Shown piece after piece: positions 1 through 64,000 of a DNA stretch of 64,000 bases. A program made the position numbers and the translations under genes. Under the pieces are notes generated by a model. The model made no database searches. It was not told the origin of the DNA and was given only the letters and a program-made list of their open reading frames with translations. Source of the DNA: Rhodovarius crocodyli (lineage in GTDB: Bacteria; Pseudomonadota; Alphaproteobacteria; Acetobacterales; Acetobacteraceae); the NCBI RefSeq assembly GCF_004005855.1, contig NZ_SACL01000001.1, positions 186,001 through 250,000 of the forward strand, in the 5' to 3' direction. Numbering within the stretch: position 1 is the first letter of the stretch; every line of letters starts with the position of its first letter.

Positions 1-1
1 C

Positions 2-733
2 TGCATGGACCTGCTGGTCGAGGCCGCAGGGGCGCGCGAATACGACCTGATCTGGGTCAGCGAGGTGTTCTTCTCCTCGGGCGCCGCGCTGTCGGGCTTC
101 GAGGCGCTGGCGGCAGCCGCCGGCGACGCCGCGCTGGTGATCGACGGCTATCACGCCTTCATGGCCCGGCCGGTCGATGTCTCGGCCATCGCGGACCGCG
201 CCTTCTACCTGGCCGGCGGCTACAAATACGCCATGGGCGGAGAGGGCTGCTGCTTCCTGCACTGCCCGCCCGGCTGGCTGCCGCGCCCGCGCAACACCGG
301 CTGGTATGCCTCCTTCGGCACGCTGGGCGAGGCACAGGAAGGCGTGGGCTATGCGACCGACGGCTGGCGCTTCATGGGCGCCACCTTCGACCCCTCGGGG
401 CTGTACCGGCTGCACGCGGCGCTGAACTGGGCCGCCAGCGTGGGTGCGACCCCGGGCGTGATCCATGCGCATGCGCATGCCCTGCAGGCCCGCTTCGTGG
501 CGGGGCTCGGGGGCACGGGCCTCGACCCGGCGCGGCTGGTGGTGCCCGTGACCGACCCCGCGCGCGGCAATTTCCTCACCTTCGCCCTGCCGGATGCCGA
601 GGCCTGGCAGGCGAAGCTGGAGGCCGCGAACATCATCACGGACCGGCGCGGCGACCGGCTGCGCTTCGGCTTCGGCCTCTATCAGCGCGAAAGCGACGTG
701 GATGCCGTGCTCGACCGGATGCGTTCGCTGTGA
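2..733 (+). CDS. Kynureninase-like / class V aminotransferase-fold PLP enzyme (5' end outside window)
   Basis: This is the C-terminal 243 codons of a fold-type I PLP enzyme; the reading frame is open to the left edge, so the true start lies outside the window. The segment [16 protein letters not shown] supplies the Asp that would contact the pyridine nitrogen, and [11 protein letters not shown] carries the probable Schiff-base lysine (codon 224-226). Both resemble kynureninase and class V aminotransferases. The substrate cannot be told from this fragment. Its stop overlaps the GTG start of pdxA by four bases (GTGA), so it is probably co-transcribed with two vitamin B6 genes. An aminotransferase step (SerC in E. 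coli) precedes PdxA, but this protein looks more kynureninase-like than SerC-like, so a pathway role is only a possibility. Confidence 0.75.
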
Positions 734-1701
734 AGCCCCTCGCACTCACCATGGGTGAGCCCGCCGGCATCGGCGCGGAGGTCGCGGCCAAGGCCTGGGC
801 CGCGCTGCGGGAGATCCCCGGCCCCGGCTTCGTGTTCCTGGGCGATGCCGATGTGTTCGACGGCGTGCCGGTGGCGCGCATCGAAACCCCGGAGCAGGCG
901 ACGGCCGCCTTCCCCACCGCCCTGCCGGTGCTGCACGCCCCGCTGGCCGCCCGCCCCCGCCCCGGCGTGCTGGACCCGGCCAATGCGGCGGCCGTGATCG
1001 CCAGCATCGAGAACGCGGTGGCCCTGGCCCAGGCCGGGCGCGTCGGCGCGGTCGTCACCTGCCCGATCCAGAAATCGGTGCTGACCGGCACGGGCTTCCC
1101 GCACCCCGGCCATACCGAGTTCCTGCACGCGCTGGCGCCCGTCGCCCCGCGCCCGGTCATGATGCTGGCCAGTGAGGAGCTGCGCGTGGTGCCCGTGACC
1201 ATCCACGAAGCCCTGGCCAGCGCCATCGCGCGCCTGACGCCGGGGCTGATCGTGGAGACCGCCCGCATCACCCATGACGCGCTGGTGCGGGATTTCGGCA
1301 TCGCGGCCCCTCGCCTGGCCATCGCGGGGCTGAACCCCCATGCGGGCGAGGCCGGCACCATGGGCCGCGAGGATATCGAGATCGTGGCCCCGGCCGTGGC
1401 CGAGCTGCAGCGCCTGGGCATCGACGCGCGCGGCCCCCTGCCGCCCGACACCATGTTCACCGCCAAGGCGCGCCCGCGCATGGATGTCGCGATCTGCCTG
1501 TATCACGACCAGGCGCTGATCCCGATCAAGACGCTGGACATGGACGGCGGCGTGAACGTCACGCTCGGCCTGTCCATCATCCGCACCAGCCCCGACCATG
1601 GCACCGCGCTGGATATCGCGGGCCAGGGGCTGGCCGATCCTTCCTCCCTGCTGGCCGCGCTGCGGCTGGCGGAACAACTCGCTGCCCGCCGGAGCTTCTG
1701 A
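730..1701 (+). CDS. pdxA: 4-hydroxythreonine-4-phosphate dehydrogenase
   Basis: PdxA oxidises 4-phosphohydroxy-L-threonine with NAD; the product decarboxylates to the aminoacetone phosphate used by PdxJ in the DXP-dependent vitamin B6 pathway. The 323-residue protein opens with [10 protein letters not shown] and carries the metal-binding histidine segments [17 protein letters not shown] and [10 protein letters not shown], all typical of the family, at the usual length. GTG at 730 is the likely start because it overlaps the stop of the upstream PLP-enzyme gene. The stop in turn touches the ATG of pdxJ (TGATG), giving a tight pdxA-pdxJ unit that encodes consecutive enzymes. Confidence 0.96.
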
Positions 1702-2417
1702 TGCGCCTTTCGGTCAATGTCGATCACGTCGCCACGCTGCGGAACGCGCGCGGCGGGCATTTCCCCTCGCCGGTCGACGCCGCGCGGCTGTGCATCGAGG
1801 CCGGCGCGGACGGCATCACCGTGCATCTGCGTGAGGACCGGCGCCATATCCGCGACGCCGATGTGCTGGCGATCCGCGCCCAGGTGCCCTGCCGGCTGAA
1901 CTTCGAGATGGCGGCCACCGAGGAAATGGTGGCCTTCGCCGAGAAGCTGCGCCCCGAGGCCTGCTGCATCGTGCCCGAGAAGCGCCAGGAACTGACCACC
2001 GAGGGCGGGCTGGAGGTGCTGAACCCCAACCCCTTCCTGGCCGAGGCCATCGCGCGCCTCGCGGCCGCGGGCGTCGAGGTCAGCCTGTTCATCGAGCCCG
2101 ACCCCGCCCCGGTGCTGGCCGCGAAGCGCCTTGGCGCCCAGGCGGTGGAACTGCACACCGGCACCTATGCCGAGGGCGCGATCGAGCGCCGCCCGGCGGA
2201 GCTGGCCCGCATCACCGCCGCCGCGAAGGCCGCGAGCGCCGCCGGGCTGCTGTGCCATGCCGGCCACGGCCTCAGCTTCGAGACCCTGCCCCCCATCGCC
2301 GCCCTGCCGGAAATCGCGGAGGTCTCGATCGGGCATTTCCTGATTTCCGCCAGCGTGTTCGAGGGGCTGCCCACGGTGGTGAAGCGGTTCAAGTCCATCA
2401 TCGCGGCCGCGCGCTGA
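1701..2417 (+). CDS. pdxJ: Pyridoxine 5'-phosphate synthase
   Basis: PdxJ condenses 1-deoxyxylulose 5-phosphate with the PdxA product to form pyridoxine 5'-phosphate in the cytoplasm. The 238-residue TIM-barrel protein has the expected LSVNVDHVATLRNARG opening, the HLREDRRHIRD phosphate/substrate loop, a conserved glutamate region in FEMAATEEM, HTGTYAEG, and HAGHGLSFET near the C-terminus. It starts one base inside the pdxA stop codon, consistent with translational coupling. No terminator-like hairpin follows; the next gene begins 56 bp downstream. Confidence 0.97.
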   Translation: MRLSVNVDHVATLRNARGGHFPSPVDAARLCIEAGADGITVHLREDRRHIRDADVLAIRAQVPCRLNFEMAATEEMVAFAEKLRPEACCIVPEKRQELTTEGGLEVLNPNPFLAEAIARLAAAGVEVSLFIEPDPAPVLAAKRLGAQAVELHTGTYAEGAIERRPAELARITAAAKAASAAGLLCHAGHGLSFETLPPIAALPEIAEVSIGHFLISASVFEGLPTVVKRFKSIIAAAR

Positions 2418-2473
2418 GGTTGTGCGCATACCGCGACGCCTGCTAATTCAAGCCGGTTCGTGAAAGAGTTCGC

Positions 2474-3304
2474 ATGCCGCCTCCGCACCTGACCATTCTG
2501 TCCGCCCGGGACGAGGACGGCGTGGAGGAACCCGGCCTGTGGCGGACGCGCATGGCCTTCGGCCCGCCGAAGCCGCGCGACCAGCCCCCCGAGCCGACCC
2601 GCATCAAGCCCCGCCGCCCGGCGCGTGAGCCCTCGGCCCGCGTGCTGTCCACGCCGCGCCTGCATGTGCCCGTGCCCGGCCCCTCGCGCCTGCCGCCCGT
2701 GGCGCCGATGCCCGTCTATGTGCCGCCGCCGCCTGAACCGGAATTGATGGCCGAGGCCCCTGCCCCTGTGGCAGAATTCGTTGCGGAACCCATGTCCGCA
2801 AACCCGCCCGCGCCTGCCGAGAAGCCCGAACCCGTGCGCAGCGGCGCGGTGGAGCGTGCCTATATGATGGGCCGGTCCGGCGCGCGGCCGAAGCATGCCA
2901 TGTCCGCCGCCGAGCTGTCGGCCTGGCAGGACGGCGCGATGGATGCCGGGCGCGGGCGCGACCCCATCTTCGGCCGCCCGCAGACCTGGTGGTGGCTGCT
3001 GCTGGCAGCGGTGCTGGTCATGCCCATGGCCTATGCCGTCAGCTGGGTCGGCGCGCCGGGCTCGCCCGAGGATTTCCTGATGACCCCGGTGGGCCAGGAA
3101 GCCTGGATCGCCTTCGGCCCCAGCGCCGGCATGTTCTACTGGGTGGCGCTGTTCATCTTCAGCCTGGTGTTCCAGCTGGCACGCCCGATGGAGCCCCTGC
3201 TGATCGTCTATGCGGCCACCTGGTGGGGCTGGACGGGCCTTTACATGCTGTCGGCCGCCGGTTGGCTGGCCCAGCACATTCCGCCGCCGCCGATTCCGGG
3301 TTAA
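2474..3304 (+). CDS. Proline-rich protein with two or three C-terminal membrane segments, unknown function
   Basis: I do not recognise this 276-residue protein. The first roughly 170 residues are low-complexity and rich in Pro, Ala, Glu and Arg, with no catalytic motif, and look disordered. The last 100 residues contain hydrophobic stretches: WWWLLLAAVLVMPMAYAV, then a segment around MFYWVALFIFSLVFQL, then LLIVYAATWWGWTGLYML. A tail rich in proline ends the protein. The likely topology is a long cytoplasmic arm anchored in the inner membrane. It sits 56 bp after pdxJ and 36 bp before alaS on the same strand, so it may be transcribed with either; nothing ties its function to them. Confidence 0.75.
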   Translation: MPPPHLTILSARDEDGVEEPGLWRTRMAFGPPKPRDQPPEPTRIKPRRPAREPSARVLSTPRLHVPVPGPSRLPPVAPMPVYVPPPPEPELMAEAPAPVAEFVAEPMSANPPAPAEKPEPVRSGAVERAYMMGRSGARPKHAMSAAELSAWQDGAMDAGRGRDPIFGRPQTWWWLLLAAVLVMPMAYAVSWVGAPGSPEDFLMTPVGQEAWIAFGPSAGMFYWVALFIFSLVFQLARPMEPLLIVYAATWWGWTGLYMLSAAGWLAQHIPPPPIPG

Positions 3305-3340
3305 AGGAGAGGTTCTTCTTCTCCCTCCCGAGGTTTACGC

Positions 3341-5964
<2,624 letters not shown>

Positions 5965-5968
<4 letters not shown>

Positions 5969-6738
5969 GCCTGCTGGCCAGCATCGCCCGGCGCCTGGCG
6001 GGGCCGGGCCCCGATGAGCTGCCGATCTATTCCGAGCAGGGCCTGTCCCTGCTGCCGGATGTCGGCCAGTACGGGTCGGCCGTGCCTTTCCCGCACATGC
6101 AGGTGGATGGTGTCTTCAACCCCGAATACCTGCGCGCCATCCTGAAGGAATGGCCGCAGGAAGGGCAGACCAAGCTCGAAGCCCACAATGACGGGACCTT
6201 CGTGCGCAAGAAGCACAACACGACCTGGGAAACCCAGTTCGGGCCGCATACCCGGCGCTTCTTCGCGGAAATGGCTTCCCCGCGCATGTTGCTGGCGCTG
6301 GAGCGGATGACCGGCATCTCGGGCCTGATGCCGGACCCCTATCTGTTCGGCGGCGGGCTGCACTTCACCCAGGCCGGCGGCACGCTGGCCGTGCATGCGG
6401 ACTTCAACCGCCTGCCCAAGCTGAATATCGACCGGCGGCTGAACCTGCTGATCTACCTGAACGAAGGCTGGACCGAGGCGAACCAGGGCTGGCTCGAACT
6501 CTGGGACCGCAAGATGGAGAAGTGCGAGGCTCGGGTGCTGCCCGTGTTCAACCGCATGGCGGTGTTCAGCACGACCAGCTTCTCCTTCCACGGCCAGCCG
6601 GAGCCCATCGTCGGGCCGCCCGACCTGTTCCGGCGGTCCATCGCGCTCTACTACTACACCAATGGCCGCCCGGCGGAGGAGATCTCCGAGGAGGAGCATT
6701 CGACCCTGTGGCAGGAGCGCCCGCAGCAGGGCTACTGA
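5965..6738 (+). CDS. 2-oxoglutarate/Fe(II)-dependent oxygenase, prolyl-hydroxylase-like
   Basis: This 257-residue protein has the double-stranded beta-helix iron site HxD...H: H144 and D146 in VHADFN and H209 in FSFHGQ, with R223/R224 in [10 protein letters not shown] as candidate 2-oxoglutarate ligands. That matches the 2OG-Fe(II) oxygenase group related to prolyl 4-hydroxylases. The substrate is unknown; family members hydroxylate proteins, amino acids or glycan-linked groups. The GTG start overlaps the alaS stop (GTGA), while a Wzm/Wzt/GT2 polysaccharide cluster converges from the other strand with no gap. Linkage to either neighbour is inferred from position only. Confidence 0.85.
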
Positions 6739-7632
6739 TCAGCCCCGCAGCAACCAGGCTGTCAGCAGGGCGTCGCCGGCCCGGGAATGGTGGCGCAGGC
6801 CGGCACTGGCTCGCAGCCGCAGCCGGCCTGGCCGCCCGGCGTCGCGCAGCCCATTCAGCGTCTGCACCACCTCTCGCGCCCCGGGCGCCAGCGGCAGGGC
6901 GGACAATGCCGCCAGATGCGCCGTCAGCATCCGCCACCAGGCGGCGCCGCCCCTGCCCAGGGCGCGGCGGGCACGCTCCAGCAGGCTCGGCGCGCCGCCC
7001 ACGCTGTTGCGGCCGTGCAGCCGGTACAGGATCATCGGCTCCGGGTCGAAATCCAGCCGCCCGCCCATGCCGGTCACCAGCAGGGCCGCCCACCAGTCAT
7101 GCAGGCTGCCGGCCGGCGGCGGGGCGCTGAGGGCCCATTCCCGCGCCCTGGGGGTCAACACCATGGTGCAGCCGGCCGCGACATTATGCGCCAGCAGGCT
7201 GCCGAATCCCGGCTCCATGCGCGGCAGCGGCGACAGGCCGAGCGGCTTCAGATCCGCATCCACCAGGCTCAGGCGGCCGCACACCGCATCGGCGCCGGCA
7301 TCCAGCCGCGCGAGGGCACGCGCCAGCTTGCCCGGCAGCCAGACATCGTCCTGGTCCATGAAGGCATAGGCATCGCCCGCGGGGGCCGCGCGCAGCAGCG
7401 CCAGGAAGCCCTCCGTGGCGCCGAGCCGCCCGGCGGGGAACTCCAGCTCCCGCACCCGGGCCGGATGGGCGGCGGCAAATTCCAGCAGCAGGCGTCGGCT
7501 GGCATCCGTGGAGGCATCGTCGCGCCACAGCAGCTGCCATTCCACCCCTTCCTGGCGCGCCAGGCTGTCCAGCTGCTCAGGCAGCCAGGCGGCGCCGTTG
7601 TAGCTGGCCAGCAGGACGACGACGCGGCGCAT
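6739..7632 (-). CDS. Family 2 glycosyltransferase
   Basis: The 297-residue protein starts VVVLLASYNGAAWLPEQLDSL and carries the GT-A nucleotide-sugar motifs RDDASTD and DQDDVWLPGK, so it is an inverting GT2 enzyme. No hydrophobic segment makes it an obvious integral membrane protein, so it probably works at the cytoplasmic face. Its ATG overlaps the stop of the Wzt gene by one base, and the three genes wzm-wzt-GT2 form one minus-strand unit. It likely adds a sugar to the O-antigen or capsule exported by that ABC transporter. The donor and acceptor sugars cannot be predicted. Its stop abuts the convergent oxygenase stop directly. Confidence 0.9.
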   Translation of the reverse strand: MRRVVVLLASYNGAAWLPEQLDSLARQEGVEWQLLWRDDASTDASRRLLLEFAAAHPARVRELEFPAGRLGATEGFLALLRAAPAGDAYAFMDQDDVWLPGKLARALARLDAGADAVCGRLSLVDADLKPLGLSPLPRMEPGFGSLLAHNVAAGCTMVLTPRAREWALSAPPPAGSLHDWWAALLVTGMGGRLDFDPEPMILYRLHGRNSVGGAPSLLERARRALGRGGAAWWRMLTAHLAALSALPLAPGAREVVQTLNGLRDAGRPGRLRLRASAGLRHHSRAGDALLTAWLLRG

Positions 7633-8987
7633 CAGCCCCCCGCCAGCGGGTCCCGCGCCACCAACGCCGCCTCGGTCAGCGGGGCGACGATGTTGGAACC
7701 GTAGTTGCGCGGATTCTGGACGGTGACGGCCAGCGCCTCATGCACCCAATGGTGCTGCACATGCTGGTCCTGCGTGCCGGAGGCAAAGGCGAGGGCGAAC
7801 ATGTAGGGGCCGCTGGCGAGATGGGGCAGCACGAAGCGCATCCGCGCCTCGCCCACCGCGCCGGCCTCCATCCGGAAATCGTTGAACAGCGCGGCGTCCT
7901 GCATGTTGCCGCTCAGCGTCGGCTGGCCCAGCCGGTCCTTCAGGGTGAAACCCGCGACGCAGCGGTCGATCGTGGCCGAGGCCTCGATGCGGACCTCCAG
8001 CAGCAGTTCCTCCCCGCCGTGCAGCAGCATGGGCTGCCTGCCATCGGCGTCGGAGAGCCGGACATGCGTGATCCGCGCCAGACCCGAACCGAATTCGGAG
8101 CTGGGCGGGATGGGCTGCCAGCCCTCGCCGGGGGCCTGCGGATTGGCATCGACCGGCCCCTCCAGCAGCTTCACCTGGTCGTCCTTCAGCCCCATCGCCG
8201 CCACCGCGATGAAGCTGGAATAGGCCTCGGCCACCTGCTTGGCGGGGCCCTTCATGCGCAGCTCGCCCTTGTCGAGCCAGATGGCGTGGTCGCACAGCCC
8301 CACCACCGCCGCCATGTCATGGCCGCAGAACAGGATGGTCCCGTTCTCCCGGAACTTGTGAAGCCAGCGGAAGCACTTCTGCTGGAAATAGGCGTCGCCC
8401 ACGGCCAGCGCCTCGTCGATGATCAGGATGTCGGCATCGACATGCGCGATCACGGCGAAGGCCAGGCGCATGGCCATGCCGGAGGAATAGGTCTTCACCG
8501 GCTGGTCGATGAAGTCCCCGATATCGGCGAAGGCCAGGATGGAATCCATCCGCGCCTCCGTCTCCTCCCGCGTCAGGCCGAGGACGGAGGCGTTGAGGTA
8601 GACGTTCTCACGGCCGGTGTATTCGGGGTTGAAGCCGGAGCCCAGCTCCAGCAGGGCCGCGACCCGGCCGCGCACCTGCGCCTCGCCGGTGCTGGGGGTC
8701 AGCGTGCCGCAGACGATCTGCAGCAGGGTGGACTTGCCCGATCCGTTGCGGCCGATGATGCCGACCGTCTCGCCGCGCCTCACCTCGAAATCGAGCGCGC
8801 GCAGGGCCCAATGCTCGCGGAAATACCGGCGCTCCCCCCGGCCACGGCCGATGGCGCGCAGCAGCGGCAGCAGCAGCCCCCGCAGGCGGGGCATCACCGC
8901 CTGCTTCAGCCGGTCCGCCGGGCTGTCATAGATGAAATAGGCCTTGGAGAGGTCCCGGGCCTCGATGGCAATTTCCTCAGAGGACAT
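7632..8987 (-). CDS. wzt: Polysaccharide ABC transporter ATP-binding protein with C-terminal glycan-recognition domain (Wzt type)
   Basis: This is the ATPase of an ABC exporter for O-antigen or a similar polysaccharide. The nucleotide-binding domain (residues about 5-265) has Walker A GRNGSGKST (79-87), the signature YSSGMAMRLAFA and Walker B ILIIDEALAVGD. The remaining 185 residues form a beta-rich extension like the Wzt C-terminal domain, which in E. coli O8/O9a binds the modified end of the glycan and sets export specificity. That extension suggests export of a terminally capped polymer. I chose ATG 8987 over the in-frame TTG two codons upstream. The gene overlaps the permease gene by 11 bp. 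Confidence 0.92.
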   Translation of the reverse strand: MSSEEIAIEARDLSKAYFIYDSPADRLKQAVMPRLRGLLLPLLRAIGRGRGERRYFREHWALRALDFEVRRGETVGIIGRNGSGKSTLLQIVCGTLTPSTGEAQVRGRVAALLELGSGFNPEYTGRENVYLNASVLGLTREETEARMDSILAFADIGDFIDQPVKTYSSGMAMRLAFAVIAHVDADILIIDEALAVGDAYFQQKCFRWLHKFRENGTILFCGHDMAAVVGLCDHAIWLDKGELRMKGPAKQVAEAYSSFIAVAAMGLKDDQVKLLEGPVDANPQAPGEGWQPIPPSSEFGSGLARITHVRLSDADGRQPMLLHGGEELLLEVRIEASATIDRCVAGFTLKDRLGQPTLSGNMQDAALFNDFRMEAGAVGEARMRFVLPHLASGPYMFALAFASGTQDQHVQHHWVHEALAVTVQNPRNYGSNIVAPLTEAALVARDPLAGG

Positions 8988-9792
8988 CGGCAAAGCCCCC
9001 CCGCAGGCGCTGGAATACCCAATAGCAGAAGGCCAGAACCGCCAGCGACGCCAGGGTATAGAGGCCGAGCCCCAGGAAATCCGGCCATTGCCCGAAGACC
9101 AGCACGGCGCGCACCTGGCCCACGATGAAGGTCAGCGGGTTCAGGTGCATGGCGGTGCGGAAGGCGGGCGGCACGGCCTCCAGCGGGTAGAAGATGGGGG
9201 TCAGGAACATGGTGAGCGTGATCAGCAGGGTCACGATCTGGGTCAGATCCCGCAGGAATACGCCCAGGGCCGCCAGCAGCAGCCCCAGCCCCACCACGAA
9301 GAACAGGAAGGGCAGCAGCACGACCGGGAACAGGAAGGCCGTGGTGCTGATGTGGCCCTTGAAGATCAGGTCGCCCAGCAGGACGATCCCGGCCGAGATC
9401 GCGGCATTCACCAGCGTCGAGAGGGTGGCCACCACCGGCAGCACCTCGATCGGGAAGATCACCTTGGTGACATAGCTGGAATTGGCCAGCAGCAGCGTGG
9501 GCGCCCGGCCGATCGATTCCGAGAAGATGTTGTGGATCACGAGGCCCGACAGCATCAGCAGCGCGAAATCGAACCGCCCGGTCGACCCGCCCCAGCGCGA
9601 CTGGAACACCGTGCTGAACACGAAGGTGAAGACGGCCGCCGTCAGCAGCGGCGTCAGCACCGCCCAGGCGGGGCCCAGCGTGCTGCCGCGGAAGCGGCTG
9701 CCGACCTCACGCGCCGTCAGGCGGAAGATCAGCTCGCGATGGGCCATCAATACGCGGGCGAAGCCCAACAGGCTGCTCGAAGGTCGGCGCAT
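8977..9792 (-). CDS. wzm: Polysaccharide ABC transporter permease (Wzm type, ABC-2 family)
   Basis: The 271-residue integral membrane protein has about six hydrophobic segments and the ABC-2 pattern FRGSTLGPAWAVLTPLLTAAVF near residue 33 with a charged amphipathic helix before it, as in Wzm, KpsM and TagG. It would form the channel for a lipid-linked polysaccharide, energised by the overlapping downstream ATPase gene. It is the first gene of the minus-strand wzm-wzt-GT2 unit; the 31 bp up to the preceding gene's stop hold no clear promoter, so transcription may begin further upstream. Confidence 0.93.
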   Translation of the reverse strand: MRRPSSSLLGFARVLMAHRELIFRLTAREVGSRFRGSTLGPAWAVLTPLLTAAVFTFVFSTVFQSRWGGSTGRFDFALLMLSGLVIHNIFSESIGRAPTLLLANSSYVTKVIFPIEVLPVVATLSTLVNAAISAGIVLLGDLIFKGHISTTAFLFPVVLLPFLFFVVGLGLLLAALGVFLRDLTQIVTLLITLTMFLTPIFYPLEAVPPAFRTAMHLNPLTFIVGQVRAVLVFGQWPDFLGLGLYTLASLAVLAFCYWVFQRLRGGFADVL

Positions 9793-9823
9793 GGGCGGGG
9801 CTTGCCATATCGGCGGCCCCGCG

Positions 9824-10774
9824 TCACGCCCCGGTCATCGAACGGGGCAGGCTGTGCTGGCCCAGCACCCAGCCCTCCCAGCGGCGCAGCCAGGGGTCGG
9901 GGGGCACGATGTCGGCCCGGTGGCCGTCCAGCACCAGGATCATGTCCAGCACACCCAGCAGGCAATCGAGGCGGTCCTCCCCGGCCGCGTCGGTGCCGAA
10001 ACCGGCCAGGATCATGGCGTGCAGGGCGGCGTCGGGCATGGCGCCCAGCTCGGCCATGCGGGCCAACAGGGCGGGCGCCAGGGCCTGGCGCGCGGCGTGG
10101 GCGCGCTTGCTGCCCGGAATGCGCAGGGACAGGTGGCGCAGCGCCTCGGCCGGATAGACCTCGGCCAGCGCCACCTGGCCGGGGGCCAGCAGGGAGGCGA
10201 GCGGCCCCTCGAAGGGCCATAGGCGATAGGGCGCGCCGGCCGCGAGCGCCGGTGCCAGCCAGTCCCGCCAGGCGGCGATGGCGGCCTTGCCGGACTGGTT
10301 GGCGCCCAGGGTCCAGAACACGGGCGCGCCGGCCGGGCGCTCCGCCGTGGCCAGGTCACACAGCCGGTTCAGCCCGCTTGCCTCGGAAAAACCCAGCGCC
10401 CGGGCATGGGCCAGCCGCGTCATGCCCTTCACCCCGCGCTGCGGATAAAAGGGCCGATCGGGGCAGACCGTCTCCAGCGCCTCGTTCACCGCGAAGAAGC
10501 CAGGGCGCGTGGCCAGTCCGCGCAGGAACTCGGGGAAGCCTGCCTCCGGGCGGCCCTCGGCGAAGGCACGGGGCACGCCCAGCGGCAGGTCGAGCCCCAT
10601 GGCGACCGGCAGGCCGCCCGCGATCAGCGGCGCCAGCAGCGCCACGGGGTCTCCCACCAGGGCCGGGGCGCTGATCCGCCACGATTTTCCTTCGCGAAGC
10701 GCGCGCGCGTGATAGCGTTTGGCCGGGCTCGCAGACCAGTCAGCATGCAACGCAAGCAAGGAGGGAGCACCCAT
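9824..10774 (-). CDS. DUF429-like protein, predicted RNase H-fold
   Basis: I assign this 316-residue protein tentatively to the DUF429 group, predicted RNase H-like nucleases of unknown substrate. Acidic residues fall at the spacing expected for that fold: HADWSASPAKRY, GLDLPLG, AEVYPAEALR and a late EDRLDCLLGVLDMI. There is no signal peptide or membrane segment. The start is uncertain. The first plausible ATG in good frame context is at 10774, which overlaps the ATG of the divergent cytochrome gene by two bases; in-frame alternatives exist at 10786 and 10804. Without a gap, the promoter of each divergent gene must lie inside the other. Confidence 0.65.
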   Translation of the reverse strand: MGAPSLLALHADWSASPAKRYHARALREGKSWRISAPALVGDPVALLAPLIAGGLPVAMGLDLPLGVPRAFAEGRPEAGFPEFLRGLATRPGFFAVNEALETVCPDRPFYPQRGVKGMTRLAHARALGFSEASGLNRLCDLATAERPAGAPVFWTLGANQSGKAAIAAWRDWLAPALAAGAPYRLWPFEGPLASLLAPGQVALAEVYPAEALRHLSLRIPGSKRAHAARQALAPALLARMAELGAMPDAALHAMILAGFGTDAAGEDRLDCLLGVLDMILVLDGHRADIVPPDPWLRRWEGWVLGQHSLPRSMTGA

Positions 10775-11324
10775 GTCGGCGTCCATATCGCATCCGGACG
10801 GCAACTACAGCGCCATCGCGAAGATCTTCCACTGGGTCACGGTGCCGCTGATGGGCCTCGCCCTGGCGACGGGCTTCGTCATCGGGCACCTGAAGGACGA
10901 ATCCAAAAGCGCCTTCTACATGCTGCATGAAAGCGCGGGGCTGACCATCCTGCTGCTGTCCATCGCAAGGCTGGCCTGGAAGCGCTTCAGCCCGCCCCCG
11001 CCCTTGCCGGACCACATCCCGCCCATGATGCGCATCGCGGCGACGGCCACGCACCACACGCTGTATGTCGTGCTGATCCTGCAGCCGCTGCTGGGCTTCT
11101 TCACCACCAACGCCTTCGGCTTTCCGATGCAGGGCGACACCGCCTATCTGGGCTTCATCGACCTGCCGAAATTCATGGAGGCGCGGGAAGGGCTGGCCGG
11201 GACGCTGCTGACCGTGCACTCGATCATCGGCTGGCTCACGCCCCTGCTGCTCGCGGCCCATGTGGGGGGTGCCATCTTCCACCACGCCATCCGGCGCGAC
11301 GGCACCCTGATGCGGATGCTTTAG
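10773..11324 (+). CDS. Cytochrome b561 family di-haem membrane protein
   Basis: The 183-residue protein has four hydrophobic helices and histidines in the b561 positions: IFHWVTVPLMG in helix 1, LHESAGLTILLL in helix 2, THHTLYVVLILQPLLG in helix 3, and HSIIGWLTPLLLAAHVGGAIFHH in helix 4. CybB-type proteins oxidise quinol at the inner membrane; some act as superoxide:quinone oxidoreductases. ATG 10773 is chosen because AAGGAGGG (10758-10765) lies seven bases upstream. An in-frame ATG at 10719 lacks such a site. The stop is one base from the convergent 40-residue gene's stop. Confidence 0.9.
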   Translation: MSASISHPDGNYSAIAKIFHWVTVPLMGLALATGFVIGHLKDESKSAFYMLHESAGLTILLLSIARLAWKRFSPPPPLPDHIPPMMRIAATATHHTLYVVLILQPLLGFFTTNAFGFPMQGDTAYLGFIDLPKFMEAREGLAGTLLTVHSIIGWLTPLLLAAHVGGAIFHHAIRRDGTLMRML

Positions 11325-11443
11325 AGCCGCACGCCCTGGGTGTGGTAGCTCTCGGCGGTCTGCTGCACCTTGGTGTCGAGCACATAGGCGGCGCCGGCGG
11401 CGATGATGATGGCGGCGGCGAGGCCGAACAGGAAGGCTTTCAC
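11321..11443 (-). CDS. Small single-pass membrane protein (40 aa), unknown function
   Basis: A GTG at 11443 starts a 40-residue frame with a good upstream AGAGGAG, six to seven bases away. The product begins VKAFLFGLAAAIIIAAGAAY, one clear hydrophobic segment, and ends with a polar tail of about 20 residues (DTKVQQTAESYHTQGVRL). It could be a tiny inner-membrane protein or a small secreted peptide with a signal-like N-terminus. It lies between cytochrome b561 (convergent, stops overlapping) and mobA (same strand, start 14 bp from the mobA stop), so it probably rides on the fdhD-mobA transcript. I know no family for it. The call rests on the ribosome-binding site and composition. Confidence 0.6.
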   Translation of the reverse strand: MKAFLFGLAAAIIIAAGAAYVLDTKVQQTAESYHTQGVRL

Positions 11444-11456
11444 GGCTGGCTCCTCT

Positions 11457-12074
11457 CTAGGGACTGGCTGATGTCTTATGCAGAAGCATCTCGGCTTCCG
11501 CCAGTTCTTCCAATGTGTTGGCGTTGAAGAAGGGATCAAGCGGCGCGGCCTGCCATTCGGCATGGGCCACGCCGTGCAGGGCGGTCCAGCGGTCGATCTT
11601 GCGCTCGCCGCCCGCCATGGCGCTGCGCAGCGCCTCACGCAGGGCGGTGTTCCATAGACCGCAGGGCGGGTGCGTATGCCCGGCCGAGGCCGCGCAGGCG
11701 AGCGGCGTGGCCGCGGCCTCGCGCGCCGCATGCAGCCGCGCCACCAGGTCCACGGGCAGGAAGGGCGTGTCGCCCGGCATGGTCACGACCCAATCGAGGC
11801 CCTGCCCGGCCGCCCAGTCCATCGCGGCCAGTATGCCGGCCAGCGGGCCCGGGAAGCCCTCCATCGGGTCCGGCAGCACCGGCAGGCCCCAGGCGGCGAA
11901 GCGCGCCGGGTCGCCATTGGCGTTGATGGCCAGCGGTGCGGCCTGGGGGCGCAGGCGCTCCAGCACGCGGTCCAGCATGGTGCGGCCGGCGATCTCACGC
12001 AGGGGCTTGTCGCCGCCGCCCATGCGGCGCGCCAGCCCGCCCGCGAGCACCACGGCGGCGGTGTCAGCCCGCAT
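11457..12074 (-). CDS. mobA: Molybdenum cofactor guanylyltransferase
   Basis: MobA links GMP to molybdopterin to make the guanine-dinucleotide cofactor used by formate dehydrogenases and other DMSO-reductase-family enzymes. The 205-residue protein has the nucleotidyltransferase start [29 protein letters not shown], and [10 protein letters not shown] for metal binding, followed by the [12 protein letters not shown] tail typical of MobA. ATG 12074 fits the family N-terminus; a longer frame upstream adds only arginine-rich shadow sequence inside fdhD. The start overlaps the fdhD stop by 11 bp, linking two steps of formate dehydrogenase maturation. Confidence 0.94.
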
Positions 12075-12939
12075 CCTCGGCCTCCCGGCTGTTTTTGCGC
12101 CAGTGCTTCGCGCTCTCCTCCTCGACATAGGCGAGGTCGGCGTCGAAGACGATGCGCTCGGTGCCCGCCAGGGCCGTGAAGCGCTTGCCCTTGCAGCGGC
12201 CGATCAGGGTCAGGTTCGCCTCCCGCGCCAGTTCCACCCCCCAGGCGGTGAAGCCCGAGCGCGAGACCAGGATCGGGATGCCCATCCGCACCGTCTTGAT
12301 CACCATCTCGCTGGTCAGCCGGCCGGTGGTGTAGAAGATCTTGTCGCCGCCCGGCACGCCGTTGCGGAACATCCAGCCCGCGATCTTGTCCACCGCGTTG
12401 TGGCGGCCGACGTCCTCCATATAGACCAGCGGTTCGTCGCCATGCGCCAGGGCGCAGCCATGGATGGCGCCGGCCTCCAGATACAGGCTGGGCAGGGTGT
12501 TGATCCGGTGCAGCAGGCGATACAGCGCCGAGGTGCTGAGCCGGGCCTCGGCCGGCAGCCGCACTTCGGAAAAATCCTCCATCAGGTCGCCGAAGGCGGT
12601 GCCCTGGGCGCAGCCGCTGGTGAGCGTCTTCTTGCGCAGCTTTTCCTCGAAATTCGTGCGCTCCGGCGTGCGGACGACGACCACCTGCAGGTCCTCGTCA
12701 TAGTCCACGCCCTCGATCGCGGCGCCCGGCTTCAGCATGCCCTGGTTCAGCAGATAGCCGACCGCCAGATCCTCCGGCCGGTCCAGGATCGTCATCATCG
12801 TCACGATCTCCTGCCCGTTCAGATACAGGGTCAGGGGGCGTTCGACCGTCACGGCGGCCTCGACGGGCGCGCCGGTGTGGTCGATGCCGGTGACGCGCTT
12901 CGTCAGGCGCGGGTCGCTGGGGTCGGGCTGCACGAACAT
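12064..12939 (-). CDS. fdhD: Formate dehydrogenase sulfurtransferase FdhD
   Basis: FdhD passes sulfur from a cysteine desulfurase to the Mo-bis-MGD cofactor of formate dehydrogenase. The 291-residue protein has the recognisable core: [48 protein letters not shown] and [13 protein letters not shown]. In the loop where E. coli FdhD has a CxxC pair, this protein reads TSGCAQGT, with only Cys110. Start choice: ATG 12939 fits the family length; an ATG at 13029 would add 30 residues. mobA follows with an 11-bp overlap. No formate dehydrogenase gene lies in the window. Confidence 0.94.
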
Positions 12940-13055
12940 GCCCTCGGAGGTGCCCCCGCGCGCCGCCTGATGCAAGGGGGCATGACATGCACGCAATGGT
13001 TGCAAAACGCTGAAAATCCCCGCATTCATTAACCCTAGGTTGATGGCGGGGCAGG

Positions 13056-13952
13056 ATGCCGCTCGAGGAGCTGCTGCGGAGGGTCTGGGGCTGGCGCTGG
13101 CGCCTGCTGCTGGCGGCCGTGCTGCTCTATGCCGGGCTCGCCGCCATCGTCTGGAACTGGCCGCGCAGCTATGTCGCCGCCATGGACGTGGCCCCGGCCG
13201 AGACCACCTCCATGGCCACCTCCGCCCTGCTTTCCCCGGTGCCGCTGATGCAGGCGGGGCTGCTGGACAGCCGGCCGGGCGGCAATTTCGCGGTGTATCT
13301 CTCGGCGCTGACCTCGGCCGAGGCCGCCGCGATGCTGGTGCGCGACACCCCCCTGCTGGAGCAGATGACCGCGCGCCGGGGCGAGGGTGCCATGGGTGCC
13401 ATACGCCGCGCGCTGGACCTGCGCATCCAGGCCGACCTGGACGATGTGCGCGGCTTCCTGGACCGTTCGCTCGCCACCGACCAGGACGGCGCGGCCATGA
13501 CCTGGAGCGTGAAGCTGCCCTGGCGCGACCGGGCGCTGGCGCTGGACATGCTGCGCCGCCTGCATGATTTCGCCGAGGCCAAGGTGCGCGCCGACCTGCT
13601 GCGCCTGGCCCAGGGCCGCGTGGAGGCCCTGACCGCCCGCATCGCGCAGGAGCGCGACCTGTACCAGCGCGGCTCCCTGTTCGACCTGCTGGCCCAGCAG
13701 CAGCGCGCGGCGCTGGTGATCGGCGCCGATGCGGTGGTGGCGGCACGGCTCGTCTCGGCGCCGATGGTGGAAATCCGGCCCAGCGTGCCGAACCGGCCCA
13801 TGCTGCTGGCGCTGCTGGGGGTGGCGGTGCCGGGCTTCGTGCTGGTGGTGGGGCTGTGCGTCGCGTTGCTGCGCGGGCCGGCGCCGCCGCCCTGGATGCC
13901 CGCCCTGCCCCGCCGCCAGGGCACCCGCGCCCGCACCGGGGTGGATGCGTGA
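13056..13952 (+). CDS. Wzz-like polysaccharide chain-length/co-polymerase protein
   Basis: The 298-residue protein has a membrane helix near the N-terminus (LLLAAVLLYAGLAAIVW), a long mostly helical periplasmic part and a second helix near the C-terminus (MLLALLGVAVPGFVLVVGLC) preceded by PSVPNRP, similar to the proline-rich segment before TM2 in Wzz proteins. It lacks the Walker motifs of tyrosine-kinase co-polymerases. It probably helps set polymer length. The downstream genes encode an O-antigen ligase/polymerase-like protein and a phosphoglycosyl transferase, linked by short overlaps. The assignment rests on topology and context more than sequence. Confidence 0.65.
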   Translation: MPLEELLRRVWGWRWRLLLAAVLLYAGLAAIVWNWPRSYVAAMDVAPAETTSMATSALLSPVPLMQAGLLDSRPGGNFAVYLSALTSAEAAAMLVRDTPLLEQMTARRGEGAMGAIRRALDLRIQADLDDVRGFLDRSLATDQDGAAMTWSVKLPWRDRALALDMLRRLHDFAEAKVRADLLRLAQGRVEALTARIAQERDLYQRGSLFDLLAQQQRAALVIGADAVVAARLVSAPMVEIRPSVPNRPMLLALLGVAVPGFVLVVGLCVALLRGPAPPPWMPALPRRQGTRARTGVDA

Positions 13953-15157
13953 TCCGTGCCAGCGGCGCGTTTGCCGCCCTGGCCGGGCTGTCGGCGGCCA
14001 CGCTGCATTACGCGGGTGCGTTGAAGACATCCCCGCTGCTGGCGCGCGCGCCGCTGGACATCACGGTGCTGGCGCTGGCGGCGCTGCTGCCGCTGCTGGC
14101 GCTGATGCTGGCGGGCGGCGGCTGGCGCGTCGGGCGCGGCATCGCCCTGCCGGTGCTGGCCGCGGCCGGGCTATGGCTGTGGTGGGTGCTGGCCGGCGCC
14201 TGGGCGCCCAATGCCGATACCGCCATCGCCAAGCTGGCGCCGCTGGTGCTGATGGGCCCGCTGATGCTGCTGGCCGGGCTGCTGGTGGGGGCCGACACCA
14301 CCGCGCGCAACCTGCTGGCCCATGGGGTGATCGGCATCGGGCTGCTGGTGGCGGCGGGGCTGGCCTGGGGCCTGGCGACGGACAGCATCCAGCTGGGCGG
14401 GCGCGGCCCCGAGGATATCCAGCGCGTGCGGGTGCAATACCAGCTGGCTGGCCTGGCCATGGCCAGCGGCGCCATATTGGCCGTGCTGCGGGTGGTGGAG
14501 GCGCGCTCCGGCTGGGGGCGCCTGGCCTGGCTGGCCGTGGCGCTGCCGCTGGCGGGCGGCGTGTTCCTGCCGGGCGGACGTGCCGCCTTGCTGGTGCTGG
14601 GCGCGGGGGTCGCGCTGGTGCCGGCCTTTCGCCTGTGGGTCGCGCGGCGGCCGGGGGCCGCGCTGGGCTGGGTGGCGCTGGTGGGGCTGGCGGGGGTGGC
14701 CGCGCTGGGGCTGGTCGCGCTGGACCCGGAACGCGCCGAGCGCCTGCGCACCCTGGACCGGCTGATGGGCGACCCCGGCTCCGCGCCCGAGGCCCGGTTG
14801 CAGCTGTGGTCCGCCGCCTGGCGCCTGGCGGAGCCGCTGGGCCTCGGCCCCGGCGCCTTTCCCCAGGCTGCCGGCTATGGCGTGAACCCCGGCATGTACC
14901 CGCACAACCACGCGCTGGAGGCCGTGGCCGAGGGCGGCTTTCCCGGCATGGTGCTGTGGCTGGCGGCCTTCGGCGGCGGGCTGGTGCTGCTGCTGGCCGG
15001 CGCCTGGCGGCTGGAGGCCGGGCGCGCCGCGCGCATCCTGGCCCTGGTGCTGCCCATGGCCATCACGGTGATGGTCTCCACCGACCTGACCAACCGCATG
15101 GCCTGGTTCGCGCTGGGCCTCGCGCTGTCGGCCGCGCTGGAGCGGCTGGATGTATAG
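13949..15157 (+). CDS. O-antigen ligase / Wzy-like polysaccharide polymerase
   Basis: This 402-residue protein is almost entirely hydrophobic, with roughly ten to twelve membrane segments, and carries the Wzy_C-type periplasmic motif YPHNHALEAVAEGGFPGMVLW near residue 315. Its histidine region is characteristic of O-antigen ligase (WaaL) and related polymerases that move lipid-linked glycans. Ligase and polymerase cannot be told apart here. GTG 13949 overlaps the upstream stop by four bases (GTGA), which decides the start. The stop overlaps the next gene's ATG by eight bases. Confidence 0.82.
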   Translation: MIRASGAFAALAGLSAATLHYAGALKTSPLLARAPLDITVLALAALLPLLALMLAGGGWRVGRGIALPVLAAAGLWLWWVLAGAWAPNADTAIAKLAPLVLMGPLMLLAGLLVGADTTARNLLAHGVIGIGLLVAAGLAWGLATDSIQLGGRGPEDIQRVRVQYQLAGLAMASGAILAVLRVVEARSGWGRLAWLAVALPLAGGVFLPGGRAALLVLGAGVALVPAFRLWVARRPGAALGWVALVGLAGVAALGLVALDPERAERLRTLDRLMGDPGSAPEARLQLWSAAWRLAEPLGLGPGAFPQAAGYGVNPGMYPHNHALEAVAEGGFPGMVLWLAAFGGGLVLLLAGAWRLEAGRAARILALVLPMAITVMVSTDLTNRMAWFALGLALSAALERLDV

Positions 15158-15743
15158 AGGCAAGCGCGCGCTGGATGTCGCGGGGGCGCTGGTCCTGCTG
15201 GCGCTGGCATCGCCCCTGCTGGTGCTGGCCGCGCTGGGGGTGTGGGGGTTTCTCGGCCGCCCCATCCTGTTCCGGCAGACGCGCGCGGGGCTGCGCGGCG
15301 CGCCCTTCCAGGTGCTGAAGCTGCGCAGCATGCGTGACGGCCCGGGCGACGACGCCGCCCGCCTCACGCGCTTCGGCCGGCTGCTGCGCGCCAGCGCGCT
15401 GGATGAGGTGCCGCAGCTGCTGAACGTGCTGCGCGGCGAGATGTCCCTGGTCGGGCCGCGCCCGCTGCCGCTGGCCTATGTGCCCCGGTATTCCGCCCGC
15501 CAGGCGAGGCGGCTGGAGGTGCGGCCCGGCCTGTGCGGGCTGGCCCAGGCGGCGGGGCGCAATGCCGTGCCCTGGGCGCTGCGCCTCAGGCTGGATGCCG
15601 ACTACGCGCGCCGCAGCTCTCTGTGGCGCGACATCCGCATCGTGCTGGCCTGCGCGGCGGTGCTGCTGCGCGGGCGCGGCGTCTCGGCCCGGGGCCACGC
15701 CACCATGCCCGAGTTCCAACCGGAGCCCGCGCGGGACGTTTGA
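15150..15743 (+). CDS. Polyprenyl-phosphate sugar-1-phosphate transferase (bacterial sugar transferase)
   Basis: The 197-residue monotopic phosphoglycosyl transferase starts KRALDVAGALVLLALASPLL, the re-entrant membrane helix, followed by FRQTRAGLRG, LKLRSM, LTRFGRLLRASALDEVPQL and the active-site-containing NVLRGEMSLVGPRPLP. It transfers a sugar-1-phosphate from a nucleotide sugar to undecaprenyl phosphate, the first step of glycan repeat assembly. Its length matches the minimal catalytic form (PglC/WcaJ C-terminal domain), without extra N-terminal helices. It closes a three-gene set with the Wzz-like and ligase/polymerase-like proteins. Confidence 0.94.
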   Translation: MYRGKRALDVAGALVLLALASPLLVLAALGVWGFLGRPILFRQTRAGLRGAPFQVLKLRSMRDGPGDDAARLTRFGRLLRASALDEVPQLLNVLRGEMSLVGPRPLPLAYVPRYSARQARRLEVRPGLCGLAQAAGRNAVPWALRLRLDADYARRSSLWRDIRIVLACAAVLLRGRGVSARGHATMPEFQPEPARDV

Positions 15744-15766
15744 GACGGGTAAGGAGACTAAACGCC

Positions 15767-16282
15767 ATGCCCGTCGAAACCGTCACCCGCCTGTTCGACC
15801 GCCCCGAGGACGCCAGCGCCGCCTATCGCCAGTTGCAGGCCGCGGGCTTTCCCGAAAGCGAGATCAGCATCGCCATGGCCGACCCCGACGGCCGGCTGCA
15901 CAAGCTGAACCAGAAGCACTCGGGCGAGGAAGTGAGCGAGGGTGCCACCACCGGCGACCTCATCATGGGCGGGCTCGGCATCGCGGCGCTGGGTGCGCTG
16001 GCCATTCCGGGCATCGGGCCCATCATCGCGGGCGGCGCGCTGCTGGCCGCCGGCGCCACGGCCGCCACCGGCGGCATGCTGGGCACGCTGATCGGCTTCG
16101 GCGTCAGTGAATCCGATTCGCATGTCTATGCCGAGGGCGTGCGCCAGGGCGGCAGCCTGCTGACCGTGCGCAGCGAACGCGCGGCCGAGGCGCAGGCCAT
16201 CCTGGACAGCAACGCCCCGGTCGACCTGGCGGCGCGTGAGCGTGACTATCGCGCCACCGGCTGGACGCGCTTCGACGGCTAG
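15767..16282 (+). CDS. General stress protein 17M-like / glycine-zipper membrane protein
   Basis: The 171-residue protein has an N-terminal domain of about 55 residues (TVTRLFDRPEDASAAYRQLQ) resembling YflT/general stress protein 17M. A glycine/alanine-rich hydrophobic centre follows (LGALAIPGIGPIIAGGALLA), then a C-terminal domain with GVRQGGSLLTV that looks like a second copy of the same fold. Function is unknown; relatives are induced by heat, salt or starvation in Gram-positives. An AAGGAG at 15751-15756 supports ATG 15767. Its stop and that of the opposing gene share one CTAG (16279-16282). Confidence 0.75.
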   Translation: MPVETVTRLFDRPEDASAAYRQLQAAGFPESEISIAMADPDGRLHKLNQKHSGEEVSEGATTGDLIMGGLGIAALGALAIPGIGPIIAGGALLAAGATAATGGMLGTLIGFGVSESDSHVYAEGVRQGGSLLTVRSERAAEAQAILDSNAPVDLAARERDYRATGWTRFDG

Positions 16283-16878
16283 CTGATGGCCATGTAGCGG
16301 CCGGGCCGGTGGTTCATGGCGATGATCAGGTTCAGCACCACCACCCCCAGCACGGACAGCGCCAGTTGCAGCGGCGGCAGCACGAAGCAGGCCGCCAGCA
16401 TGATCGAGAGATCGACCGCCAGCTGGAAATAGCCGGCGCGGATGCCGTGCCGTTCCTGCAGGTACAGCGCCAGGATGTTCACGCCGCCCAGCCCGATCCG
16501 GTGCCGCACCATGATCAGCATGCCGATGCCGAACAGCGCGCCGCCGGTGACCGAGGCGTAGATCGGGTCCAGGTGGTCGAAGCCCACCCACAGCGGCGTC
16601 AGGCGCGACAGCAGCGAGACGAAGCCAACCGCCACGAAGGTCCGCAGCGTGATGCTCCATCCCATGCGCTTCACCGCCACGATGTAGAAAGGCAGGTTGC
16701 TGACGAAGAACAGCGTGCCGAAGCTGAGGCCCGTCACCTGGTGCAGCAGCAGCGACAGCCCCACCGTGCCGCCGGTCAGGATCTTCGCATCGGCATACAG
16801 GTTGCTGCCGAGCGCCACGAACAGGCAGCCGAGCGCGAGGGCGGCCAGGTCTTCGACGGGCGTGTGGCGGGTGCTCAT
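16279..16878 (-). CDS. YitT-like (DUF161) five- to six-helix membrane protein
   Basis: The 199-residue membrane protein contains DAKILTGGTVGLSLLLHQ and GGALFGIGMLIMVRHRIGLGGVNILAL, glycine-rich repeats of the YitT/YczE-type family of integral membrane proteins. Their transport function is not established. ATG 16878 (MSTRHTP) gives the usual length; a longer frame runs into the upstream intergenic region. The stop overlaps the convergent stress-protein stop within a CTAG. The gene lies 59 bp after glcF on the same strand, so read-through from the glc genes is possible. Confidence 0.8.
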   Translation of the reverse strand: MSTRHTPVEDLAALALGCLFVALGSNLYADAKILTGGTVGLSLLLHQVTGLSFGTLFFVSNLPFYIVAVKRMGWSITLRTFVAVGFVSLLSRLTPLWVGFDHLDPIYASVTGGALFGIGMLIMVRHRIGLGGVNILALYLQERHGIRAGYFQLAVDLSIMLAACFVLPPLQLALSVLGVVVLNLIIAMNHRPGRYMAIS

Positions 16879-16937
16879 GCGCGCATCATAGCGCGCGACG
16901 CCGGGCCGCGCGCCATCATGTTGCGGCGCAACAGCGA

Positions 16938-18236
16938 TCAGAGGCCCTCGATTGCCTTCGGCTTGGGCCCGCCCGCCATCCAATCCAGCAATTGCACGGT
17001 GTGCACGGTCGGCGGGCCGCCGGCGCCGATCTGCGTCAGGCAGCCGATATTGCCGGCCGCCACCACCGCGGCCCCCGTGCGGCGGATATTGGCCAGCTTG
17101 CGCGCCTTCAGCTTCGCCGAGATCTCGGGCTGCATCATGTTGTAGGTGCCGGCGCTGCCGCAGCACAGATGCCCCTCGGCCGGTTCCTTCACCACGAAGC
17201 CCGCCTTGGCCAGCAGCTGCTTGGGCAGGGCCGTGATCTTCTGGCCGTGCTGCAGCGAGCAGGCGCTGTGATAGGCCACCGTGAAGGGCGGCGCGGTCCG
17301 GCTGGGGGTATAGTCGAACCTAGCCAGCGCCTCGGTGATGTCCATGGCCAGGGCCGAGACGCGCGCGGCGGCCTCGGCCTCCGGCTCGTTGCGGAACATG
17401 AAGCCGTAATCCTTCACCGTCGTGCCGCAGCCGGAGGCATTGACGATGATGCCATCCAGCCCGCCCGCCGCGATCTCGGCATCCCAGGCCAGGATATTGG
17501 CGCGCGCGGTGGCCATGGCGGGGTCATGGCGGCCCATGTGATGGGTCAGCGCGCCGCAGCAGCCGGCAGCGGGCGGCACCACCACCTCATAGCCCATGCG
17601 CGTCAGCAGGCGGATGGTGGCGGCATTGATCTCGGGGTCCAGCACCTGCTGGGCGCAGCCGGCCAGCATGGCGACACGGCCGCGGCGGGCGCCCTCGGCC
17701 GGGTGGGTGCCGGTGACGGGTTGGGGGGCCGGGATGTGTTCCGGCGCCAGTTCCAGCATCGCGCGCAGGCGCTTCGCGGTCGTGCCCTGGCCGGGGATCA
17801 GCCCGCGCAGCGGCTTGCCCAGCTTCGCCAGCCGCATGGCCCAGCGGAACCGGCCGGGATGCGGCAGCAGCATGGCCAGCACGGAACGCAGCGCGCGTTC
17901 CGGCAGGGGACGGGTGTAGGTCTCCTCCACATGCCGGCGCGCGTGGTCGACCAGGTGCATGTAGTTCACGCCCGAGGGGCAGGTCGTCATGCAGGACAGG
18001 CAGGACAGGCAGCGGTCGATGTGCCGCGCCTCCAGCTCGCTGGCGGGGCGGCCGCTCTCCAGCATGTCCTTGATCAGGTAGATGCGGCCGCGCGGGCTAT
18101 CCAGCTCATCGCCCAGCTCCACGAAGGTCGGGCAGGTGGCGGTGCAGAAGCCGCAATGCACGCAGGTGCGCAGGATGCCGTTGGCGACCTTCAGCTCCGG
18201 GTCCTGGAGCTGCTCGGGGGTGAAATTGGTCTGCAT
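16938..18236 (-). CDS. glcF: Glycolate oxidase iron-sulfur subunit
   Basis: GlcF carries electrons from the GlcD/GlcE flavoprotein towards the quinone pool when glycolate is oxidised to glyoxylate. The 432-residue protein has two [4Fe-4S] motifs near the N-terminus, CVHCGFCTATCP (about residue 26) and CLSCLSCMTTCP (about residue 76), then two CCG-type domains with AAGCCGALTHH and HLCCGSAGTYNM. It is the last gene of glcDEF, starting 3 bp after the glcE stop. No membrane anchor is present. Confidence 0.96.
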   Translation of the reverse strand: MQTNFTPEQLQDPELKVANGILRTCVHCGFCTATCPTFVELGDELDSPRGRIYLIKDMLESGRPASELEARHIDRCLSCLSCMTTCPSGVNYMHLVDHARRHVEETYTRPLPERALRSVLAMLLPHPGRFRWAMRLAKLGKPLRGLIPGQGTTAKRLRAMLELAPEHIPAPQPVTGTHPAEGARRGRVAMLAGCAQQVLDPEINAATIRLLTRMGYEVVVPPAAGCCGALTHHMGRHDPAMATARANILAWDAEIAAGGLDGIIVNASGCGTTVKDYGFMFRNEPEAEAAARVSALAMDITEALARFDYTPSRTAPPFTVAYHSACSLQHGQKITALPKQLLAKAGFVVKEPAEGHLCCGSAGTYNMMQPEISAKLKARKLANIRRTGAAVVAAGNIGCLTQIGAGGPPTVHTVQLLDWMAGGPKPKAIEGL

Positions 18237-18239
18237 CGT

Positions 18240-19394
18240 TCAGCGCCCCATGCGGCCGGGGTTGAGAATGCCCGCGGGGTCCAGCAGCGCCTTCACCCGG
18301 GCGGAAATGGCGGCGAGCGGCGCGGGTTCCGCCGGCATGACGGCCACGGCGCCGCGCAGCGCGTCCGGCGCGCGGAACAGGGTGAAACTGCCGGGGCCCG
18401 TGGCCGCGACCACGGCGGCGTGCATGGCCTCGCTGGCCTCGCCCGCCACCCAGATCAGCCCGCCGCCCCAGTCGAGCATCAGCTTCGCGCCTGGCAGCGC
18501 CGCGCAGACAGCCGCCGCCGCAGAGGGCGCGACCGACAGGCGCCACACCGCCTCATCCGGCGCGGCGTCCAGGAAGGTCACGTCCCGCACGCCGCGCCAC
18601 AGGCTGCGCGCGGCCGCGCCCTCGACCAGCGAGACATCGCCATAGGGCGCCAGAACCTCGCGCAGGCGGCCCTTGCGATAGGTCACGCTCTCGGCGAAAT
18701 CCTCGATGCGCAGCAGGGCGACCGGCCCGGCAAGCCCCAGCGAAGCCAGCCCGCCCGGCAGCAGCGCGGCGCCAGACACGCCGAAGGGCGAGCCCAGCCC
18801 CGCCGACAGCGCCCGCACCCCGGCCGCGACATCCGGCACGGAAACGGCCAGCGTGCCGGTGGCCTCGGCCGCCGGCAGCACCTTGAAGGTGATTTCCGTC
18901 AGCACGCCCAGCGTGCCGTGGCTGCCGGACAGCAGCTTGCACAGGTCGAGGCCCGTCACGTTCTTCAGCACACGCCCGCCGGAGCGGAACACCTCGCCAT
19001 CCCCCTTCACGGCGCGGATACCCAGCATGTGGTCGCGCATGGAGCCCCAGGCGATGCGGCGCGGCCCGGAGAGATTGGTCGCTGCGATGCCCCCCAGCGT
19101 CGCGCCGCCGACACCCAGCGGGGACGGCGGTTCGGAGATGATCTGCTGGCCCTTCTCGGCCAGGGCGGCCTCGATCTCCGCGATCGGCGTGCCGGCGCGG
19201 GCGGAGATCACCAGCTCGGCGGGTTTGTAGAGGGTGATGCCGGTCAGCGCGCGGGTGGTGAGCGTCTCGGCGGCCCGCACCGGGCGCAGCATGCCGCGCT
19301 TGCTGCCCGCACCCTCGATCGCCAGGGGCTGCCGCGCATCATGGGCGGCGCGGATCGCCTCCGCCACGCCTTGTTCAGTCTCGGGGGCGATCAT
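18240..19394 (-). CDS. glcE: Glycolate oxidase FAD-binding subunit
   Basis: GlcE is the second flavin-fold subunit of glycolate oxidase. The 384-residue protein has the PCMH-type FAD region: EGAGSKRGM near residue 35, then SARAGTPIAEIEAALAEKGQ, PLGVGGATLGGIAATNLSGPRR and GRVLKNVTGLDLCKLLSGSHGTLGV. The C-terminus ends with the family's ALLDPAGILNPGRMGR. Its ATG overlaps the glcD stop by four bases (ATGA), and glcF follows within 3 bp, so the three subunits are made together. Confidence 0.96.
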   Translation of the reverse strand: MIAPETEQGVAEAIRAAHDARQPLAIEGAGSKRGMLRPVRAAETLTTRALTGITLYKPAELVISARAGTPIAEIEAALAEKGQQIISEPPSPLGVGGATLGGIAATNLSGPRRIAWGSMRDHMLGIRAVKGDGEVFRSGGRVLKNVTGLDLCKLLSGSHGTLGVLTEITFKVLPAAEATGTLAVSVPDVAAGVRALSAGLGSPFGVSGAALLPGGLASLGLAGPVALLRIEDFAESVTYRKGRLREVLAPYGDVSLVEGAAARSLWRGVRDVTFLDAAPDEAVWRLSVAPSAAAAVCAALPGAKLMLDWGGGLIWVAGEASEAMHAAVVAATGPGSFTLFRAPDALRGAVAVMPAEPAPLAAISARVKALLDPAGILNPGRMGR

Positions 19395-20833
19395 GCGGCG
19401 TCGAGGACCTTGTTGCCTTCCAGGGGAAACACCTTGGCGGGGTTCAGCAGCCAGGCAGGGTCGAAGGCGGATTTGATGGCGCGCTGCAGGTCCAGCTCAT
19501 CGGCGGTGAACTGCACGGTCATCAGGTCGCGCTTCTCGACACCCACGCCATGCTCGCCGGTCAGGCAGCCGCCGACCTCCACGCACAGCTTCAGGATATC
19601 GGCGCCGAAGGCCTCGGCCTTGGCGAAGCTGGCGGGGTCGTTCGCGTCGAACATGATCAGCGGGTGCAGGTTGCCGTCGCCCGCGTGGAACACATTCGCC
19701 ACGCCGAGGCCGTACTGCTCGCTCATCTGCGTGATGCGGCCCAGCACGAAGGGCAGTTCGCCGGTCGGGATGGTGCCGTCCATGCAGAGGTAATCAGGGC
19801 TGATGCGGCCCACGGCACCGAAGGCGCCCTTGCGGCCCTTCCAGATCGCAAGCGACTGCTCGGCGCTTTCGGCCACCTTCATGCTGATGGGGCTGAACTG
19901 CGCGCAGATGTCGCGGATGCGCGCCAGCAGCGCGTCCTGCTCGGCCACGCTGCCCTCGACCTCGATGATCAGCATGGCCTCCGCATCCAGCGGGTAGCCG
20001 GCATGGGCGAAGGCCTCGCAGGCATGGATGCAGGGGCGGTCCATGAATTCCAGCGCCACGGGGATGATGCCGCTGCCGATGATGGCATCCACCGCCTGGC
20101 CCGCGATCGGGATGGAGGAGAAGGCCGCCAGCATGGCCCGCGCGCCCTCCGGCCCGCGCAGGATGCGCACCGTGACTTCCGTCACCATGCCGAGCTGGCC
20201 TTCGGAGCCGGTGATGAGGCCCAGCCAGTCATAGCCCGCGCCATCCAGATGGGTGCCGCCCACTTCGAAGATCTCGCCCTCGATGGTGACGAACTTCACG
20301 CCGAGCAGATTGTTCGCGGTGACCCCGTATTTCAGGCAATGCGCCCCGCCGGAGTTCATCATCACATTGCCGCCGATCATGCAGGCCAGCTGGCTGGACG
20401 GGTCGGGCGCGTAGAAGAAGCCGTCGCCCGCCACCGCCTGGGTGATGCCGATATTGGTCACCCCGGCCTCGACCACGGCGTAGCGGTCCTCGAAATTGAT
20501 ATCGAGGATGTGGTTCATCCGCATCAGGCCCACCACCACCGCATCGGCCAGCGGCAGCGCGCCGCCGGACAGCGAGGTGCCGGCCCCGCGCGGGATCACG
20601 CGCACGCCCTGCTGGTGGCAGAAGCGCAGGACGGCGGCCACTTCCTCCGTCGTGCGGGGCAGCACCACTGCGAGCGGCATCTGGCGATAGGCGGCCAGCC
20701 CGTCCGTCTCATACGGACGCAGGCGCAGTTCCTCGGTGATCAGGGCGTCGGCCGGCACCAGCGCGGCCAGCCCTGCCAGAATCTGGGGGCGGCGCGCCAT
20801 CACCTCGGGTTTCGGGGCGGGCAGCCGGATCAT
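19391..20833 (-). CDS. glcD: Glycolate oxidase catalytic subunit (FAD-linked oxidase)
   Basis: GlcD oxidises glycolate (and often D-lactate) to the 2-oxo acid. The 480-residue protein has the FAD_binding_4 motifs VIPRGAGTSLSGGALP (about residue 80), PSSQLACMIGGNVMMNSGG and GSEGQLGMVTEVTVRIL, and the C-terminal FAD-oxidase motifs HAGDGNLHPLI and LTGEHGVGVEKRDLM. It is the first gene of glcDEF. Its upstream region (20834-20883) contains a parS-like palindrome and no clear -35/-10 pair. No glcC-type regulator is adjacent. Confidence 0.96.
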   Translation of the reverse strand: MIRLPAPKPEVMARRPQILAGLAALVPADALITEELRLRPYETDGLAAYRQMPLAVVLPRTTEEVAAVLRFCHQQGVRVIPRGAGTSLSGGALPLADAVVVGLMRMNHILDINFEDRYAVVEAGVTNIGITQAVAGDGFFYAPDPSSQLACMIGGNVMMNSGGAHCLKYGVTANNLLGVKFVTIEGEIFEVGGTHLDGAGYDWLGLITGSEGQLGMVTEVTVRILRGPEGARAMLAAFSSIPIAGQAVDAIIGSGIIPVALEFMDRPCIHACEAFAHAGYPLDAEAMLIIEVEGSVAEQDALLARIRDICAQFSPISMKVAESAEQSLAIWKGRKGAFGAVGRISPDYLCMDGTIPTGELPFVLGRITQMSEQYGLGVANVFHAGDGNLHPLIMFDANDPASFAKAEAFGADILKLCVEVGGCLTGEHGVGVEKRDLMTVQFTADELDLQRAIKSAFDPAWLLNPAKVFPLEGNKVLDAA

Positions 20834-20846
20834 GGGACGTCTCGTT

Positions 20847-20862
20847 GTTTCACGTGAAGCGC
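20847..20862. promoter_or_regulatory. parS-like ParB-binding site candidate
   Basis: TGTTTCACGTGAAGCG agrees with the bacterial parS consensus TGTTTCACGTGAAACA at 14 of 16 positions, including the perfect palindromic core TTCACGTGAA. It lies in the short spacer upstream of glcD, outside any accepted gene. parS sites nucleate ParB for chromosome or plasmid segregation and usually cluster near the origin or parAB; no parAB or origin gene is in this window. A chance match or another palindrome-binding regulator is possible. Confidence 0.5.
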
Positions 20863-20883
20863 AACCAGGATGAAGCGCCGCCG

Positions 20884-20925
20884 CAAAAACAACAAGACCC
20901 GCCGCGCCGGATGGCGGGGCGGGCC
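20884..20925 (-). terminator. Rho-independent terminator of rpmJ
   Basis: Read on the minus strand, a GC-rich stem (arms 20913-20925 and 20896-20908, 11 of 13 positions paired, four-base loop) is followed by a T-rich run, TTGTTGTTTTT. It starts 26 bp past the rpmJ stop, so it would end the short rpmJ transcript before the glcD operon. Confidence 0.75.
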
Positions 20926-20950
20926 TATGCCGCGAAAAGGCGGGGGCTGA

Positions 20951-21076
20951 TTAGCCCTGGCGCGCCTTCATGCGGGGGTTCTTCTTGTTCAGAACGTACA
21001 GGCGGCCGCGGCGGCGCACCACCACGCAGTTCTTGTCGCGCGTCTTGGCGGACTTCAGGCTGTTGCGGATCTTCAT
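20951..21076 (-). CDS. rpmJ: 50S ribosomal protein L36
   Basis: The 41-residue basic protein reads [18 protein letters not shown] and continues with [21 protein letters not shown], matching the longer alphaproteobacterial type of L36. It keeps one Cys (NCV) rather than the four-ligand zinc site of the 37-residue form. It stands alone, outside the spc operon, with its own promoter (21132-21160) and terminator (20884-20925), as is usual in this class. Confidence 0.95.
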
Positions 21077-21131
21077 GACGGAACCTGCGCAAGTGAATGG
21101 GGGCCTGGCGCTAAGCCCGGCAGAGGCCCGG

Positions 21132-21160
21132 CTTTTACGGACCCGTGACGCCCGCGTCAA
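21132..21160 (-). promoter_or_regulatory. Sigma-70 promoter of rpmJ
   Basis: On the minus strand TTGACG (21160-21155) and TAAAAG (21137-21132) are separated by exactly 17 bp, giving 5/6 and 4/6 consensus matches. The predicted start is about 50 bp before the rpmJ ATG. The -35 hexamer overlaps the last bases of the upstream GNAT gene. Confidence 0.6.
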
Positions 21161-21720
21161 CCCGCCACAAGGTGTTCCGGCACGCGCAAACCCAGGGAAA
21201 CCGGCACAGGCCAGTCTTCGGCCACCGTCCGCAGCTTGCGGAAGCCCGCGCGGATGTAGTTGGGCAATGCGCGGGGGTGGTCGGCGGTGCAGGTATTCAC
21301 CGTCAGCGCCCCGCAGCCCTCGGACCAGGCCTGGGCGATGGCGTGATGCAGGAAGGCGAATCCGATTCCACGCCCCACCGCCCAGGGCATCAGCCCGAAA
21401 TAGGAGAGGTTGGTGACCGGGTGGCCCGTGCGGTCCAGCTCGAAGAAGCCTGCCGGCTCCCCCTTCATCATCAGCACATGGATCGAGATGCCGGACTGCG
21501 ACAGGATCGCCATCAGCTGCAGGTCACTGAGCGTGCGGCGCAGCCACCACAGGTAATCGTCGCCCACCGTGTTGTAGAGGTAGCGGTAGAAGGCGACAGA
21601 ACAGCGCGGCACCCGCACCACCTCCACATCGGGGGGCAGCTGGGGCACCGGGCCGGCCGGGGGCGCGTCCATGCGCAGGAACGTCACATGGACACGCACA
21701 TCATGCGTGGCGGGCGCCAC
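21157..21720 (-). CDS. GNAT-family N-acetyltransferase
   Basis: The 187-residue protein has a GNAT fold: [11 protein letters not shown] on beta 4, [25 protein letters not shown] with the acetyl-CoA pyrophosphate loop (normally Q/RxxGxG/A, here VGRGIG), and the late [22 protein letters not shown] with an aromatic-rich alpha 4. The substrate is unknown. It starts 3 bp after the rpoD stop, so it may be co-transcribed with rpoD. Its 3' end carries the rpmJ -35 element. Confidence 0.85.
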
Positions 21721-21723
21721 CGC

Positions 21724-23637
<1,914 letters not shown>

Positions 23638-23791
23638 ATATTAAACTCCGTTCACATGCCCCGGAGACAAAAGCCTCACACGGGGCATACCAACCAAAAG
23701 GGGCCGCAAAAGCGCATATGGAACGCGCCGGGACTTACCGCCAGTCCCCGGACGCGAATCCGCGCAGCATTTGCCACAACGCGTGGCAGGA

Positions 23792-25573
23792 TCAAGCCTC
23801 CGGACCGCCCGAGCCGGTTTCTCCGCGCCCAAAAGCGTCCAGTGCCTCCTTCAACAAGGTTACGCGGCGCTGGGTTTCCGCCGAGGGAGCGCGGGTCGCG
23901 GCCTGCTGGGCCGCTTCCAGATCCTCCCTCAGCGGGCCGTCGCCGCGCAGCCTGGCGAAGAAGTGCCAGAAACATTCCAGCGTTTCCGCCGGCTGGGCCT
24001 CCTTGCGAGCACCCAGCGGCAGGGCCGGGGTGCGCCGGGCCCATGACAAGGCATCCTGCGCACCGAGTGCGCGGAGATGGTCGGCCAGGGGCTCCGGGTC
24101 AAGCTCCCCGCCCTCGGAAAGATAGGCGAGCAGCGCGCCCCTGAGTTGCGTGGCCTCGCCCTCGGGCAATTCCAGCAACATCAAGGGCTCTTCCACCTCC
24201 TGCAGCAGCCAGGGGTGGTTCACCAGGCAGGCGAGCAGGGTGCGGGCCTGGGCCATCCGTACCGAGGCCCCGGGGACTGGCCGCTGGATCGCGACCGGCG
24301 CGGGCTTGCCGCCCGGCGCGCGCTTGCCCATCGCGAAGAAGCGGTCGAGCATCGAGCGCCGGTACTCGCTGGCCAGCGACTTGTCGGGGATCTGCGCGAC
24401 GGCCTCGACCAGCTTGTTGCGGAAGGCCGCGCGCTGTTCCGGCCTGTCCAGCTTGCCCTGGGGGCGCAGCAGGTCGAACAGCGCCTCATCCATCGGCTTT
24501 GCCGCGTCCAGCACGGCATTGAAGGCATCGGGCCCCTTCCCCGCCACCAGCGTGTCCGGGTCCTCGCCCGCCGGCAGGATGGCGAAGCGCAGCGTGCGCG
24601 CGGGCGAGAGCAGCGGCAGCGCGACCTCGGCCGCGCGGGCCATGGCGCGCAGCCCGGCACTGTCGCCGTCCAGGCACAGCACCGGCTCCGGGCTGATGGC
24701 CCACATCGCCTCCAGCTGCTCCGGCGTCAGCGCGGTGCCGAGCGGCGCCACCGCCCCCTCGAAGCCCCCCTGATGCAGGGAGATGACATCCATATAGCCC
24801 TCGACCGCCACCAGCCGGGCACCGCGGAACACCGCCTCCCGCGCCAGGTCGATGCCGTAGAGGTTGCGGCGCTTGGAAAAGACGGCCGTCTCCGGCCCGT
24901 TCACATATTTGGGCTGGCCGTCGCCCAGGATGCGGCCGCCGAAGCTGATGGTGCGGCCTCGCTTGTCCCGGATGGGGAACATCACCCGGTTGAAGAACAG
25001 GTCCACCGGCCCCCGGTCGCGCTCCTGCATCAGCCCGGCCTCGACCAGCTGGCGCGGCTCCACGCCCTGGTCGCGCAGATCGGACGCCAGCGCGCCGCGC
25101 CCCTCGCCCGACCAGCCCAGGCCGAAATGGGCGATCGTCTCGTCCGTCAGCCGGCGTTTCCGCAGATAGGCCAGCGCCTCCCGCCCCTCCGGCAGGTGCA
25201 GGCGGCGGGTGAAGGCGGCCTCGGCGGCGGCCAGCACGCCATGAATGTCCTTGGCCCGGCGCTCCCGCGCCGCGTGTTCCGGGGATTGCTTGGGGACTTC
25301 GAGCCCGGCCTCGGAGGCCAGCCGCTCGATCGCCTCCATGAAGGTGGCGCCGGACTGGCGCATGACGAAGGTGATCGCATCGCCATGCGCGCCACAGCCG
25401 AAGCAGTGGAAATGGTCGTCATAGATATAGAAGGAGGGCGATTTCTCGCCATGGAACGGGCAGCAGGCCTTCCACTGGCGGCCCGCCTTCTCCAGCCGCG
25501 TGGCACGCCCGATGAGCGGCGCGAGCGGGGTGCGCACACGAAGCTCATCCAGGAAATGTGGGGGCAGCGCCAT
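23792..25573 (-). CDS. dnaG: DNA primase
   Basis: DnaG synthesises RNA primers at the replication fork. The 593-residue protein has the N-terminal CHC2 zinc ribbon (CCPFHGEKSPSFYI then FHCFGCGAHGDAI, residues about 37-62). The Toprim catalytic domain follows, with VAVEGYMDVISL (the conserved Glu) and VLCLDGDSAG (the DxD). The last about 180 residues form the helicase-binding region. Order dnaG-rpoD on one strand with 154 bp between them is the conserved arrangement. A composite repeat lies just upstream of the start. Confidence 0.97.
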   Translation of the reverse strand: MALPPHFLDELRVRTPLAPLIGRATRLEKAGRQWKACCPFHGEKSPSFYIYDDHFHCFGCGAHGDAITFVMRQSGATFMEAIERLASEAGLEVPKQSPEHAARERRAKDIHGVLAAAEAAFTRRLHLPEGREALAYLRKRRLTDETIAHFGLGWSGEGRGALASDLRDQGVEPRQLVEAGLMQERDRGPVDLFFNRVMFPIRDKRGRTISFGGRILGDGQPKYVNGPETAVFSKRRNLYGIDLAREAVFRGARLVAVEGYMDVISLHQGGFEGAVAPLGTALTPEQLEAMWAISPEPVLCLDGDSAGLRAMARAAEVALPLLSPARTLRFAILPAGEDPDTLVAGKGPDAFNAVLDAAKPMDEALFDLLRPQGKLDRPEQRAAFRNKLVEAVAQIPDKSLASEYRRSMLDRFFAMGKRAPGGKPAPVAIQRPVPGASVRMAQARTLLACLVNHPWLLQEVEEPLMLLELPEGEATQLRGALLAYLSEGGELDPEPLADHLRALGAQDALSWARRTPALPLGARKEAQPAETLECFWHFFARLRGDGPLREDLEAAQQAATRAPSAETQRRVTLLKEALDAFGRGETGSGGPEA

Positions 25574-25606
25574 CGAGAAGTGTTACCGCCTTGAAGCCAC
25601 GACAAA

Positions 25607-25855
25607 CCGGGGCTTCGCCCCGGACCCCAGCAAGGGGCTCTGCCCCTTGCATCCCCGCCAAAGGCCGAAAGGCCTTTGGAAACCAGTGATTGGCACCAAC
25701 CCTGTCAGTTAGGGCACCAATCCACGTTAAAAATCAATCAGAAACACGTATTCAGACAATGGCACCAAACTCCCTGGGGTCCAGGGCCGCTACGGTCCTG
25801 GCGGGGTTCCAAGGGGCAGAGCCCCTTGGTCGGGGCCTGGGGGCAAAGCCCCCAG
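25607..25855. repeat. Composite hairpin repeat element, copy 1
   Basis: Six stem-loops are arranged around an AT-richer core: 25607-25623, 25631-25649, 25658-25679 (9-bp perfect stem, GAAA loop), then after the core 25780-25800 (9 bp with one G-T), 25809-25829 and 25837-25855. The core (25680-25775) holds three GGCACCA motifs near 25691, 25712 and 25760. The 32 bp at 25776-25807 are identical to 40415-40446 in copy 2, and the cores align too. The outer arms are inverted relatives of each other. It fills the space between kup and dnaG. It resembles a MITE/REP-type element; I do not recognise a named family. Confidence 0.8.
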
Positions 25856-25858
25856 CCT

Positions 25859-27787
25859 TCACACCGCGATCCGAACGCCCAGCTCCACCACCCGGTCCGG
25901 CGGAATGCGGAAGAACTCCGTCGCCGGCATCGAATTGCGCTGCATGGCGCGGAACAGCCATTGCTGCCATTTCCACAGCTTGGGCACCGCCGCCTGCACG
26001 ATCGTCTCGCGGCCGAGGAAGTAGCTGGCCTGCATCGGCTCGAAGGCAATGTGCCCTTCGGCGTTCAGGGTCTCCAGCTCACGCGGCACGTTGGGGCTTT
26101 CCTGGAAGCCGTAGTGCAGCATCACGCGATGGATGCCCGGGGCCAGCTCCACCACCTCGCGCCGGCGGGCGTCGCCCACCACGGGGATGTCCTCGTTGGA
26201 GACGGTGACGAACAGCACCTTCTCGTGCAGCACCTTGTTGTGCTTCAGGTTGTGCAGCAGCGCGCCGGGCAGGAAGTCCTTCTCGCCGGTCATGAAGATG
26301 GCGATGCCGGGCACGCGGATGGTGCGGCTCTGCGGCAGGCGCGCCAGGAAGGACTTCAGCGGCAGGCTGTCCTGGCGCAGGCGCTGGAACAGCAGCTGCC
26401 GGCCCTGATACCAGGTCGCCATCATCGCGAAGGTGATCAGGCCCAGGATCATCGGCACATAGCCGCCGTCGGGCACCTTCAGCGCGGTGGCGATGAAATA
26501 GCCGAGGTCCAGCAGCAGCAGCGGCACGAACACCACAGCCACCCGCAGCATGGACCAGCCGAACACCCGGTGCAGCACGATGGTGGCCAGGATGGAGCTG
26601 GCGATGAAGGTGCCCGTGACCGCGAAGCCATAGGCGGCGGCCAGCGAGTCACTGTTCTTGAATTCCAGCACCAGCACCAGCACGCCGATCAGCAGGATGG
26701 TGTTGATCTGGGGTACATAGATCTGCCCTTCCTCGGTGGCCGAGGTGTGGCGCACCACCAGCCGCGGCAGCAGGCCCAGCTGCACGCATTGCCGGGCGAT
26801 GGAGAAAGCGCCCGAGATCATGGCCTGGCTGGCGATCACCGTGGCCAAGCAGGCCAGCACGACCAGCGGCAGGCGCAGGATTTCCGGCGCAAGCAGGAAG
26901 AACGGGTTCTCAATGGCCGTGGGCTCGCGCAGCAGCAGCGCGCCCTGGCCGAAATAGTTCAGCGCCAGCGCCGGCAGCACGAAGGCCGACCACATGATCC
27001 GGATCGGCCGGCGCCCGAAGTGGCCCATGTCGGCATAGAGCGCCTCGGCGCCCGTGACCGACAGCACCACGGCACCCAGCGCGATGAAGGCCGCCGTGTG
27101 GTAATGAAGCACGAAGTTGAAGGCGTAGCTGGGAGACAGCGCCAGCAGCACGGAGGGATGCAGCAGTACCTCCCACAGGCCGAGCAGGCCGATCGCCAGA
27201 AACCACAGCGCGCAGATCGGCCCGAAAACCTTGCCCATCTGCCCGGTGCCCCGGTACTGCACCGCGAACAGCGCGATCAGGATCAGCAGGGAGCCGGGGA
27301 CCACCGCTTCCTCGAAGATCGGGTCCACCACCTTCAGGCCTTCCATCGCCGACAGCACCGAGATGGCCGGGGTGATGATGCCGTCGCCGAAGAACAGTGA
27401 GGCGCCGATGATGCCCAGCATCACGACGATCCATCGCCCGCGCGTGGTGGTGGTGGTCCGCATCGCCAGCGCCATCAGGGCCAGGATGCCGCCCTCGCCC
27501 CGGTTGTCGGCGCGCATGATGACCATCACGTATTTCACCGTGACCGTCAGCATCAGCGACCAGAAGATCAGGCTGAGCACGCCCAGGATCTCCCACCGCT
27601 CGATACCGCCATCCTCGAAATGCAGCAGCGAGGCCTTGAGCGCATAGAGCGGCGAGGTGCCGATATCCCCGTAGACCACGCCCAGCACGCCCAGCGCCGA
27701 GGCGAGGGTCAGCTTGCTGTTGGCCTCATGGCCGTGTGCGGGCGGGGCCGCGTCGGGGGCGGAGCCGGTGGGCTGTGCATCGCTCAT
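25859..27787 (-). CDS. kup: Kup-type low-affinity potassium uptake transporter
   Basis: Kup imports K+ with protons through a protein of about 12 helices. The 642-residue product has the N-terminal signature [21 protein letters not shown], then [41 protein letters not shown] and [12 protein letters not shown]-like segments ([17 protein letters not shown]), followed by the hydrophilic C-terminal half. ATG 27787 is chosen; an in-frame GTG lies three codons upstream. The stop is 3 bp from the composite repeat. A strong terminator for tolB separates it from the tol genes. Confidence 0.97.
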
Positions 27788-27853
27788 GCCATGCACATAG
27801 CCGTTTTTGACGAACGGTTGCAGCGGGGGTCGTTATGACACTGCCGCAACATG

Positions 27854-27876
27854 AAAAAGGCGGGCCGAAGCCCGCC
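27854..27876 (-). terminator. Rho-independent terminator after tolB
   Basis: On the minus strand, GGCGGGC-TTCG-GCCCGCC (27876-27859) is a perfect 7-bp stem with a UUCG tetraloop, followed by five T. It begins 8 bp past the tolB stop and should end the yebC-ruv-tol transcript. Confidence 0.9.
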
Positions 27877-27884
27877 TCGTTTCG

Positions 27885-29210
27885 TCAGGACAGCAGCGCC
27901 GACCAGCTGGGGTCGGAGGCATCGGTGGGCGTCACGATCGGGCGCTCGTTGAAGCCCGCGATGTCGATGCTGGACAGCCGCGCCGAATAGCCGCCGCCGC
28001 GCGAGTCGCGCGCCGGGCTCTCGCGATAGAACATCAGCACGCGGCCGTTGGGCGCGAAGGTCGGCCCCTCCATGCCCCAGCCCTCGGACAGGATACGCTC
28101 GCCGGAGCCGTCCGGGCGCATCACGCCGATGGCGAAGCCGCCGCGGCCGATGCGGGTGAAGGCGATCAGGTCCCCGCGCGGGGACCACACGGGGGTCGCG
28201 TAGCGGCCCTGGCCGAAGGAGATGCGGCGCGCGCCGCCGCCGCCGGCACTCATGACATAGAGCTGCTGGTCGCCGCCCCGGTCGGAGTTGAACACGATCT
28301 GCTGCCCGTCCGGGCTGAAGCAGGGCGACACGTCCAGCCCGCCACCCGAGGTCAGCTGGCGCTCACGCCGGCTGCCGACATCCACCACGAAGATGTTGGC
28401 GTCGCCGCCGCGCACGGCCGACATCACGACCGAGCGCCCATCCGGGCTGAAGCGCGGCGACAGCGTCATGCCGCTGAAATTGCCCAGCACTTCCTGCCGG
28501 CCCGACTGCACGTTGAACAGGAACACGCGCGGCTGGTTGTTGGCATAGCTCATGAACGCGATCTGCTGCGCGTTCGGGTGGAAGCGCGGCGTCAGCGCCT
28601 GGGCGGAGCCGTCGGTCAGGAAGCGGTTGTTCTCGCCATCCTGATCCATGATGGCCAGGCGGCGCACCCGGCGGTCGCGCGGGCCGCTTTCGGCGATATA
28701 GGCGACGCGGGTGTTGAAATAGCCTTCCTCGCCCAGCGCGCGCTTATAGATGTCGTCGCTGATGATGTGGGCGATCTGGCGCCAGTTGCCGGCGGTCGCG
28801 TTATAGGCGGTGCCGATGGCCTGCTGCTCGGGCAGCACGTCCCACAGGCGGAACTCCACCCGCAGGCGGTCGCCCGCGACCTCGACGCGGCCGGTGGTCA
28901 GGAAGGTCGCGCCGATCACGCGCCAGTCCTGGAAGCGCGGCGTTGCGGCCGCGGCCTCGGCCGTCTGGATATAGGCCGCGCGGTCCACCGGGCGGAACAG
29001 GCCGGAATTGCGCAGGTTGTTGATGATCACGCGGGAAATGTCGCGCCCCACGCTGGAACCCGCCATGTCGGGGATCGCGATGGGGATGGGATCCGTCCGC
29101 GCGCGGGTGATGTCGATCACATTGCTCTGCGCCACGGCATCGTGCGTGGCCCAGATGCCGGGCGCCACCATGGCGGCACCCAGGGCGGAACGACGGTTCA
29201 GCATCAGCAT
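27885..29210 (-). CDS. tolB: Tol-Pal system beta-propeller protein TolB
   Basis: TolB is a periplasmic protein that binds Pal and links it to TolA during outer-membrane constriction. The 441-residue precursor begins with an export signal ([26 protein letters not shown]; split about residue 28) and an N-terminal domain ([10 protein letters not shown]). Six propeller blades follow, with repeated FSPDG, PRFHPN and GGGLDVSP-type blade motifs. ATG 29210 lies eight bases after GGAGAG. It follows tolA by 100 bp. Unusually, pal does not follow: a terminator and kup do. Confidence 0.97.
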
Positions 29211-29310
29211 GACAGGCACTCTCCGGAGTTCTTGGCGCGGGCGGAACGTTTATGCCCCTGACCCGGCTGGCGGTACAACGCATCAGACGGGGGTTGGTTG
29301 ACCCCGGGCA

Positions 29311-30318
29311 TCAGCGCAGTCCCAGGTCACGGGGATTGAAGCGGAAAATCGCGTCCCGCAGCGCGGCCAGCCGGGCGGGCGGCAGCGGCAGCGGGTTGCA
29401 GCGCGGGTTCAGCAGGGCGCGGCGTGCCGCCTCATACACCATGCGGGCGCGCGGGTCGGTCGGCATGGCGCCGTTCGGGCGCACCACGCGCACCGTGCCG
29501 CCGGCATCGACCTCCACCCGCAGCTCCACGATCACGCTGGAGAGGTTGGGCGCGCCGGCATCCACGCTCCAGCACTCGCCGATGCGGTCGGCCAGGCCGG
29601 CGCGCTCGGCGCCCGTCAGCTGGTCGGTGCCCTGGGGCGTGCCGCCGCCACGGGCGGGGGCGCCGCCGGGGTTGGGACGGGCGCGCGGGGCCTCGGTCTG
29701 GCGCTGGGCGGACTGCAGCTGCTGCAGCGTGTTCAGCACGGACTGGCTGCGCTCGCTCGGGCGCTGCACGGGCGGCGTGCGGCCGGTCCCTGCCTCACGC
29801 GAGGGCTCGGGCGGGGCGGGCGTCGGGCTCGGCGGCGTCGGGCGCTGGGGCGCGGGGGTGGGCGTGGGTGCCGGGGGCTGCGGCGGGCGCTGCTCGGCCA
29901 CCTGCGGCGGCGGCGGCGGCACGGGCGGCAGCGGAATGGCGCTGGGGGCCGGCGGCGGGGGCGGCGGCGTCGGGGGGGCGGGCTGCTGGCGCTGCGGCTG
30001 CGGGGGGGCGGCCGCCTGCTGCGGCGCGGGCGGGGGCGGCGGCGGCGGGGGCGGCGGCTCGATCGGCTGGTTGGGCTGCTGCGGCGGCGTCGGGATCTGC
30101 TCGGCCGTCGGCGCATCCGGCACCGGGGGCGCCGGGCTCGGCGCGGGCACGTCGCCCTGGGCCATCTGCGGCGGGATGGGCGCGATCAGCTCGACCGGGA
30201 TCGACTCCTCCGGCTCCGGCAATTCCCGGTGCGGCAGGATATCCAGGATGATGAGCAGCAGGGCGAGCAGGTGGATGACACCGCTCAGCCCGACCCAGAA
30301 ACGCAGTCCCCGCACCAC
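29311..30318 (-). CDS. tolA: TolA-like protein with polyproline linker
   Basis: The 335-residue protein has one N-terminal helix (WVGLSGVIHLLALLLIILDIL, with a His as in TolA/TonB helices). A periplasmic linker of about 170 residues is dominated by Pro and Ala, with several runs of 6-10 prolines. The C-terminal domain (GLADRIGECWSVDAGAPN...VIVELRVEVDAGGTVRVVRPN) matches the TolA/TonB C-terminal fold. Enteric TolA has a long Ala/Lys helix instead of polyproline, so the linker is TonB-like, but position between tolR and tolB supports TolA. GTG 30318 has AAGGA eight bases upstream. Confidence 0.85.
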   Translation of the reverse strand: MVRGLRFWVGLSGVIHLLALLLIILDILPHRELPEPEESIPVELIAPIPPQMAQGDVPAPSPAPPVPDAPTAEQIPTPPQQPNQPIEPPPPPPPPPPAPQQAAAPPQPQRQQPAPPTPPPPPPAPSAIPLPPVPPPPPQVAEQRPPQPPAPTPTPAPQRPTPPSPTPAPPEPSREAGTGRTPPVQRPSERSQSVLNTLQQLQSAQRQTEAPRARPNPGGAPARGGGTPQGTDQLTGAERAGLADRIGECWSVDAGAPNLSSVIVELRVEVDAGGTVRVVRPNGAMPTDPRARMVYEAARRALLNPRCNPLPLPPARLAALRDAIFRFNPRDLGLR

Positions 30319-30330
30319 CGTGCCTGTTCC

Positions 30331-30831
30331 TTACCTCTGGCGCCGGGGGCCCTGCGCGGGCGCAGCCGGGGCGGGGGCGGCACCGGCCGGCTGTTCGGCC
30401 AGCAGTGCCACGCGGGTGAAGCCGCCGGCGGCGATGTTGCCCATCACCTCCATGATACGGCCATAGCTGATGCCGCGGTCGCCGCGCACGAAGATGCGGC
30501 GCTCAGGCTGGCCGGCGGCCTGGCCCTGCTGCTGCGCCTCGCTGATCGCGCGCAGGCGGGGCACCAGCTCCTCCAGCTGCACCTCGGTCTCCTGGATGAA
30601 GATCTTGCCCTCAGGGTTGACCGAGATGGTGATCGGCTCCTGCTCCTGGTTGATGGGCGAGGCCTGGGTGCGCGGCAGGTCGAGCGGCACGCCGGAGGTC
30701 ATCATCGGCGCCGCCACCATGAAGATGATCAGCAGCACGAGCATCACGTCCACCAGCGGCGTGACGTTGATCTCGGCCATCGGGCGATAGCGCCTGCCGC
30801 GCCCGCCCTTGCCCATCAGGCCGCCGGCCAT
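30331..30831 (-). CDS. tolR: Tol-Pal system protein TolR (ExbD family)
   Basis: TolR is the partner of TolQ in the inner-membrane proton-driven motor. The 166-residue protein has the short cytoplasmic N-terminus ending [23 protein letters not shown], where the Asp in VDVML is the conserved proton-channel residue. A periplasmic domain with [14 protein letters not shown] and [19 protein letters not shown] follows. The last 20 residues are a Pro/Ala-rich tail. It starts 1 bp after tolQ stops. Confidence 0.96.
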
Positions 30832-30832
30832 C

Positions 30833-31597
30833 TCAGCGGGCCTCGGGCGCGGCGGGGGCGGTCGCGGGGGCAGCCGGGCGGCGGGCGCCGGCCGCCTGCT
30901 CGGTCTGGCGGGCCAGGATGGCGCCGAACTCGGTCGCGAAGCCTTCCATGCGGGCCGCGAACTTGGCCAGCTGAGAGGAGATCATGTTGTACATCAGCAC
31001 CGCCGGGATGGCGGCCACCAGGCCGATGGCGGTGGCGAACAGCGCCTCCGCGATGCCCGGCGCCACCACGGCGAGCGAGGTGTTCTGCATGCCCGCGATG
31101 GCCGCGAAGCTGTTCATGATGCCCCACACCGTGCCGAACAGGCCGACGAAGGGGGCGGCCGAGCCGGTGTTGGCCAGCACGGTCATGCGCTTTTCCAACC
31201 GCTCCATCTCGCGCTGGATCGTCACGGCCATGGCGCGGTCCACCCGCTCCTCCACACCGCCCACGAACTGGCCGGCATTGGGGTTTTCCATGCTGCGGCG
31301 CCATTCGCGCATGCCGGAAACGAAGACGGCGGCCATCGGGTGGCCCGGCACCTCGCCCTGGCGGCGATACAGCTCATCCAGGCTGCCGCCGGACCAGAAG
31401 GCGTCCTCCAGCGCATCCGCCTCGCGCCGGGCGCGGCGCAGGGAGGTGAACTTCTCGAACACGATGGCCCAGACGAAGACGCTGGCGAAAAGAAGGCCCA
31501 GCATCACCAGCTTCACCACCCAGTCGGCCTGCAGGAACAGGCCCAACATGGAAAGATCATGCGAGGCGGCGAGGGGGGCTGCGGTCACACCATTCAT
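30833..31597 (-). CDS. tolQ: Tol-Pal system protein TolQ (MotA/TolQ/ExbB proton channel)
   Basis: TolQ forms the pentameric stator around TolR. The 254-residue protein has three membrane segments: [21 protein letters not shown], then the pair around [22 protein letters not shown] and [26 protein letters not shown], which are the family signature. ATG 31597 overlaps the ybgC stop (ATGA); a longer frame upstream is arginine-rich ybgC shadow. The C-terminal 20 residues are Ala/Pro-rich. Confidence 0.96.
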
Positions 31598-32019
31598 GCG
31601 GCATTCTCCGGGGAAGCGATCCGCGCGCGCAGCGCGGAACGCCAGGGTTCGGGCACGGGACGCGGGCGCAGCCCTGCGGCCCCCACGCACACCAGCCGCA
31701 CCTTCAATGCGGCCAGGATCTCATCGTTCAGCAGCACGTCCTGATCCAGGTCCAGTGCGGCGCCGACATGGCGCACGCGTGTCCGGACCGTGACCAGATC
31801 ATCCAGCCGGGCGGGCTTCGCATACTCCACCTCGATGCGCTTCACCACCAGCATGGCGCCCGCCTGGGATGCCATCTCGGCATGGGGGAGCCCGATGGAG
31901 CGCAGGGCCTCCGTCCGGGCGCGTTCGGCCCAGCGCAAGTAGGTGGCGTGATAGACGATGCCGCCCGCGTCGGTGTCTTCGTAATAGGTGCGGACGGGGT
32001 GCAGGAAATCGTCAGACAT
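31594..32019 (-). CDS. ybgC: Acyl-CoA thioesterase YbgC
   Basis: YbgC is a hotdog-fold thioesterase that accompanies the Tol-Pal genes. The 141-residue protein carries the active-site region [23 protein letters not shown], with the Asp and Tyr/His of the 4-hydroxybenzoyl-CoA thioesterase class, and FVTV-type strand motifs later. It overlaps ruvB by 8 bp at its start and tolQ by 4 bp at its end, physically joining the DNA-repair and envelope genes in one transcript. Confidence 0.95.
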
Positions 32020-33034
32020 CCAGCAGGTCCCCCTGCCCCGATCCCGCCGGGGGCGTCAGGCCCAGGTGGCGCCAGCCGGCATCCCCCAGCATCCGGCCGC
32101 GCTGGGTGCGCAGCACGAAGCCTTCCTGGATCAGGAAGGGCTCGATCACGTCTTCCAGCGTATCGCGTGATTCGGCCAGCGCGGCGGCCAGCGTCTCGAC
32201 GCCCACCGGACCGCCATTGTGGTGCTGGGCGATGCGCAGCAGGTACCGGCGGTCCATCGCATCCAGCCCGCGCGCGTCGACTTCCAGCCGCGCCAGCGCG
32301 GCATCGACCATGCGGCGGTCGGCGGTGCGGCCCTCCACCAGCGCGAAATCGCGGATGCGGCGCAGCAGCCGGCCCGCGATGCGCGGCGTGCCCCGCGAAC
32401 GCTTCGCGATTTCCTCCGCGCCCTCATCCGCCAGGTCGAAACCCAGCTTGGAGGCGCCGCGGCGCACGATGCCCAGCAGCTCATCCGGCGTGTACAGCAC
32501 CAGCCGCAGCGGGATGCCGAAGCGGTCGCGCAGCGGCTGGGCCAGCAGGCCGGAGCGGGTGGTGGCGCCGACCAGGGTGAAGGGCGGCAGGTCGATGCGC
32601 ACGGTGCGCGCGGCCGGCCCCTCGCCGATGATGAGGTCGAGCTGGAAATCCTCCATCGCGGGATAGAGGGTTTCCTCGATGGCCGGTTGCAGGCGGTGGA
32701 TCTCGTCCACGAACAGCACGTCGCGCGGCTGAAGGTTGGTCAGGATCGCCGCGAGGTCCCCCGCGCGCTGCAGCACCGGGCCGGAGGTGGCGCGGAAACC
32801 CACGCCGAGTTCGCGCGAGACGATCTGCGCCAGCGTCGTCTTGCCCAGGCCCGGGGGGCCGTGCAGCAGCACGTGGTCCAGCGCCTCGCCGCGCACCTTG
32901 GCGGCCTGGATGAAGATGGACAGATTCTCGCGGACGATCTTCTGGCCGGTGAATTCGGCCAGCGTCTGCGGGCGCAGGGCGCCTTCGGTGGAATCCTCGT
33001 CGCGGCGCTCGGGGTCGCTCAGGCGTTCGCTCAC
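32012..33034 (-). CDS. ruvB: Holliday junction branch-migration ATPase RuvB
   Basis: RuvB is the hexameric motor that drives branch migration with RuvA. The 340-residue AAA+ protein has Walker [10 protein letters not shown] (about residue 60), Walker [11 protein letters not shown], sensor [12 protein letters not shown] and arginine-finger region [10 protein letters not shown]. The C-terminal winged helix has GYTLEDV-type equivalents in [25 protein letters not shown]. The length is standard. It overlaps ruvA by 4 bp. Confidence 0.98.
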
Positions 33035-33645
33035 CGCGCGAACTCCTTCAGCCCGTCACGGATCAGCGCGTCCAGGCTCGCGCCCTCGCCCAGCCGCTTC
33101 GAGACGCGGTTGATCGCGGCCTCGGCCTCCGGCCGCTTCATGCCCAGGTTCACCAGGGCGGAGACGGCGTCGCGCTCCGCGCCGCCGGCCGGCGCCAGCT
33201 CCACGGCGCCCACGCCGTCGGCCTCGGGCATCGCACGGCCCACGGCCCATTTCTGCATCGCGGGTTCGTCGATGATGCGGTTGGCCGTGGCGGCCCCCAG
33301 CCCCTTCACCTCGGCCAGCTTCTTGCGTTCCTTGGCGGCGATGACGCGCGCGAGGCCATTGGGGTCGAGGCCCGACAGCACCATCAGCGCCTTCTGCGGG
33401 CCCACCGTCTTCACCTCGATCAGCGCGCGGAACGCCTCGCGTTCCCCGGCATCCATGAAGCCGAACAGGGTGATGGCATCCTGGCTGACGCGGGTTTCCA
33501 CCAGCAGCTTCTGCGCGCCCTCGCGCGCCGTCAGCTTGTCCAGCGTCTTGCGGGAGCAATGGACCAGGTAGCCCACGCCGTTCACGTCCAGCACCGCCGC
33601 CCCGTCCTGGATGGCGTCCACCCGCCCGGTCAGCCCCGCGATCAT
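33031..33645 (-). CDS. ruvA: Holliday junction DNA-binding protein RuvA
   Basis: RuvA binds the four-way junction as a tetramer and loads RuvB. The 204-residue protein starts [26 protein letters not shown] (OB-fold domain I). Helix-hairpin-helix domain II follows with [16 protein letters not shown] and [13 protein letters not shown]. It ends with domain III, which contacts RuvB ([16 protein letters not shown]). Start and stop overlap ruvC and ruvB by four bases each. Confidence 0.97.
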
Positions 33646-34148
33646 GCCTGCGCCATCGCTTTGGCCAGCACGGCGCGGCTTTCGCGGTGATGGGCGTGGC
33701 AGATCGCGATCGCCAGCGCATCGGCCGCATCGGCACGCGCCAGCCGCGCGCCGGGCAGCAGGCGCTTCACCATGTCCTGCACCTGGATCTTGTCGGCATG
33801 GCCGGTGCCGACCACGGCGCGCTTGACTTCCATCGCCTGGTATTCGGCCACCACCAGCCCCGCCATGGCGGGTGCCAGCAGCACCACGCCCCGCGCCTGG
33901 CCCAGCTTCAGCGCGGCGGCCGGGTTCTTGTTCACATAGGTATGCTCGACCGCGGCCTCATCCGGCCGCAGCTCCATAATCAGCGCGTCCAGCCCGCGAT
34001 AGATGGCGGAAAGCCGCTCGGCCAGGGGCGTGTCGGCCTTGGTCGAGATCGCGCCATTGGCCACATGCACCAGCCGGCCGCGCGCGGCCTCGATCAGGCC
34101 CCACCCGGTGTGGGTCAATCCCGGGTCGAGACCCAGGATGCGGATCAT
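33642..34148 (-). CDS. ruvC: Holliday junction endodeoxyribonuclease RuvC
   Basis: RuvC cuts Holliday junctions symmetrically. The 168-residue RNase H-fold protein has its catalytic acids in [13 protein letters not shown] (Asp7 region), [22 protein letters not shown] and the C-terminal [12 protein letters not shown]. It is the first of ruvCAB, and its ATG overlaps the yebC stop by four bases. Confidence 0.97.
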
Positions 34149-34888
34149 GCCGACAGCTTTTCCATGACCGCTTCGTCGATGTCGAAATTGGCGGTCACGT
34201 TCTGCACGTCGTCATGGTCGTCCAGCAGGTCGAGCAGCTTCAGCAGCGTGGTCGCCGCCTCCTCGTCCACCTGCACGGTCATGTTGGGGCGCCATTCCAG
34301 CTTGGCGCTCTCGGCCTCGCCGAACTTCTGCTCCAGCTCGGCCTGCACCGTGCCCAGCGCGTCGGAGGCGGTGATGATCTCGTGCCCGGCCTCGGTGCTG
34401 GCCACGTCATCGGCGCCGGCCTCGATGGCGGCTTCCAGCATGGTGTCGGCATCGGCCACCGCCGCCGGATAGCGCACGGCGCCCACCCGGTCGAACTGGA
34501 AGGCCACCGTCTCACCGAAGGCGCCGCCGTATTTTGAGAACATGGAGCGCAGGTCGGAGGCGGTGCGGTTACGGTTATCGGTCAGCGCCTCGACGATGAT
34601 CGAGACATTGCCCGGGCCGCGACCCTCGTAGCGGACCTCCACGTAGTCCTCGCCGCCGCCGGCGCCCGAGGCCTTCTTGATGGCGCGATCGACCGCGTCC
34701 TTGGACATGTTGGCCAGCCGCGCCGCCACCAGCGCCGCGCGCAGGCGCGGGTTGTGGTTCGGGTCGGGCGAGCCGCCCTTCACCGCGACGCTGATCTCGC
34801 GCCCGATCTTCGCGAAGGCGCGGGACCGCTTGGCGTCCTGGCCGCCCTTGCGGTGCATGATGTTCTTGAACTGCGAATGGCCGGCCAT
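34145..34888 (-). CDS. yebC: YebC/PmpR (TACO1) family protein
   Basis: The 247-residue protein starts with the invariant [15 protein letters not shown] and contains [42 protein letters not shown] and [14 protein letters not shown], diagnostic of the YebC/TACO1 family. Members are reported as DNA-binding regulators and, more recently, as ribosome-associated factors helping translation of proline-rich stretches. It heads the minus-strand yebC-ruvCAB-ybgC-tolQRAB run; the polyproline TolA-like protein encoded in the same run makes the translation role an attractive but untested link. Confidence 0.95.
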
Positions 34889-34978
34889 GCCCTGCCCCCA
34901 AAACCTTAGAAACGGACCTCAGAAATCGGATGAATTGCGGCTCATATAGCCATGTATCGCTCGATTTGCCACCGCCGG

Positions 34979-35012
34979 AACGGGGTGAAACCTCTGGCAA
35001 CGGCGTGAAACC
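34979..35012 (+). promoter_or_regulatory. Tandem 14-bp direct repeat upstream of PPOX flavoprotein gene
   Basis: AACGGGGTGAAACC (34979-34992) and AACGGCGTGAAACC (34999-35012) differ at one base and start exactly 20 bp apart, about two helical turns. They end 18 bp before the ATG at 35031, in the divergent spacer shared with yebC. Such spacing is typical of two regulator dimers on one face of the DNA. The bound protein is unknown. Confidence 0.5.
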
Positions 35013-35030
35013 GGCTGCAAAATAACCGGC

Positions 35031-35660
35031 ATGGACGTCCAGCCCACCACAGACCCCTTCGCCGTCACCACGCATGAGGCTTTGCAGGCCCTGTATGCCG
35101 CGCCGTCAGAGACGGTGATGAACAAGGTGACCGACCGGCTGGAGGCCAAGACGCGGGCCTTCATCGCGGCCTCCCCCTTCTGCCTGCTGGCCACGAGCGG
35201 CCCGCGCGGCCCGCATGTGACCCCGCGCGGCGATGCTCCGGGCTTCGTGCTGGCGCCGGATGAAAAGACGCTGGTGCTGCCTGACCGGCGCGGCAACAAC
35301 CGGCTGGACGGCTATCGGGACATCATCGACAACCCGGCCGTCGCCTTCCTGTTCCTGGTGCCCGGCGCCGGGGAGACGCTGCGGGTGCACGGCCAGGCGC
35401 GCATCTCGACCGACCCGGCATTTCGCGAACTGTGCATCGCCGAGGAAAAGCTGCCCACCACCGTGCTGATCACCACGGTGACGGAAGTCTATCTGCAATG
35501 CCCCAAGGCCTTCATCCGCTCCAGCCTGTGGGGTGAGCGCAAGCGGCCCGAGGGGCTGCCCAGCATGGGCCAGCTGCTGGCCGAGCACCTGCGCGGCGGG
35601 CTGGATGCCGCCGCCTATGACCGCGACGGGCCGGCCCGGCTGCGCGCCACGCTCTACTGA
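35031..35660 (+). CDS. Pyridoxamine 5'-phosphate oxidase-family (FMN-binding split-barrel) protein
   Basis: The 209-residue protein has the PNPOx-like flavin fold: FCLLATSGPRGPHVTPRGDAPGFV, LVLPDRRGNNRLDGYRDIIDNPAVAFLFLVPG, and LRVHGQARISTD, resembling the PPOX class of FMN or F420-type reductases (MSMEG_1061-like). It is not a clear PdxH, since the PLP-binding C-terminal motif is missing. The end ECPKAFIRSSLW-type motif (QCPKAFIRSSLWG) is typical of this subgroup. Tandem 14-bp repeats precede it. The stop overlaps the lipoprotein ATG by one base. Confidence 0.85.
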   Translation: MDVQPTTDPFAVTTHEALQALYAAPSETVMNKVTDRLEAKTRAFIAASPFCLLATSGPRGPHVTPRGDAPGFVLAPDEKTLVLPDRRGNNRLDGYRDIIDNPAVAFLFLVPGAGETLRVHGQARISTDPAFRELCIAEEKLPTTVLITTVTEVYLQCPKAFIRSSLWGERKRPEGLPSMGQLLAEHLRGGLDAAAYDRDGPARLRATLY

Positions 35661-36412
35661 TGCGCGCCGCCGCACTGCTGGCGCTGCTGGCCCTGGCGGG
35701 CTGCGCCACGCCGCCCGACCGCTACGACGCCTTCGCCGATACCATGCGCGGCTATGCCGGCCGGCTGGCCGCCGAGGCAGAGGTGGTGCCGCCGCCCGCC
35801 TGGACCCCGCCGCCCGAGCCGCCCCGCCGCGGCCGCCGGGCCGAGGCGCCGCCCCCCATGCCCGCGCCCCCCATGCCCGCGCCCGACTGCTCGCGCCCGG
35901 CGAGCGCGGCCGAGCGCCAGGGCTGCACCGCCGCCGAGCGCACCGCCCTGCTGGCGCTGACCCAGGCCCATGCCCGCGCGCTGTCCGACTATTTCGCCAC
36001 GCTGCGCAGCCTGGCCACCCGGATCACCGGCCCTGCCGAGCAGGACGCGATCCGCTTCACCCGCCAGGAAGTGTTCGGCGCCGGCGAAAGGCTGATGGAG
36101 AACCTGCGCATCACCGAACAGGAGCTGCCGCCTATCCGCGCCGTGCAGGCCCGGGTGGGGCTGCGCCCGGCCTTCGGGGCGGAAATGTCCGAGCATGGCT
36201 GGCGCATCCGCCGCCAGATGGAATTGCAGGCCGAGGCGCTGTCCCGGCTGGAGGCCCTGCGCGGCCCGGACGCGGCCGCGGGCCTGCCACGCCTGCGCTG
36301 GGGCTTCGCCTATCTGCGTTCGGCCTTCGAGGCGCTGGTCATGAGCGACCGTGATGCCCTGCCCGAGATCGAGCAGGCACGCCAGGCGCTGGCTATACGA
36401 CCGCCCGCCTGA
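35660..36412 (+). CDS. Predicted lipoprotein of unknown function
   Basis: The 250-residue protein has a lipoprotein signal, MRAAALLALLALAGC, with the lipobox cysteine at residue 15. A Pro/Arg-rich linker (residues about 45-75) follows, then a mostly helical domain containing a small Cys pair (DCSRPASAAERQGC). I recognise no family. The mature protein would be anchored to the inner or outer membrane. It is coupled to the PPOX gene by a TGATG junction. Its last 20 bp overlap the 3' end of the convergent GlxA-type regulator gene. Confidence 0.75.
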   Translation: MRAAALLALLALAGCATPPDRYDAFADTMRGYAGRLAAEAEVVPPPAWTPPPEPPRRGRRAEAPPPMPAPPMPAPDCSRPASAAERQGCTAAERTALLALTQAHARALSDYFATLRSLATRITGPAEQDAIRFTRQEVFGAGERLMENLRITEQELPPIRAVQARVGLRPAFGAEMSEHGWRIRRQMELQAEALSRLEALRGPDAAAGLPRLRWGFAYLRSAFEALVMSDRDALPEIEQARQALAIRPPA

Positions 36413-37322
36413 TCGCGGCCGGCGGCTGGCCGAAGGTGCGGATGAAGGCGCGGCGCATCCGCTCCCGGTCCGCGAAGCCGGTTTCGCGCGCCACCTCGTC
36501 CATGGTGCGCCGGCCTTCGTCCATCATCATGCGCGCCGCCTCCAGCCGCAGATGCTCCACCGCCTTGGCGGGGGATTGCCCGGTCTCCTCGCGGAACAGG
36601 CGGCTGAACTGGCGCGGGCTCAGGCTCGCGCTGTCCGCCAGCTCCTCCACCGAGAGCGCGTCGCGCAGGTTTTCCTTCGCATGGATCAGCGCGCGGCGGA
36701 TGCGGTCGGATTTGGGCTCCAGCTCCAGCAGGGTGGAGAATTGGGACTGCCCGCCCGGCCGGCGCAGATAGACCACCATGCTGCGCGCGGCCTGCTTGGC
36801 GATCTGCTGGCCGAAATCATCCTCGACCAGCGCGAGCGCCAGGTCGATGCCCGCACTCATCCCCGCCGAGGTCCAGACCGGCCCGTCCTGCACGAAGATG
36901 CGGTCAGACTGCACCTGCACCTTGGGGTATTGGGCCTGCAGGGCGCGGGCATGGGCCCAATGGGTGCTGGCGCGGCGGCCGTCCAGCAGCCCGGCCTCCG
37001 CCAGCATATAGGCGCCGGTGCAGATGCCGGCGATGCGGCGGGAATGGCAGGAGGCGTCCTGGAGGTAGCGGATGACGCCCGGCGTGCCGGTGCGGGTCTC
37101 GAAGGAACCGCCGGTGATGGTGGTGTCCGCGAAATCCTCGCCCCAGGGCCGGGTGTCGATGGTGAAGCCCAGCGTGTTGCGCACCGGCCCGCCATGCTCC
37201 GAGACGACCCGCACCTCATAGGCCTTCCGGCCGAGGGCGGCATTGGCCATCTCGAAGGCCGTCAGGGCGGCCATGCTCATCACCTGGAACCCGTCGCAGA
37301 CGACATAGGCGATGCTGGGCAT
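36393..37322 (-). CDS. GlxA-family transcriptional regulator (DJ-1/PfpI domain plus AraC HTH)
   Basis: The 309-residue protein joins an N-terminal DJ-1/PfpI-like ligand domain (IAYVVCDGFQVMSMAALTAFEMAN; nucleophile-elbow region GICTGAYMLAEAGLLDGRRASTHW with the cysteine) to a C-terminal AraC double helix-turn-helix (LSVEELADSASLSPRQFSRLFREETG; MDEVARETGFADRERMRRAFIRTFG). ATG 37322 follows GGAGA closely and is preferred over ATG 37358. It lies 60 bp after the SDR gene on the same strand and may regulate that gene. Confidence 0.92.
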   Translation of the reverse strand: MPSIAYVVCDGFQVMSMAALTAFEMANAALGRKAYEVRVVSEHGGPVRNTLGFTIDTRPWGEDFADTTITGGSFETRTGTPGVIRYLQDASCHSRRIAGICTGAYMLAEAGLLDGRRASTHWAHARALQAQYPKVQVQSDRIFVQDGPVWTSAGMSAGIDLALALVEDDFGQQIAKQAARSMVVYLRRPGGQSQFSTLLELEPKSDRIRRALIHAKENLRDALSVEELADSASLSPRQFSRLFREETGQSPAKAVEHLRLEAARMMMDEGRRTMDEVARETGFADRERMRRAFIRTFGQPPAAIRRAVV

Positions 37323-37381
37323 GACCGTCTCCATGGCCTGAAATGGCGCATCCATCATTTCAGGCCACGATCCTCACCGCG

Positions 37382-38173
37382 TCAAGCCGCGTAGCGCGGC
37401 GCGATGCGGGAGGTGGAGAGGTTGGGGATCAGCGCCTGGCGGGCGCCCTCGTAATTCTCCCACAGCGCCGCGTCCTGCAGGGCGGGCAGCACGGCGAACT
37501 CCTCGCGGTCGAAGGCGATGAGGGCGGCCGCCACCAGGTCGTTCACCGTCATCACCATCTCACGCGGGACGTTGCCCACATCGATGCCCGCAGAGCCCCA
37601 GAACTCGGTCGCCGTGGCGCCCGGCATCAGCACCTGCACCGACAGGCCGCTACCCGCGAATTCGTGTCGCAGGGACTGGCTGAAGGCCAACACGAAGGCC
37701 TTGGTGGCGCCGTAGACGCCATGGACCATCTCGGGCGCCATCGCCAGGACGGAGGCGATGTTCACCACCCTGCCCTTGCCCCGGGCGCGCATGCCCGGCA
37801 CCAGCGCGCGGGTCAGGCGCATCAGCGCGGTGACGTTCAGCGCCACGATCGCGTCCAGCCGCGCGGGGTCGGTCTGCTCCAGCGTGCCGGCCGCGCCCAT
37901 GCCGGCATTGTTCACCAGCACGGTGATGGACGGATCGGCCGCCAGCTCCGTTTCCAGCGCGTGCAGCTGGGCGGCGTCGCCCAGATCGGCCGCGATGCTG
38001 CGCACCGCCACGCCGTGGCGGTCACGGATGCGCTGCGCGGTGGCCTCCAGGCGCTGCGCGTTGCGCGCCACGAGGATCACGTCATGCCCGCGCGCGGCGA
38101 GGCCCTCGGCATAGAGGGCGCCGATGCCCGTCGAGGCGCCGGTGACGACGGCTGTACCAATGTTGCTGGCCAT
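37382..38173 (-). CDS. Short-chain dehydrogenase/reductase
   Basis: The 263-residue classical SDR has the NAD(P) motif VTGASTGIGALYAEGLA near the N-terminus, NNAGMGAAG, the catalytic Ser in NIASVLAMAPEMVHG, and YGATKAF, the YxxxK active site. The Arg after the first beta strand (LVARNAQRL) suggests NADP. The substrate is unknown. ATG 38173 has AGGA nine bases upstream; in-frame codons before it are not preceded by a ribosome-binding site. A regulator of the GlxA type follows. Confidence 0.93.
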   Translation of the reverse strand: MASNIGTAVVTGASTGIGALYAEGLAARGHDVILVARNAQRLEATAQRIRDRHGVAVRSIAADLGDAAQLHALETELAADPSITVLVNNAGMGAAGTLEQTDPARLDAIVALNVTALMRLTRALVPGMRARGKGRVVNIASVLAMAPEMVHGVYGATKAFVLAFSQSLRHEFAGSGLSVQVLMPGATATEFWGSAGIDVGNVPREMVMTVNDLVAAALIAFDREEFAVLPALQDAALWENYEGARQALIPNLSTSRIAPRYAA

Positions 38174-38248
38174 GGGCCTGCTTCCTGTCTCAATCGGCCG
38201 CGGCGACATGCCGCGGCGGTTGGGCGGAAACTAGGCACGGCCCGCTAT

Positions 38249-38281
38249 GTCTTGAATGTCAGGGATGCCTCGATTCAGGAC
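38249..38281. promoter_or_regulatory. 9-bp inverted repeat upstream of SDR gene (operator or terminator)
   Basis: GTCTTGAAT (38249-38257) and ATTCAGGAC (38273-38281) are inverted repeats with one mismatch and a 15-bp spacer. They lie 76 bp upstream of the SDR start and 4 bp past the MetX-like stop. A second perfect 7-bp stem, CCGCGGC-GACAT-GCCGCGG (38198-38216), sits between it and the SDR gene and would fall in the leader. The first may be an operator; a terminator is less likely because no T run follows. Confidence 0.4.
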
Positions 38282-38284
38282 ATT

Positions 38285-39280
38285 CTACGCCGCCAGCCAT
38301 TCGGCCACCGCCTGGCGGATGAAGGCGGTATCGGCCGGATTGCCCAGCGGATTGCCAGCCCGGTGCCCCCAGATGCTCGGAATGGGCGACAGCTTCGCCT
38401 GGCGCAGATGCGGCAGCTCGGCCTCATTGTCGGCCACGCGGAAATACAGGTCCGTGGCGCCGGGCATCAGCAGCACCCTGGCCCGGATGGCGCCAAGGGC
38501 CTCCGCGAGATCCCCGCCGCGCGCGATGTCTCCGGCGTCCCAGCATTTCAGCTGGGCATAGAGGTTGGCGGCGCTGCGGATGGCCCAGCGCCTTTCCCAC
38601 TGGTTGACCAGGAAGCTCTCCAGATCCGGCTCCTGCGCCAGATGCAGCCCGGCGCGGTAGAAATCCTGGCTCAGCGCCCAGCCGGCATAGACCCGGGCGA
38701 AGGCCCGCACCGTGGCCTCGGGCTCCGCCGAGAAGCGCCCGTTGCCGAGATATTCCGGCGCTGCCTCCAGCAGGGCCATCAGGCTGCGCAGGAACACCTG
38801 GTTGTGCACGGCCGTGCGGGCGGAACCGCAATTGACCACGATGCGCTCCACCGCCTCGGGAAACTCCGCCGCCCAGTGATAGGCCTGCTGCGCGCCCATG
38901 GACCAGCCATAGACACAGGCCACGCGCCGAACACCGAACTGTTCGGCCAACAGGCGCTGCTGCGCGCGCACATTGTCGAAGGCGGTGACGAGAGCGGGGT
39001 AGTCGGGCGTGTTGCTCGGGCTGCTGGACAGCCCGTTGCCGAACATGTCCGGCTGCACGATGAACCAGCGCGTGGGGTCCAGGATGCCCTCGGGCCCGAT
39101 CAGCCACTCCAGCTCCGGGTGCTGCGCCGAATAGCTGGTCGGGTAGACGATCACATTGTCCCGCGCGGCCGACAGCGTGCCGTGCGCCTTCCAGCTGAGC
39201 CGGGCGCCGCGCAGCACCCCGCCCGCATGGAGGGGCATGTCGCCCAGTTCCAGAATGCCCTGCTGCTTCGGCCAGCCCAT
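38285..39280 (-). CDS. Alpha/beta hydrolase of the homoserine O-acetyltransferase (MetX-like) family
   Basis: The 331-residue protein has the nucleophile elbow GWSMGAQQAYHW, an acid residue in LLMPGATDLYFRVADN and a histidine in SIWGHRAGNP, a full alpha/beta-hydrolase triad. NVIVYPTSYSAQHPELEWLIGP and FIVQPDMFGNGLSSSPSN resemble MetX-type acyltransferases, but the protein is shorter and lacks the usual MetX lid sequences, so it is probably a hydrolase or acyltransferase of unknown substrate. It is transcribed towards the SDR gene and is divergent from the aldolase gene. Confidence 0.85.
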   Translation of the reverse strand: MGWPKQQGILELGDMPLHAGGVLRGARLSWKAHGTLSAARDNVIVYPTSYSAQHPELEWLIGPEGILDPTRWFIVQPDMFGNGLSSSPSNTPDYPALVTAFDNVRAQQRLLAEQFGVRRVACVYGWSMGAQQAYHWAAEFPEAVERIVVNCGSARTAVHNQVFLRSLMALLEAAPEYLGNGRFSAEPEATVRAFARVYAGWALSQDFYRAGLHLAQEPDLESFLVNQWERRWAIRSAANLYAQLKCWDAGDIARGGDLAEALGAIRARVLLMPGATDLYFRVADNEAELPHLRQAKLSPIPSIWGHRAGNPLGNPADTAFIRQAVAEWLAA

Positions 39281-39453
39281 CGCGCGCTCCTGCTTCGACT
39301 GCGCGGAAGGCTCTCATGCGCCCAAGGGGTGGGCAAGCGGAGCGGAATTCGGCGGAAAACGCGCGCTTTCGTGCCTCGTCACCTGTCTGACATCGTGCCA
39401 AGCTGCGCGGCAGCATTGGGGCCCGAGCAGGGGCAAGGGCACAGGAGACCCGC

Positions 39454-40245
39454 ATGAATATCGCCGTGAAGACCAGCGCGAAGCCCGCGCATATCTCCGA
39501 GGAAGAGTGGCAGATCCGCTGCGACCTGGCCGCGCTGTACCGGCTGGTCGCGCATCACCGCATGACGGACCTGATCTACACCCACCTGTCCGCGCGCCTG
39601 CCCGGCGATGAGCATCACTTCCTGATCAACCGCTACGGCGTGCTGTTCCATGAGATGCGCGCCAGCGACCTGGTGAAGGTGGACCTGCACGGCAACGTGC
39701 TGGAGGACGGCGCGGGCGATGCCATGTCCTCGCCCAAGGTGAACGCGGCCGGCTTCACCATCCACTCCGCCATCCACATGGCGCGTGAGGACCTGATGTG
39801 CGTGGTACACACCCACACCTCCGCCGGCATCGCGGTCTCTGCCCAGAAGCACGGGCTGCTGCCCATCAGCCAGCATGCGCTGCGCTTCTACGGCCACCTG
39901 GCCTATCACGGCTATGAGGGCATCGCCCTGGACCTGGACGAGCGCGAGCGCCTGATCGCCGACCTCGGCCCCACCCACAAGGCGATGATCCTGCTGAACC
40001 ACGGCCTGCTGGTCGGCGGCCGCACCATCCCCGAGGCGTGGTCGCAGATCTACTACCTGGAGCGTGCCTGCCAGGCGCAGGTCGCGGCCCTGGCCGGCGG
40101 TGCCGAGCTGGTGCTGCCGCCCGAGGAAGTCCGCCTCAAGACCGCTGCCCAGTTCAACAGCCCGCGCACGCTCGACAGCTCCCAGTTCGCCTGGGACTCC
40201 TCGCTGGCGCTGATCGAGGGCCAGGGCAGCGACTGGCGGAGCTGA
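39454..40245 (+). CDS. Class II aldolase/adducin family protein
   Basis: The 263-residue protein has the zinc site histidines of the fuculose-phosphate aldolase group: VVHTHTSAGIAVSAQ (His-x-His) and ILLNHGLLVGG, with the N-terminal CDLAALYRLVAHHRMTDLIYTHLSARLPG segment. Members cleave phosphorylated or hydroxylated sugars and acids; the close adducin-like subgroup has no proven reaction. AGGAG at about 39444 precedes ATG 39454. A composite repeat element follows its stop by 7 bp. Confidence 0.92.
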   Translation: MNIAVKTSAKPAHISEEEWQIRCDLAALYRLVAHHRMTDLIYTHLSARLPGDEHHFLINRYGVLFHEMRASDLVKVDLHGNVLEDGAGDAMSSPKVNAAGFTIHSAIHMAREDLMCVVHTHTSAGIAVSAQKHGLLPISQHALRFYGHLAYHGYEGIALDLDERERLIADLGPTHKAMILLNHGLLVGGRTIPEAWSQIYYLERACQAQVAALAGGAELVLPPEEVRLKTAAQFNSPRTLDSSQFAWDSSLALIEGQGSDWRS

Positions 40246-40252
40246 GGAAGGC

Positions 40253-40491
40253 GGGGGCGTTGCCCCCGGCCCCCATTGAGGGGCGCCGCCCCTCAAACTC
40301 CCCGCCAGGAGATAATATCTCCTGGACCTGATATAAGTTGGCGCCCACCCTCGCAGGCCGGGCGCCATTTTTATTATAATAATCAACGCCATCAGGGTTT
40401 GGCGCCAACCCCCCGGGGTCCAGGGCCGCTACGGTCCTGGCGGGGTGCAGGGGCGGAGCCCCTGCGCGGGGTCCGGGGCAAGGCCCCCCGG
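40253..40491. repeat. Composite hairpin repeat element, copy 2
   Basis: This copy lies between convergent genes and has the same order of parts as copy 1: stem-loops 40253-40267, 40277-40295 and 40305-40325 (9-bp perfect stem, AAT loop), an AT-richer core with three GGCGCC motifs near 40341, 40361 and 40401, then hairpin 40419-40439, 40447-40465 and 40473-40491. The 32-bp block 40415-40446 is identical to 25776-25807. The left part of the core aligns with copy 1 (ACCCTNNCAGNNNGGGCRCCA), while stem bases differ yet keep pairing, as expected for a selected structure. Orientation is the same as in copy 1. It may also act as a bidirectional terminator. Confidence 0.8.
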
Positions 40492-40493
40492 CG

Positions 40494-42116
40494 CTACCCC
40501 AGATGAAAACTGTTCGCCGGCTCCGCTCCGAAATGCCGGCTGCCGCGCAACCGCGCCGTCATCCCCCACACATAGGGCGCGGCGGAGGCCAGCAGCGCGA
40601 ATTGCCGCTCCGTCAGCCTCAGCCCGGCCTGCCTGGCCATGCCCTCGACCAGCGCCAACTCGGCAACGGTCAGTTCCACCGGTGCCGGTTCCGGCACGGG
40701 CGGCAGCGGCGGCTGGGGCGCGCCGGGCACCAGGGCGGGCCGGCGGGCGCGCCAGGGCGTCGCGCGTTCATAGGCATCGGCGATGGCCAGGATGCGCGCA
40801 TCGGCCTGGGGTGCGCCCACCAGTTGCATGGACAGCGGCAGGCCGCCCTCCGTGTAGCCGATGCATTGCGCCAGCGCCGGGCCGCCCAGCACGTTGAAGG
40901 GCGTGGTCAGCGAGGCCTTCTGCCAGAACTGGATGGTGCGCCAGGCACAGAGCAGCGGTGCCGGGCCGGGCCCCGCCGTGACCAGCGCGTCGTATTTCTC
41001 CCACAGCGGCGCGGCCTGTTCAATCATCACCCGGCGTTCCCGCTGAGCGTTCATGTAATCCCCAGCCCCGATCAGGATGGCGGGCAGGGACCGGCCCAGA
41101 AAATCCTCCCCGAAGCCGCCGGGGTCGGCGCGCAACATGGCCTCATGCACCGAATACAGCTCGCTTTCGGCGGCCACGATCTTCACGTCGCAATAATCCT
41201 GGGCGGGGCGGATGCGCACATCCTCCAGCTCCGCGCCCAGGCCGCGCATCACGCCCAGCGCCTCCTCCATCGCGGCGCGCAGGGCGGGGGCGACGGGCAG
41301 TTCCTCCTCATACTGGTGGCGCAGCACGCCGATGCGGATGCCCTTCAGATCGCCACCCAGGGCACCCGCGAAATCGGTGGGCGGCATGGCGGCGCTGCCG
41401 GGGTCCAGCGGGTCATGCACGGCCAGCGCCTGCATCAGCAGCGCCACGTCGCGCACCGTCCAGGCCATGGGGCCGGCATGGTCGAAGGAAAAGCTGTTGG
41501 TCCAGACCCCGCGCCGGCTGATCAGCCCATAGCTGGGCTTCAGCCCCGCCAGGCCGCACAGGGCCGCCGGGTTGCGGATGGACCCGCCCGTGTCGCTGCC
41601 CATCGCCGCCATGGCGAGCCCCGCCGCCACCGCGGCCCCGGAGCCGGATGACGACCCGCCCGTGAAACGCGCCGTGTCCCACGGGTTGCGCGCGGGCGGG
41701 AAGGCCACGTCGAAACTCGGCCCGCCATGGGCGAATTCATGCGTCGCCAGCTTGCCCAGCAGCACCATCCCCGCCTGGCGCAGCAGCGCCACGCTGAAGG
41801 CGTCCTGCTCCGGCACATGGTCCAGCGCGGTGCGGGAATGGCCGGTGGTGCGGATGCCGGCGGTGCAGAAGATGTCCTTCAGCGCATAGGGGATGCCATG
41901 CAGCGGCCCCAGATAGCGCCCGGCCATGATCTCGGTCTCGGCGGTGCGGGCCTGGTCCAGCGCCTGGTCCGCGGTCACCAGCAGATAGGCGTTCAGCTGG
42001 TCGTCCAGCGCCTCGATCCGCGCCAGGAAGGCGCGGGTCAGCTCGACGGGCGAGAGCTTGCGCGCCGCGATCAGCGCGCCGGCCTCCGCGATCGAGAGGA
42101 AATGCAGCTCGGTCAT
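40494..42116 (-). CDS. Amidase signature-family enzyme (first of two)
   Basis: The 540-residue protein has the amidase Ser-cisSer-Lys motifs: YALKDIFCTAG (Lys), FTGGSSSGSGAAVAAGLA and GSDTGGSIRNPAALCGLAGLKPSYG (catalytic Ser). It is longer than most because of a Pro-rich C-terminal extension of about 70 residues. The GatA/AtzE branch hydrolyses amide bonds; the substrate is unknown. ATG 42116 overlaps the stop of the second amidase (ATGA), making one unit. Its stop lies 3 bp from the composite repeat. Confidence 0.92.
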   Translation of the reverse strand: MTELHFLSIAEAGALIAARKLSPVELTRAFLARIEALDDQLNAYLLVTADQALDQARTAETEIMAGRYLGPLHGIPYALKDIFCTAGIRTTGHSRTALDHVPEQDAFSVALLRQAGMVLLGKLATHEFAHGGPSFDVAFPPARNPWDTARFTGGSSSGSGAAVAAGLAMAAMGSDTGGSIRNPAALCGLAGLKPSYGLISRRGVWTNSFSFDHAGPMAWTVRDVALLMQALAVHDPLDPGSAAMPPTDFAGALGGDLKGIRIGVLRHQYEEELPVAPALRAAMEEALGVMRGLGAELEDVRIRPAQDYCDVKIVAAESELYSVHEAMLRADPGGFGEDFLGRSLPAILIGAGDYMNAQRERRVMIEQAAPLWEKYDALVTAGPGPAPLLCAWRTIQFWQKASLTTPFNVLGGPALAQCIGYTEGGLPLSMQLVGAPQADARILAIADAYERATPWRARRPALVPGAPQPPLPPVPEPAPVELTVAELALVEGMARQAGLRLTERQFALLASAAPYVWGMTARLRGSRHFGAEPANSFHLG

Positions 42117-43513
42117 GCCCAGGCCTCCGGCGGGCGGCGGGTGTGGTGGTCGGTCACGGTTTCCAGCGCATGGGCGATGCGCAGCAGCACCGCCTCGGCG
42201 AAGGCCGGCCCCACGAATTGCAGCGACAGCGGCAACCCGTTGGCACCGAAGCCACCCGGCACGCACAGCGCCGGGTGGCCGGTCAGGTTGAAGGGCGCGG
42301 TCAGCGGCTGCTGCTTGCGCCAGGGGCCTTCATCCACATCCGTCAGCGCCGGCGCCGTGCCGCCGACCGGCGCGCAGAGGAAGGCGTCGCAATGCTGGAA
42401 CACCGCACTCATCTGTTCGGTCAGCAGGCTGCGCAGGCGCTGTGCCTGGACGTAATGCGGCCCGGTGACGAAGGCACCCAGCGCGATGCGTTCCCGCGTC
42501 ACCCGGCCGTACAGCTCGGGCGTTTTGCGCAGGTGCTCCTGGTGGATGGCGAAGGATTCGGCTTGCAGGATGGTCCAGGTCGCGGCCTCCATGTGGCGCA
42601 TCGACGGCAGCGTGACCTCGACCACCCTGGCCCCCAGGCCCCGCAGCACCTCGACGGCTTCCTCCTGGGCGGCATGCGCCTCGGCGGAGATGGCGAACCC
42701 TGCGTTGAAGGCCTTGGCATAGCCGATGGTCATGCCCCGGATGCCGTCCTTCAGCCCGGCCAGATAGTCGCCGGGCGGCACGGGGGCGGAACCCGGGTCG
42801 CCCGGGTCATGCCCGGCCAGGACCTGCATGCTCATCGCGCAGTCCTCGGCGCTGCGGGTCAGCGGCCCCGCATGGTCCAGCCCGAAGGAAAGCGGCACGA
42901 TGCCCCGGCGCGACACCCGCCCATAGGTCGGCTTCAACCCCGTGATGCCGCAATAGACCGCGGGCGCGCGGATCGACCCGCCCGTGTCGGTGCCCATCGC
43001 CATGGCCACCATGCCCGACGCCACCGCGACACCGGAGCCCGAGGAGGAACCGCCCGCGAAGTGATCCAGCTTCCAGGGGTTCTTGGCGGAAGGCCAATAC
43101 AGCCTGTCGGTCGGCCCGCCGCGCGCGAATTCATGCGTGGACAGCTTGCCCATCAGCACCATGCCGGCGGCTTCCAGCCGCGCGGTGGTCTCGGCGTCCT
43201 GCGTCGGGGTGTTGCCCAGCAGCACGCGGGAATGCGCCGTGGTGGGCACGCCCGCCACGTCATAGATGTCCTTCAGCGCATAGGGAACGCCATGCAGCGG
43301 GCCGCGCCTGCGGCCGGCGGCGATCTCGGCCCCGGCGGCCTTGGCTGCGGCAAGCGCCCGGTCCGCCGTCAGGGTGATGAAGGCGTTCAGCCGGGGCTCC
43401 AGGGCTGCGATGCGGCCCAGCGCCTGCTCGACCAGCGCGGTGGGGGTGGTGCTGCCCTCAGCGATCATGCGCGAGGATTCGGCCAGGCCCGGCAGCGGTG
43501 CGGGGGTGCTCAT
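42113..43513 (-). CDS. Amidase signature-family enzyme, AtzE/GatA-like (second of two)
   Basis: The 466-residue protein has the complete triad: YALKDIYDVAG (Lys), FAGGSSSGSGVAVASG and GTDTGGSIRAPAVYCGITGLKPTYG (Ser). Its length and N-terminus (AESSRMIAEGSTTPTALVEQAL) match AtzE and related biuret/ureide-type amidases. AtzE works with a small partner, AtzG; here a 67-residue GatC/AtzG-like gene overlaps its start by four bases. The two amidases are clearly paralogous within the motifs. Substrate unknown; the adjacent binding protein suggests an imported amide or short peptide. Confidence 0.93.
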   Translation of the reverse strand: MSTPAPLPGLAESSRMIAEGSTTPTALVEQALGRIAALEPRLNAFITLTADRALAAAKAAGAEIAAGRRRGPLHGVPYALKDIYDVAGVPTTAHSRVLLGNTPTQDAETTARLEAAGMVLMGKLSTHEFARGGPTDRLYWPSAKNPWKLDHFAGGSSSGSGVAVASGMVAMAMGTDTGGSIRAPAVYCGITGLKPTYGRVSRRGIVPLSFGLDHAGPLTRSAEDCAMSMQVLAGHDPGDPGSAPVPPGDYLAGLKDGIRGMTIGYAKAFNAGFAISAEAHAAQEEAVEVLRGLGARVVEVTLPSMRHMEAATWTILQAESFAIHQEHLRKTPELYGRVTRERIALGAFVTGPHYVQAQRLRSLLTEQMSAVFQHCDAFLCAPVGGTAPALTDVDEGPWRKQQPLTAPFNLTGHPALCVPGGFGANGLPLSLQFVGPAFAEAVLLRIAHALETVTDHHTRRPPEAWA

Positions 43514-43713
43514 TTGCCCATCGCCTTAAGCGGGGGCTCCAGCCGGGGTGCCGCCGCAGGCTCCACCGCCATGGGCAGGGGCTCGTCCAGCACCTCCACC
43601 AGCTTCAGCCAGCTTCGATAGGCATCGAGCATGATGGGGTAGCGTTCCTCGGAAAAGCTGATGCCGGCGATGCGCAGCAGGGCCTGGAAATCGGCCTCGG
43701 CAGTGTCACTCAC
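43510..43713 (-). CDS. Small AtzG/GatC-like amidase partner subunit
   Basis: The 67-residue product starts VSDTAEADFQALLRIAG and continues with ISFSEERYPIMLDAYRSW then LVEVLDEPLPMAVEPAAAP, the two-helix plus extended proline tail pattern of AtzG (DUF4089) and GatC. It overlaps the amidase start by four bases. GTG 43713 follows AGGGGA with good spacing; an in-frame TTG at 43728 overlaps the upstream stop and is the alternative. The family call is from pattern, not a search. Confidence 0.7.
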   Translation of the reverse strand: MSDTAEADFQALLRIAGISFSEERYPIMLDAYRSWLKLVEVLDEPLPMAVEPAAAPRLEPPLKAMGK

Positions 43714-43724
43714 GATGTTTCCCC

Positions 43725-45347
43725 TCAAGCCATGCTGATCGGCGCCAGGTCCTGCGACCAGGACCGCGCCTGCACGAAGCCCTTGACCCGCCGGCTCATG
43801 GCGCGCGGGTTCAGGTCATGCGCCACGAACAGGAACAGCGCCTCGTCCACGATGCGGGTGTGGATGCGCGCGATCAGCGCATTCTGGGCCGCGACATCGG
43901 GCGTCAGGAAGGCCTCATCCATCATCGCATCCATGGCGGGGTCGCTGTACCAGCCGAAATTGCCGCCCTGCGGCGGGGTCAGGTTGGATTTCAGCAGCCG
44001 CATGAAGCCGCTGTAGGGGTCCGCCGCGCCGTAGGAGCAGTTGAGCCCCGTGACGCCGCGCTGCATCGCCTTGGCCGCGCCCTCGCGCCGGATCACCAGC
44101 AGCGCGTTCCATTCCACCACCTCGAAGTCGATCTCGATGCCGACCTCGCGCAGGTTCTGCTGGATGAACTCGTTCATCGGCAGGGGCTGCATCTGCCCCG
44201 ACCCGCTGGCCGAGATCGCGATCTTGGTGCGGACCGGGTTGCGGGTGGAGAAACCCGCCTCCGCCAGCAGGCGGCGCGCCTCGGCGGGGTTGTGTTCCAG
44301 CTTGAAGGTCGGGTTGCCGTACCAGGGGCTGTCCGGGGTCACGATGCCCGCGCCCTCGGCCATGGTGCCGCCCAGCATTTCCTTCATGCCGGCGCGGTCG
44401 ATCGCGAGGTTCGCCGCCTTGCGCACCCGGATGTCGCGCCAGGGCGAGCCCTCCAGCATCGAGAAATGCCAGGTCCAGTTATGCGGATAGACATTGGTGA
44501 CGATGTTGAAGCCCGCATTGCGCAGGGTGGGGATGGCATCGGGCGGGGGCGCCTCGATGAAATCCACCTGGCCGGAGCGCAGGGCAGCCACGCGGGTATT
44601 GGCATCGGGCAGCGGCAGCAGCACCAGCCGCTCGGTCCTGGGGATGCGCGCGGCCTCCCAATGTTCGGCGTTGCGCACCATCACCGCGCGCTCACGGATC
44701 GACCATTGCTCCAGCTTCCAGGGGCCGGTGCCCACGGGGCGGGTCAGATAGGTCTCCCAGCTGCGGCCAGCGGCCTCCCACGCGCCCTTGTGGGTGATGC
44801 CGACATAGATGATGCCGAAGGGCACCGTGGCGTCGATGTAGCTGGTTTCCATCCAGAAACGCCGCTCACCCTCATGCCCCCAGTCGGTGATGTTGGGCAC
44901 GCGGTTGGAGACCTGGGCATTGGCGCGCTGGTCGTACCATGCGGCCTCACGCCGGAAGGCCCGGTCGAAGGAGAAGGTCACGTCCTCCGCCGTCAGGATC
45001 TTGCCGTCATGGAAGCGCACGCCCTCACGGATGGTGAACCACCACCGCTTGGGGTTGGCGGGGTCCGGCGCCCATTCGGTGGCCAGCCCCGCCTTGATGG
45101 GAGAGGGGCGGTCGGAACGCGACAGGTCCCATTCGCACAGCGCGTTATAGAGGGTGATGCCCATGAAGCGCTGGCCCTCGCCGCCCTGGTCGGGGCAGCC
45201 ATTGGTCAGCGGCACGGAGGCGAGCGTCATGCCGACGCGCAGCGTGCCGCCCGGCGATTGGGCCTGGGCCAGATCGAAAGGCAGCGCGGCCATGGCCGCA
45301 CCCAGAAGATGACGACGGCCAAGGCCGCCCCCCAGAATATCCTGCAT
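43725..45347 (-). CDS. ABC transporter substrate-binding protein, family 5 (peptide/nickel type)
   Basis: The 540-residue precursor has an export signal with an arginine pair (GRRHLLGAAMAALPFDLAQA), so it may use the Tat route. The mature part shows the SBP_bac_5 pattern: PSPIKAGLATEWAPDP, WWFTIREGVRFHDGKILTAEDVTFSFDRA, GTGPWKLEQW, WHFSMLEGSPWRDIRVRKAANLAID. It likely binds a peptide-like or amide ligand. No permease or ATPase gene is adjacent. It precedes the AtzG-like gene and amidases by 12 bp, so uptake and hydrolysis appear linked. ATG 45347 was chosen over GTG 45353. Confidence 0.93.
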   Translation of the reverse strand: MQDILGGGLGRRHLLGAAMAALPFDLAQAQSPGGTLRVGMTLASVPLTNGCPDQGGEGQRFMGITLYNALCEWDLSRSDRPSPIKAGLATEWAPDPANPKRWWFTIREGVRFHDGKILTAEDVTFSFDRAFRREAAWYDQRANAQVSNRVPNITDWGHEGERRFWMETSYIDATVPFGIIYVGITHKGAWEAAGRSWETYLTRPVGTGPWKLEQWSIRERAVMVRNAEHWEAARIPRTERLVLLPLPDANTRVAALRSGQVDFIEAPPPDAIPTLRNAGFNIVTNVYPHNWTWHFSMLEGSPWRDIRVRKAANLAIDRAGMKEMLGGTMAEGAGIVTPDSPWYGNPTFKLEHNPAEARRLLAEAGFSTRNPVRTKIAISASGSGQMQPLPMNEFIQQNLREVGIEIDFEVVEWNALLVIRREGAAKAMQRGVTGLNCSYGAADPYSGFMRLLKSNLTPPQGGNFGWYSDPAMDAMMDEAFLTPDVAAQNALIARIHTRIVDEALFLFVAHDLNPRAMSRRVKGFVQARSWSQDLAPISMA

Positions 45348-45456
45348 CCGCACACCCCATCCAGCTCGGTGGTGTGACGGCGTCCTCTTGCGGGCAGCAT
45401 GTGGGCCGTCCGCGGGGGCGTCAACGGATAAACGTTATGACATTTGCGCGGGCTGT

Positions 45457-46491
45457 TCAGCCCTTGCCGAGCATCCGCCGCAGGGGTGCCGTCAGGCGCC
45501 AGCTGGTGCTGTTGCGCAGGCCGGTCAGGCTCGCCTCCGCCTCACGCAGCACGGCCAGGGCGTTGTCGCGCTCACCCAGCAGCTCCTGCTCACGCGCGAT
45601 GCGGCGGGCCAGTTCCTCCTCCAGCGCGGTGATCTCGGAACGCGCCTCGTCGCGCAGCCGGGCCTGCTCCTCGCGCAGCTTCTCACGCGCTTCCTGCACG
45701 CCCAGATGCTTCCAGTGGTCCAGCTGCCAGTCGAGGCGCGAGGTCGCGATATACTGGCTGGCCACCGGCACCTGCACCGGCTGGTCGGAGGCGACGGCCA
45801 CCAGATAGACCCCGCGCGGCAGGCCCTCATTCGTCTCGAAGGCATCCTCGCCGCGCTGCTCGAAGGACATGACGCGCGGCGCGGCCTGGGCCGGCTCGAT
45901 CGCGGCCATCACCGACCCGTGCATGGGCCGCTGCGCCATCAGCGTCACATGCGGGAACTGCGCGCGCAGCCCGGCCTCGAACTCGCTGCGCGTCAGCTCA
46001 CGCACATGGTGCATGTTCGCGTTCGAGCCCTCGGGCGAATAGACCTCGCGCTCGGGCGTGCTGACGATCAGCGCGCCGCCCGGGCGCAGCACGCGCCGCG
46101 CCTCGGCGTAGAACTGCTCATGCTCGTAGAAATGCTCCAGCGTCTCGAAGGAGGTGAGCAGGTCCACCGAGGCATCGGGGGCATCGAGCTTGCGCGCATC
46201 GCCGAGGGCGAAGCGCAGATTGTCCCGCCGGTAGTTGCGGGCGGCATGGGCCACGGCCTCGGTCGAGACGTCCATCGCCAGGACCGAGTTGGCCACCTGG
46301 GCCATCATCGCCGCGCCATAGCCCTCGCCGCAGGCGATCTCGAGCACGTCCTTGCCGCGCGCCATCTCGCGCGCCAGGAAATAGCGGTGCAGGTGCTCGA
46401 TCTCGATCTGGCCGTGGATGGCGCCGGTCAGGCGCTCACCGGTGAAGCCCAGCTCGGTCTTGGCGCGTTCGCGCGGGAATATCTCGCCCAA
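45457..46491 (-). CDS. SAM-dependent methyltransferase with C-terminal coiled coil
   Basis: The 344-residue protein has methyltransferase motif I VLEIACGEGYGAAMMAQVA (about residue 50), motif II/III-like DLLTSFETLEHFYEHEQF, and VLRPGGALIVSTP, a class I fold. From about residue 265 a charged coiled coil (VQEAREKLREEQARLRDEA, then EITALEEELARRIAREQELL) leads into LTGLRNSTSWRLTAPLRRM, a tail often seen on glycan-cluster enzymes. The start is TTG 46491, which has AGGAG seven bases upstream; the longer ATG frame runs back into the glycosyltransferase gene. It may methylate a glycan end, as expected for chain capping. Confidence 0.85.
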   Translation of the reverse strand: MGEIFPRERAKTELGFTGERLTGAIHGQIEIEHLHRYFLAREMARGKDVLEIACGEGYGAAMMAQVANSVLAMDVSTEAVAHAARNYRRDNLRFALGDARKLDAPDASVDLLTSFETLEHFYEHEQFYAEARRVLRPGGALIVSTPEREVYSPEGSNANMHHVRELTRSEFEAGLRAQFPHVTLMAQRPMHGSVMAAIEPAQAAPRVMSFEQRGEDAFETNEGLPRGVYLVAVASDQPVQVPVASQYIATSRLDWQLDHWKHLGVQEAREKLREEQARLRDEARSEITALEEELARRIAREQELLGERDNALAVLREAEASLTGLRNSTSWRLTAPLRRMLGKG

Positions 46492-46507
46492 GGCGGTTCT
46501 CCTGTGT

Positions 46508-48754
46508 TCAGGCCTTGCGGCAAGGCGGGCGGCGGGCCGCGATGGCGAAGGCTTCCTCCAGCGCGGTTCCCATGGCGGCCAGGGTGAAGCGGCCATCGAC
46601 ATAGGCACGTTGGGCGGCCGAACGCTCGGCCCACAGGGCGTCGTCCTCCAGCAGCAGGCGCACCTGTTCGGCGAATTCGGCCGGGTCGTCCGTCACGCCG
46701 GCGACCTGCTCGACATCCGGCAGGCCCTGGGCGCCGGTGCTGGTCATGACCAGCGGCACGCCGGAATGCAGGCCCTCGACCACCTTCATCTTCACCCCCG
46801 CGCCGAAGCGCAGCGGGCAGAGCGTGACGCGGGCGGCGGCATAGCGGCGGGCCAGTTCCTCGTCGCTGACGAAGCCCGTGACTTCCGTCAGCGCATCGGC
46901 CAGGCCCTTCACCTCGTTGGTGGGGTTGGAGCCGACGAGCGAGAGCCGGAGACTCGGGTGGCGGGCCCGCAGCAGGGGCATGATCTCGCGCACCAGCCAC
47001 TGGGCGGCGTCCACATTGGGCGAATGGCCGAAGCCCGCCACGAACACCACGCCCGAGCGCCCTTCGAGCGGCAGCGGCCCCTGGGCCGCCGGCGGCAGGG
47101 CATAGGGAACGATGCCGAGGGCCGGCACCTGCGGCTCCAGCCGGCGGACCTCGGCGGCCTCGTCCTCGCTGGGGTACAGCACCAGGTCGACCGCGCGCCA
47201 CACGGCGCGCTCGGCCTCCAGCATCTCATCGGCCTCACGCAGGGCGGCGCTGTCCTGGCGGGCCTCCGCCTCCCGCCGCATGCGGGCGAAATGCAGGTCA
47301 TGGCCATAGAACACCACCGGAGCGGTGCAGTACTGCCGGATCAGCGCCAGGCACTCTGCCGCGACATGCGGGCGCGACAGCAGGACCTCATCGATGTCCG
47401 CGCCGTTCTGTTCCAGGAAGGGCCGCATGTGCCCATACCAGGGGTTGTGGAACACCTGGATGCCCATCTGCTGCAGCGCTTCCAGATAGCCGGGCGTGGC
47501 ATAGCCGTTCAGCGGCCAGAACTTCACGATGCGCCCGCCGGCCTGCAGCGCCTGCATGAAGGCCAGCATGGTGCGGGAGCCCGCATCGCGGTCGGGCTCG
47601 GGCAGGTTGTTGTCGATGACCAGCGTGATGCGGCGGTCGAAGGCACGGTCGCGCGCGCGCATCACATGGGTGCCGTTGGGGTAGTGCCGCCCCAGCTCCG
47701 GCGCCCAGCGGGCCAGCAGCTTCTGCGTGTTGGCCACCTGATAGGCCTTCAGCCCCGCATTCACGTCCCGGCCGTGGCTGATCCCCTCGTAATGGATGAC
47801 CTTCGCCTCGGGCTGGTACAGCACCTTCATGCCGGCGGCGCGGATGCGGAAGGCGAGGTCGCTGTCCTCGCAATAGGCCGGCACGTAGTGCTCGTCGAAG
47901 CCGCCCATGCGGTTCCACACCTCCAGCGACAGCATGATCGCGGCGCCGGAGATGTAGTCGGCCTCACGCACGTAATTGTAGTCGGGGCGCGTCGGGTCGT
48001 CCCGGTGGCCGTAGTTCCAGGCCGAGCCGTCCTGCCAGACGATGCCGCCTGCCTCCTGCTGGTAGCCGTCGGGATACAGCAGCCGCGCGCCGACCATGCC
48101 CGCATCGGGGTGGGCGCGCAGGGTGGCCACCAGCGCGTCGATCGCGCCCGGCATCACCTCGGTGTCGTTGTTCAGCAGGAAGATGAACTCCCCGCGCGCG
48201 TGCTTCGCCGCATCGTTGCAGGACAGCAGGAAGCCAAGGTTCTTCTCGCGCTCCAGCAGGCGCAGGCCGGGCACGTTCCGCAATTCCGGGATGCGGCGGT
48301 CGCCGGAGGCATCCTCGGCCACCAGCACCTCGATCGGCGTGCGGGGCGGGAATTGCGCCAGGCTGTTCAGGCACAGCAGCGTGTAGTCCACCTGGCCATA
48401 GGTCGGGATCAGCACCGTCACCACCGGCGTGTCGCTGACCGTGAGGCGGATGGCCTCCGCCTTCGGCACGTCCTTCAGCGCGGGCAGGCCCAGTTCCTGG
48501 CGCAGGGGGCTTGGGCGCCGGGGCAGCCGCAGCCCGACACGGGACAGCAGATAATCCAGCCGGGCGAGCAGCGGCTCCTTGCGCTTGCGCAGTTCCGGGC
48601 CAAGTTCACCGGCGAGCGTCCAGCGCAGAACCAGCCGCGCACGACGGATCTGCCGCGAGAGCCAGCGCTGGCCCGGGCGGGGGGGCGGTGCATCCGGAGC
48701 CGGCATGACAGGCAACGTGGCGTTCAAGGCTGCATAGTCCTGGTCATTAAGCAA
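46508..48754 (-). CDS. Two-domain glycosyltransferase (GT2 plus GT4-like)
   Basis: The 748-residue protein joins two transferase domains. After an N-terminal region of about 105 residues, residues 110-330 form a GT2 GT-A domain (VVTVLIPTYGQVDYTLLCL, DASGDRRI, LLNNDTEVMPGAI, EDSDLAFRIRAAGMKVLYQP). Residues about 380-730 form a GT-B type domain with SNPTNEVKGLADALTEV, GFVSDEELARRYAAARV and GAGVKMKVVEGLHSGVPLV, the GT4 phosphate-sugar motif. It probably adds two sugars in turn. A methyltransferase gene follows within 16 bp. A 14-bp palindrome lies 110 bp upstream. Confidence 0.9.
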   Translation of the reverse strand: MLNDQDYAALNATLPVMPAPDAPPPRPGQRWLSRQIRRARLVLRWTLAGELGPELRKRKEPLLARLDYLLSRVGLRLPRRPSPLRQELGLPALKDVPKAEAIRLTVSDTPVVTVLIPTYGQVDYTLLCLNSLAQFPPRTPIEVLVAEDASGDRRIPELRNVPGLRLLEREKNLGFLLSCNDAAKHARGEFIFLLNNDTEVMPGAIDALVATLRAHPDAGMVGARLLYPDGYQQEAGGIVWQDGSAWNYGHRDDPTRPDYNYVREADYISGAAIMLSLEVWNRMGGFDEHYVPAYCEDSDLAFRIRAAGMKVLYQPEAKVIHYEGISHGRDVNAGLKAYQVANTQKLLARWAPELGRHYPNGTHVMRARDRAFDRRITLVIDNNLPEPDRDAGSRTMLAFMQALQAGGRIVKFWPLNGYATPGYLEALQQMGIQVFHNPWYGHMRPFLEQNGADIDEVLLSRPHVAAECLALIRQYCTAPVVFYGHDLHFARMRREAEARQDSAALREADEMLEAERAVWRAVDLVLYPSEDEAAEVRRLEPQVPALGIVPYALPPAAQGPLPLEGRSGVVFVAGFGHSPNVDAAQWLVREIMPLLRARHPSLRLSLVGSNPTNEVKGLADALTEVTGFVSDEELARRYAAARVTLCPLRFGAGVKMKVVEGLHSGVPLVMTSTGAQGLPDVEQVAGVTDDPAEFAEQVRLLLEDDALWAERSAAQRAYVDGRFTLAAMGTALEEAFAIAARRPPCRKA

Positions 48755-48863
48755 AGCGGATGGCGCGAAGGCGAGCCGATGTCCAGCCCCGCAACCAGAA
48801 GTAACTGTCAGCTATCCCAAGGCTTTGCGTCAGCAATGCGGCCGGACGGGCAGAGCTTGCGCC

Positions 48864-48877
48864 GATTTCATGAAATC
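48864..48877. promoter_or_regulatory. Perfect 14-bp palindrome upstream of two-domain glycosyltransferase gene
   Basis: GATTTCATGAAATC is a perfect 7-bp inverted repeat. It lies 110 bp upstream of the glycosyltransferase start, in the 142-bp spacer before the Bug-receptor gene. The site 57712-57725 differs by one base and sits 105 bp upstream of the RTX gene. A shared regulator is plausible; the protein is unknown. Confidence 0.5.
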
Positions 48878-48896
48878 AGGGTGTTATCGGCGCGGG

Positions 48897-49868
48897 CTAA
48901 TCCACCCGCGCACCGGAAAGCCGCACCACCTCGGTCCAGCGCTCCATGTCCGCGCGCATGAAACCGGCGAATTCCTCACGGCTGGTGGGCCAGGGCTCGG
49001 CACCGCCCTGGCGGATGCGGGCAGAGACCGCGGGGTCGTTCAGCGCGGCGACGGCCAGGGCGTTCATGCGCTCCAGCACCGCCTCCGGCGTGCGCATGGG
49101 CGCGACCAGCCCGAACCAGGCGCGCACGTCGAAGCCGGGGGCCACCGTCTCGGCGATGGTGGGCACCTCCGGCGCGCTCGGCCAGCGGGCGGGGGTGCTG
49201 ACGGCCAGCAGCTTCAGCCGCCCCTCCCGCACATGGGACATATAGAGGGGGATGTTGTCGATCACGACCGTGACCTGCCCCGCCAGGAAGGCCGGCATCA
49301 GCGGGCCGGTGCCGGCATAGGGCACATGCACCATGTCCACCCCGGTGCGCAGCTTGAAGTATTCCTGCGTGACATGGGGCGAGGTGCCGTTGCCCGGCGA
49401 CCCGCAGTTGAAGGTGCCGGGCCGCGCCTTGGCGAGCGCCACGAACTCCTCGACCGTGTTCACGGGCACGGAGGCATGCACGAACAGCCCGTTCGCCACC
49501 ACCGAGATGCCGGAGACAGGGGCGATGTCGCGCATCACGTCATAGTTCAGCCGCCCGGCGCGCAAGGCCGCGCCGGCGGTCATGGAGATGGAGGTGGACA
49601 GCATCGTGTGCCCGTCATCGGTCCGGGCCAGCATCTCATTGGCCAGGGTGCCGCCGCCGCCCACCCGGTTTTCCACCACCACCGGCGCGCCGAGCGCGGC
49701 CTGGAAGCGTTCCGCCAGCAGCCGGGCATAGACATCGGGCAGGCCGCCGGGGGGAAAGCCGCACAGCATCCGAACGGGGCGGGTGGGCCAGGCGGGCTGG
49801 GCCAGGGCGGGGGCGGCCAAAGGGGCAACCAGGCCTGGCAGGCTGGCAAGGAACAGGCGGCGCGACAT
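48897..49868 (-). CDS. Bug-family (tripartite tricarboxylate) substrate-binding protein 1
   Basis: The 323-residue precursor has an export signal (SRRLFLASLPGLVAPLAAPALA) and the Bug/TctC fold: MLCGFPPGGLPDVYARLLAERF, VENRVGGGGTLANEMLA, LSTSISMTAGAALR, GSPGNGTSPHVTQEYFK, HVPYAGTGPLMPAFLAGQ. Members bind carboxylates or related small molecules for TTT transporters. No tctA/tctB genes lie nearby. ATG 49868 has GGGGAGAG five bases upstream. A palindrome TTCCGGCCGGAA (49943-49954) is 75 bp upstream. Confidence 0.93.
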   Translation of the reverse strand: MSRRLFLASLPGLVAPLAAPALAQPAWPTRPVRMLCGFPPGGLPDVYARLLAERFQAALGAPVVVENRVGGGGTLANEMLARTDDGHTMLSTSISMTAGAALRAGRLNYDVMRDIAPVSGISVVANGLFVHASVPVNTVEEFVALAKARPGTFNCGSPGNGTSPHVTQEYFKLRTGVDMVHVPYAGTGPLMPAFLAGQVTVVIDNIPLYMSHVREGRLKLLAVSTPARWPSAPEVPTIAETVAPGFDVRAWFGLVAPMRTPEAVLERMNALAVAALNDPAVSARIRQGGAEPWPTSREEFAGFMRADMERWTEVVRLSGARVD

Positions 49869-49942
49869 CGGACTCTCCCCGGACATGGACTGGCGGCATG
49901 GAAGCACGCCCCCGCCGCGCCGGGGTGGGGAAATTCAACTGC

Positions 49943-49954
49943 TTCCGGCCGGAA
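49943..49954. promoter_or_regulatory. 12-bp palindrome upstream of Bug receptor 1
   Basis: TTCCGGCCGGAA is a perfect palindrome 75 bp upstream of the receptor ATG and 57 bp past the MFS gene stop. In such GC-rich DNA short palindromes arise by chance, so operator function is only a suggestion. Confidence 0.25.
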
Positions 49955-50010
49955 CCGCCTGATTTCCGGGCAGAGTCCGGACGCGGCCGCCCCCGCGGTG
50001 TTCGCCGGCG

Positions 50011-51141
50011 CTAATCGCGCCCGCGCAGCCTGAACGCCACCAGTGCGAAGCTGCCGCAGGCCAGCGCCGCGAAGAAGGCCAGCCCGTGCGGGGGCAGCCC
50101 CTCCATCATCGCCCCGGCCAGCAGGGGGCCGGCGAGCGCCCCGCCACCCCAGGCCAGCCCCATCACGGCATAGATGCCCACCAGCTCACCGCCCTGGAAT
50201 CGGCTGCCGACCACGGCCAGCATCACCGCATAGATGCCCATGAAGGCCCCGCCCCAGAAGAACAGCAGCGCATAGGCCGCCCAGGCCCAGCCCAGCACCA
50301 GCGGCCAGGCCAGTCCGCCCAGCGCCGCCAGCACGGCCAGCCAGCGCACCAGCACCATCCGGTCCATCTTGTCGCCCAGCCAGCCGATGGGCAGCTGCAG
50401 CAGGATCGCGCCCACCATCATGCAGGTCATCAGCGCGGTCGCATCGGCCTCGGCCCAGCCCAGGCGCACCGCATACAGCGCCAGGAAGGACAGCCCCGCC
50501 GTCTCGATCGCGGCATTCAGCACGGTGGCGGCCATGGCCAGCGGCGCCAGGCGGAAATAGCGCAGCGGCCCGCCATGGGCCGGGCGGTCGAACACGGGCG
50601 CCGTGACGCGCGGAGAGGCGATGAGCGCCATGGCCGCCACCGCCAGCCCCGCGCCGATCAGCCAGGGCGCCATGCCGCCCCGCCCCACCACCGAGAGGAT
50701 GAACGGCCCCGCCGCGAAGCCCACGGACATGGCCGCGGTATAGGCCGCCATGGCACGCGCCCGCGTTTCCTCGGCGCTGAGGCTGTTGATCCAGGTCTCG
50801 GAGAGGACGAACAGCACCTCCGCCGCCACGCCCAGCAGGAAGCGCAGCGGGAACCACAGCCACAGGTAGGGCAGCGCCGGCATGCCCAGCAGCACCAGCG
50901 CCGCCAGGGCCAGCGCGCCCAGCACCATGGGGCGCACCCCCAGCCGCATGACCACGCGCGGCAGGAACATCGCGGTGGTCAGCACGCCCAGCGCATGCAT
51001 GGCCGCATTGGCGCCGATCACGGCCTCGCTCAGATCACGCGCCGCCAGGTCCAGCGCGATCAGCGCGGCGGACAGGCTGTAGGTCAGCCCGAACATCATC
51101 GCGACCGTGGTGACGGCCACGCCGGAAAGCAGGCGGTTCAT
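50011..51141 (-). CDS. Major facilitator superfamily transporter
   Basis: The 376-residue protein has about twelve hydrophobic helices and the MFS loop pattern LPRVVMRLGVRP after helix 2 and QLPIGWLGDKMDR after helix 8. The YfkF/YcaD-like subgroup is suggested by length, but substrate is unknown. The ATG overlaps the stop of the HdeD-fusion gene by four bases (ATGA), so both are translated together. No regulator is adjacent. Confidence 0.88.
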   Translation of the reverse strand: MNRLLSGVAVTTVAMMFGLTYSLSAALIALDLAARDLSEAVIGANAAMHALGVLTTAMFLPRVVMRLGVRPMVLGALALAALVLLGMPALPYLWLWFPLRFLLGVAAEVLFVLSETWINSLSAEETRARAMAAYTAAMSVGFAAGPFILSVVGRGGMAPWLIGAGLAVAAMALIASPRVTAPVFDRPAHGGPLRYFRLAPLAMAATVLNAAIETAGLSFLALYAVRLGWAEADATALMTCMMVGAILLQLPIGWLGDKMDRMVLVRWLAVLAALGGLAWPLVLGWAWAAYALLFFWGGAFMGIYAVMLAVVGSRFQGGELVGIYAVMGLAWGGGALAGPLLAGAMMEGLPPHGLAFFAALACGSFALVAFRLRGRD

Positions 51142-52442
51142 CGCACCCCCAGAACCAGGCGGAAGGCCCGGCGCAGGCGCTGGGCGGGATGGCTCTCATG
51201 CGGCTCCACCACTTCCCGCAGCGCCCGGGCGTAGTCCAGCACGGAACCGGGCGTCCAGGTAATGGAGGACGCGTGCTTGCGCAGGGCGGCCGCCGACCAG
51301 ATGTCCGGGTTGCACAGCAGCCTGAGGATGCGCAGCCAGGGCCGGGGCGAGGCGAGCCGCCCCTCCAGCGCCGATTCCAGCGCGGCGGCCACGCAGATGG
51401 CGCAGTTGCGGTTGGAGGTGTTGTAGGTGTCGTCCTGCCGGTAGCCGGCCCAATAGGCCCGCAGCCGGCGCTCATCGTAATGGTGGAACACCAGCTGCTG
51501 GTCGGGCGGGCACCATTCCGCGATCTCGGCGGCCAGGTTCGGCAGGAAGCGGCCCGGCTGGTCGTTGTCGGCCGTGGCGCGCATCGTCAGCGCGAACTGG
51601 TCGGGGGCATAGGCCATCTCATTGGCCGGGTAGTGGCTGATATAGACGGGCCCCGCCTCCAGCGAGCAATGGCCGGTCGAGACCTTCCCCGTGCTGTCCA
51701 TGGCCGCGACATAGCGGTTGATGACCGGCACGGTGGGCCTGACCCCGGCCGAGACCGCGGGCGTCCAGACATGGATGATCAGCGGATGCGAGGGCGCCGC
51801 GCCGTCGCTGCCGCCCAGCAGCACGGGCGCATTGTCCTGCCAGCCGCGCCCGCCGAAGACCGACAGCAGCAGGATGGCGGCCTCGGGTTCCAGCTGCCGC
51901 AGCTCCCACCCCATGCGCAGCAGCACATAGCCCGAGACGACCAGCAGCATGCCCACCGAAAACGGCACCACGCGCTCACCCGAAATCGGCCAGCCGACCA
52001 GGAACAGCAGGCCGAGCACGACCTCGATCGCGCCCCACAGCACCACGCGCCGCCACGCGGCGAAGCGCATCAGCTGGCCGCCGAAGATGCGCAACCCGCC
52101 ATCCACGACGAAGGCGATGCCCACCAGCACCCCGGCCGGCAGGGGCGCGCCCGCCAGCTGGGCCAGGATGAGCCCCCCGCTGGTGGCCAGCGCCGCACCG
52201 CGTGCCAGATTCAGCCAGCCGCCGCTGCCCGGCACCCCGGGCATGGAGGAGACGGTGACCAGCAGCCCGTGCAGCAGCGTCAGCACCCCCAGCACCGCGG
52301 TGGTGGCCACCACCACCCCGTGGGAGGCATCGGTCATCATCACCAGGCCGAGTGCCAGCAGCACGACCGCCAGGGCCGCGATCACATACCATCTCCGGCG
52401 GAGGGAATCCGAACCGACCAGAAGAAAGACAAGCTGTCCCAC
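51138..52442 (-). CDS. HdeD-like membrane domain fused to a possible permuted papain-like (LRAT/NlpC-P60-type) domain
   Basis: The 434-residue protein has two parts. Residues 1-190 contain five or six membrane helices resembling HdeD (DUF308), an acid-resistance membrane family. Residues 200-434 are soluble: GHCSLEAGPVYISHYP with H258, and DDTYNTSNRNCAICVAAAL with C347. The order His then N-x-Cys, as in LRAT-like and circularly permuted NlpC/P60 proteins, suggests a cysteine hydrolase or acyltransferase. This domain call is from motif order alone and needs structure or profile support. The stop overlaps the MFS gene start by four bases. Confidence 0.6.
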   Translation of the reverse strand: MGQLVFLLVGSDSLRRRWYVIAALAVVLLALGLVMMTDASHGVVVATTAVLGVLTLLHGLLVTVSSMPGVPGSGGWLNLARGAALATSGGLILAQLAGAPLPAGVLVGIAFVVDGGLRIFGGQLMRFAAWRRVVLWGAIEVVLGLLFLVGWPISGERVVPFSVGMLLVVSGYVLLRMGWELRQLEPEAAILLLSVFGGRGWQDNAPVLLGGSDGAAPSHPLIIHVWTPAVSAGVRPTVPVINRYVAAMDSTGKVSTGHCSLEAGPVYISHYPANEMAYAPDQFALTMRATADNDQPGRFLPNLAAEIAEWCPPDQQLVFHHYDERRLRAYWAGYRQDDTYNTSNRNCAICVAAALESALEGRLASPRPWLRILRLLCNPDIWSAAALRKHASSITWTPGSVLDYARALREVVEPHESHPAQRLRRAFRLVLGVR

Positions 52443-52518
52443 GCGTCACCCTTTACCCGCCGACGCCAAAATAGCGGCGCCGGCGGGCCAGGAACAGCCG
52501 ATCACAAGGCATTGATTC

Positions 52519-53502
52519 TCAGCGGGGTTCCCGCAGGTTCAACTGTTCGACCACCACCCGGTTCTCCTCGATCAGCGGCGGGATGCTGGCGGTGAAGGCG
52601 GCGGTGTCCAGATAGTCCACCACCATGCTGAAGCGCCGCAGGGTGGTCAGGTGCTCAGGGTCGCTCAGTGCCTCATGAAAGGCATCGTGGATGCGCTTCA
52701 CCACCGCGGGGTCCATGCCCTTCGGCCCCGCGATGCCATAGGGGCCGGTCTGCACGATGTTGAAGCCCAGCTCCTTCAGCGTCGGCGTGTCGGGCAGGTT
52801 CTCGGAGCGCGCGGCGCCCCAGGTGCACAGCGCGCGCAGCCGTCCTTCCCGCACCAGCGGCAACCAGTCGGAGGAGGAGGCGATCGCCTCGACGGAGCCG
52901 TTCAGCACATTGGGAATGATCTCGGAGGAGCCGCGGAACGGCACATGGGTCAGTTCCGCGCCATGCAGCCGGGCCACCTGCTCCATCGTCACATGCGGGG
53001 TGCCGCCGGTGGCCGTGGTGCCGAAGGTGAAGCGGCCGGGATTGGCCTTGGCGTAGTCCAGCGCGTCGCGCAGCGTCCGGAAGGGGCTGTCATGCCGCAC
53101 CGCCACGCCGAACACATAGCCCGTCAGCTGGATGATGTAGGTGAAGTCGGTCAGCGGGTTGAAGGGCGGGCGCGCGGCGACCAGCGGATAACGGAACACG
53201 CTGGAGGGCATCTGGCTCAACAGGTAGCCGTCCGCCGCGCGGTCATTGGCCAGGGCCTGGGCGCCCAGGATGCCGCCGGCGCCGCTGCGGTTCTCCACCA
53301 CGATCGCCTGGCCCAGGCGGCGGGCCGCGCCTTCGCACACCACGCGCATCTGGCTGTCCGTCAGCCCGCCGGCGGCGAAGGGCACCACGACACGCAGGGG
53401 GCGGGTGGGAAAGGACTGGGCCAGGGCGGGCGCGCCCAGCAAAGGCGCGGGCAGGGTAAGCCCGGCCAACAGGGCACGGCGCGGCAGGCTGATGGGTGGC
53501 AT
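52519..53502 (-). CDS. Bug-family (tripartite tricarboxylate) substrate-binding protein 2
   Basis: The 327-residue precursor has a signal with Ala-x-Ala-type end (LPRRALLAGLTLPAPLLGAPALA). The mature part has the family motifs PLRVVVPFAAGGLTDSQMRVV, VENRSGAGGILGAQALA, FGTTATGGTPHVTMEQ, THVPFRGSSEIIPNVLNG and PDTPTLKELGF. ATG 53502 follows GAGGAAA. The longer frame upstream to 53568 is not supported by a ribosome-binding site. It is divergent from the hydrolase gene across an AT-rich 158-bp spacer with a palindromic site (53621-53636). Confidence 0.93.
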   Translation of the reverse strand: MPPISLPRRALLAGLTLPAPLLGAPALAQSFPTRPLRVVVPFAAGGLTDSQMRVVCEGAARRLGQAIVVENRSGAGGILGAQALANDRAADGYLLSQMPSSVFRYPLVAARPPFNPLTDFTYIIQLTGYVFGVAVRHDSPFRTLRDALDYAKANPGRFTFGTTATGGTPHVTMEQVARLHGAELTHVPFRGSSEIIPNVLNGSVEAIASSSDWLPLVREGRLRALCTWGAARSENLPDTPTLKELGFNIVQTGPYGIAGPKGMDPAVVKRIHDAFHEALSDPEHLTTLRRFSMVVDYLDTAAFTASIPPLIEENRVVVEQLNLREPR

Positions 53503-53620
53503 GGGTTTCCTCGGCAATTGTCTTGTTGTTCGTACATCTTGGCATTCCCATGGGCCGAAGGGGAACATGCTCTCGACAGGAAAGGGCCTGGGGCGTAGCT
53601 TTGTTCATATTTGCTTTTCA

Positions 53621-53636
53621 TGTTCATTATTGAACA
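53621..53636. promoter_or_regulatory. Palindromic operator candidate between divergent Bug receptor 2 and hydrolase genes
   Basis: TGTTCATTATTGAACA has perfect 6-bp arms around a 4-bp centre. A further TTGTTCAT half-site lies at 53601-53608. The spacer is strikingly AT-rich for this window. The pattern resembles IclR- and GntR-type sites. It lies 25 bp before the hydrolase ATG, so binding could block its transcription or translation start. Confidence 0.5.
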
Positions 53637-53660
53637 TTGCTTCCCATGACAGGGGCTCCC

Positions 53661-54464
53661 ATGCAGCGCCTCACCATCGCCCAGACCGAACTGCTGCGCC
53701 GCCCTGGGCCCGGCCCGTCCCTGGTGCTGCTGCACGGCATCGGCAGCAATGCCGAAAGCTGGCTGCCGCTGATCCAGGCGCTGCCCACGGATTGGGACGT
53801 GCTGGCCTGGTGGGCGCCGGGCTATGGCGCCTCTGCCCGGGTGGCCTCCCCCACCCCCGCTGCCTATGCCGCGCGGCTGGCCGCCGTGCTGGAGGCGCTG
53901 GGCCTGCATCAGGTGGGTCTGCTGGGGCATTCCCTGGGCTGCCTGTTCGCCGGCGCCTTCGCCCGCCTGGCACCCGGGCGCGTGGCGCGGCTTGGCTTCC
54001 TGTCACCCGCGCTCGGGTATCGCGTGCCGGCCGGGGCGCCGCTGCCCCCCGCCGTGGCCGCCCGCATCGCCGATCTCGAGGCACTGGGCCCCGCCGAATT
54101 CGCCGCCCGGCGCGCCGCCCGGCTGGTGTTCGAGCCCGAGCGGAAACCGCAGGTGCTGGCCGCGGTGCGCGGCGCCATGGCCGCCGTGAACCCGCCGGGC
54201 TACGCCGATGCCGTCCATGCCCTGGGCGCCGGAGACCTGGCGGCCGACGCCGCCGCCCTGCCCTTCCCGGCCCTTGTCGCCGCCGGCGCCGAGGACGTCG
54301 TGACACCCCCGGCCAATGCCCGCGCGCTGCATGCCGCGCTGCCCGTGGGCTCGCCGCTGCATCTCATCCCCGGGGCAGGCCATGCCCTGCCGCAGGAGGC
54401 TCCGGCGGAACTGGCCGCCCTTCTGCACCCCTGGTTCGCCTGCCGAGAAGGAACCCGCCCATGA
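53661..54464 (+). CDS. Alpha/beta-fold hydrolase
   Basis: The 267-residue protein has the oxyanion region LVLLHGIGSNAESW, the nucleophile elbow GLLGHSLGCLFAG, an acid-bearing VAAGAEDVVTPP and the catalytic His in HLIPGAGHALPQEAP, all in order. Substrate unknown; 3-oxoadipate enol-lactonase and other lactone or ester hydrolases are relatives. Start: ATG 53661 after AGGGG; ATG 53646 and 53637 are in frame. The stop overlaps the next Bug gene start (ATGA), so ester/lactone hydrolysis and uptake of a carboxylate may be linked. Confidence 0.88.
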   Translation: MQRLTIAQTELLRRPGPGPSLVLLHGIGSNAESWLPLIQALPTDWDVLAWWAPGYGASARVASPTPAAYAARLAAVLEALGLHQVGLLGHSLGCLFAGAFARLAPGRVARLGFLSPALGYRVPAGAPLPPAVAARIADLEALGPAEFAARRAARLVFEPERKPQVLAAVRGAMAAVNPPGYADAVHALGAGDLAADAAALPFPALVAAGAEDVVTPPANARALHAALPVGSPLHLIPGAGHALPQEAPAELAALLHPWFACREGTRP

Positions 54465-55450
54465 TGCCCACGCGCCGCCACGCCCTGGCCCTGCCCGGCC
54501 TGTTGCTCGCCGCCCCGGCCTTCGCCCAGGCACCCGCCTCCCCGCCGGCGGATTTCCCACGCAAGCCGCTGACGCTGATCGCGCCCTTCACCCCGGGCGG
54601 GCCCATCGACATCCTGGCCCGCACCCTGGCGCAGGGCTTCCAGGCCCGCAGCGGCCAGACGGCGGCGGTGGACAACCGCGCGGGCGGCGCCGGCAACATC
54701 GGCATCGACCTGGTGCGCCGCGCAGCACCCGACGGCACGACCATGCTGGTCATCCCCGCCGGCAACCTGACGATCAACCCCACCCTGCTGCGCGGCCTGA
54801 CCTTCGACGTGGAGCGTGATTTCGCGCCCGTCTCGATGATGGCGACCACGCCCAACATCATCCTGGCCAGCACGCAGTCGGGCATCCGCTCCGTCGCGGA
54901 CCTCATCGCCAAGGCCAAGGCGAACCCGGGCGCCGTCACCTATGGCTCGCCGGGCGTCGGCAGCCAGCTGCACCTGGCGATGGAACTGCTGCGCAGCCGG
55001 GCGGACATCGACATCCAGCACGTGCCCTATCGCGGCACCACCCAGGCCGTGGCGGACCTGCTGAACGGCCAGACCCAGCTGCTGGCCAGCAACCTGCCCG
55101 TGGCCCTGCCGCTGGTGCGCGATGGGCGGGCCGTGCCCATTGCACTGACCACCGCCATCCGCACCCCCGCCCTGCCGGATGTGCCCACCCTGGCCGAGAG
55201 CGGCTTCCCGGGCATGGACGTCACCAGCTGGTACGGGCTGCTGGTGCCCCGCGCGACGCCCGCGCCGGTGGTGCAGGCCATCTCCGAACTGACCGAAACG
55301 GTGCTGCGCGCGCCTGAGACCGCGCCGGTCCTGGCCGCCCAGGGCATGGATGTGGTGTGCGAGGCGCCCGCCCCCTTCGCAGAGCGCCTGAAGCGCGAGA
55401 CCGCCATGTGGGCGCGGGTGATCCGCGAGCGCGGCATCACCGCGGACTGA
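54461..55450 (+). CDS. Bug-family (tripartite tricarboxylate) substrate-binding protein 3
   Basis: The 329-residue precursor has a signal ALALPGLLLAAPAFAQAP. The mature part shows LTLIAPFTPGGPIDILARTLAQGF, VDNRAGGAGNIGIDLVRRA, YGSPGVGSQLHLAMELL, QHVPYRGTTQAVADLLNGQTQLL and PDVPTLAESGFPGM. It is coupled to the alpha/beta hydrolase by an ATGA overlap. GC-rich stem-loops follow at 55452-55480. Confidence 0.93.
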   Translation: MMPTRRHALALPGLLLAAPAFAQAPASPPADFPRKPLTLIAPFTPGGPIDILARTLAQGFQARSGQTAAVDNRAGGAGNIGIDLVRRAAPDGTTMLVIPAGNLTINPTLLRGLTFDVERDFAPVSMMATTPNIILASTQSGIRSVADLIAKAKANPGAVTYGSPGVGSQLHLAMELLRSRADIDIQHVPYRGTTQAVADLLNGQTQLLASNLPVALPLVRDGRAVPIALTTAIRTPALPDVPTLAESGFPGMDVTSWYGLLVPRATPAPVVQAISELTETVLRAPETAPVLAAQGMDVVCEAPAPFAERLKRETAMWARVIRERGITAD

Positions 55451-55451
55451 G

Positions 55452-55480
55452 CCCCGGCTTCGGGGGGCATCCGCCCCCCC
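55452..55480. terminator. Paired GC-rich stem-loops between convergent genes
   Basis: CCCCG/CGGGG (52-56 with 61-65 of 55400) and GGGGGG/CCCCCC (55462-55467 with 55474-55479) are overlapping hairpins that compete for the same G run, in the 39-bp spacer between Bug receptor 3 and the RTX gene stop. No T run follows, so termination would be weak or Rho-assisted. Confidence 0.4.
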
Positions 55481-55489
55481 TTCCCGGCC

Positions 55490-57607
55490 TCAGCCGAAGA
55501 TGAAGTCGCCCGAGGTCAGGCCGGTCACGCCATACATGTCGATCCGGTCGGCGCCATGCGCCACCACCGTGCTGCCGCCCACCTCATAGACGGTCAGCTC
55601 GGCATAGGTCAGGCCGCTGCCGGTGAAGTCCAGCTTGTCGCCCTGGGCCACGCTGAAGCCCCAGATCTGGTCATAGCCCCAGCTGGCGGCCTCATAGCCG
55701 AAGGTGTCGGCGCCGCTGCCGCCCACCATCTGGTCGTCGCCCGCGCCGCCCACGAAGCGGTCATTGCCGCTGCTGCCGCGCAGGATGTCGTTGCCCGCGC
55801 CGCCGTTCAGCGTGTCGTTGCCCGACTGGCTCCAGAGCGTGTCGTCGCCGGTGCCGCCCGTCAGCACGCTGCCGATCGAGGCATTGGCGATCAGGTTGGT
55901 GCCGGTGGAGCCCGCCGTCAGCGCGGAGGCCGCGCCCACCAGATAGCCGTATTCGACATTGGCGCCGAGCGTGTAGCCCGTGACCGCCACATAGGCCGTG
56001 TCCGTGCCCTCGCCCGAAACCTCGGAGATGACGTCGCCCAGATCCTCGATCAGATAGACGTCGTCGCCCGTGCCGCCCATCAGCGTGTCGTTGCCGGCAC
56101 CGCCGTACAGCACGTCATTGCCCGCGCCGCCGCCCAGCGTGTCGTCGCCGGCCCAGCCATAGAGCTGGTCGTCGCCCTCCCCGCCCGAGATCAGGTTGGC
56201 CACGGCACTGCCGTGGATCAGGTCCGCCAGGCCGCTGCCCGTCACGTTCTCGAAGCCCGCGACGCCGCCCGTGCCGGTGGCCAGCCCGTCCGTCAGGTTC
56301 ACGCTGATGCCGGTGCCGGTCCAGTGGCTGTAGTCGAGCTGGTCGGTCCCGGCCTCACCGTCGCTGAGGCCCGTGATGGAGGAGCCGTTGCGGATCACGA
56401 GCGTGTCGTTGCCGTCGCCCATCAGGATGGCATAGGTGCCGCCCGTGCTGATGGTGCCGCTGTTGTCGATGGTGTCGTTCTGCGTGCCGACGATCTTGAT
56501 GCCCAGCACCTGGGTGCCGGTGATCGTGCCCTCATTGATGATGGTGGTGGCGTAGGGCGCGTTGCCGGTCGAGCTGTCGTCGATCAGGATGCCGCGGCCC
56601 AGGCCGATGATGGTGGCCCCGGCGTAGTTGTGGATCAGGCCGCCACCGGCGGCCACGCCCTCGGCCGTGTTGGCATAGCCGTCGCTGCCGGTGCCGCCCG
56701 CGCCCGTGCCCTCGATGCGGCCGTAATTGTACAGGGTGATCTGGAAGTCGACGTCCACGCCGTCGCCGTCGCCGTCATTGATGCCGTCCGGCCCGCCGCC
56801 ATCCGTGGCGCCGGGGGTGGAGCCGTTGATGTCCGACCCCGCGCTGTCGCTGAAATTGCCGCTGATGGTGCCGTAGTTGGTGATGGTGGCCGACCCGTCC
56901 GACCCCACGCCCGACCCGTTGTTGCCGGTGATGGTGGAACCCGCGCCGTTCGTGACGGTGAGGACCGACCCCACACCCGCATTCACGCCGTGCCGGTCGC
57001 CCGTGATGGTGCCGCCGGACTGGTTGACCAGCGTGCCGGTGCCGTTGTCCTCGAACTGCACGCCGTCCGCGCTGACGGTGTAGCCGGCGGCGGACCCGCC
57101 CGTGACGGTGCCGCCCGTGTTGGTGAAGCTGCCGGTGAAGATGCGCACCGCGTCATTCGTCTGCGCCGTGATGGTGCCGGTGTTCGTCACGGTGGAGACG
57201 AAGGTGCCGCCGCCGCCCGCCAGGTCCAGCGCCTGGCCGGTGGCGGAGGTGATGGTGCCGGCATTGCCGATGGCCAGCGTCGCCACGCCGGTGAAGGTCG
57301 AGGCCTGGACCTGGATCGCGTCGTCGACCGCGGTGATCAGCCCGCCCGCATTGTTGGTGATGGTGGCGTTGAAGGTGGTGGTGCCCACCCCCGTCTCCAC
57401 GCGGATGGCGCGGCCGCCGGAATTGGTGTTCTCGATCGTGCCGGAGTTGGTGATCTGCCCGTTGCTGGTCGCTGCGTTGAAGCGGACGGTCTGGGCATTG
57501 TCGGCCACGGTGAACACGCCGCCCGCCGCCACGTTCAGGATGTCGGTGCCCGACATGTTGAGGCGCGTGGTGCGCGTCGTGCCGTTGGCGATGGTCGTGG
57601 TGGCCAT
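55490..57607 (-). CDS. RTX (hemolysin-type calcium-binding) protein with N-terminal beta-helix-like repeats
   Basis: The 705-residue protein has no signal peptide. Residues about 1-420 are a low-charge Thr/Asn/Gly-rich beta-helix-like stretch with repeated NxGTI..T motifs (TVTNTGTITAQTN, TIINEGTITGTQ). Residues about 470-670 hold three nonapeptide clusters: GGEGDDQLYGWAGDDTLGGG, GGTGDDTLWSQSGNDTLNGG and GGAGDDQMVGGSGADTFGYE. The C-terminal 70 residues (DKLDFTGSGLTYAELTV...SGDFIFG) look like a type I secretion signal. It is probably a secreted Ca-binding adhesin or matrix protein. No type I secretion genes lie in the window. ATG 57607 follows GGAGAGA. Confidence 0.88.
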   Translation of the reverse strand: MATTTIANGTTRTTRLNMSGTDILNVAAGGVFTVADNAQTVRFNAATSNGQITNSGTIENTNSGGRAIRVETGVGTTTFNATITNNAGGLITAVDDAIQVQASTFTGVATLAIGNAGTITSATGQALDLAGGGGTFVSTVTNTGTITAQTNDAVRIFTGSFTNTGGTVTGGSAAGYTVSADGVQFEDNGTGTLVNQSGGTITGDRHGVNAGVGSVLTVTNGAGSTITGNNGSGVGSDGSATITNYGTISGNFSDSAGSDINGSTPGATDGGGPDGINDGDGDGVDVDFQITLYNYGRIEGTGAGGTGSDGYANTAEGVAAGGGLIHNYAGATIIGLGRGILIDDSSTGNAPYATTIINEGTITGTQVLGIKIVGTQNDTIDNSGTISTGGTYAILMGDGNDTLVIRNGSSITGLSDGEAGTDQLDYSHWTGTGISVNLTDGLATGTGGVAGFENVTGSGLADLIHGSAVANLISGGEGDDQLYGWAGDDTLGGGAGNDVLYGGAGNDTLMGGTGDDVYLIEDLGDVISEVSGEGTDTAYVAVTGYTLGANVEYGYLVGAASALTAGSTGTNLIANASIGSVLTGGTGDDTLWSQSGNDTLNGGAGNDILRGSSGNDRFVGGAGDDQMVGGSGADTFGYEAASWGYDQIWGFSVAQGDKLDFTGSGLTYAELTVYEVGGSTVVAHGADRIDMYGVTGLTSGDFIFG

Positions 57608-57711
57608 GGGTATCTCTCCGGCGGGGCGCTGGCAGGCGGGTTCGTAAGGCGCGCGGACCATGCCCCCGCACGCTGTGCCGCAGAAGGCGCGGAAGGGCCC
57701 GATCGGGTGAT

Positions 57712-57725
57712 GATTTCATGACATC
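57712..57725. promoter_or_regulatory. 14-bp near-palindrome upstream of RTX gene
   Basis: GATTTCATGACATC differs by one base from the perfect palindrome at 48864-48877 and sits 105 bp upstream of the RTX start, in the 220-bp spacer between the RTX gene and grpE. Same-distance placement before two surface-related genes suggests a common operator. Confidence 0.45.
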
Positions 57726-57762
57726 GCAGCCTCACAGGCGCGCCCTTCCGCCCTTTCAAGGG

Positions 57763-57790
57763 CTTGTGACGGGGCGCCATGCCGCCTAGG
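57763..57790 (+). promoter_or_regulatory. Possible heat-shock (sigma-32) promoter of grpE
   Basis: CTTGTG (57763-57768) followed after 16 bp by CCTAGG (57785-57790) loosely resembles the alphaproteobacterial sigma-32 pattern (CTTGA, spacer, CCTATNT). It lies 38 bp before the grpE ATG. The match is weak. Confidence 0.3.
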
Positions 57791-57827
57791 TGATGGCCTG
57801 ACATCCACGCCCGCGCGACCATCCGCG

Positions 57828-58391
57828 ATGGAAACCATGACCGACACGAACCAGACGCCCCCCGAGGACAACCAGACCCCAGCCGAAGCGCAGACCGACG
57901 CGCAGGAACTGACCCCGGAACAGCGCATCCAGCAGCTGGCCGAGGAAGTGGCGGCCATGAAGGAAAAGTGGCTGCGCGCGGAGGCCGAGATGCAGAACCT
58001 GCGCGCCCGCTCGACGCGTGAGGTGCAGGATGCCCGCGCCTATGCCGTGCAGAAATTCGCCACCGACGTCGTGGAAGTGGCCGAGAACCTGCGCCGCGGC
58101 CTCTCTGCCCTGCCCGCCCCGGTCGAGGGCGAGGCCGAACTGCTGGGCAAGCTGCGCGGCGGCTTCGAGGGGGTGGAGAAGTCCTTCATCGCCACGCTGG
58201 AGCGCAACGGCATCAAGCGCGAGGACGCGACCGGCAAGGCCTTCGACCCCGAGCTGCACCAGGCGATGTCCGAGCAGCCGGCGCCCGAGGGCGTGGAGCC
58301 GGGTACCGTCATCCAGGCCTGGAGCTCCGCCTGGACGCTGAACGGGCGGCTGCTGCGCCCGGCCATGGTGGTGGTGGCGGCTAAGGCTTAG
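57828..58391 (+). CDS. grpE: Nucleotide exchange factor GrpE
   Basis: GrpE releases ADP from DnaK. The 187-residue protein has an acidic N-terminus (METMTDTNQTPPEDN), a long coiled coil (ELTPEQRIQQLAEEVAAMKEKWLRAEAEMQNLRARS), and the C-terminal beta domain with LERNGIKREDATGKAFDPELHQAMSEQ and GTVIQAWSSAWTLNGRLLRPAMV, which is diagnostic. ATG 57828 is chosen; ATG 57837 is an alternative. dnaK/dnaJ are not in the window. Its stop overlaps the convergent deoxyribosyltransferase stop. Confidence 0.96.
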   Translation: METMTDTNQTPPEDNQTPAEAQTDAQELTPEQRIQQLAEEVAAMKEKWLRAEAEMQNLRARSTREVQDARAYAVQKFATDVVEVAENLRRGLSALPAPVEGEAELLGKLRGGFEGVEKSFIATLERNGIKREDATGKAFDPELHQAMSEQPAPEGVEPGTVIQAWSSAWTLNGRLLRPAMVVVAAKA

Positions 58392-58861
58392 CCGCCAGCC
58401 GCCAGCCGCCGCAGGCAGGCCTCGAAGGCGCCCTCGCCCCGGAACACGGCGACGGCGCCGCCTTCCAGCATCAAATTGTCGGCCAGGCCGAAGGCCTCGA
58501 CCTGCATGCCGTCCGGCACCACGCGCGGGGCATAGTCCCGCGTCTCCTCGGTCCAGCCCAGCACCGGGCGGCCCAGGGCGCGCATGAACCCCATCTCCCA
58601 CGCCGTGCCGGCATCGGCCGAGGGGCCGCGGAAGGGCGTCATGTTCGCGATCATCGCGTCACAACCCCTGATATGCGCCTCATTGGCCAGGAAGATGCGC
58701 TGCCATTCCGGCGAATCGGCCGGGTAGAGCGGCGGCTCGGCAGGGTCGTCGAGCGGGAACACCCCTTCGAAGCCGAAGACGGCGCAGGCCGCCTTCAGCC
58801 GCGCGGCGCGTGCCGCGGCATCGGGGAAGAACACGTCGGGCCCGGCGAGATAGATGCGCAT
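58388..58861 (-). CDS. Nucleoside 2-deoxyribosyltransferase-like protein
   Basis: The 157-residue protein starts MRIYLAGPDVFFPDAA and contains IRGCDAMIANMTPFRG and the active-site ADAGTAWEMGFMRALGRPV with the nucleophilic glutamate, as in the nucleoside deoxyribosyltransferase family and its relatives. Lengths and motifs fit the family; actual substrates (nucleoside or hydrolysis of nucleotide) are not known. It overlaps the grpE stop by four bases and is divergent from the Bcr/CflA gene. Confidence 0.9.
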   Translation of the reverse strand: MRIYLAGPDVFFPDAAARAARLKAACAVFGFEGVFPLDDPAEPPLYPADSPEWQRIFLANEAHIRGCDAMIANMTPFRGPSADAGTAWEMGFMRALGRPVLGWTEETRDYAPRVVPDGMQVEAFGLADNLMLEGGAVAVFRGEGAFEACLRRLAAGG

Positions 58862-58994
58862 GAGGCCAGAAACCACGCCCGGGGGGATGCTTACAAGCCC
58901 GCGCCCAACCTCACACGTTCCGGTTGTGTACCGCCCGCCGCATTCCCGAGGCAGGGGGGTAGGCGCCGCCCGCATCGCGCCTATTGTGCGGTGC

Positions 58995-60146
58995 GTGAAC
59001 ACCCTTCCCCTGATCCTCGGCATGCTGGCCGCCTTCGCGCCGCTGTCCATCGACATGTACCTGCCGGCCATGCCCGAGATGGCGGCGGCGCTCGGCAGCG
59101 ACACCGCTTCCGCCCAGGTCACGGTCGCGGCCTATTTCCTCGGCATGGCCTGCGGGCAGATCGTCTATGGCCCGCTGATGGACCGGCACGGGCGCAAGGC
59201 GCCGCTGTATTTCGGCGTGGGGCTGTTCGTGCTGGCCTCCGTCGCGTGTTCCATGGCGGGCAGCCTGCCGCAGATGGTGGCCTTCCGCGTGCTGCAGGCG
59301 CTGGGCGGCTGCGCGGGCATGGTCGTCTCCCGCGCCGTCGTGCGGGACGTGGCGCATCTGCGCGACCCCGTGCGGCTGATGGGCCGGCTGATGCTGGTGA
59401 TGGGTGCCGCCCCCATGCTGGCGCCTTTCCTGGGCGGCCTGGTGGCCCATGTCGCCGGCTGGCGCGCCATCTTCCTGGTGCTGGCCTGTTTCGGGGGCCT
59501 GGCCCTGGCGATGGTGGCCTTCGTGCTGCCGGAGACCTTGCCCGAGGAGCGTCGCCGCCGCGTGCCCTTCTCCGCGGTGCTGACCGACTATGCCCGGCTG
59601 CTGACGGACTGGCGCATGCTGCGCCCGGGCCTGACCACCGGCTTCTGCTCCGGCGCCATGTTCGCCTACATCTCGGGCTCCCCCAGCGTGCTGATGGAGG
59701 TGCACGGCATCCCCGCCAGCCAGTTCGGCATCTGGTTCGGCCTCAACGCCTTCGGCCTGATCATGATGAGCCAGTTCACCGGCAAGCTGGCCGAGTGGCT
59801 GACGCGGGAAAAGCTGATCAGCTACCTCATGCTCATCCTGCTGGCCGATGCGGTGCTGCTGTTCGTGGCCAGCTGGCTGGGCGCGCCCTTCTTCGTCATC
59901 TTCGGCTGCCTGTTCGTCATCATGGCCTGCATGGGCATCGTCTTTCCGGTGAACACGGTGCTGGCCATGCAGCATTTCGCGCCGGTGGCGGGCACGGCCT
60001 CGGCCATCCTGGGCACATTGCAGTTCGGTATCGGTGCCGCGTCTGGCGTCGTTATGGGCGCCTGGAGCGACGGAACGGGCATGCCGATGGCATCCATGAT
60101 GGTCATCTGCTTCACGCTGGCGGCCCTGGTCTGGTTCCGCCGTTGA
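58995..60146 (+). CDS. Bcr/CflA-family multidrug MFS transporter
   Basis: The 383-residue protein has twelve helices and the family sequences LSIDMYLPAMPEMAAALG at the N-terminus and VYGPLMDRHGRKAPLYFG after helix 2, then RVLQALGGCAGMVVSRAVVRD, typical of the drug:H+ antiporter Bcr/CflA. GTG 58995 gives the normal length; the longer ATG frame from 58854 adds about 47 Pro/Arg-rich residues inside the divergent gene spacer. No strong ribosome-binding site is seen. A Bug-receptor gene follows after 33 bp. Confidence 0.93.
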   Translation: MNTLPLILGMLAAFAPLSIDMYLPAMPEMAAALGSDTASAQVTVAAYFLGMACGQIVYGPLMDRHGRKAPLYFGVGLFVLASVACSMAGSLPQMVAFRVLQALGGCAGMVVSRAVVRDVAHLRDPVRLMGRLMLVMGAAPMLAPFLGGLVAHVAGWRAIFLVLACFGGLALAMVAFVLPETLPEERRRRVPFSAVLTDYARLLTDWRMLRPGLTTGFCSGAMFAYISGSPSVLMEVHGIPASQFGIWFGLNAFGLIMMSQFTGKLAEWLTREKLISYLMLILLADAVLLFVASWLGAPFFVIFGCLFVIMACMGIVFPVNTVLAMQHFAPVAGTASAILGTLQFGIGAASGVVMGAWSDGTGMPMASMMVICFTLAALVWFRR

Positions 60147-60154
60147 CGATTGCG

Positions 60155-60180
60155 TGGGCGGGCCTCAGCTTGCCCGCCCA
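60155..60180 (+). promoter_or_regulatory. Hairpin covering the start of Bug receptor 4
   Basis: TGGGCGGG (60155-60162) pairs perfectly with CCCGCCCA (60173-60180), and the last base is the A of the receptor ATG. The leader has no clear purine-rich ribosome-binding site. The stem could be an intercistronic terminator/attenuator after the transporter or could limit translation of the receptor. Confidence 0.4.
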
Positions 60181-61154
60181 TGAACACGACCCGACGCGCC
60201 CTCGCGGGGCTGCTGGCCGCACCGGCCCTGGCACCCGCCTTCGCCGCCGCCCAGGCCCCCTACCCCACCCGGCCTATCCGCTTCGTCATTCCCTGGGCGC
60301 CCGGCGGCCTGAATGACCTGGTGGCGCGCTTCATCAATGAGCGCGTGGGCCAGCGCCTGGGCCAGAACATCGTCAACGACTTCAAGCCCGGCGCCGGCAG
60401 CCGCATCGGCGTGGGTGAGATCGTGCGCGCCGCCCCCGACGGCTACACCATCGGCATGGGCAACCTCGGCCCGCTGACCATCTTCCCGAACCTGGACCGC
60501 AACCCGCAATACAACGTGCTGCGCGACATCGCGCCGATCTGCATGTTCGCGGCCTCGCCCCTCGTGCTGGTGGTGAACAAGGACCTGCCGGTGAACAATG
60601 TGGCGGAACTGATCGCCTATACGCGCAGCCGGCCCGGCGGCCTCAACTACGGCTCGGTCGGGGTGGGCACCGCCCAGCACCTGCTGTTCGAGATGATGGG
60701 CACGGGCCGGAACCTGTCCATGACGCATGTGCCCTATCGCGGTGTCTCGGACAGCATGGTGGCCATCATGTCCAATGACGTGCAGGCCTTCTTCGACGCG
60801 CTGCCCAGCATGCTGTCGCCCATCCGCCAGGGCCAGGTGAAGCCCATCGCGGTGACGACGCCCGAGCGCGTGCCCCACCTGCCCGACGTGCCGACGATGA
60901 AGGAACAGGGCATCGATATCGAGGTGGTGACCTGGTACGGGCTGATCGCCCCCAAGGCGACGCCGGACGCCATCCAGTCCCGGCTGTACGATGCCTATAC
61001 CGGCGTGGGGCGTGAGCCCGCGACCCAGACCTTCCTGGCGGAACAGGGGCTGATCTTCCTGGAGAACGCGCCCGGCGAATTCGCGCGGCGGATGGGGCCG
61101 GAGACGGAGCGTTGGGGGAAGATCATCAGGGATCATAACATCACCCTGGATTGA
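60180..61154 (+). CDS. Bug-family (tripartite tricarboxylate) substrate-binding protein 4
   Basis: The 324-residue precursor has a signal TRRALAGLLAAPALAPAFAAAQA. The mature part has the family motifs IRFVIPWAPGGLNDLVARFIN, VNDFKPGAGSRIGVGEIVRAA, YGSVGVGTAQHLLFEMMG, THVPYRGVSDSMVAIMSND and PDVPTMKEQGIDIEVVTWYGL. It is the last gene on the plus strand before the convergent pts genes, 33 bp after the Bcr/CflA gene. Confidence 0.93.
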   Translation: MNTTRRALAGLLAAPALAPAFAAAQAPYPTRPIRFVIPWAPGGLNDLVARFINERVGQRLGQNIVNDFKPGAGSRIGVGEIVRAAPDGYTIGMGNLGPLTIFPNLDRNPQYNVLRDIAPICMFAASPLVLVVNKDLPVNNVAELIAYTRSRPGGLNYGSVGVGTAQHLLFEMMGTGRNLSMTHVPYRGVSDSMVAIMSNDVQAFFDALPSMLSPIRQGQVKPIAVTTPERVPHLPDVPTMKEQGIDIEVVTWYGLIAPKATPDAIQSRLYDAYTGVGREPATQTFLAEQGLIFLENAPGEFARRMGPETERWGKIIRDHNITLD

Positions 61155-61184
61155 TGTTCTTTTTTGGCAGTTTTAGGCTGCGCC

Positions 61185-61248
61185 GGAGGTGAAGGGGGCC
61201 CTTCACCTCCATGCCAATCGTCAACTTCTTTTCCTTCAGAAAAAGAAG
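61185..61248. terminator. Two stem-loops between convergent Bug receptor 4 and ptsI
   Basis: GGAGGTGAAG (61185-61194) pairs with CTTCACCTCC (61201-61210), extended by a GGG/CCC centre. A second AT-rich stem pairs CTTCTTTT (61225-61232) with AAAAGAAG (61241-61248). Together they fill the 100-bp spacer and look like a bidirectional terminator pair. Confidence 0.55.
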
Positions 61249-61254
61249 AAGTCC

Positions 61255-63147
61255 TTACAGCTTCTCCGCCGCGAACGCCTCGACCAGTTCCCTGATCCGC
61301 TGCGGGTCGCTCTGTTCCATCACCCGCCGCGCCAAGCGCGCGCAATCGTCGATGGTCAGCCCACGCACCGCCTGTTTCACGCGCGGGATGGAGCTGGCGT
61401 TCATCGACAGGCTGCGCAGGCCGAGGCCCATCAGCAACGGCACGAACTTGGCATTGCCCGCCATCTCGCCGCAGACGCTGACGGGCATGCGCATGCGCAG
61501 CGCGGCCTCGGTCGCGAACTGCACCAGGCGCAGCACGGCGGGGTGCAGCGAGTCATACAGATGCGCCACCTCGGTTTCGGCGCGGTCCACCGCCAGCGTG
61601 TACATCGCCAGGTCATTGGTGCCGATCGAGAAGAAATCGGCCTCCAGCGCGATGGCATCGGCCGCCAGGGCGGCGCCCGGCGTCTCGATCATCACGCCCA
61701 GCGGCGGCAGCTTCTCGGGCAGGGTCTCACCGCGGCGGCGCAGGCGCTTGGCCACGCGCTCATAGATGTCGCGCGCCTGGGCCACCTCCTGCGGGATGGT
61801 CACCATGGGCAGCATCACGCGCACCGGGCCACGCACGGCCACACGCAGGATGGCGGCGAACTGCTCCTCCAGCAGCTCCGGCTTCTTCAGCAGCAGCCGC
61901 AACCCGCGCAGGCCCAGGGCCGGGTTCGGCCCGCCGGGCGCCGGCACGCCCTCGCCCAGCGCCTCCATGTCCTTCTCGCCGCCCCAGTCCAGCACGCGGA
62001 TGGTCACGGCATCGCCGCCCATCGCCTCGACGATGGAGCGGTAGGCGTCGAACTGGGCGTTCTCGTCCGGCAGGCTGTCTCGGTTCAGGAACAGGAACTC
62101 GCTGCGCAGCAGGCCGATGCCCTGCGCACCCGCCTGGGCGATCAGCGGCAGCTCCGCCGGGATCTCCAGATTGGCCTGCAGCTCCAGCAGCTCGCCATCC
62201 GTGGTCTCGGCCGGCAGGCGGCGCAGCTTGGACAGCTTGGCCCGTTCGCGGGCATAGGCCGCGACCTTGTCCTTGGCACTGGCCAGCGTGGCCTCGCCGG
62301 GGTGCAGGGCGATGGTGCCGGCGCCGCCGTCCAGCACGGCGAAATCGCCGCGCTTGGCGGCCTCCGTCAGGCCCGCGCAGCCGACGATCGAGGGGATGCC
62401 CAGCGCGCGCAGCATGATGGCCGTGTGGCCGTCCGCGCCGCCGTCATCGGTCGCGACACCCGCAATGCGTGAGGGGTCGAGCAGCGCCGCATCGGCAGGC
62501 GTCAGTTCCTCCGCCACCAGGATGGCGCCTTGCGGCACCTCCTTGAAGGAGCGGAAGGGCGTGGCCGTCAGGTGCCGGATCAGGCGGCGCGCGATCTCGC
62601 GCACCTCGCCCGCGCGGCGCAGCAGGCCGGACTTGTCGTCGTCCTTGGCGTTCAGGATGACGGCCGCGATTTCCTCGCTCTCGTCCAGAACGGCGGTCTC
62701 TGCCGACAGAAGGGCATCGCCGATGCGCTTGCGGGCGCCGCGCAGCAGGCGCGAATTGCCCAGCATCATCAGATAGGCATCGAGCAGGGGCGCCAGCTCG
62801 TCCTCGGCTTCCTCGGGCAGGATGGCCAGGCGGGACTTCAGCTTCGTCACCTGCTTGCGCGCGGTGGCGGCGGCGCTGTTCAGGCGCTCGCGCTCGATCT
62901 CCACATGCTCGGCCTGGATGGCGCGGCGCGGGGCCTCGGCGGTGGGCTCGGTGGTGTCGTAGATGGTGCCGATGGCCATGCCGGGCGCCACCGGAATGCC
63001 GCGGTACAGCGCCTCCTTCGGCGCCTTCTTGGCGGGCTTGGCCTTGGACGGGGCGGGGGGCGCCGCTTCCACCGCCTTCACGGCGGGCTTGGCCTCGGGC
63101 TTCGTCTCGGGCTTGGGTTCTGGCTTGGCCTCGACCTTGGGCGGCAT
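61255..63147 (-). CDS. ptsI: Phosphoenolpyruvate-protein phosphotransferase (PTS enzyme I)
   Basis: Enzyme I transfers phosphate from PEP to HPr. The 630-residue protein starts with about 50 residues rich in Lys, Pro, Ala and Glu, then LYRGIPVAPGMAIG. The phosphohistidine motif is GGADGHTAIMLRALGIPSIVG (H241). The PEP-binding barrel has GIGLLRSEFLFLNRD, RVLDWGGEKDME and FFSIGTNDLAMYTLAVDR, and the active Cys sits in CGEMAGN (C559). It has no GAF domain, so it is PtsI- rather than PtsP-like. No sugar permease is nearby; with HPr and EIIA-Man it forms a regulatory PTS. Confidence 0.95.
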   Translation of the reverse strand: MPPKVEAKPEPKPETKPEAKPAVKAVEAAPPAPSKAKPAKKAPKEALYRGIPVAPGMAIGTIYDTTEPTAEAPRRAIQAEHVEIERERLNSAAATARKQVTKLKSRLAILPEEAEDELAPLLDAYLMMLGNSRLLRGARKRIGDALLSAETAVLDESEEIAAVILNAKDDDKSGLLRRAGEVREIARRLIRHLTATPFRSFKEVPQGAILVAEELTPADAALLDPSRIAGVATDDGGADGHTAIMLRALGIPSIVGCAGLTEAAKRGDFAVLDGGAGTIALHPGEATLASAKDKVAAYARERAKLSKLRRLPAETTDGELLELQANLEIPAELPLIAQAGAQGIGLLRSEFLFLNRDSLPDENAQFDAYRSIVEAMGGDAVTIRVLDWGGEKDMEALGEGVPAPGGPNPALGLRGLRLLLKKPELLEEQFAAILRVAVRGPVRVMLPMVTIPQEVAQARDIYERVAKRLRRRGETLPEKLPPLGVMIETPGAALAADAIALEADFFSIGTNDLAMYTLAVDRAETEVAHLYDSLHPAVLRLVQFATEAALRMRMPVSVCGEMAGNAKFVPLLMGLGLRSLSMNASSIPRVKQAVRGLTIDDCARLARRVMEQSDPQRIRELVEAFAAEKL

Positions 63148-63227
63148 CGTCTGTTCCGGTTCAGGGCGCGGGCGCAGCAGGCGTCGCTCACGCAGTCACA
63201 TGACAGCCCGGAGGAAAGGCTCCGGGG

Positions 63228-63578
63228 TTAGTCCTCGTGGAAGCCCGCTTCCACCAGCCCCGCCACGGCTTCCAGGGCCTCCTTCGCGTCCCAGCCCTCG
63301 GCGGTGATCTCGACTTCCGTCCCCTTGCCGGCACCCAGCATCATCAGCCCCATGATGGAACAGGCGGGCACCGCCTCTCCGTCACGGACGACGTGCATGC
63401 ACGCGGAAAAGCGCTCCGCCTCGCTGACCAGCTTGGCGGCGGCGCGGGCGTGCAGCCCGCGGGAATTGATGATCTGAACCTTGCGCTTCAGCACATGGGC
63501 CCCCGGCATCTCAGGACAGTTGCAATCCTGCCCGGAGAATATGGCGCCAGTTGGGTCACTATTGATGTTCTGATCCAT
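63228..63578 (-). CDS. ptsH: HPr-family phosphocarrier protein
   Basis: HPr relays phosphate from enzyme I to EIIA-Man. The domain VQIINSRGLHARAAAKLV has the phosphorylated His (H43 here) and the regulatory serine region VPACSIMGLMMLGAGKG (S74). The final KEALEAVAGLVEAGF is the C-terminal helix. The reading frame has 25 extra N-terminal residues including CNC; a shorter start at 63509 would give a standard 92-residue HPr. I list the longer one because a purine-rich run is near, but it is uncertain. Confidence 0.9.
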   Translation of the reverse strand: MDQNINSDPTGAIFSGQDCNCPEMPGAHVLKRKVQIINSRGLHARAAAKLVSEAERFSACMHVVRDGEAVPACSIMGLMMLGAGKGTEVEITAEGWDAKEALEAVAGLVEAGFHED

Positions 63579-63627
63579 CACTTTCCGTTCCCCCGTGTAA
63601 CGTCAGCTGCCATGCCGGCCACCTTGG

Positions 63628-64000
63628 TCATCCCCCTTGGCAGACAGGCTTCCCCGGCCCGTCGCCACCGGCGGTGATGTACTTGCGCCCCGCCTGTACC
63701 GCATGGTCGATGCATTCGCCCAGCGGTTCCACGCTGCGCAGCTTGGCCAGCTTCACCAGCATGGGCAGGTTGGCGCCGGCCACCACCTTCACCTTCCCGT
63801 TCGCCAGGGACAAGGCCAGGTTGGAAGGCGTGCCGCCCAGGATGTCCGTGATCAGCACCACGCCGTCACCGTCATCGACCGAGCCGATGCTTTCCTTGAT
63901 CTGGCTGCGCTGGGTTTCCATGTCGTCGTCCGGGCCGATGCACACGGTTGCAACCCCGCGCTGCGGGCCCACGACATGTTCCATGGCCAACCGCAGTTCC
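63628..64000 (-). CDS. PTS EIIA-Man family protein (N-terminus outside window)
   Basis: This is the C-terminal part of an EIIA-Man domain; the frame runs off the right edge, and the phosphorylated His near residue 10 would lie outside the window. The visible part has AMEHVVGPQRGVATV, VVLITDILGGTPSNLALSLANGKVKVVAGANLPMLVKLA, typical of the fold, and a short C-terminal tail (GPGKPVCQGG). It precedes HPr and enzyme I in transcription order (EIIA-HPr-EI), the usual arrangement of the alphaproteobacterial regulatory PTS that talks to HPr kinase and global control. Confidence 0.92.
   Translation of the reverse strand, partial: ELRLAMEHVVGPQRGVATVCIGPDDDMETQRSQIKESIGSVDDGDGVVLITDILGGTPSNLALSLANGKVKVVAGANLPMLVKLAKLRSVEPLGECIDHAVQAGRKYITAGGDGPGKPVCQGG

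Follow-up and report, generated by a model that had tools for sequence, protein, structure and literature searches.

A dispersed composite palindromic repeat at gene 3' ends of Rhodovarius crocodyli, possibly a two-way RNA barrier

What kind of element occupies the spacer between kup and dnaG in the genome of Rhodovarius crocodyli, and what might it do there? The spacer of this tandem gene pair (names assigned by Pfam) harbors an array of hairpins (copy 1), which lies 3 nt from the kup stop codon (25859-25861); the start codon of dnaG is located 33 nt beyond its other end. The initial annotation of the window (the whole stretch of 64,000 nt that was analyzed) considered it either a REP- or MITE-like mobile element or a structured regulatory or terminator element. 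The reading favored here, with a probability of about 0.5, is that the array belongs to a dispersed, BIME/REP-like family of composite palindromes at gene 3' ends, with a possible role as a two-way RNA barrier.

The anatomy of copy 1 agrees with the original description. Six hairpins are arranged in mirror order around the core (Table 1), and the outer arms form a large imperfect inverted repeat of 43 nt (86% complementary, 138 nt apart). The AT-rich core indeed contains three GGCACC motifs (25692-25697, 25713-25718, and 25761-25766), and a 32-bp block at 25776-25807 is exactly identical to 40415-40446 in a second copy. The fold of copy 1 has z-scores of -8.7 on the plus strand and -8.3 on the minus strand; none of 200 shuffled sequences was equally stable.

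Table 1. Coordinates of the two element copies in the window and of their parts
Feature	Position	Strand	Remarks
Copy 1, whole element	25607-25855	-	orientation A, from hpL to hpR, runs on minus
hp1, copy 1 (outer hairpin)	25837-25855	-	CTGGGGGC-AAA-GCCCCCAG in plus-strand letters
hp2, copy 1	25809-25829	-	CCAAGGGGC-AGA-GCCCCTTGG in plus-strand letters
P1 closing strand, copy 1	25802-25806	-	CGGGG on plus; partner is 25653-25657
hpL, copy 1 (near-invariant hairpin)	25781-25801	-	CCAGGACCGTAGCGGCCCTGG on minus
AT-rich core, copy 1	25680-25780	-	three GGCACC motifs
Core hairpin P3, copy 1 (degenerate)	about 25689-25721		
hpR, copy 1 (AAAGG subtype)	25658-25679	-	CCAAAGGCCGAAAGGCCTTTGG on plus
P1 partner strand, copy 1	25653-25657	-	CCCCG on plus
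hp2', copy 1	25630-25650	-	GCAAGGGGC-TCT-GCCCCTTGC in plus-strand letters
hp1', copy 1	25607-25623	-	CCGGGGC-TTC-GCCCCGG in plus-strand letters
Copy 2, whole element	40252-40491	-	
hp1, copy 2	40473-40491	-	
hp2, copy 2	40447-40465	-	
hpL, copy 2	40420-40440	-	within the 32-bp block common to copy 1
Core hairpin P3, copy 2	40338-40367	+	TTGGCGCCC...GGGCGCCA
hpR, copy 2 (common subtype)	40305-40325	-	CCAGGAGATAATATCTCCTGG on plus
hp2', copy 2	40276-40296	-	
hp1', copy 2	40252-40268	-	

Copy 2 takes up the 248 nt that separate two convergent stop codons (TGA 40243-40245, CTA 40494-40496) and folds with a z-score of -6.1 (plus strand). A 36-nt pattern across the shared block has two matches in the window and none in 100 shuffles, and GGGGCNNNGCCCC occurs nine times in the 64 kb (1.2 expected), with eight of the nine occurrences inside the two copies. 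A search for sigma-70 promoters in both copies yielded none. There were also no Rfam matches above the gathering threshold, either in the window or in 12 loci; the three sub-threshold matches in copy 1 had E values of 0.5 to 3.1.

The element is not restricted to these two sites. A 24-nt pattern of hpL and the next ACC, allowing up to three mismatches, has 65 matches in the genome of R. crocodyli (5.27 Mb, 48 contigs), 55 of which are exact, and none in the reversed control; the left hairpin is thus present in 65 copies rather than in the mere two unrelated matches that would have spoken against a repeat family. A full element with CCAGGAAACTCAGTTTCCTGG in place of hpL (L014, G000:C44:107909-108152) lies outside the 65 pattern matches, so that the true copy number must be higher. 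An architecture pattern, GGTCCAGG-N6-20-CCTGGCGGG, which detects hpR and, on the opposite strand, hpL, gives 79 + 71 matches in the same genome. The right hairpin was recognized in 60 of the 65 copies, and the five others were dropped; one of these (L015) has, by eye, a shortened hpR. The order of the parts is hp1-hp2-hpL-core-hpR-hp2'-hp1', which on strand A reads hp1, hp2, P1 (CCCCG), hpL (CCAGGACCGTAGCGGCCCTGG), core, hpR, P1', hp2', and hp1'. The usual hpR is CCAGGAGATATTATCTCCTGG, and a minority subtype, CCAAAGGCCTTTCGGCCTTTGG, is separated from it by double changes that preserve pairing.

The initial annotation had also noted that stem bases differ while pairing is kept. This holds across copies and genomes, but within the core of the R. 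crocodyli copies, the covariation is modest. An alignment of 57 of the 60 copies (L028, L069, and L080 were omitted because of core deletions) gave 16 pairs with RNAalifold, none of them compensatory. Since we think that gaps in this alignment misplace the core, the structure was given by hand, and P3 was then counted in a set of fixed length (30-nt frame, 37 of the 57 copies). With the hand-given structure, the proportion of paired cells is 94.7% in P1, 99.6% in hpL, 95.9% in hpR, and 74.3% in P3; in the fixed-length set, the pairing value of P3 was reached by 3 of 500 shuffles and its count of double changes by 17 of 500.

The family is, as far as found to date, almost confined to Acetobacteraceae. 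With a covariance model covering the 149 positions at the center, 17 of 100 relatives gave matches, all of them Acetobacteraceae, and none of 40 other genomes did; there were at least 31 matches each in R. crocodyli and in Rhodovarius lipocyclicus. The architecture (flank-hairpin) pattern occurs in 174 of 397 Acetobacteraceae genomes and in 55 of 102 genera (reversed control, 11 of 397 genomes), with 174 being an upper bound because some are single stemless matches (L148, L150, L151). Among other Alphaproteobacteria, it was encountered in 13 of 285 sampled genomes (4 in the control), usually as a single match and usually lacking a stem. Two genomes from one other family of the class (G580, G677) have clear flank hairpins of this type.

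What unites these relatives is the mirrored plan and not the sequence of the core. The GGCRCC motif, originally regarded as the hallmark of the core, does not define the family: in the other genomes examined, except that of R. lipocyclicus, a long, near-perfect hairpin of different sequence forms the core, and such cores occur also within the genus (G001, G003, G004, G007, G008). The 29 cores from other genomes, hand-picked from loci where a flank hairpin and a core had already been noticed, all fold at z-scores of -4.8 to -17.1 and contain 19 to 45 pairs; most flank hairpins of one genome (G354) are without such a core, and solo or half hairpins are common among the matches in other genomes. 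The outer plan in several of these genomes is often AAGGC-hairpin-hairpin-core-hairpin-hairpin-GCCTT. At 66 sites in other family genomes, which comprise many stem types and may include a few loci from outside Acetobacteraceae, the inner flank-hairpin pairs, which the pattern left free, are made up of 178 Watson-Crick, 4 G-U, 4 A-C, and 12 other combinations in 198 cells. In a genome with eight copies (G028), an arm scored on average 0.81 against its own partner, 0.61 against the partners of other copies, and 0.69 against the same arm elsewhere.

The position of the element is strongly tied to the ends of genes. Based on neighboring genes called by a codon-usage script, 33 of the 60 copies in R. 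crocodyli lie between convergent genes, 25 between tandem genes, and 2 at contig ends, and none lies between divergent genes. P1 is located no more than 62 nt from both stop codons in 31 of the 33 convergent pairs and no more than 60 nt from the upstream stop codon in 23 of the 25 tandem pairs; the downstream start codon is equally near in only 3 of the 25. In 462 kb of the genome, the element occupies about a quarter of the convergent junctions (13 of 56), 6 of 298 tandem spacers, and none of 56 divergent spacers (Fisher tests, p = 1e-7 and 1e-4; spacers of more than 900 bp were omitted from the count).

Such a distribution could also result from a purely selfish MITE- or REP-like repeat that survives between stop codons and is moved by a transposase other than RAYT, acting in trans or since lost. 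This explanation is the main rival of the two-way RNA barrier, yet we consider it unlikely on balance. In two contigs of R. lipocyclicus, convergent spacers free of the element are very short (median lengths, 12 and 19 bp), so that anything inserted between two stops should lie flush with them. Position alone, including the absence from divergent spacers, is thus explicable by insertion survival, and the dispersal of near-identical hairpins through the genome points in the same direction. So does the turnover of sites between congeners, which was evaluated in 0.8 Mb of the 4.6-Mb genome of R. lipocyclicus CCUG 44693 with matching flanks of 81-93% identity. Ten loci were judged by eye, one of which (L061) was not counted because its match is confined to a distant part of the flank; among the remaining nine sites, the element is absent at eight and present at the same gene end at one (L090). 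At one of the empty sites (L078), the convergent stop codons of R. lipocyclicus are separated by only 3 bp (TGA-GCC-TCA), as opposed to 256 nt in R. crocodyli. A 94-nt convergent spacer of R. lipocyclicus (G005, contig C2), which retains the outer hairpins and one inner hairpin but not the core, resembles an element in decay.

Other results speak against a purely selfish repeat. No target-site duplication was detected among the 60 copies, where the longest word shared by the two flanks averages 5.13, compared with 4.95 (sd 0.12) for mismatched flanks. The genome of R. crocodyli contains no match to the RAYT-type Y1 transposase (PF01797), and among 60 sampled Acetobacteraceae genomes, the five matches are found in 1 of the 26 hairpin-bearing and 4 of the 34 hairpin-free representatives; mobilization by RAYT is therefore unsupported, as the distribution of the gene does not track that of the hairpins. 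An autonomous parent was sought beside two half elements (L085, L096), and Pfam identified no transposase family among the neighbors, two of whose six proteins had no Pfam match at all. Moreover, the replacement of stems with pairing kept exceeds what a junk relic would need. The view of the element as a REP- or MITE-like mobile repeat thus holds with respect to its dispersed and structured nature (65 copies, site turnover) but is unsupported in the strict sense of a MITE with target duplication or of a repeat with a RAYT-type transposase; dispersal is shown indirectly, and copying by some mobilizer is inferred.

The idea that the elements mark synteny breakpoints was dropped because element-free convergent junctions are also broken. 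Only one of eight convergent junctions with an element is collinear with R. lipocyclicus, compared with 29 of 30 background tiles, and the corresponding comparison among convergent junctions gave three of eight without and one of six with an element; of the tile pairs that span an element and are mapped on both sides, four are collinear and one is not.

ERIC, RUP, and BOX are structured intergenic repeats, and Ype and Efa repeats lie near the 3' ends of coding sequences (PMC1590033, in excerpt). The present family is set apart from all five by its nested mirrored arms and interchangeable core, judging from their descriptions. Its likeness to MITEs lies in the short, non-coding sequence, the inverted terminal arms (43 nt, 86% complementary), and the turnover of sites; membership in this class is not demonstrated. 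No target duplication was detected in the 60 copies, and no parent transposon was seen beside the two half elements.

The closest resemblance is to BIMEs, judged by the features usual for them (inverted palindromic units, gene 3' ends, many copies), all of which are shared by the dispersed palindromes described here. According to excerpts of PMC3733652, BIME/REP sequences of the GTAG type are extragenic palindromes scattered through genomes; they often form pairs of opposite orientation and occur behind genes, where the flanking open reading frames are convergent or unidirectional. By contrast, the element measures about 250 nt and comprises six or seven hairpins in a fixed order; a terminal GTAG is absent, and in the 57 aligned copies, GTAG occurs only inside hpL, with the hairpin bounded by CCCCG and ACC/CGGGG. 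Unlike in RAYT-linked REPs, a Y1 gene is missing from R. crocodyli and from 25 of the 26 hairpin-bearing family genomes sampled. The lack of both the tag and the transposase excludes the family from the REP/RAYT group. The same excerpts state that the CGTC REPs of Alphaproteobacteria have no known dedicated transposase and are missing from Acetobacteraceae; the family resembles them in its alphaproteobacterial hosts and in having no known dedicated transposase, but the ends of its hairpins carry no CGTC tag (alignment, by eye).

The arms of the element also show a polarity. When the outer hairpins of the 60 copies are read from the core outward, G-U pairs outnumber A-C combinations 53 to 4. 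With distinct stems counted only once, the ratio is 30:5 in R. crocodyli (binomial p = 2e-5), 14:4 in other genomes, which may include a few loci from outside Acetobacteraceae (p = 0.03), and 10:3 in R. lipocyclicus (p = 0.09, not significant). Nearly all outward loops are purine-rich (AGA, AGC, AAC, AAA, GGC, and others). A small number of founder copies may have inflated these wobble counts. The lopsided wobble pairs suggest that the outward single strand of each arm is the one required to fold. The inner pairs of hpL and hpR read outward are likewise biased in R. crocodyli (46:1) and R. lipocyclicus (16:0), mostly because of one conserved wobble in hpL; the bias is absent from the flank-hairpin inner pairs of other family genomes (4:4; same 66 sites as above). 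In the core, P3 is biased toward G-U on strand B (35:10; 48:30 in the fixed frame).

From these features, a mechanism can be proposed for an array in which two mirrored arms flank a core that usually forms its own hairpin. Both outer arms look designed to fold as the single strand that leads away from the core; at the RNA level, this strand would be a transcript that has passed the core and will next run, in antisense, into the opposing gene. Transcripts from either flanking gene would enter the array, and some would end at the core hairpin. The remainder would fold the far arm, which could block 3'-5' exonucleases and perhaps also polymerase or Rho. Exonucleases trim RNA back to such hairpins, and the block would thereby fix the 3' ends of mRNAs between the two stop codons and limit antisense transcription into the neighboring gene. 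The acting form of the element would be RNA rather than single-stranded DNA, and its function presumably the formation of 3' ends. We put forward only tentatively that the repeat, widespread among Acetobacteraceae, is a modular two-way 3'-end element with arms polarized to act on whichever transcript is heading for the opposing gene and with an interchangeable core, which has spread without a REP-type transposase.

Alternatively, the element may be a plain terminator cassette, in which the core hairpin and its T-rich tail stop transcription and the arms are accessory. On strand B, 35 of the 60 copies have a stable hairpin with a T-rich run behind it, compared with 5 of 120 shuffles. Some copies with a long core (L003, L052) have a terminator-like hairpin also on strand A, the core of one other genome (L128 in G031) has the shape of a bidirectional terminator (AAAAAAGGGCCC...GGGCCCTTTTTT), and in a simple spacer of R. 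lipocyclicus, a comparable GGCGCC hairpin leads into a T-rich tail. However, strand A is at shuffle level overall (7 of 60 copies, 10 of 120 shuffles), so that the terminator would be one-way in R. crocodyli, and inspection by eye shows no T tract in the majority of the long cores from other genomes. Only 9 of the 25 tandem copies have strand B in the sense direction of the upstream gene, and ending the upstream transcript is therefore not a consistent role. Neither copy in the window qualifies: P3 of copy 2 is followed by the AT-rich stretch ATTTTTATTATAAT on the plus strand but was not scored as a terminator, and hp1', the sole hairpin with a T-rich tail listed for copy 1, is no better than shuffles. 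The terminator half of the original proposal is thus partly supported, by the copies in R. crocodyli as a set but not by the two in the window; as the whole explanation, a terminator cassette is improbable.

A structure of single-stranded DNA or a cruciform that serves a replication, recombination, or transposition protein would suit the large palindromes, the AT-rich center, which should ease extrusion, and the purine loops and one-sided wobbles (G-T is tolerated also in single-stranded DNA). Transcription, however, accounts better for the strict position at 3' ends and for the lack of copies in divergent spacers, and this reading is improbable.

For CGTC REPs, excerpts of PMC3733652 describe both the function of extragenic palindromes and their spread without a dedicated transposase as open. 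A larger, mirrored, RAYT-free element that reaches dozens of copies in some genomes and whose stems are swapped with pairing kept would be a natural data set for testing whether such repeats affect mRNA 3' ends and by which route they spread. Open-access titles and the opening parts of abstracts on Acetobacteraceae, Rhodovarius, REP-type repeats, or bidirectional terminators do not describe the family. The genome of R. crocodyli offers further variants. At one locus (L011), a run of about 22 C just right of hpR (about 1700-1730) is possibly an assembly artefact or the result of slippage. A second flank-hairpin subtype, GGTCCAGGGGCC(A/C)CAGGCTCCTGGCGGG, is found at G000:C1:88727, C2:143690, C3:24, C3:57458, and C4:50848 and probably represents another subfamily of the element.
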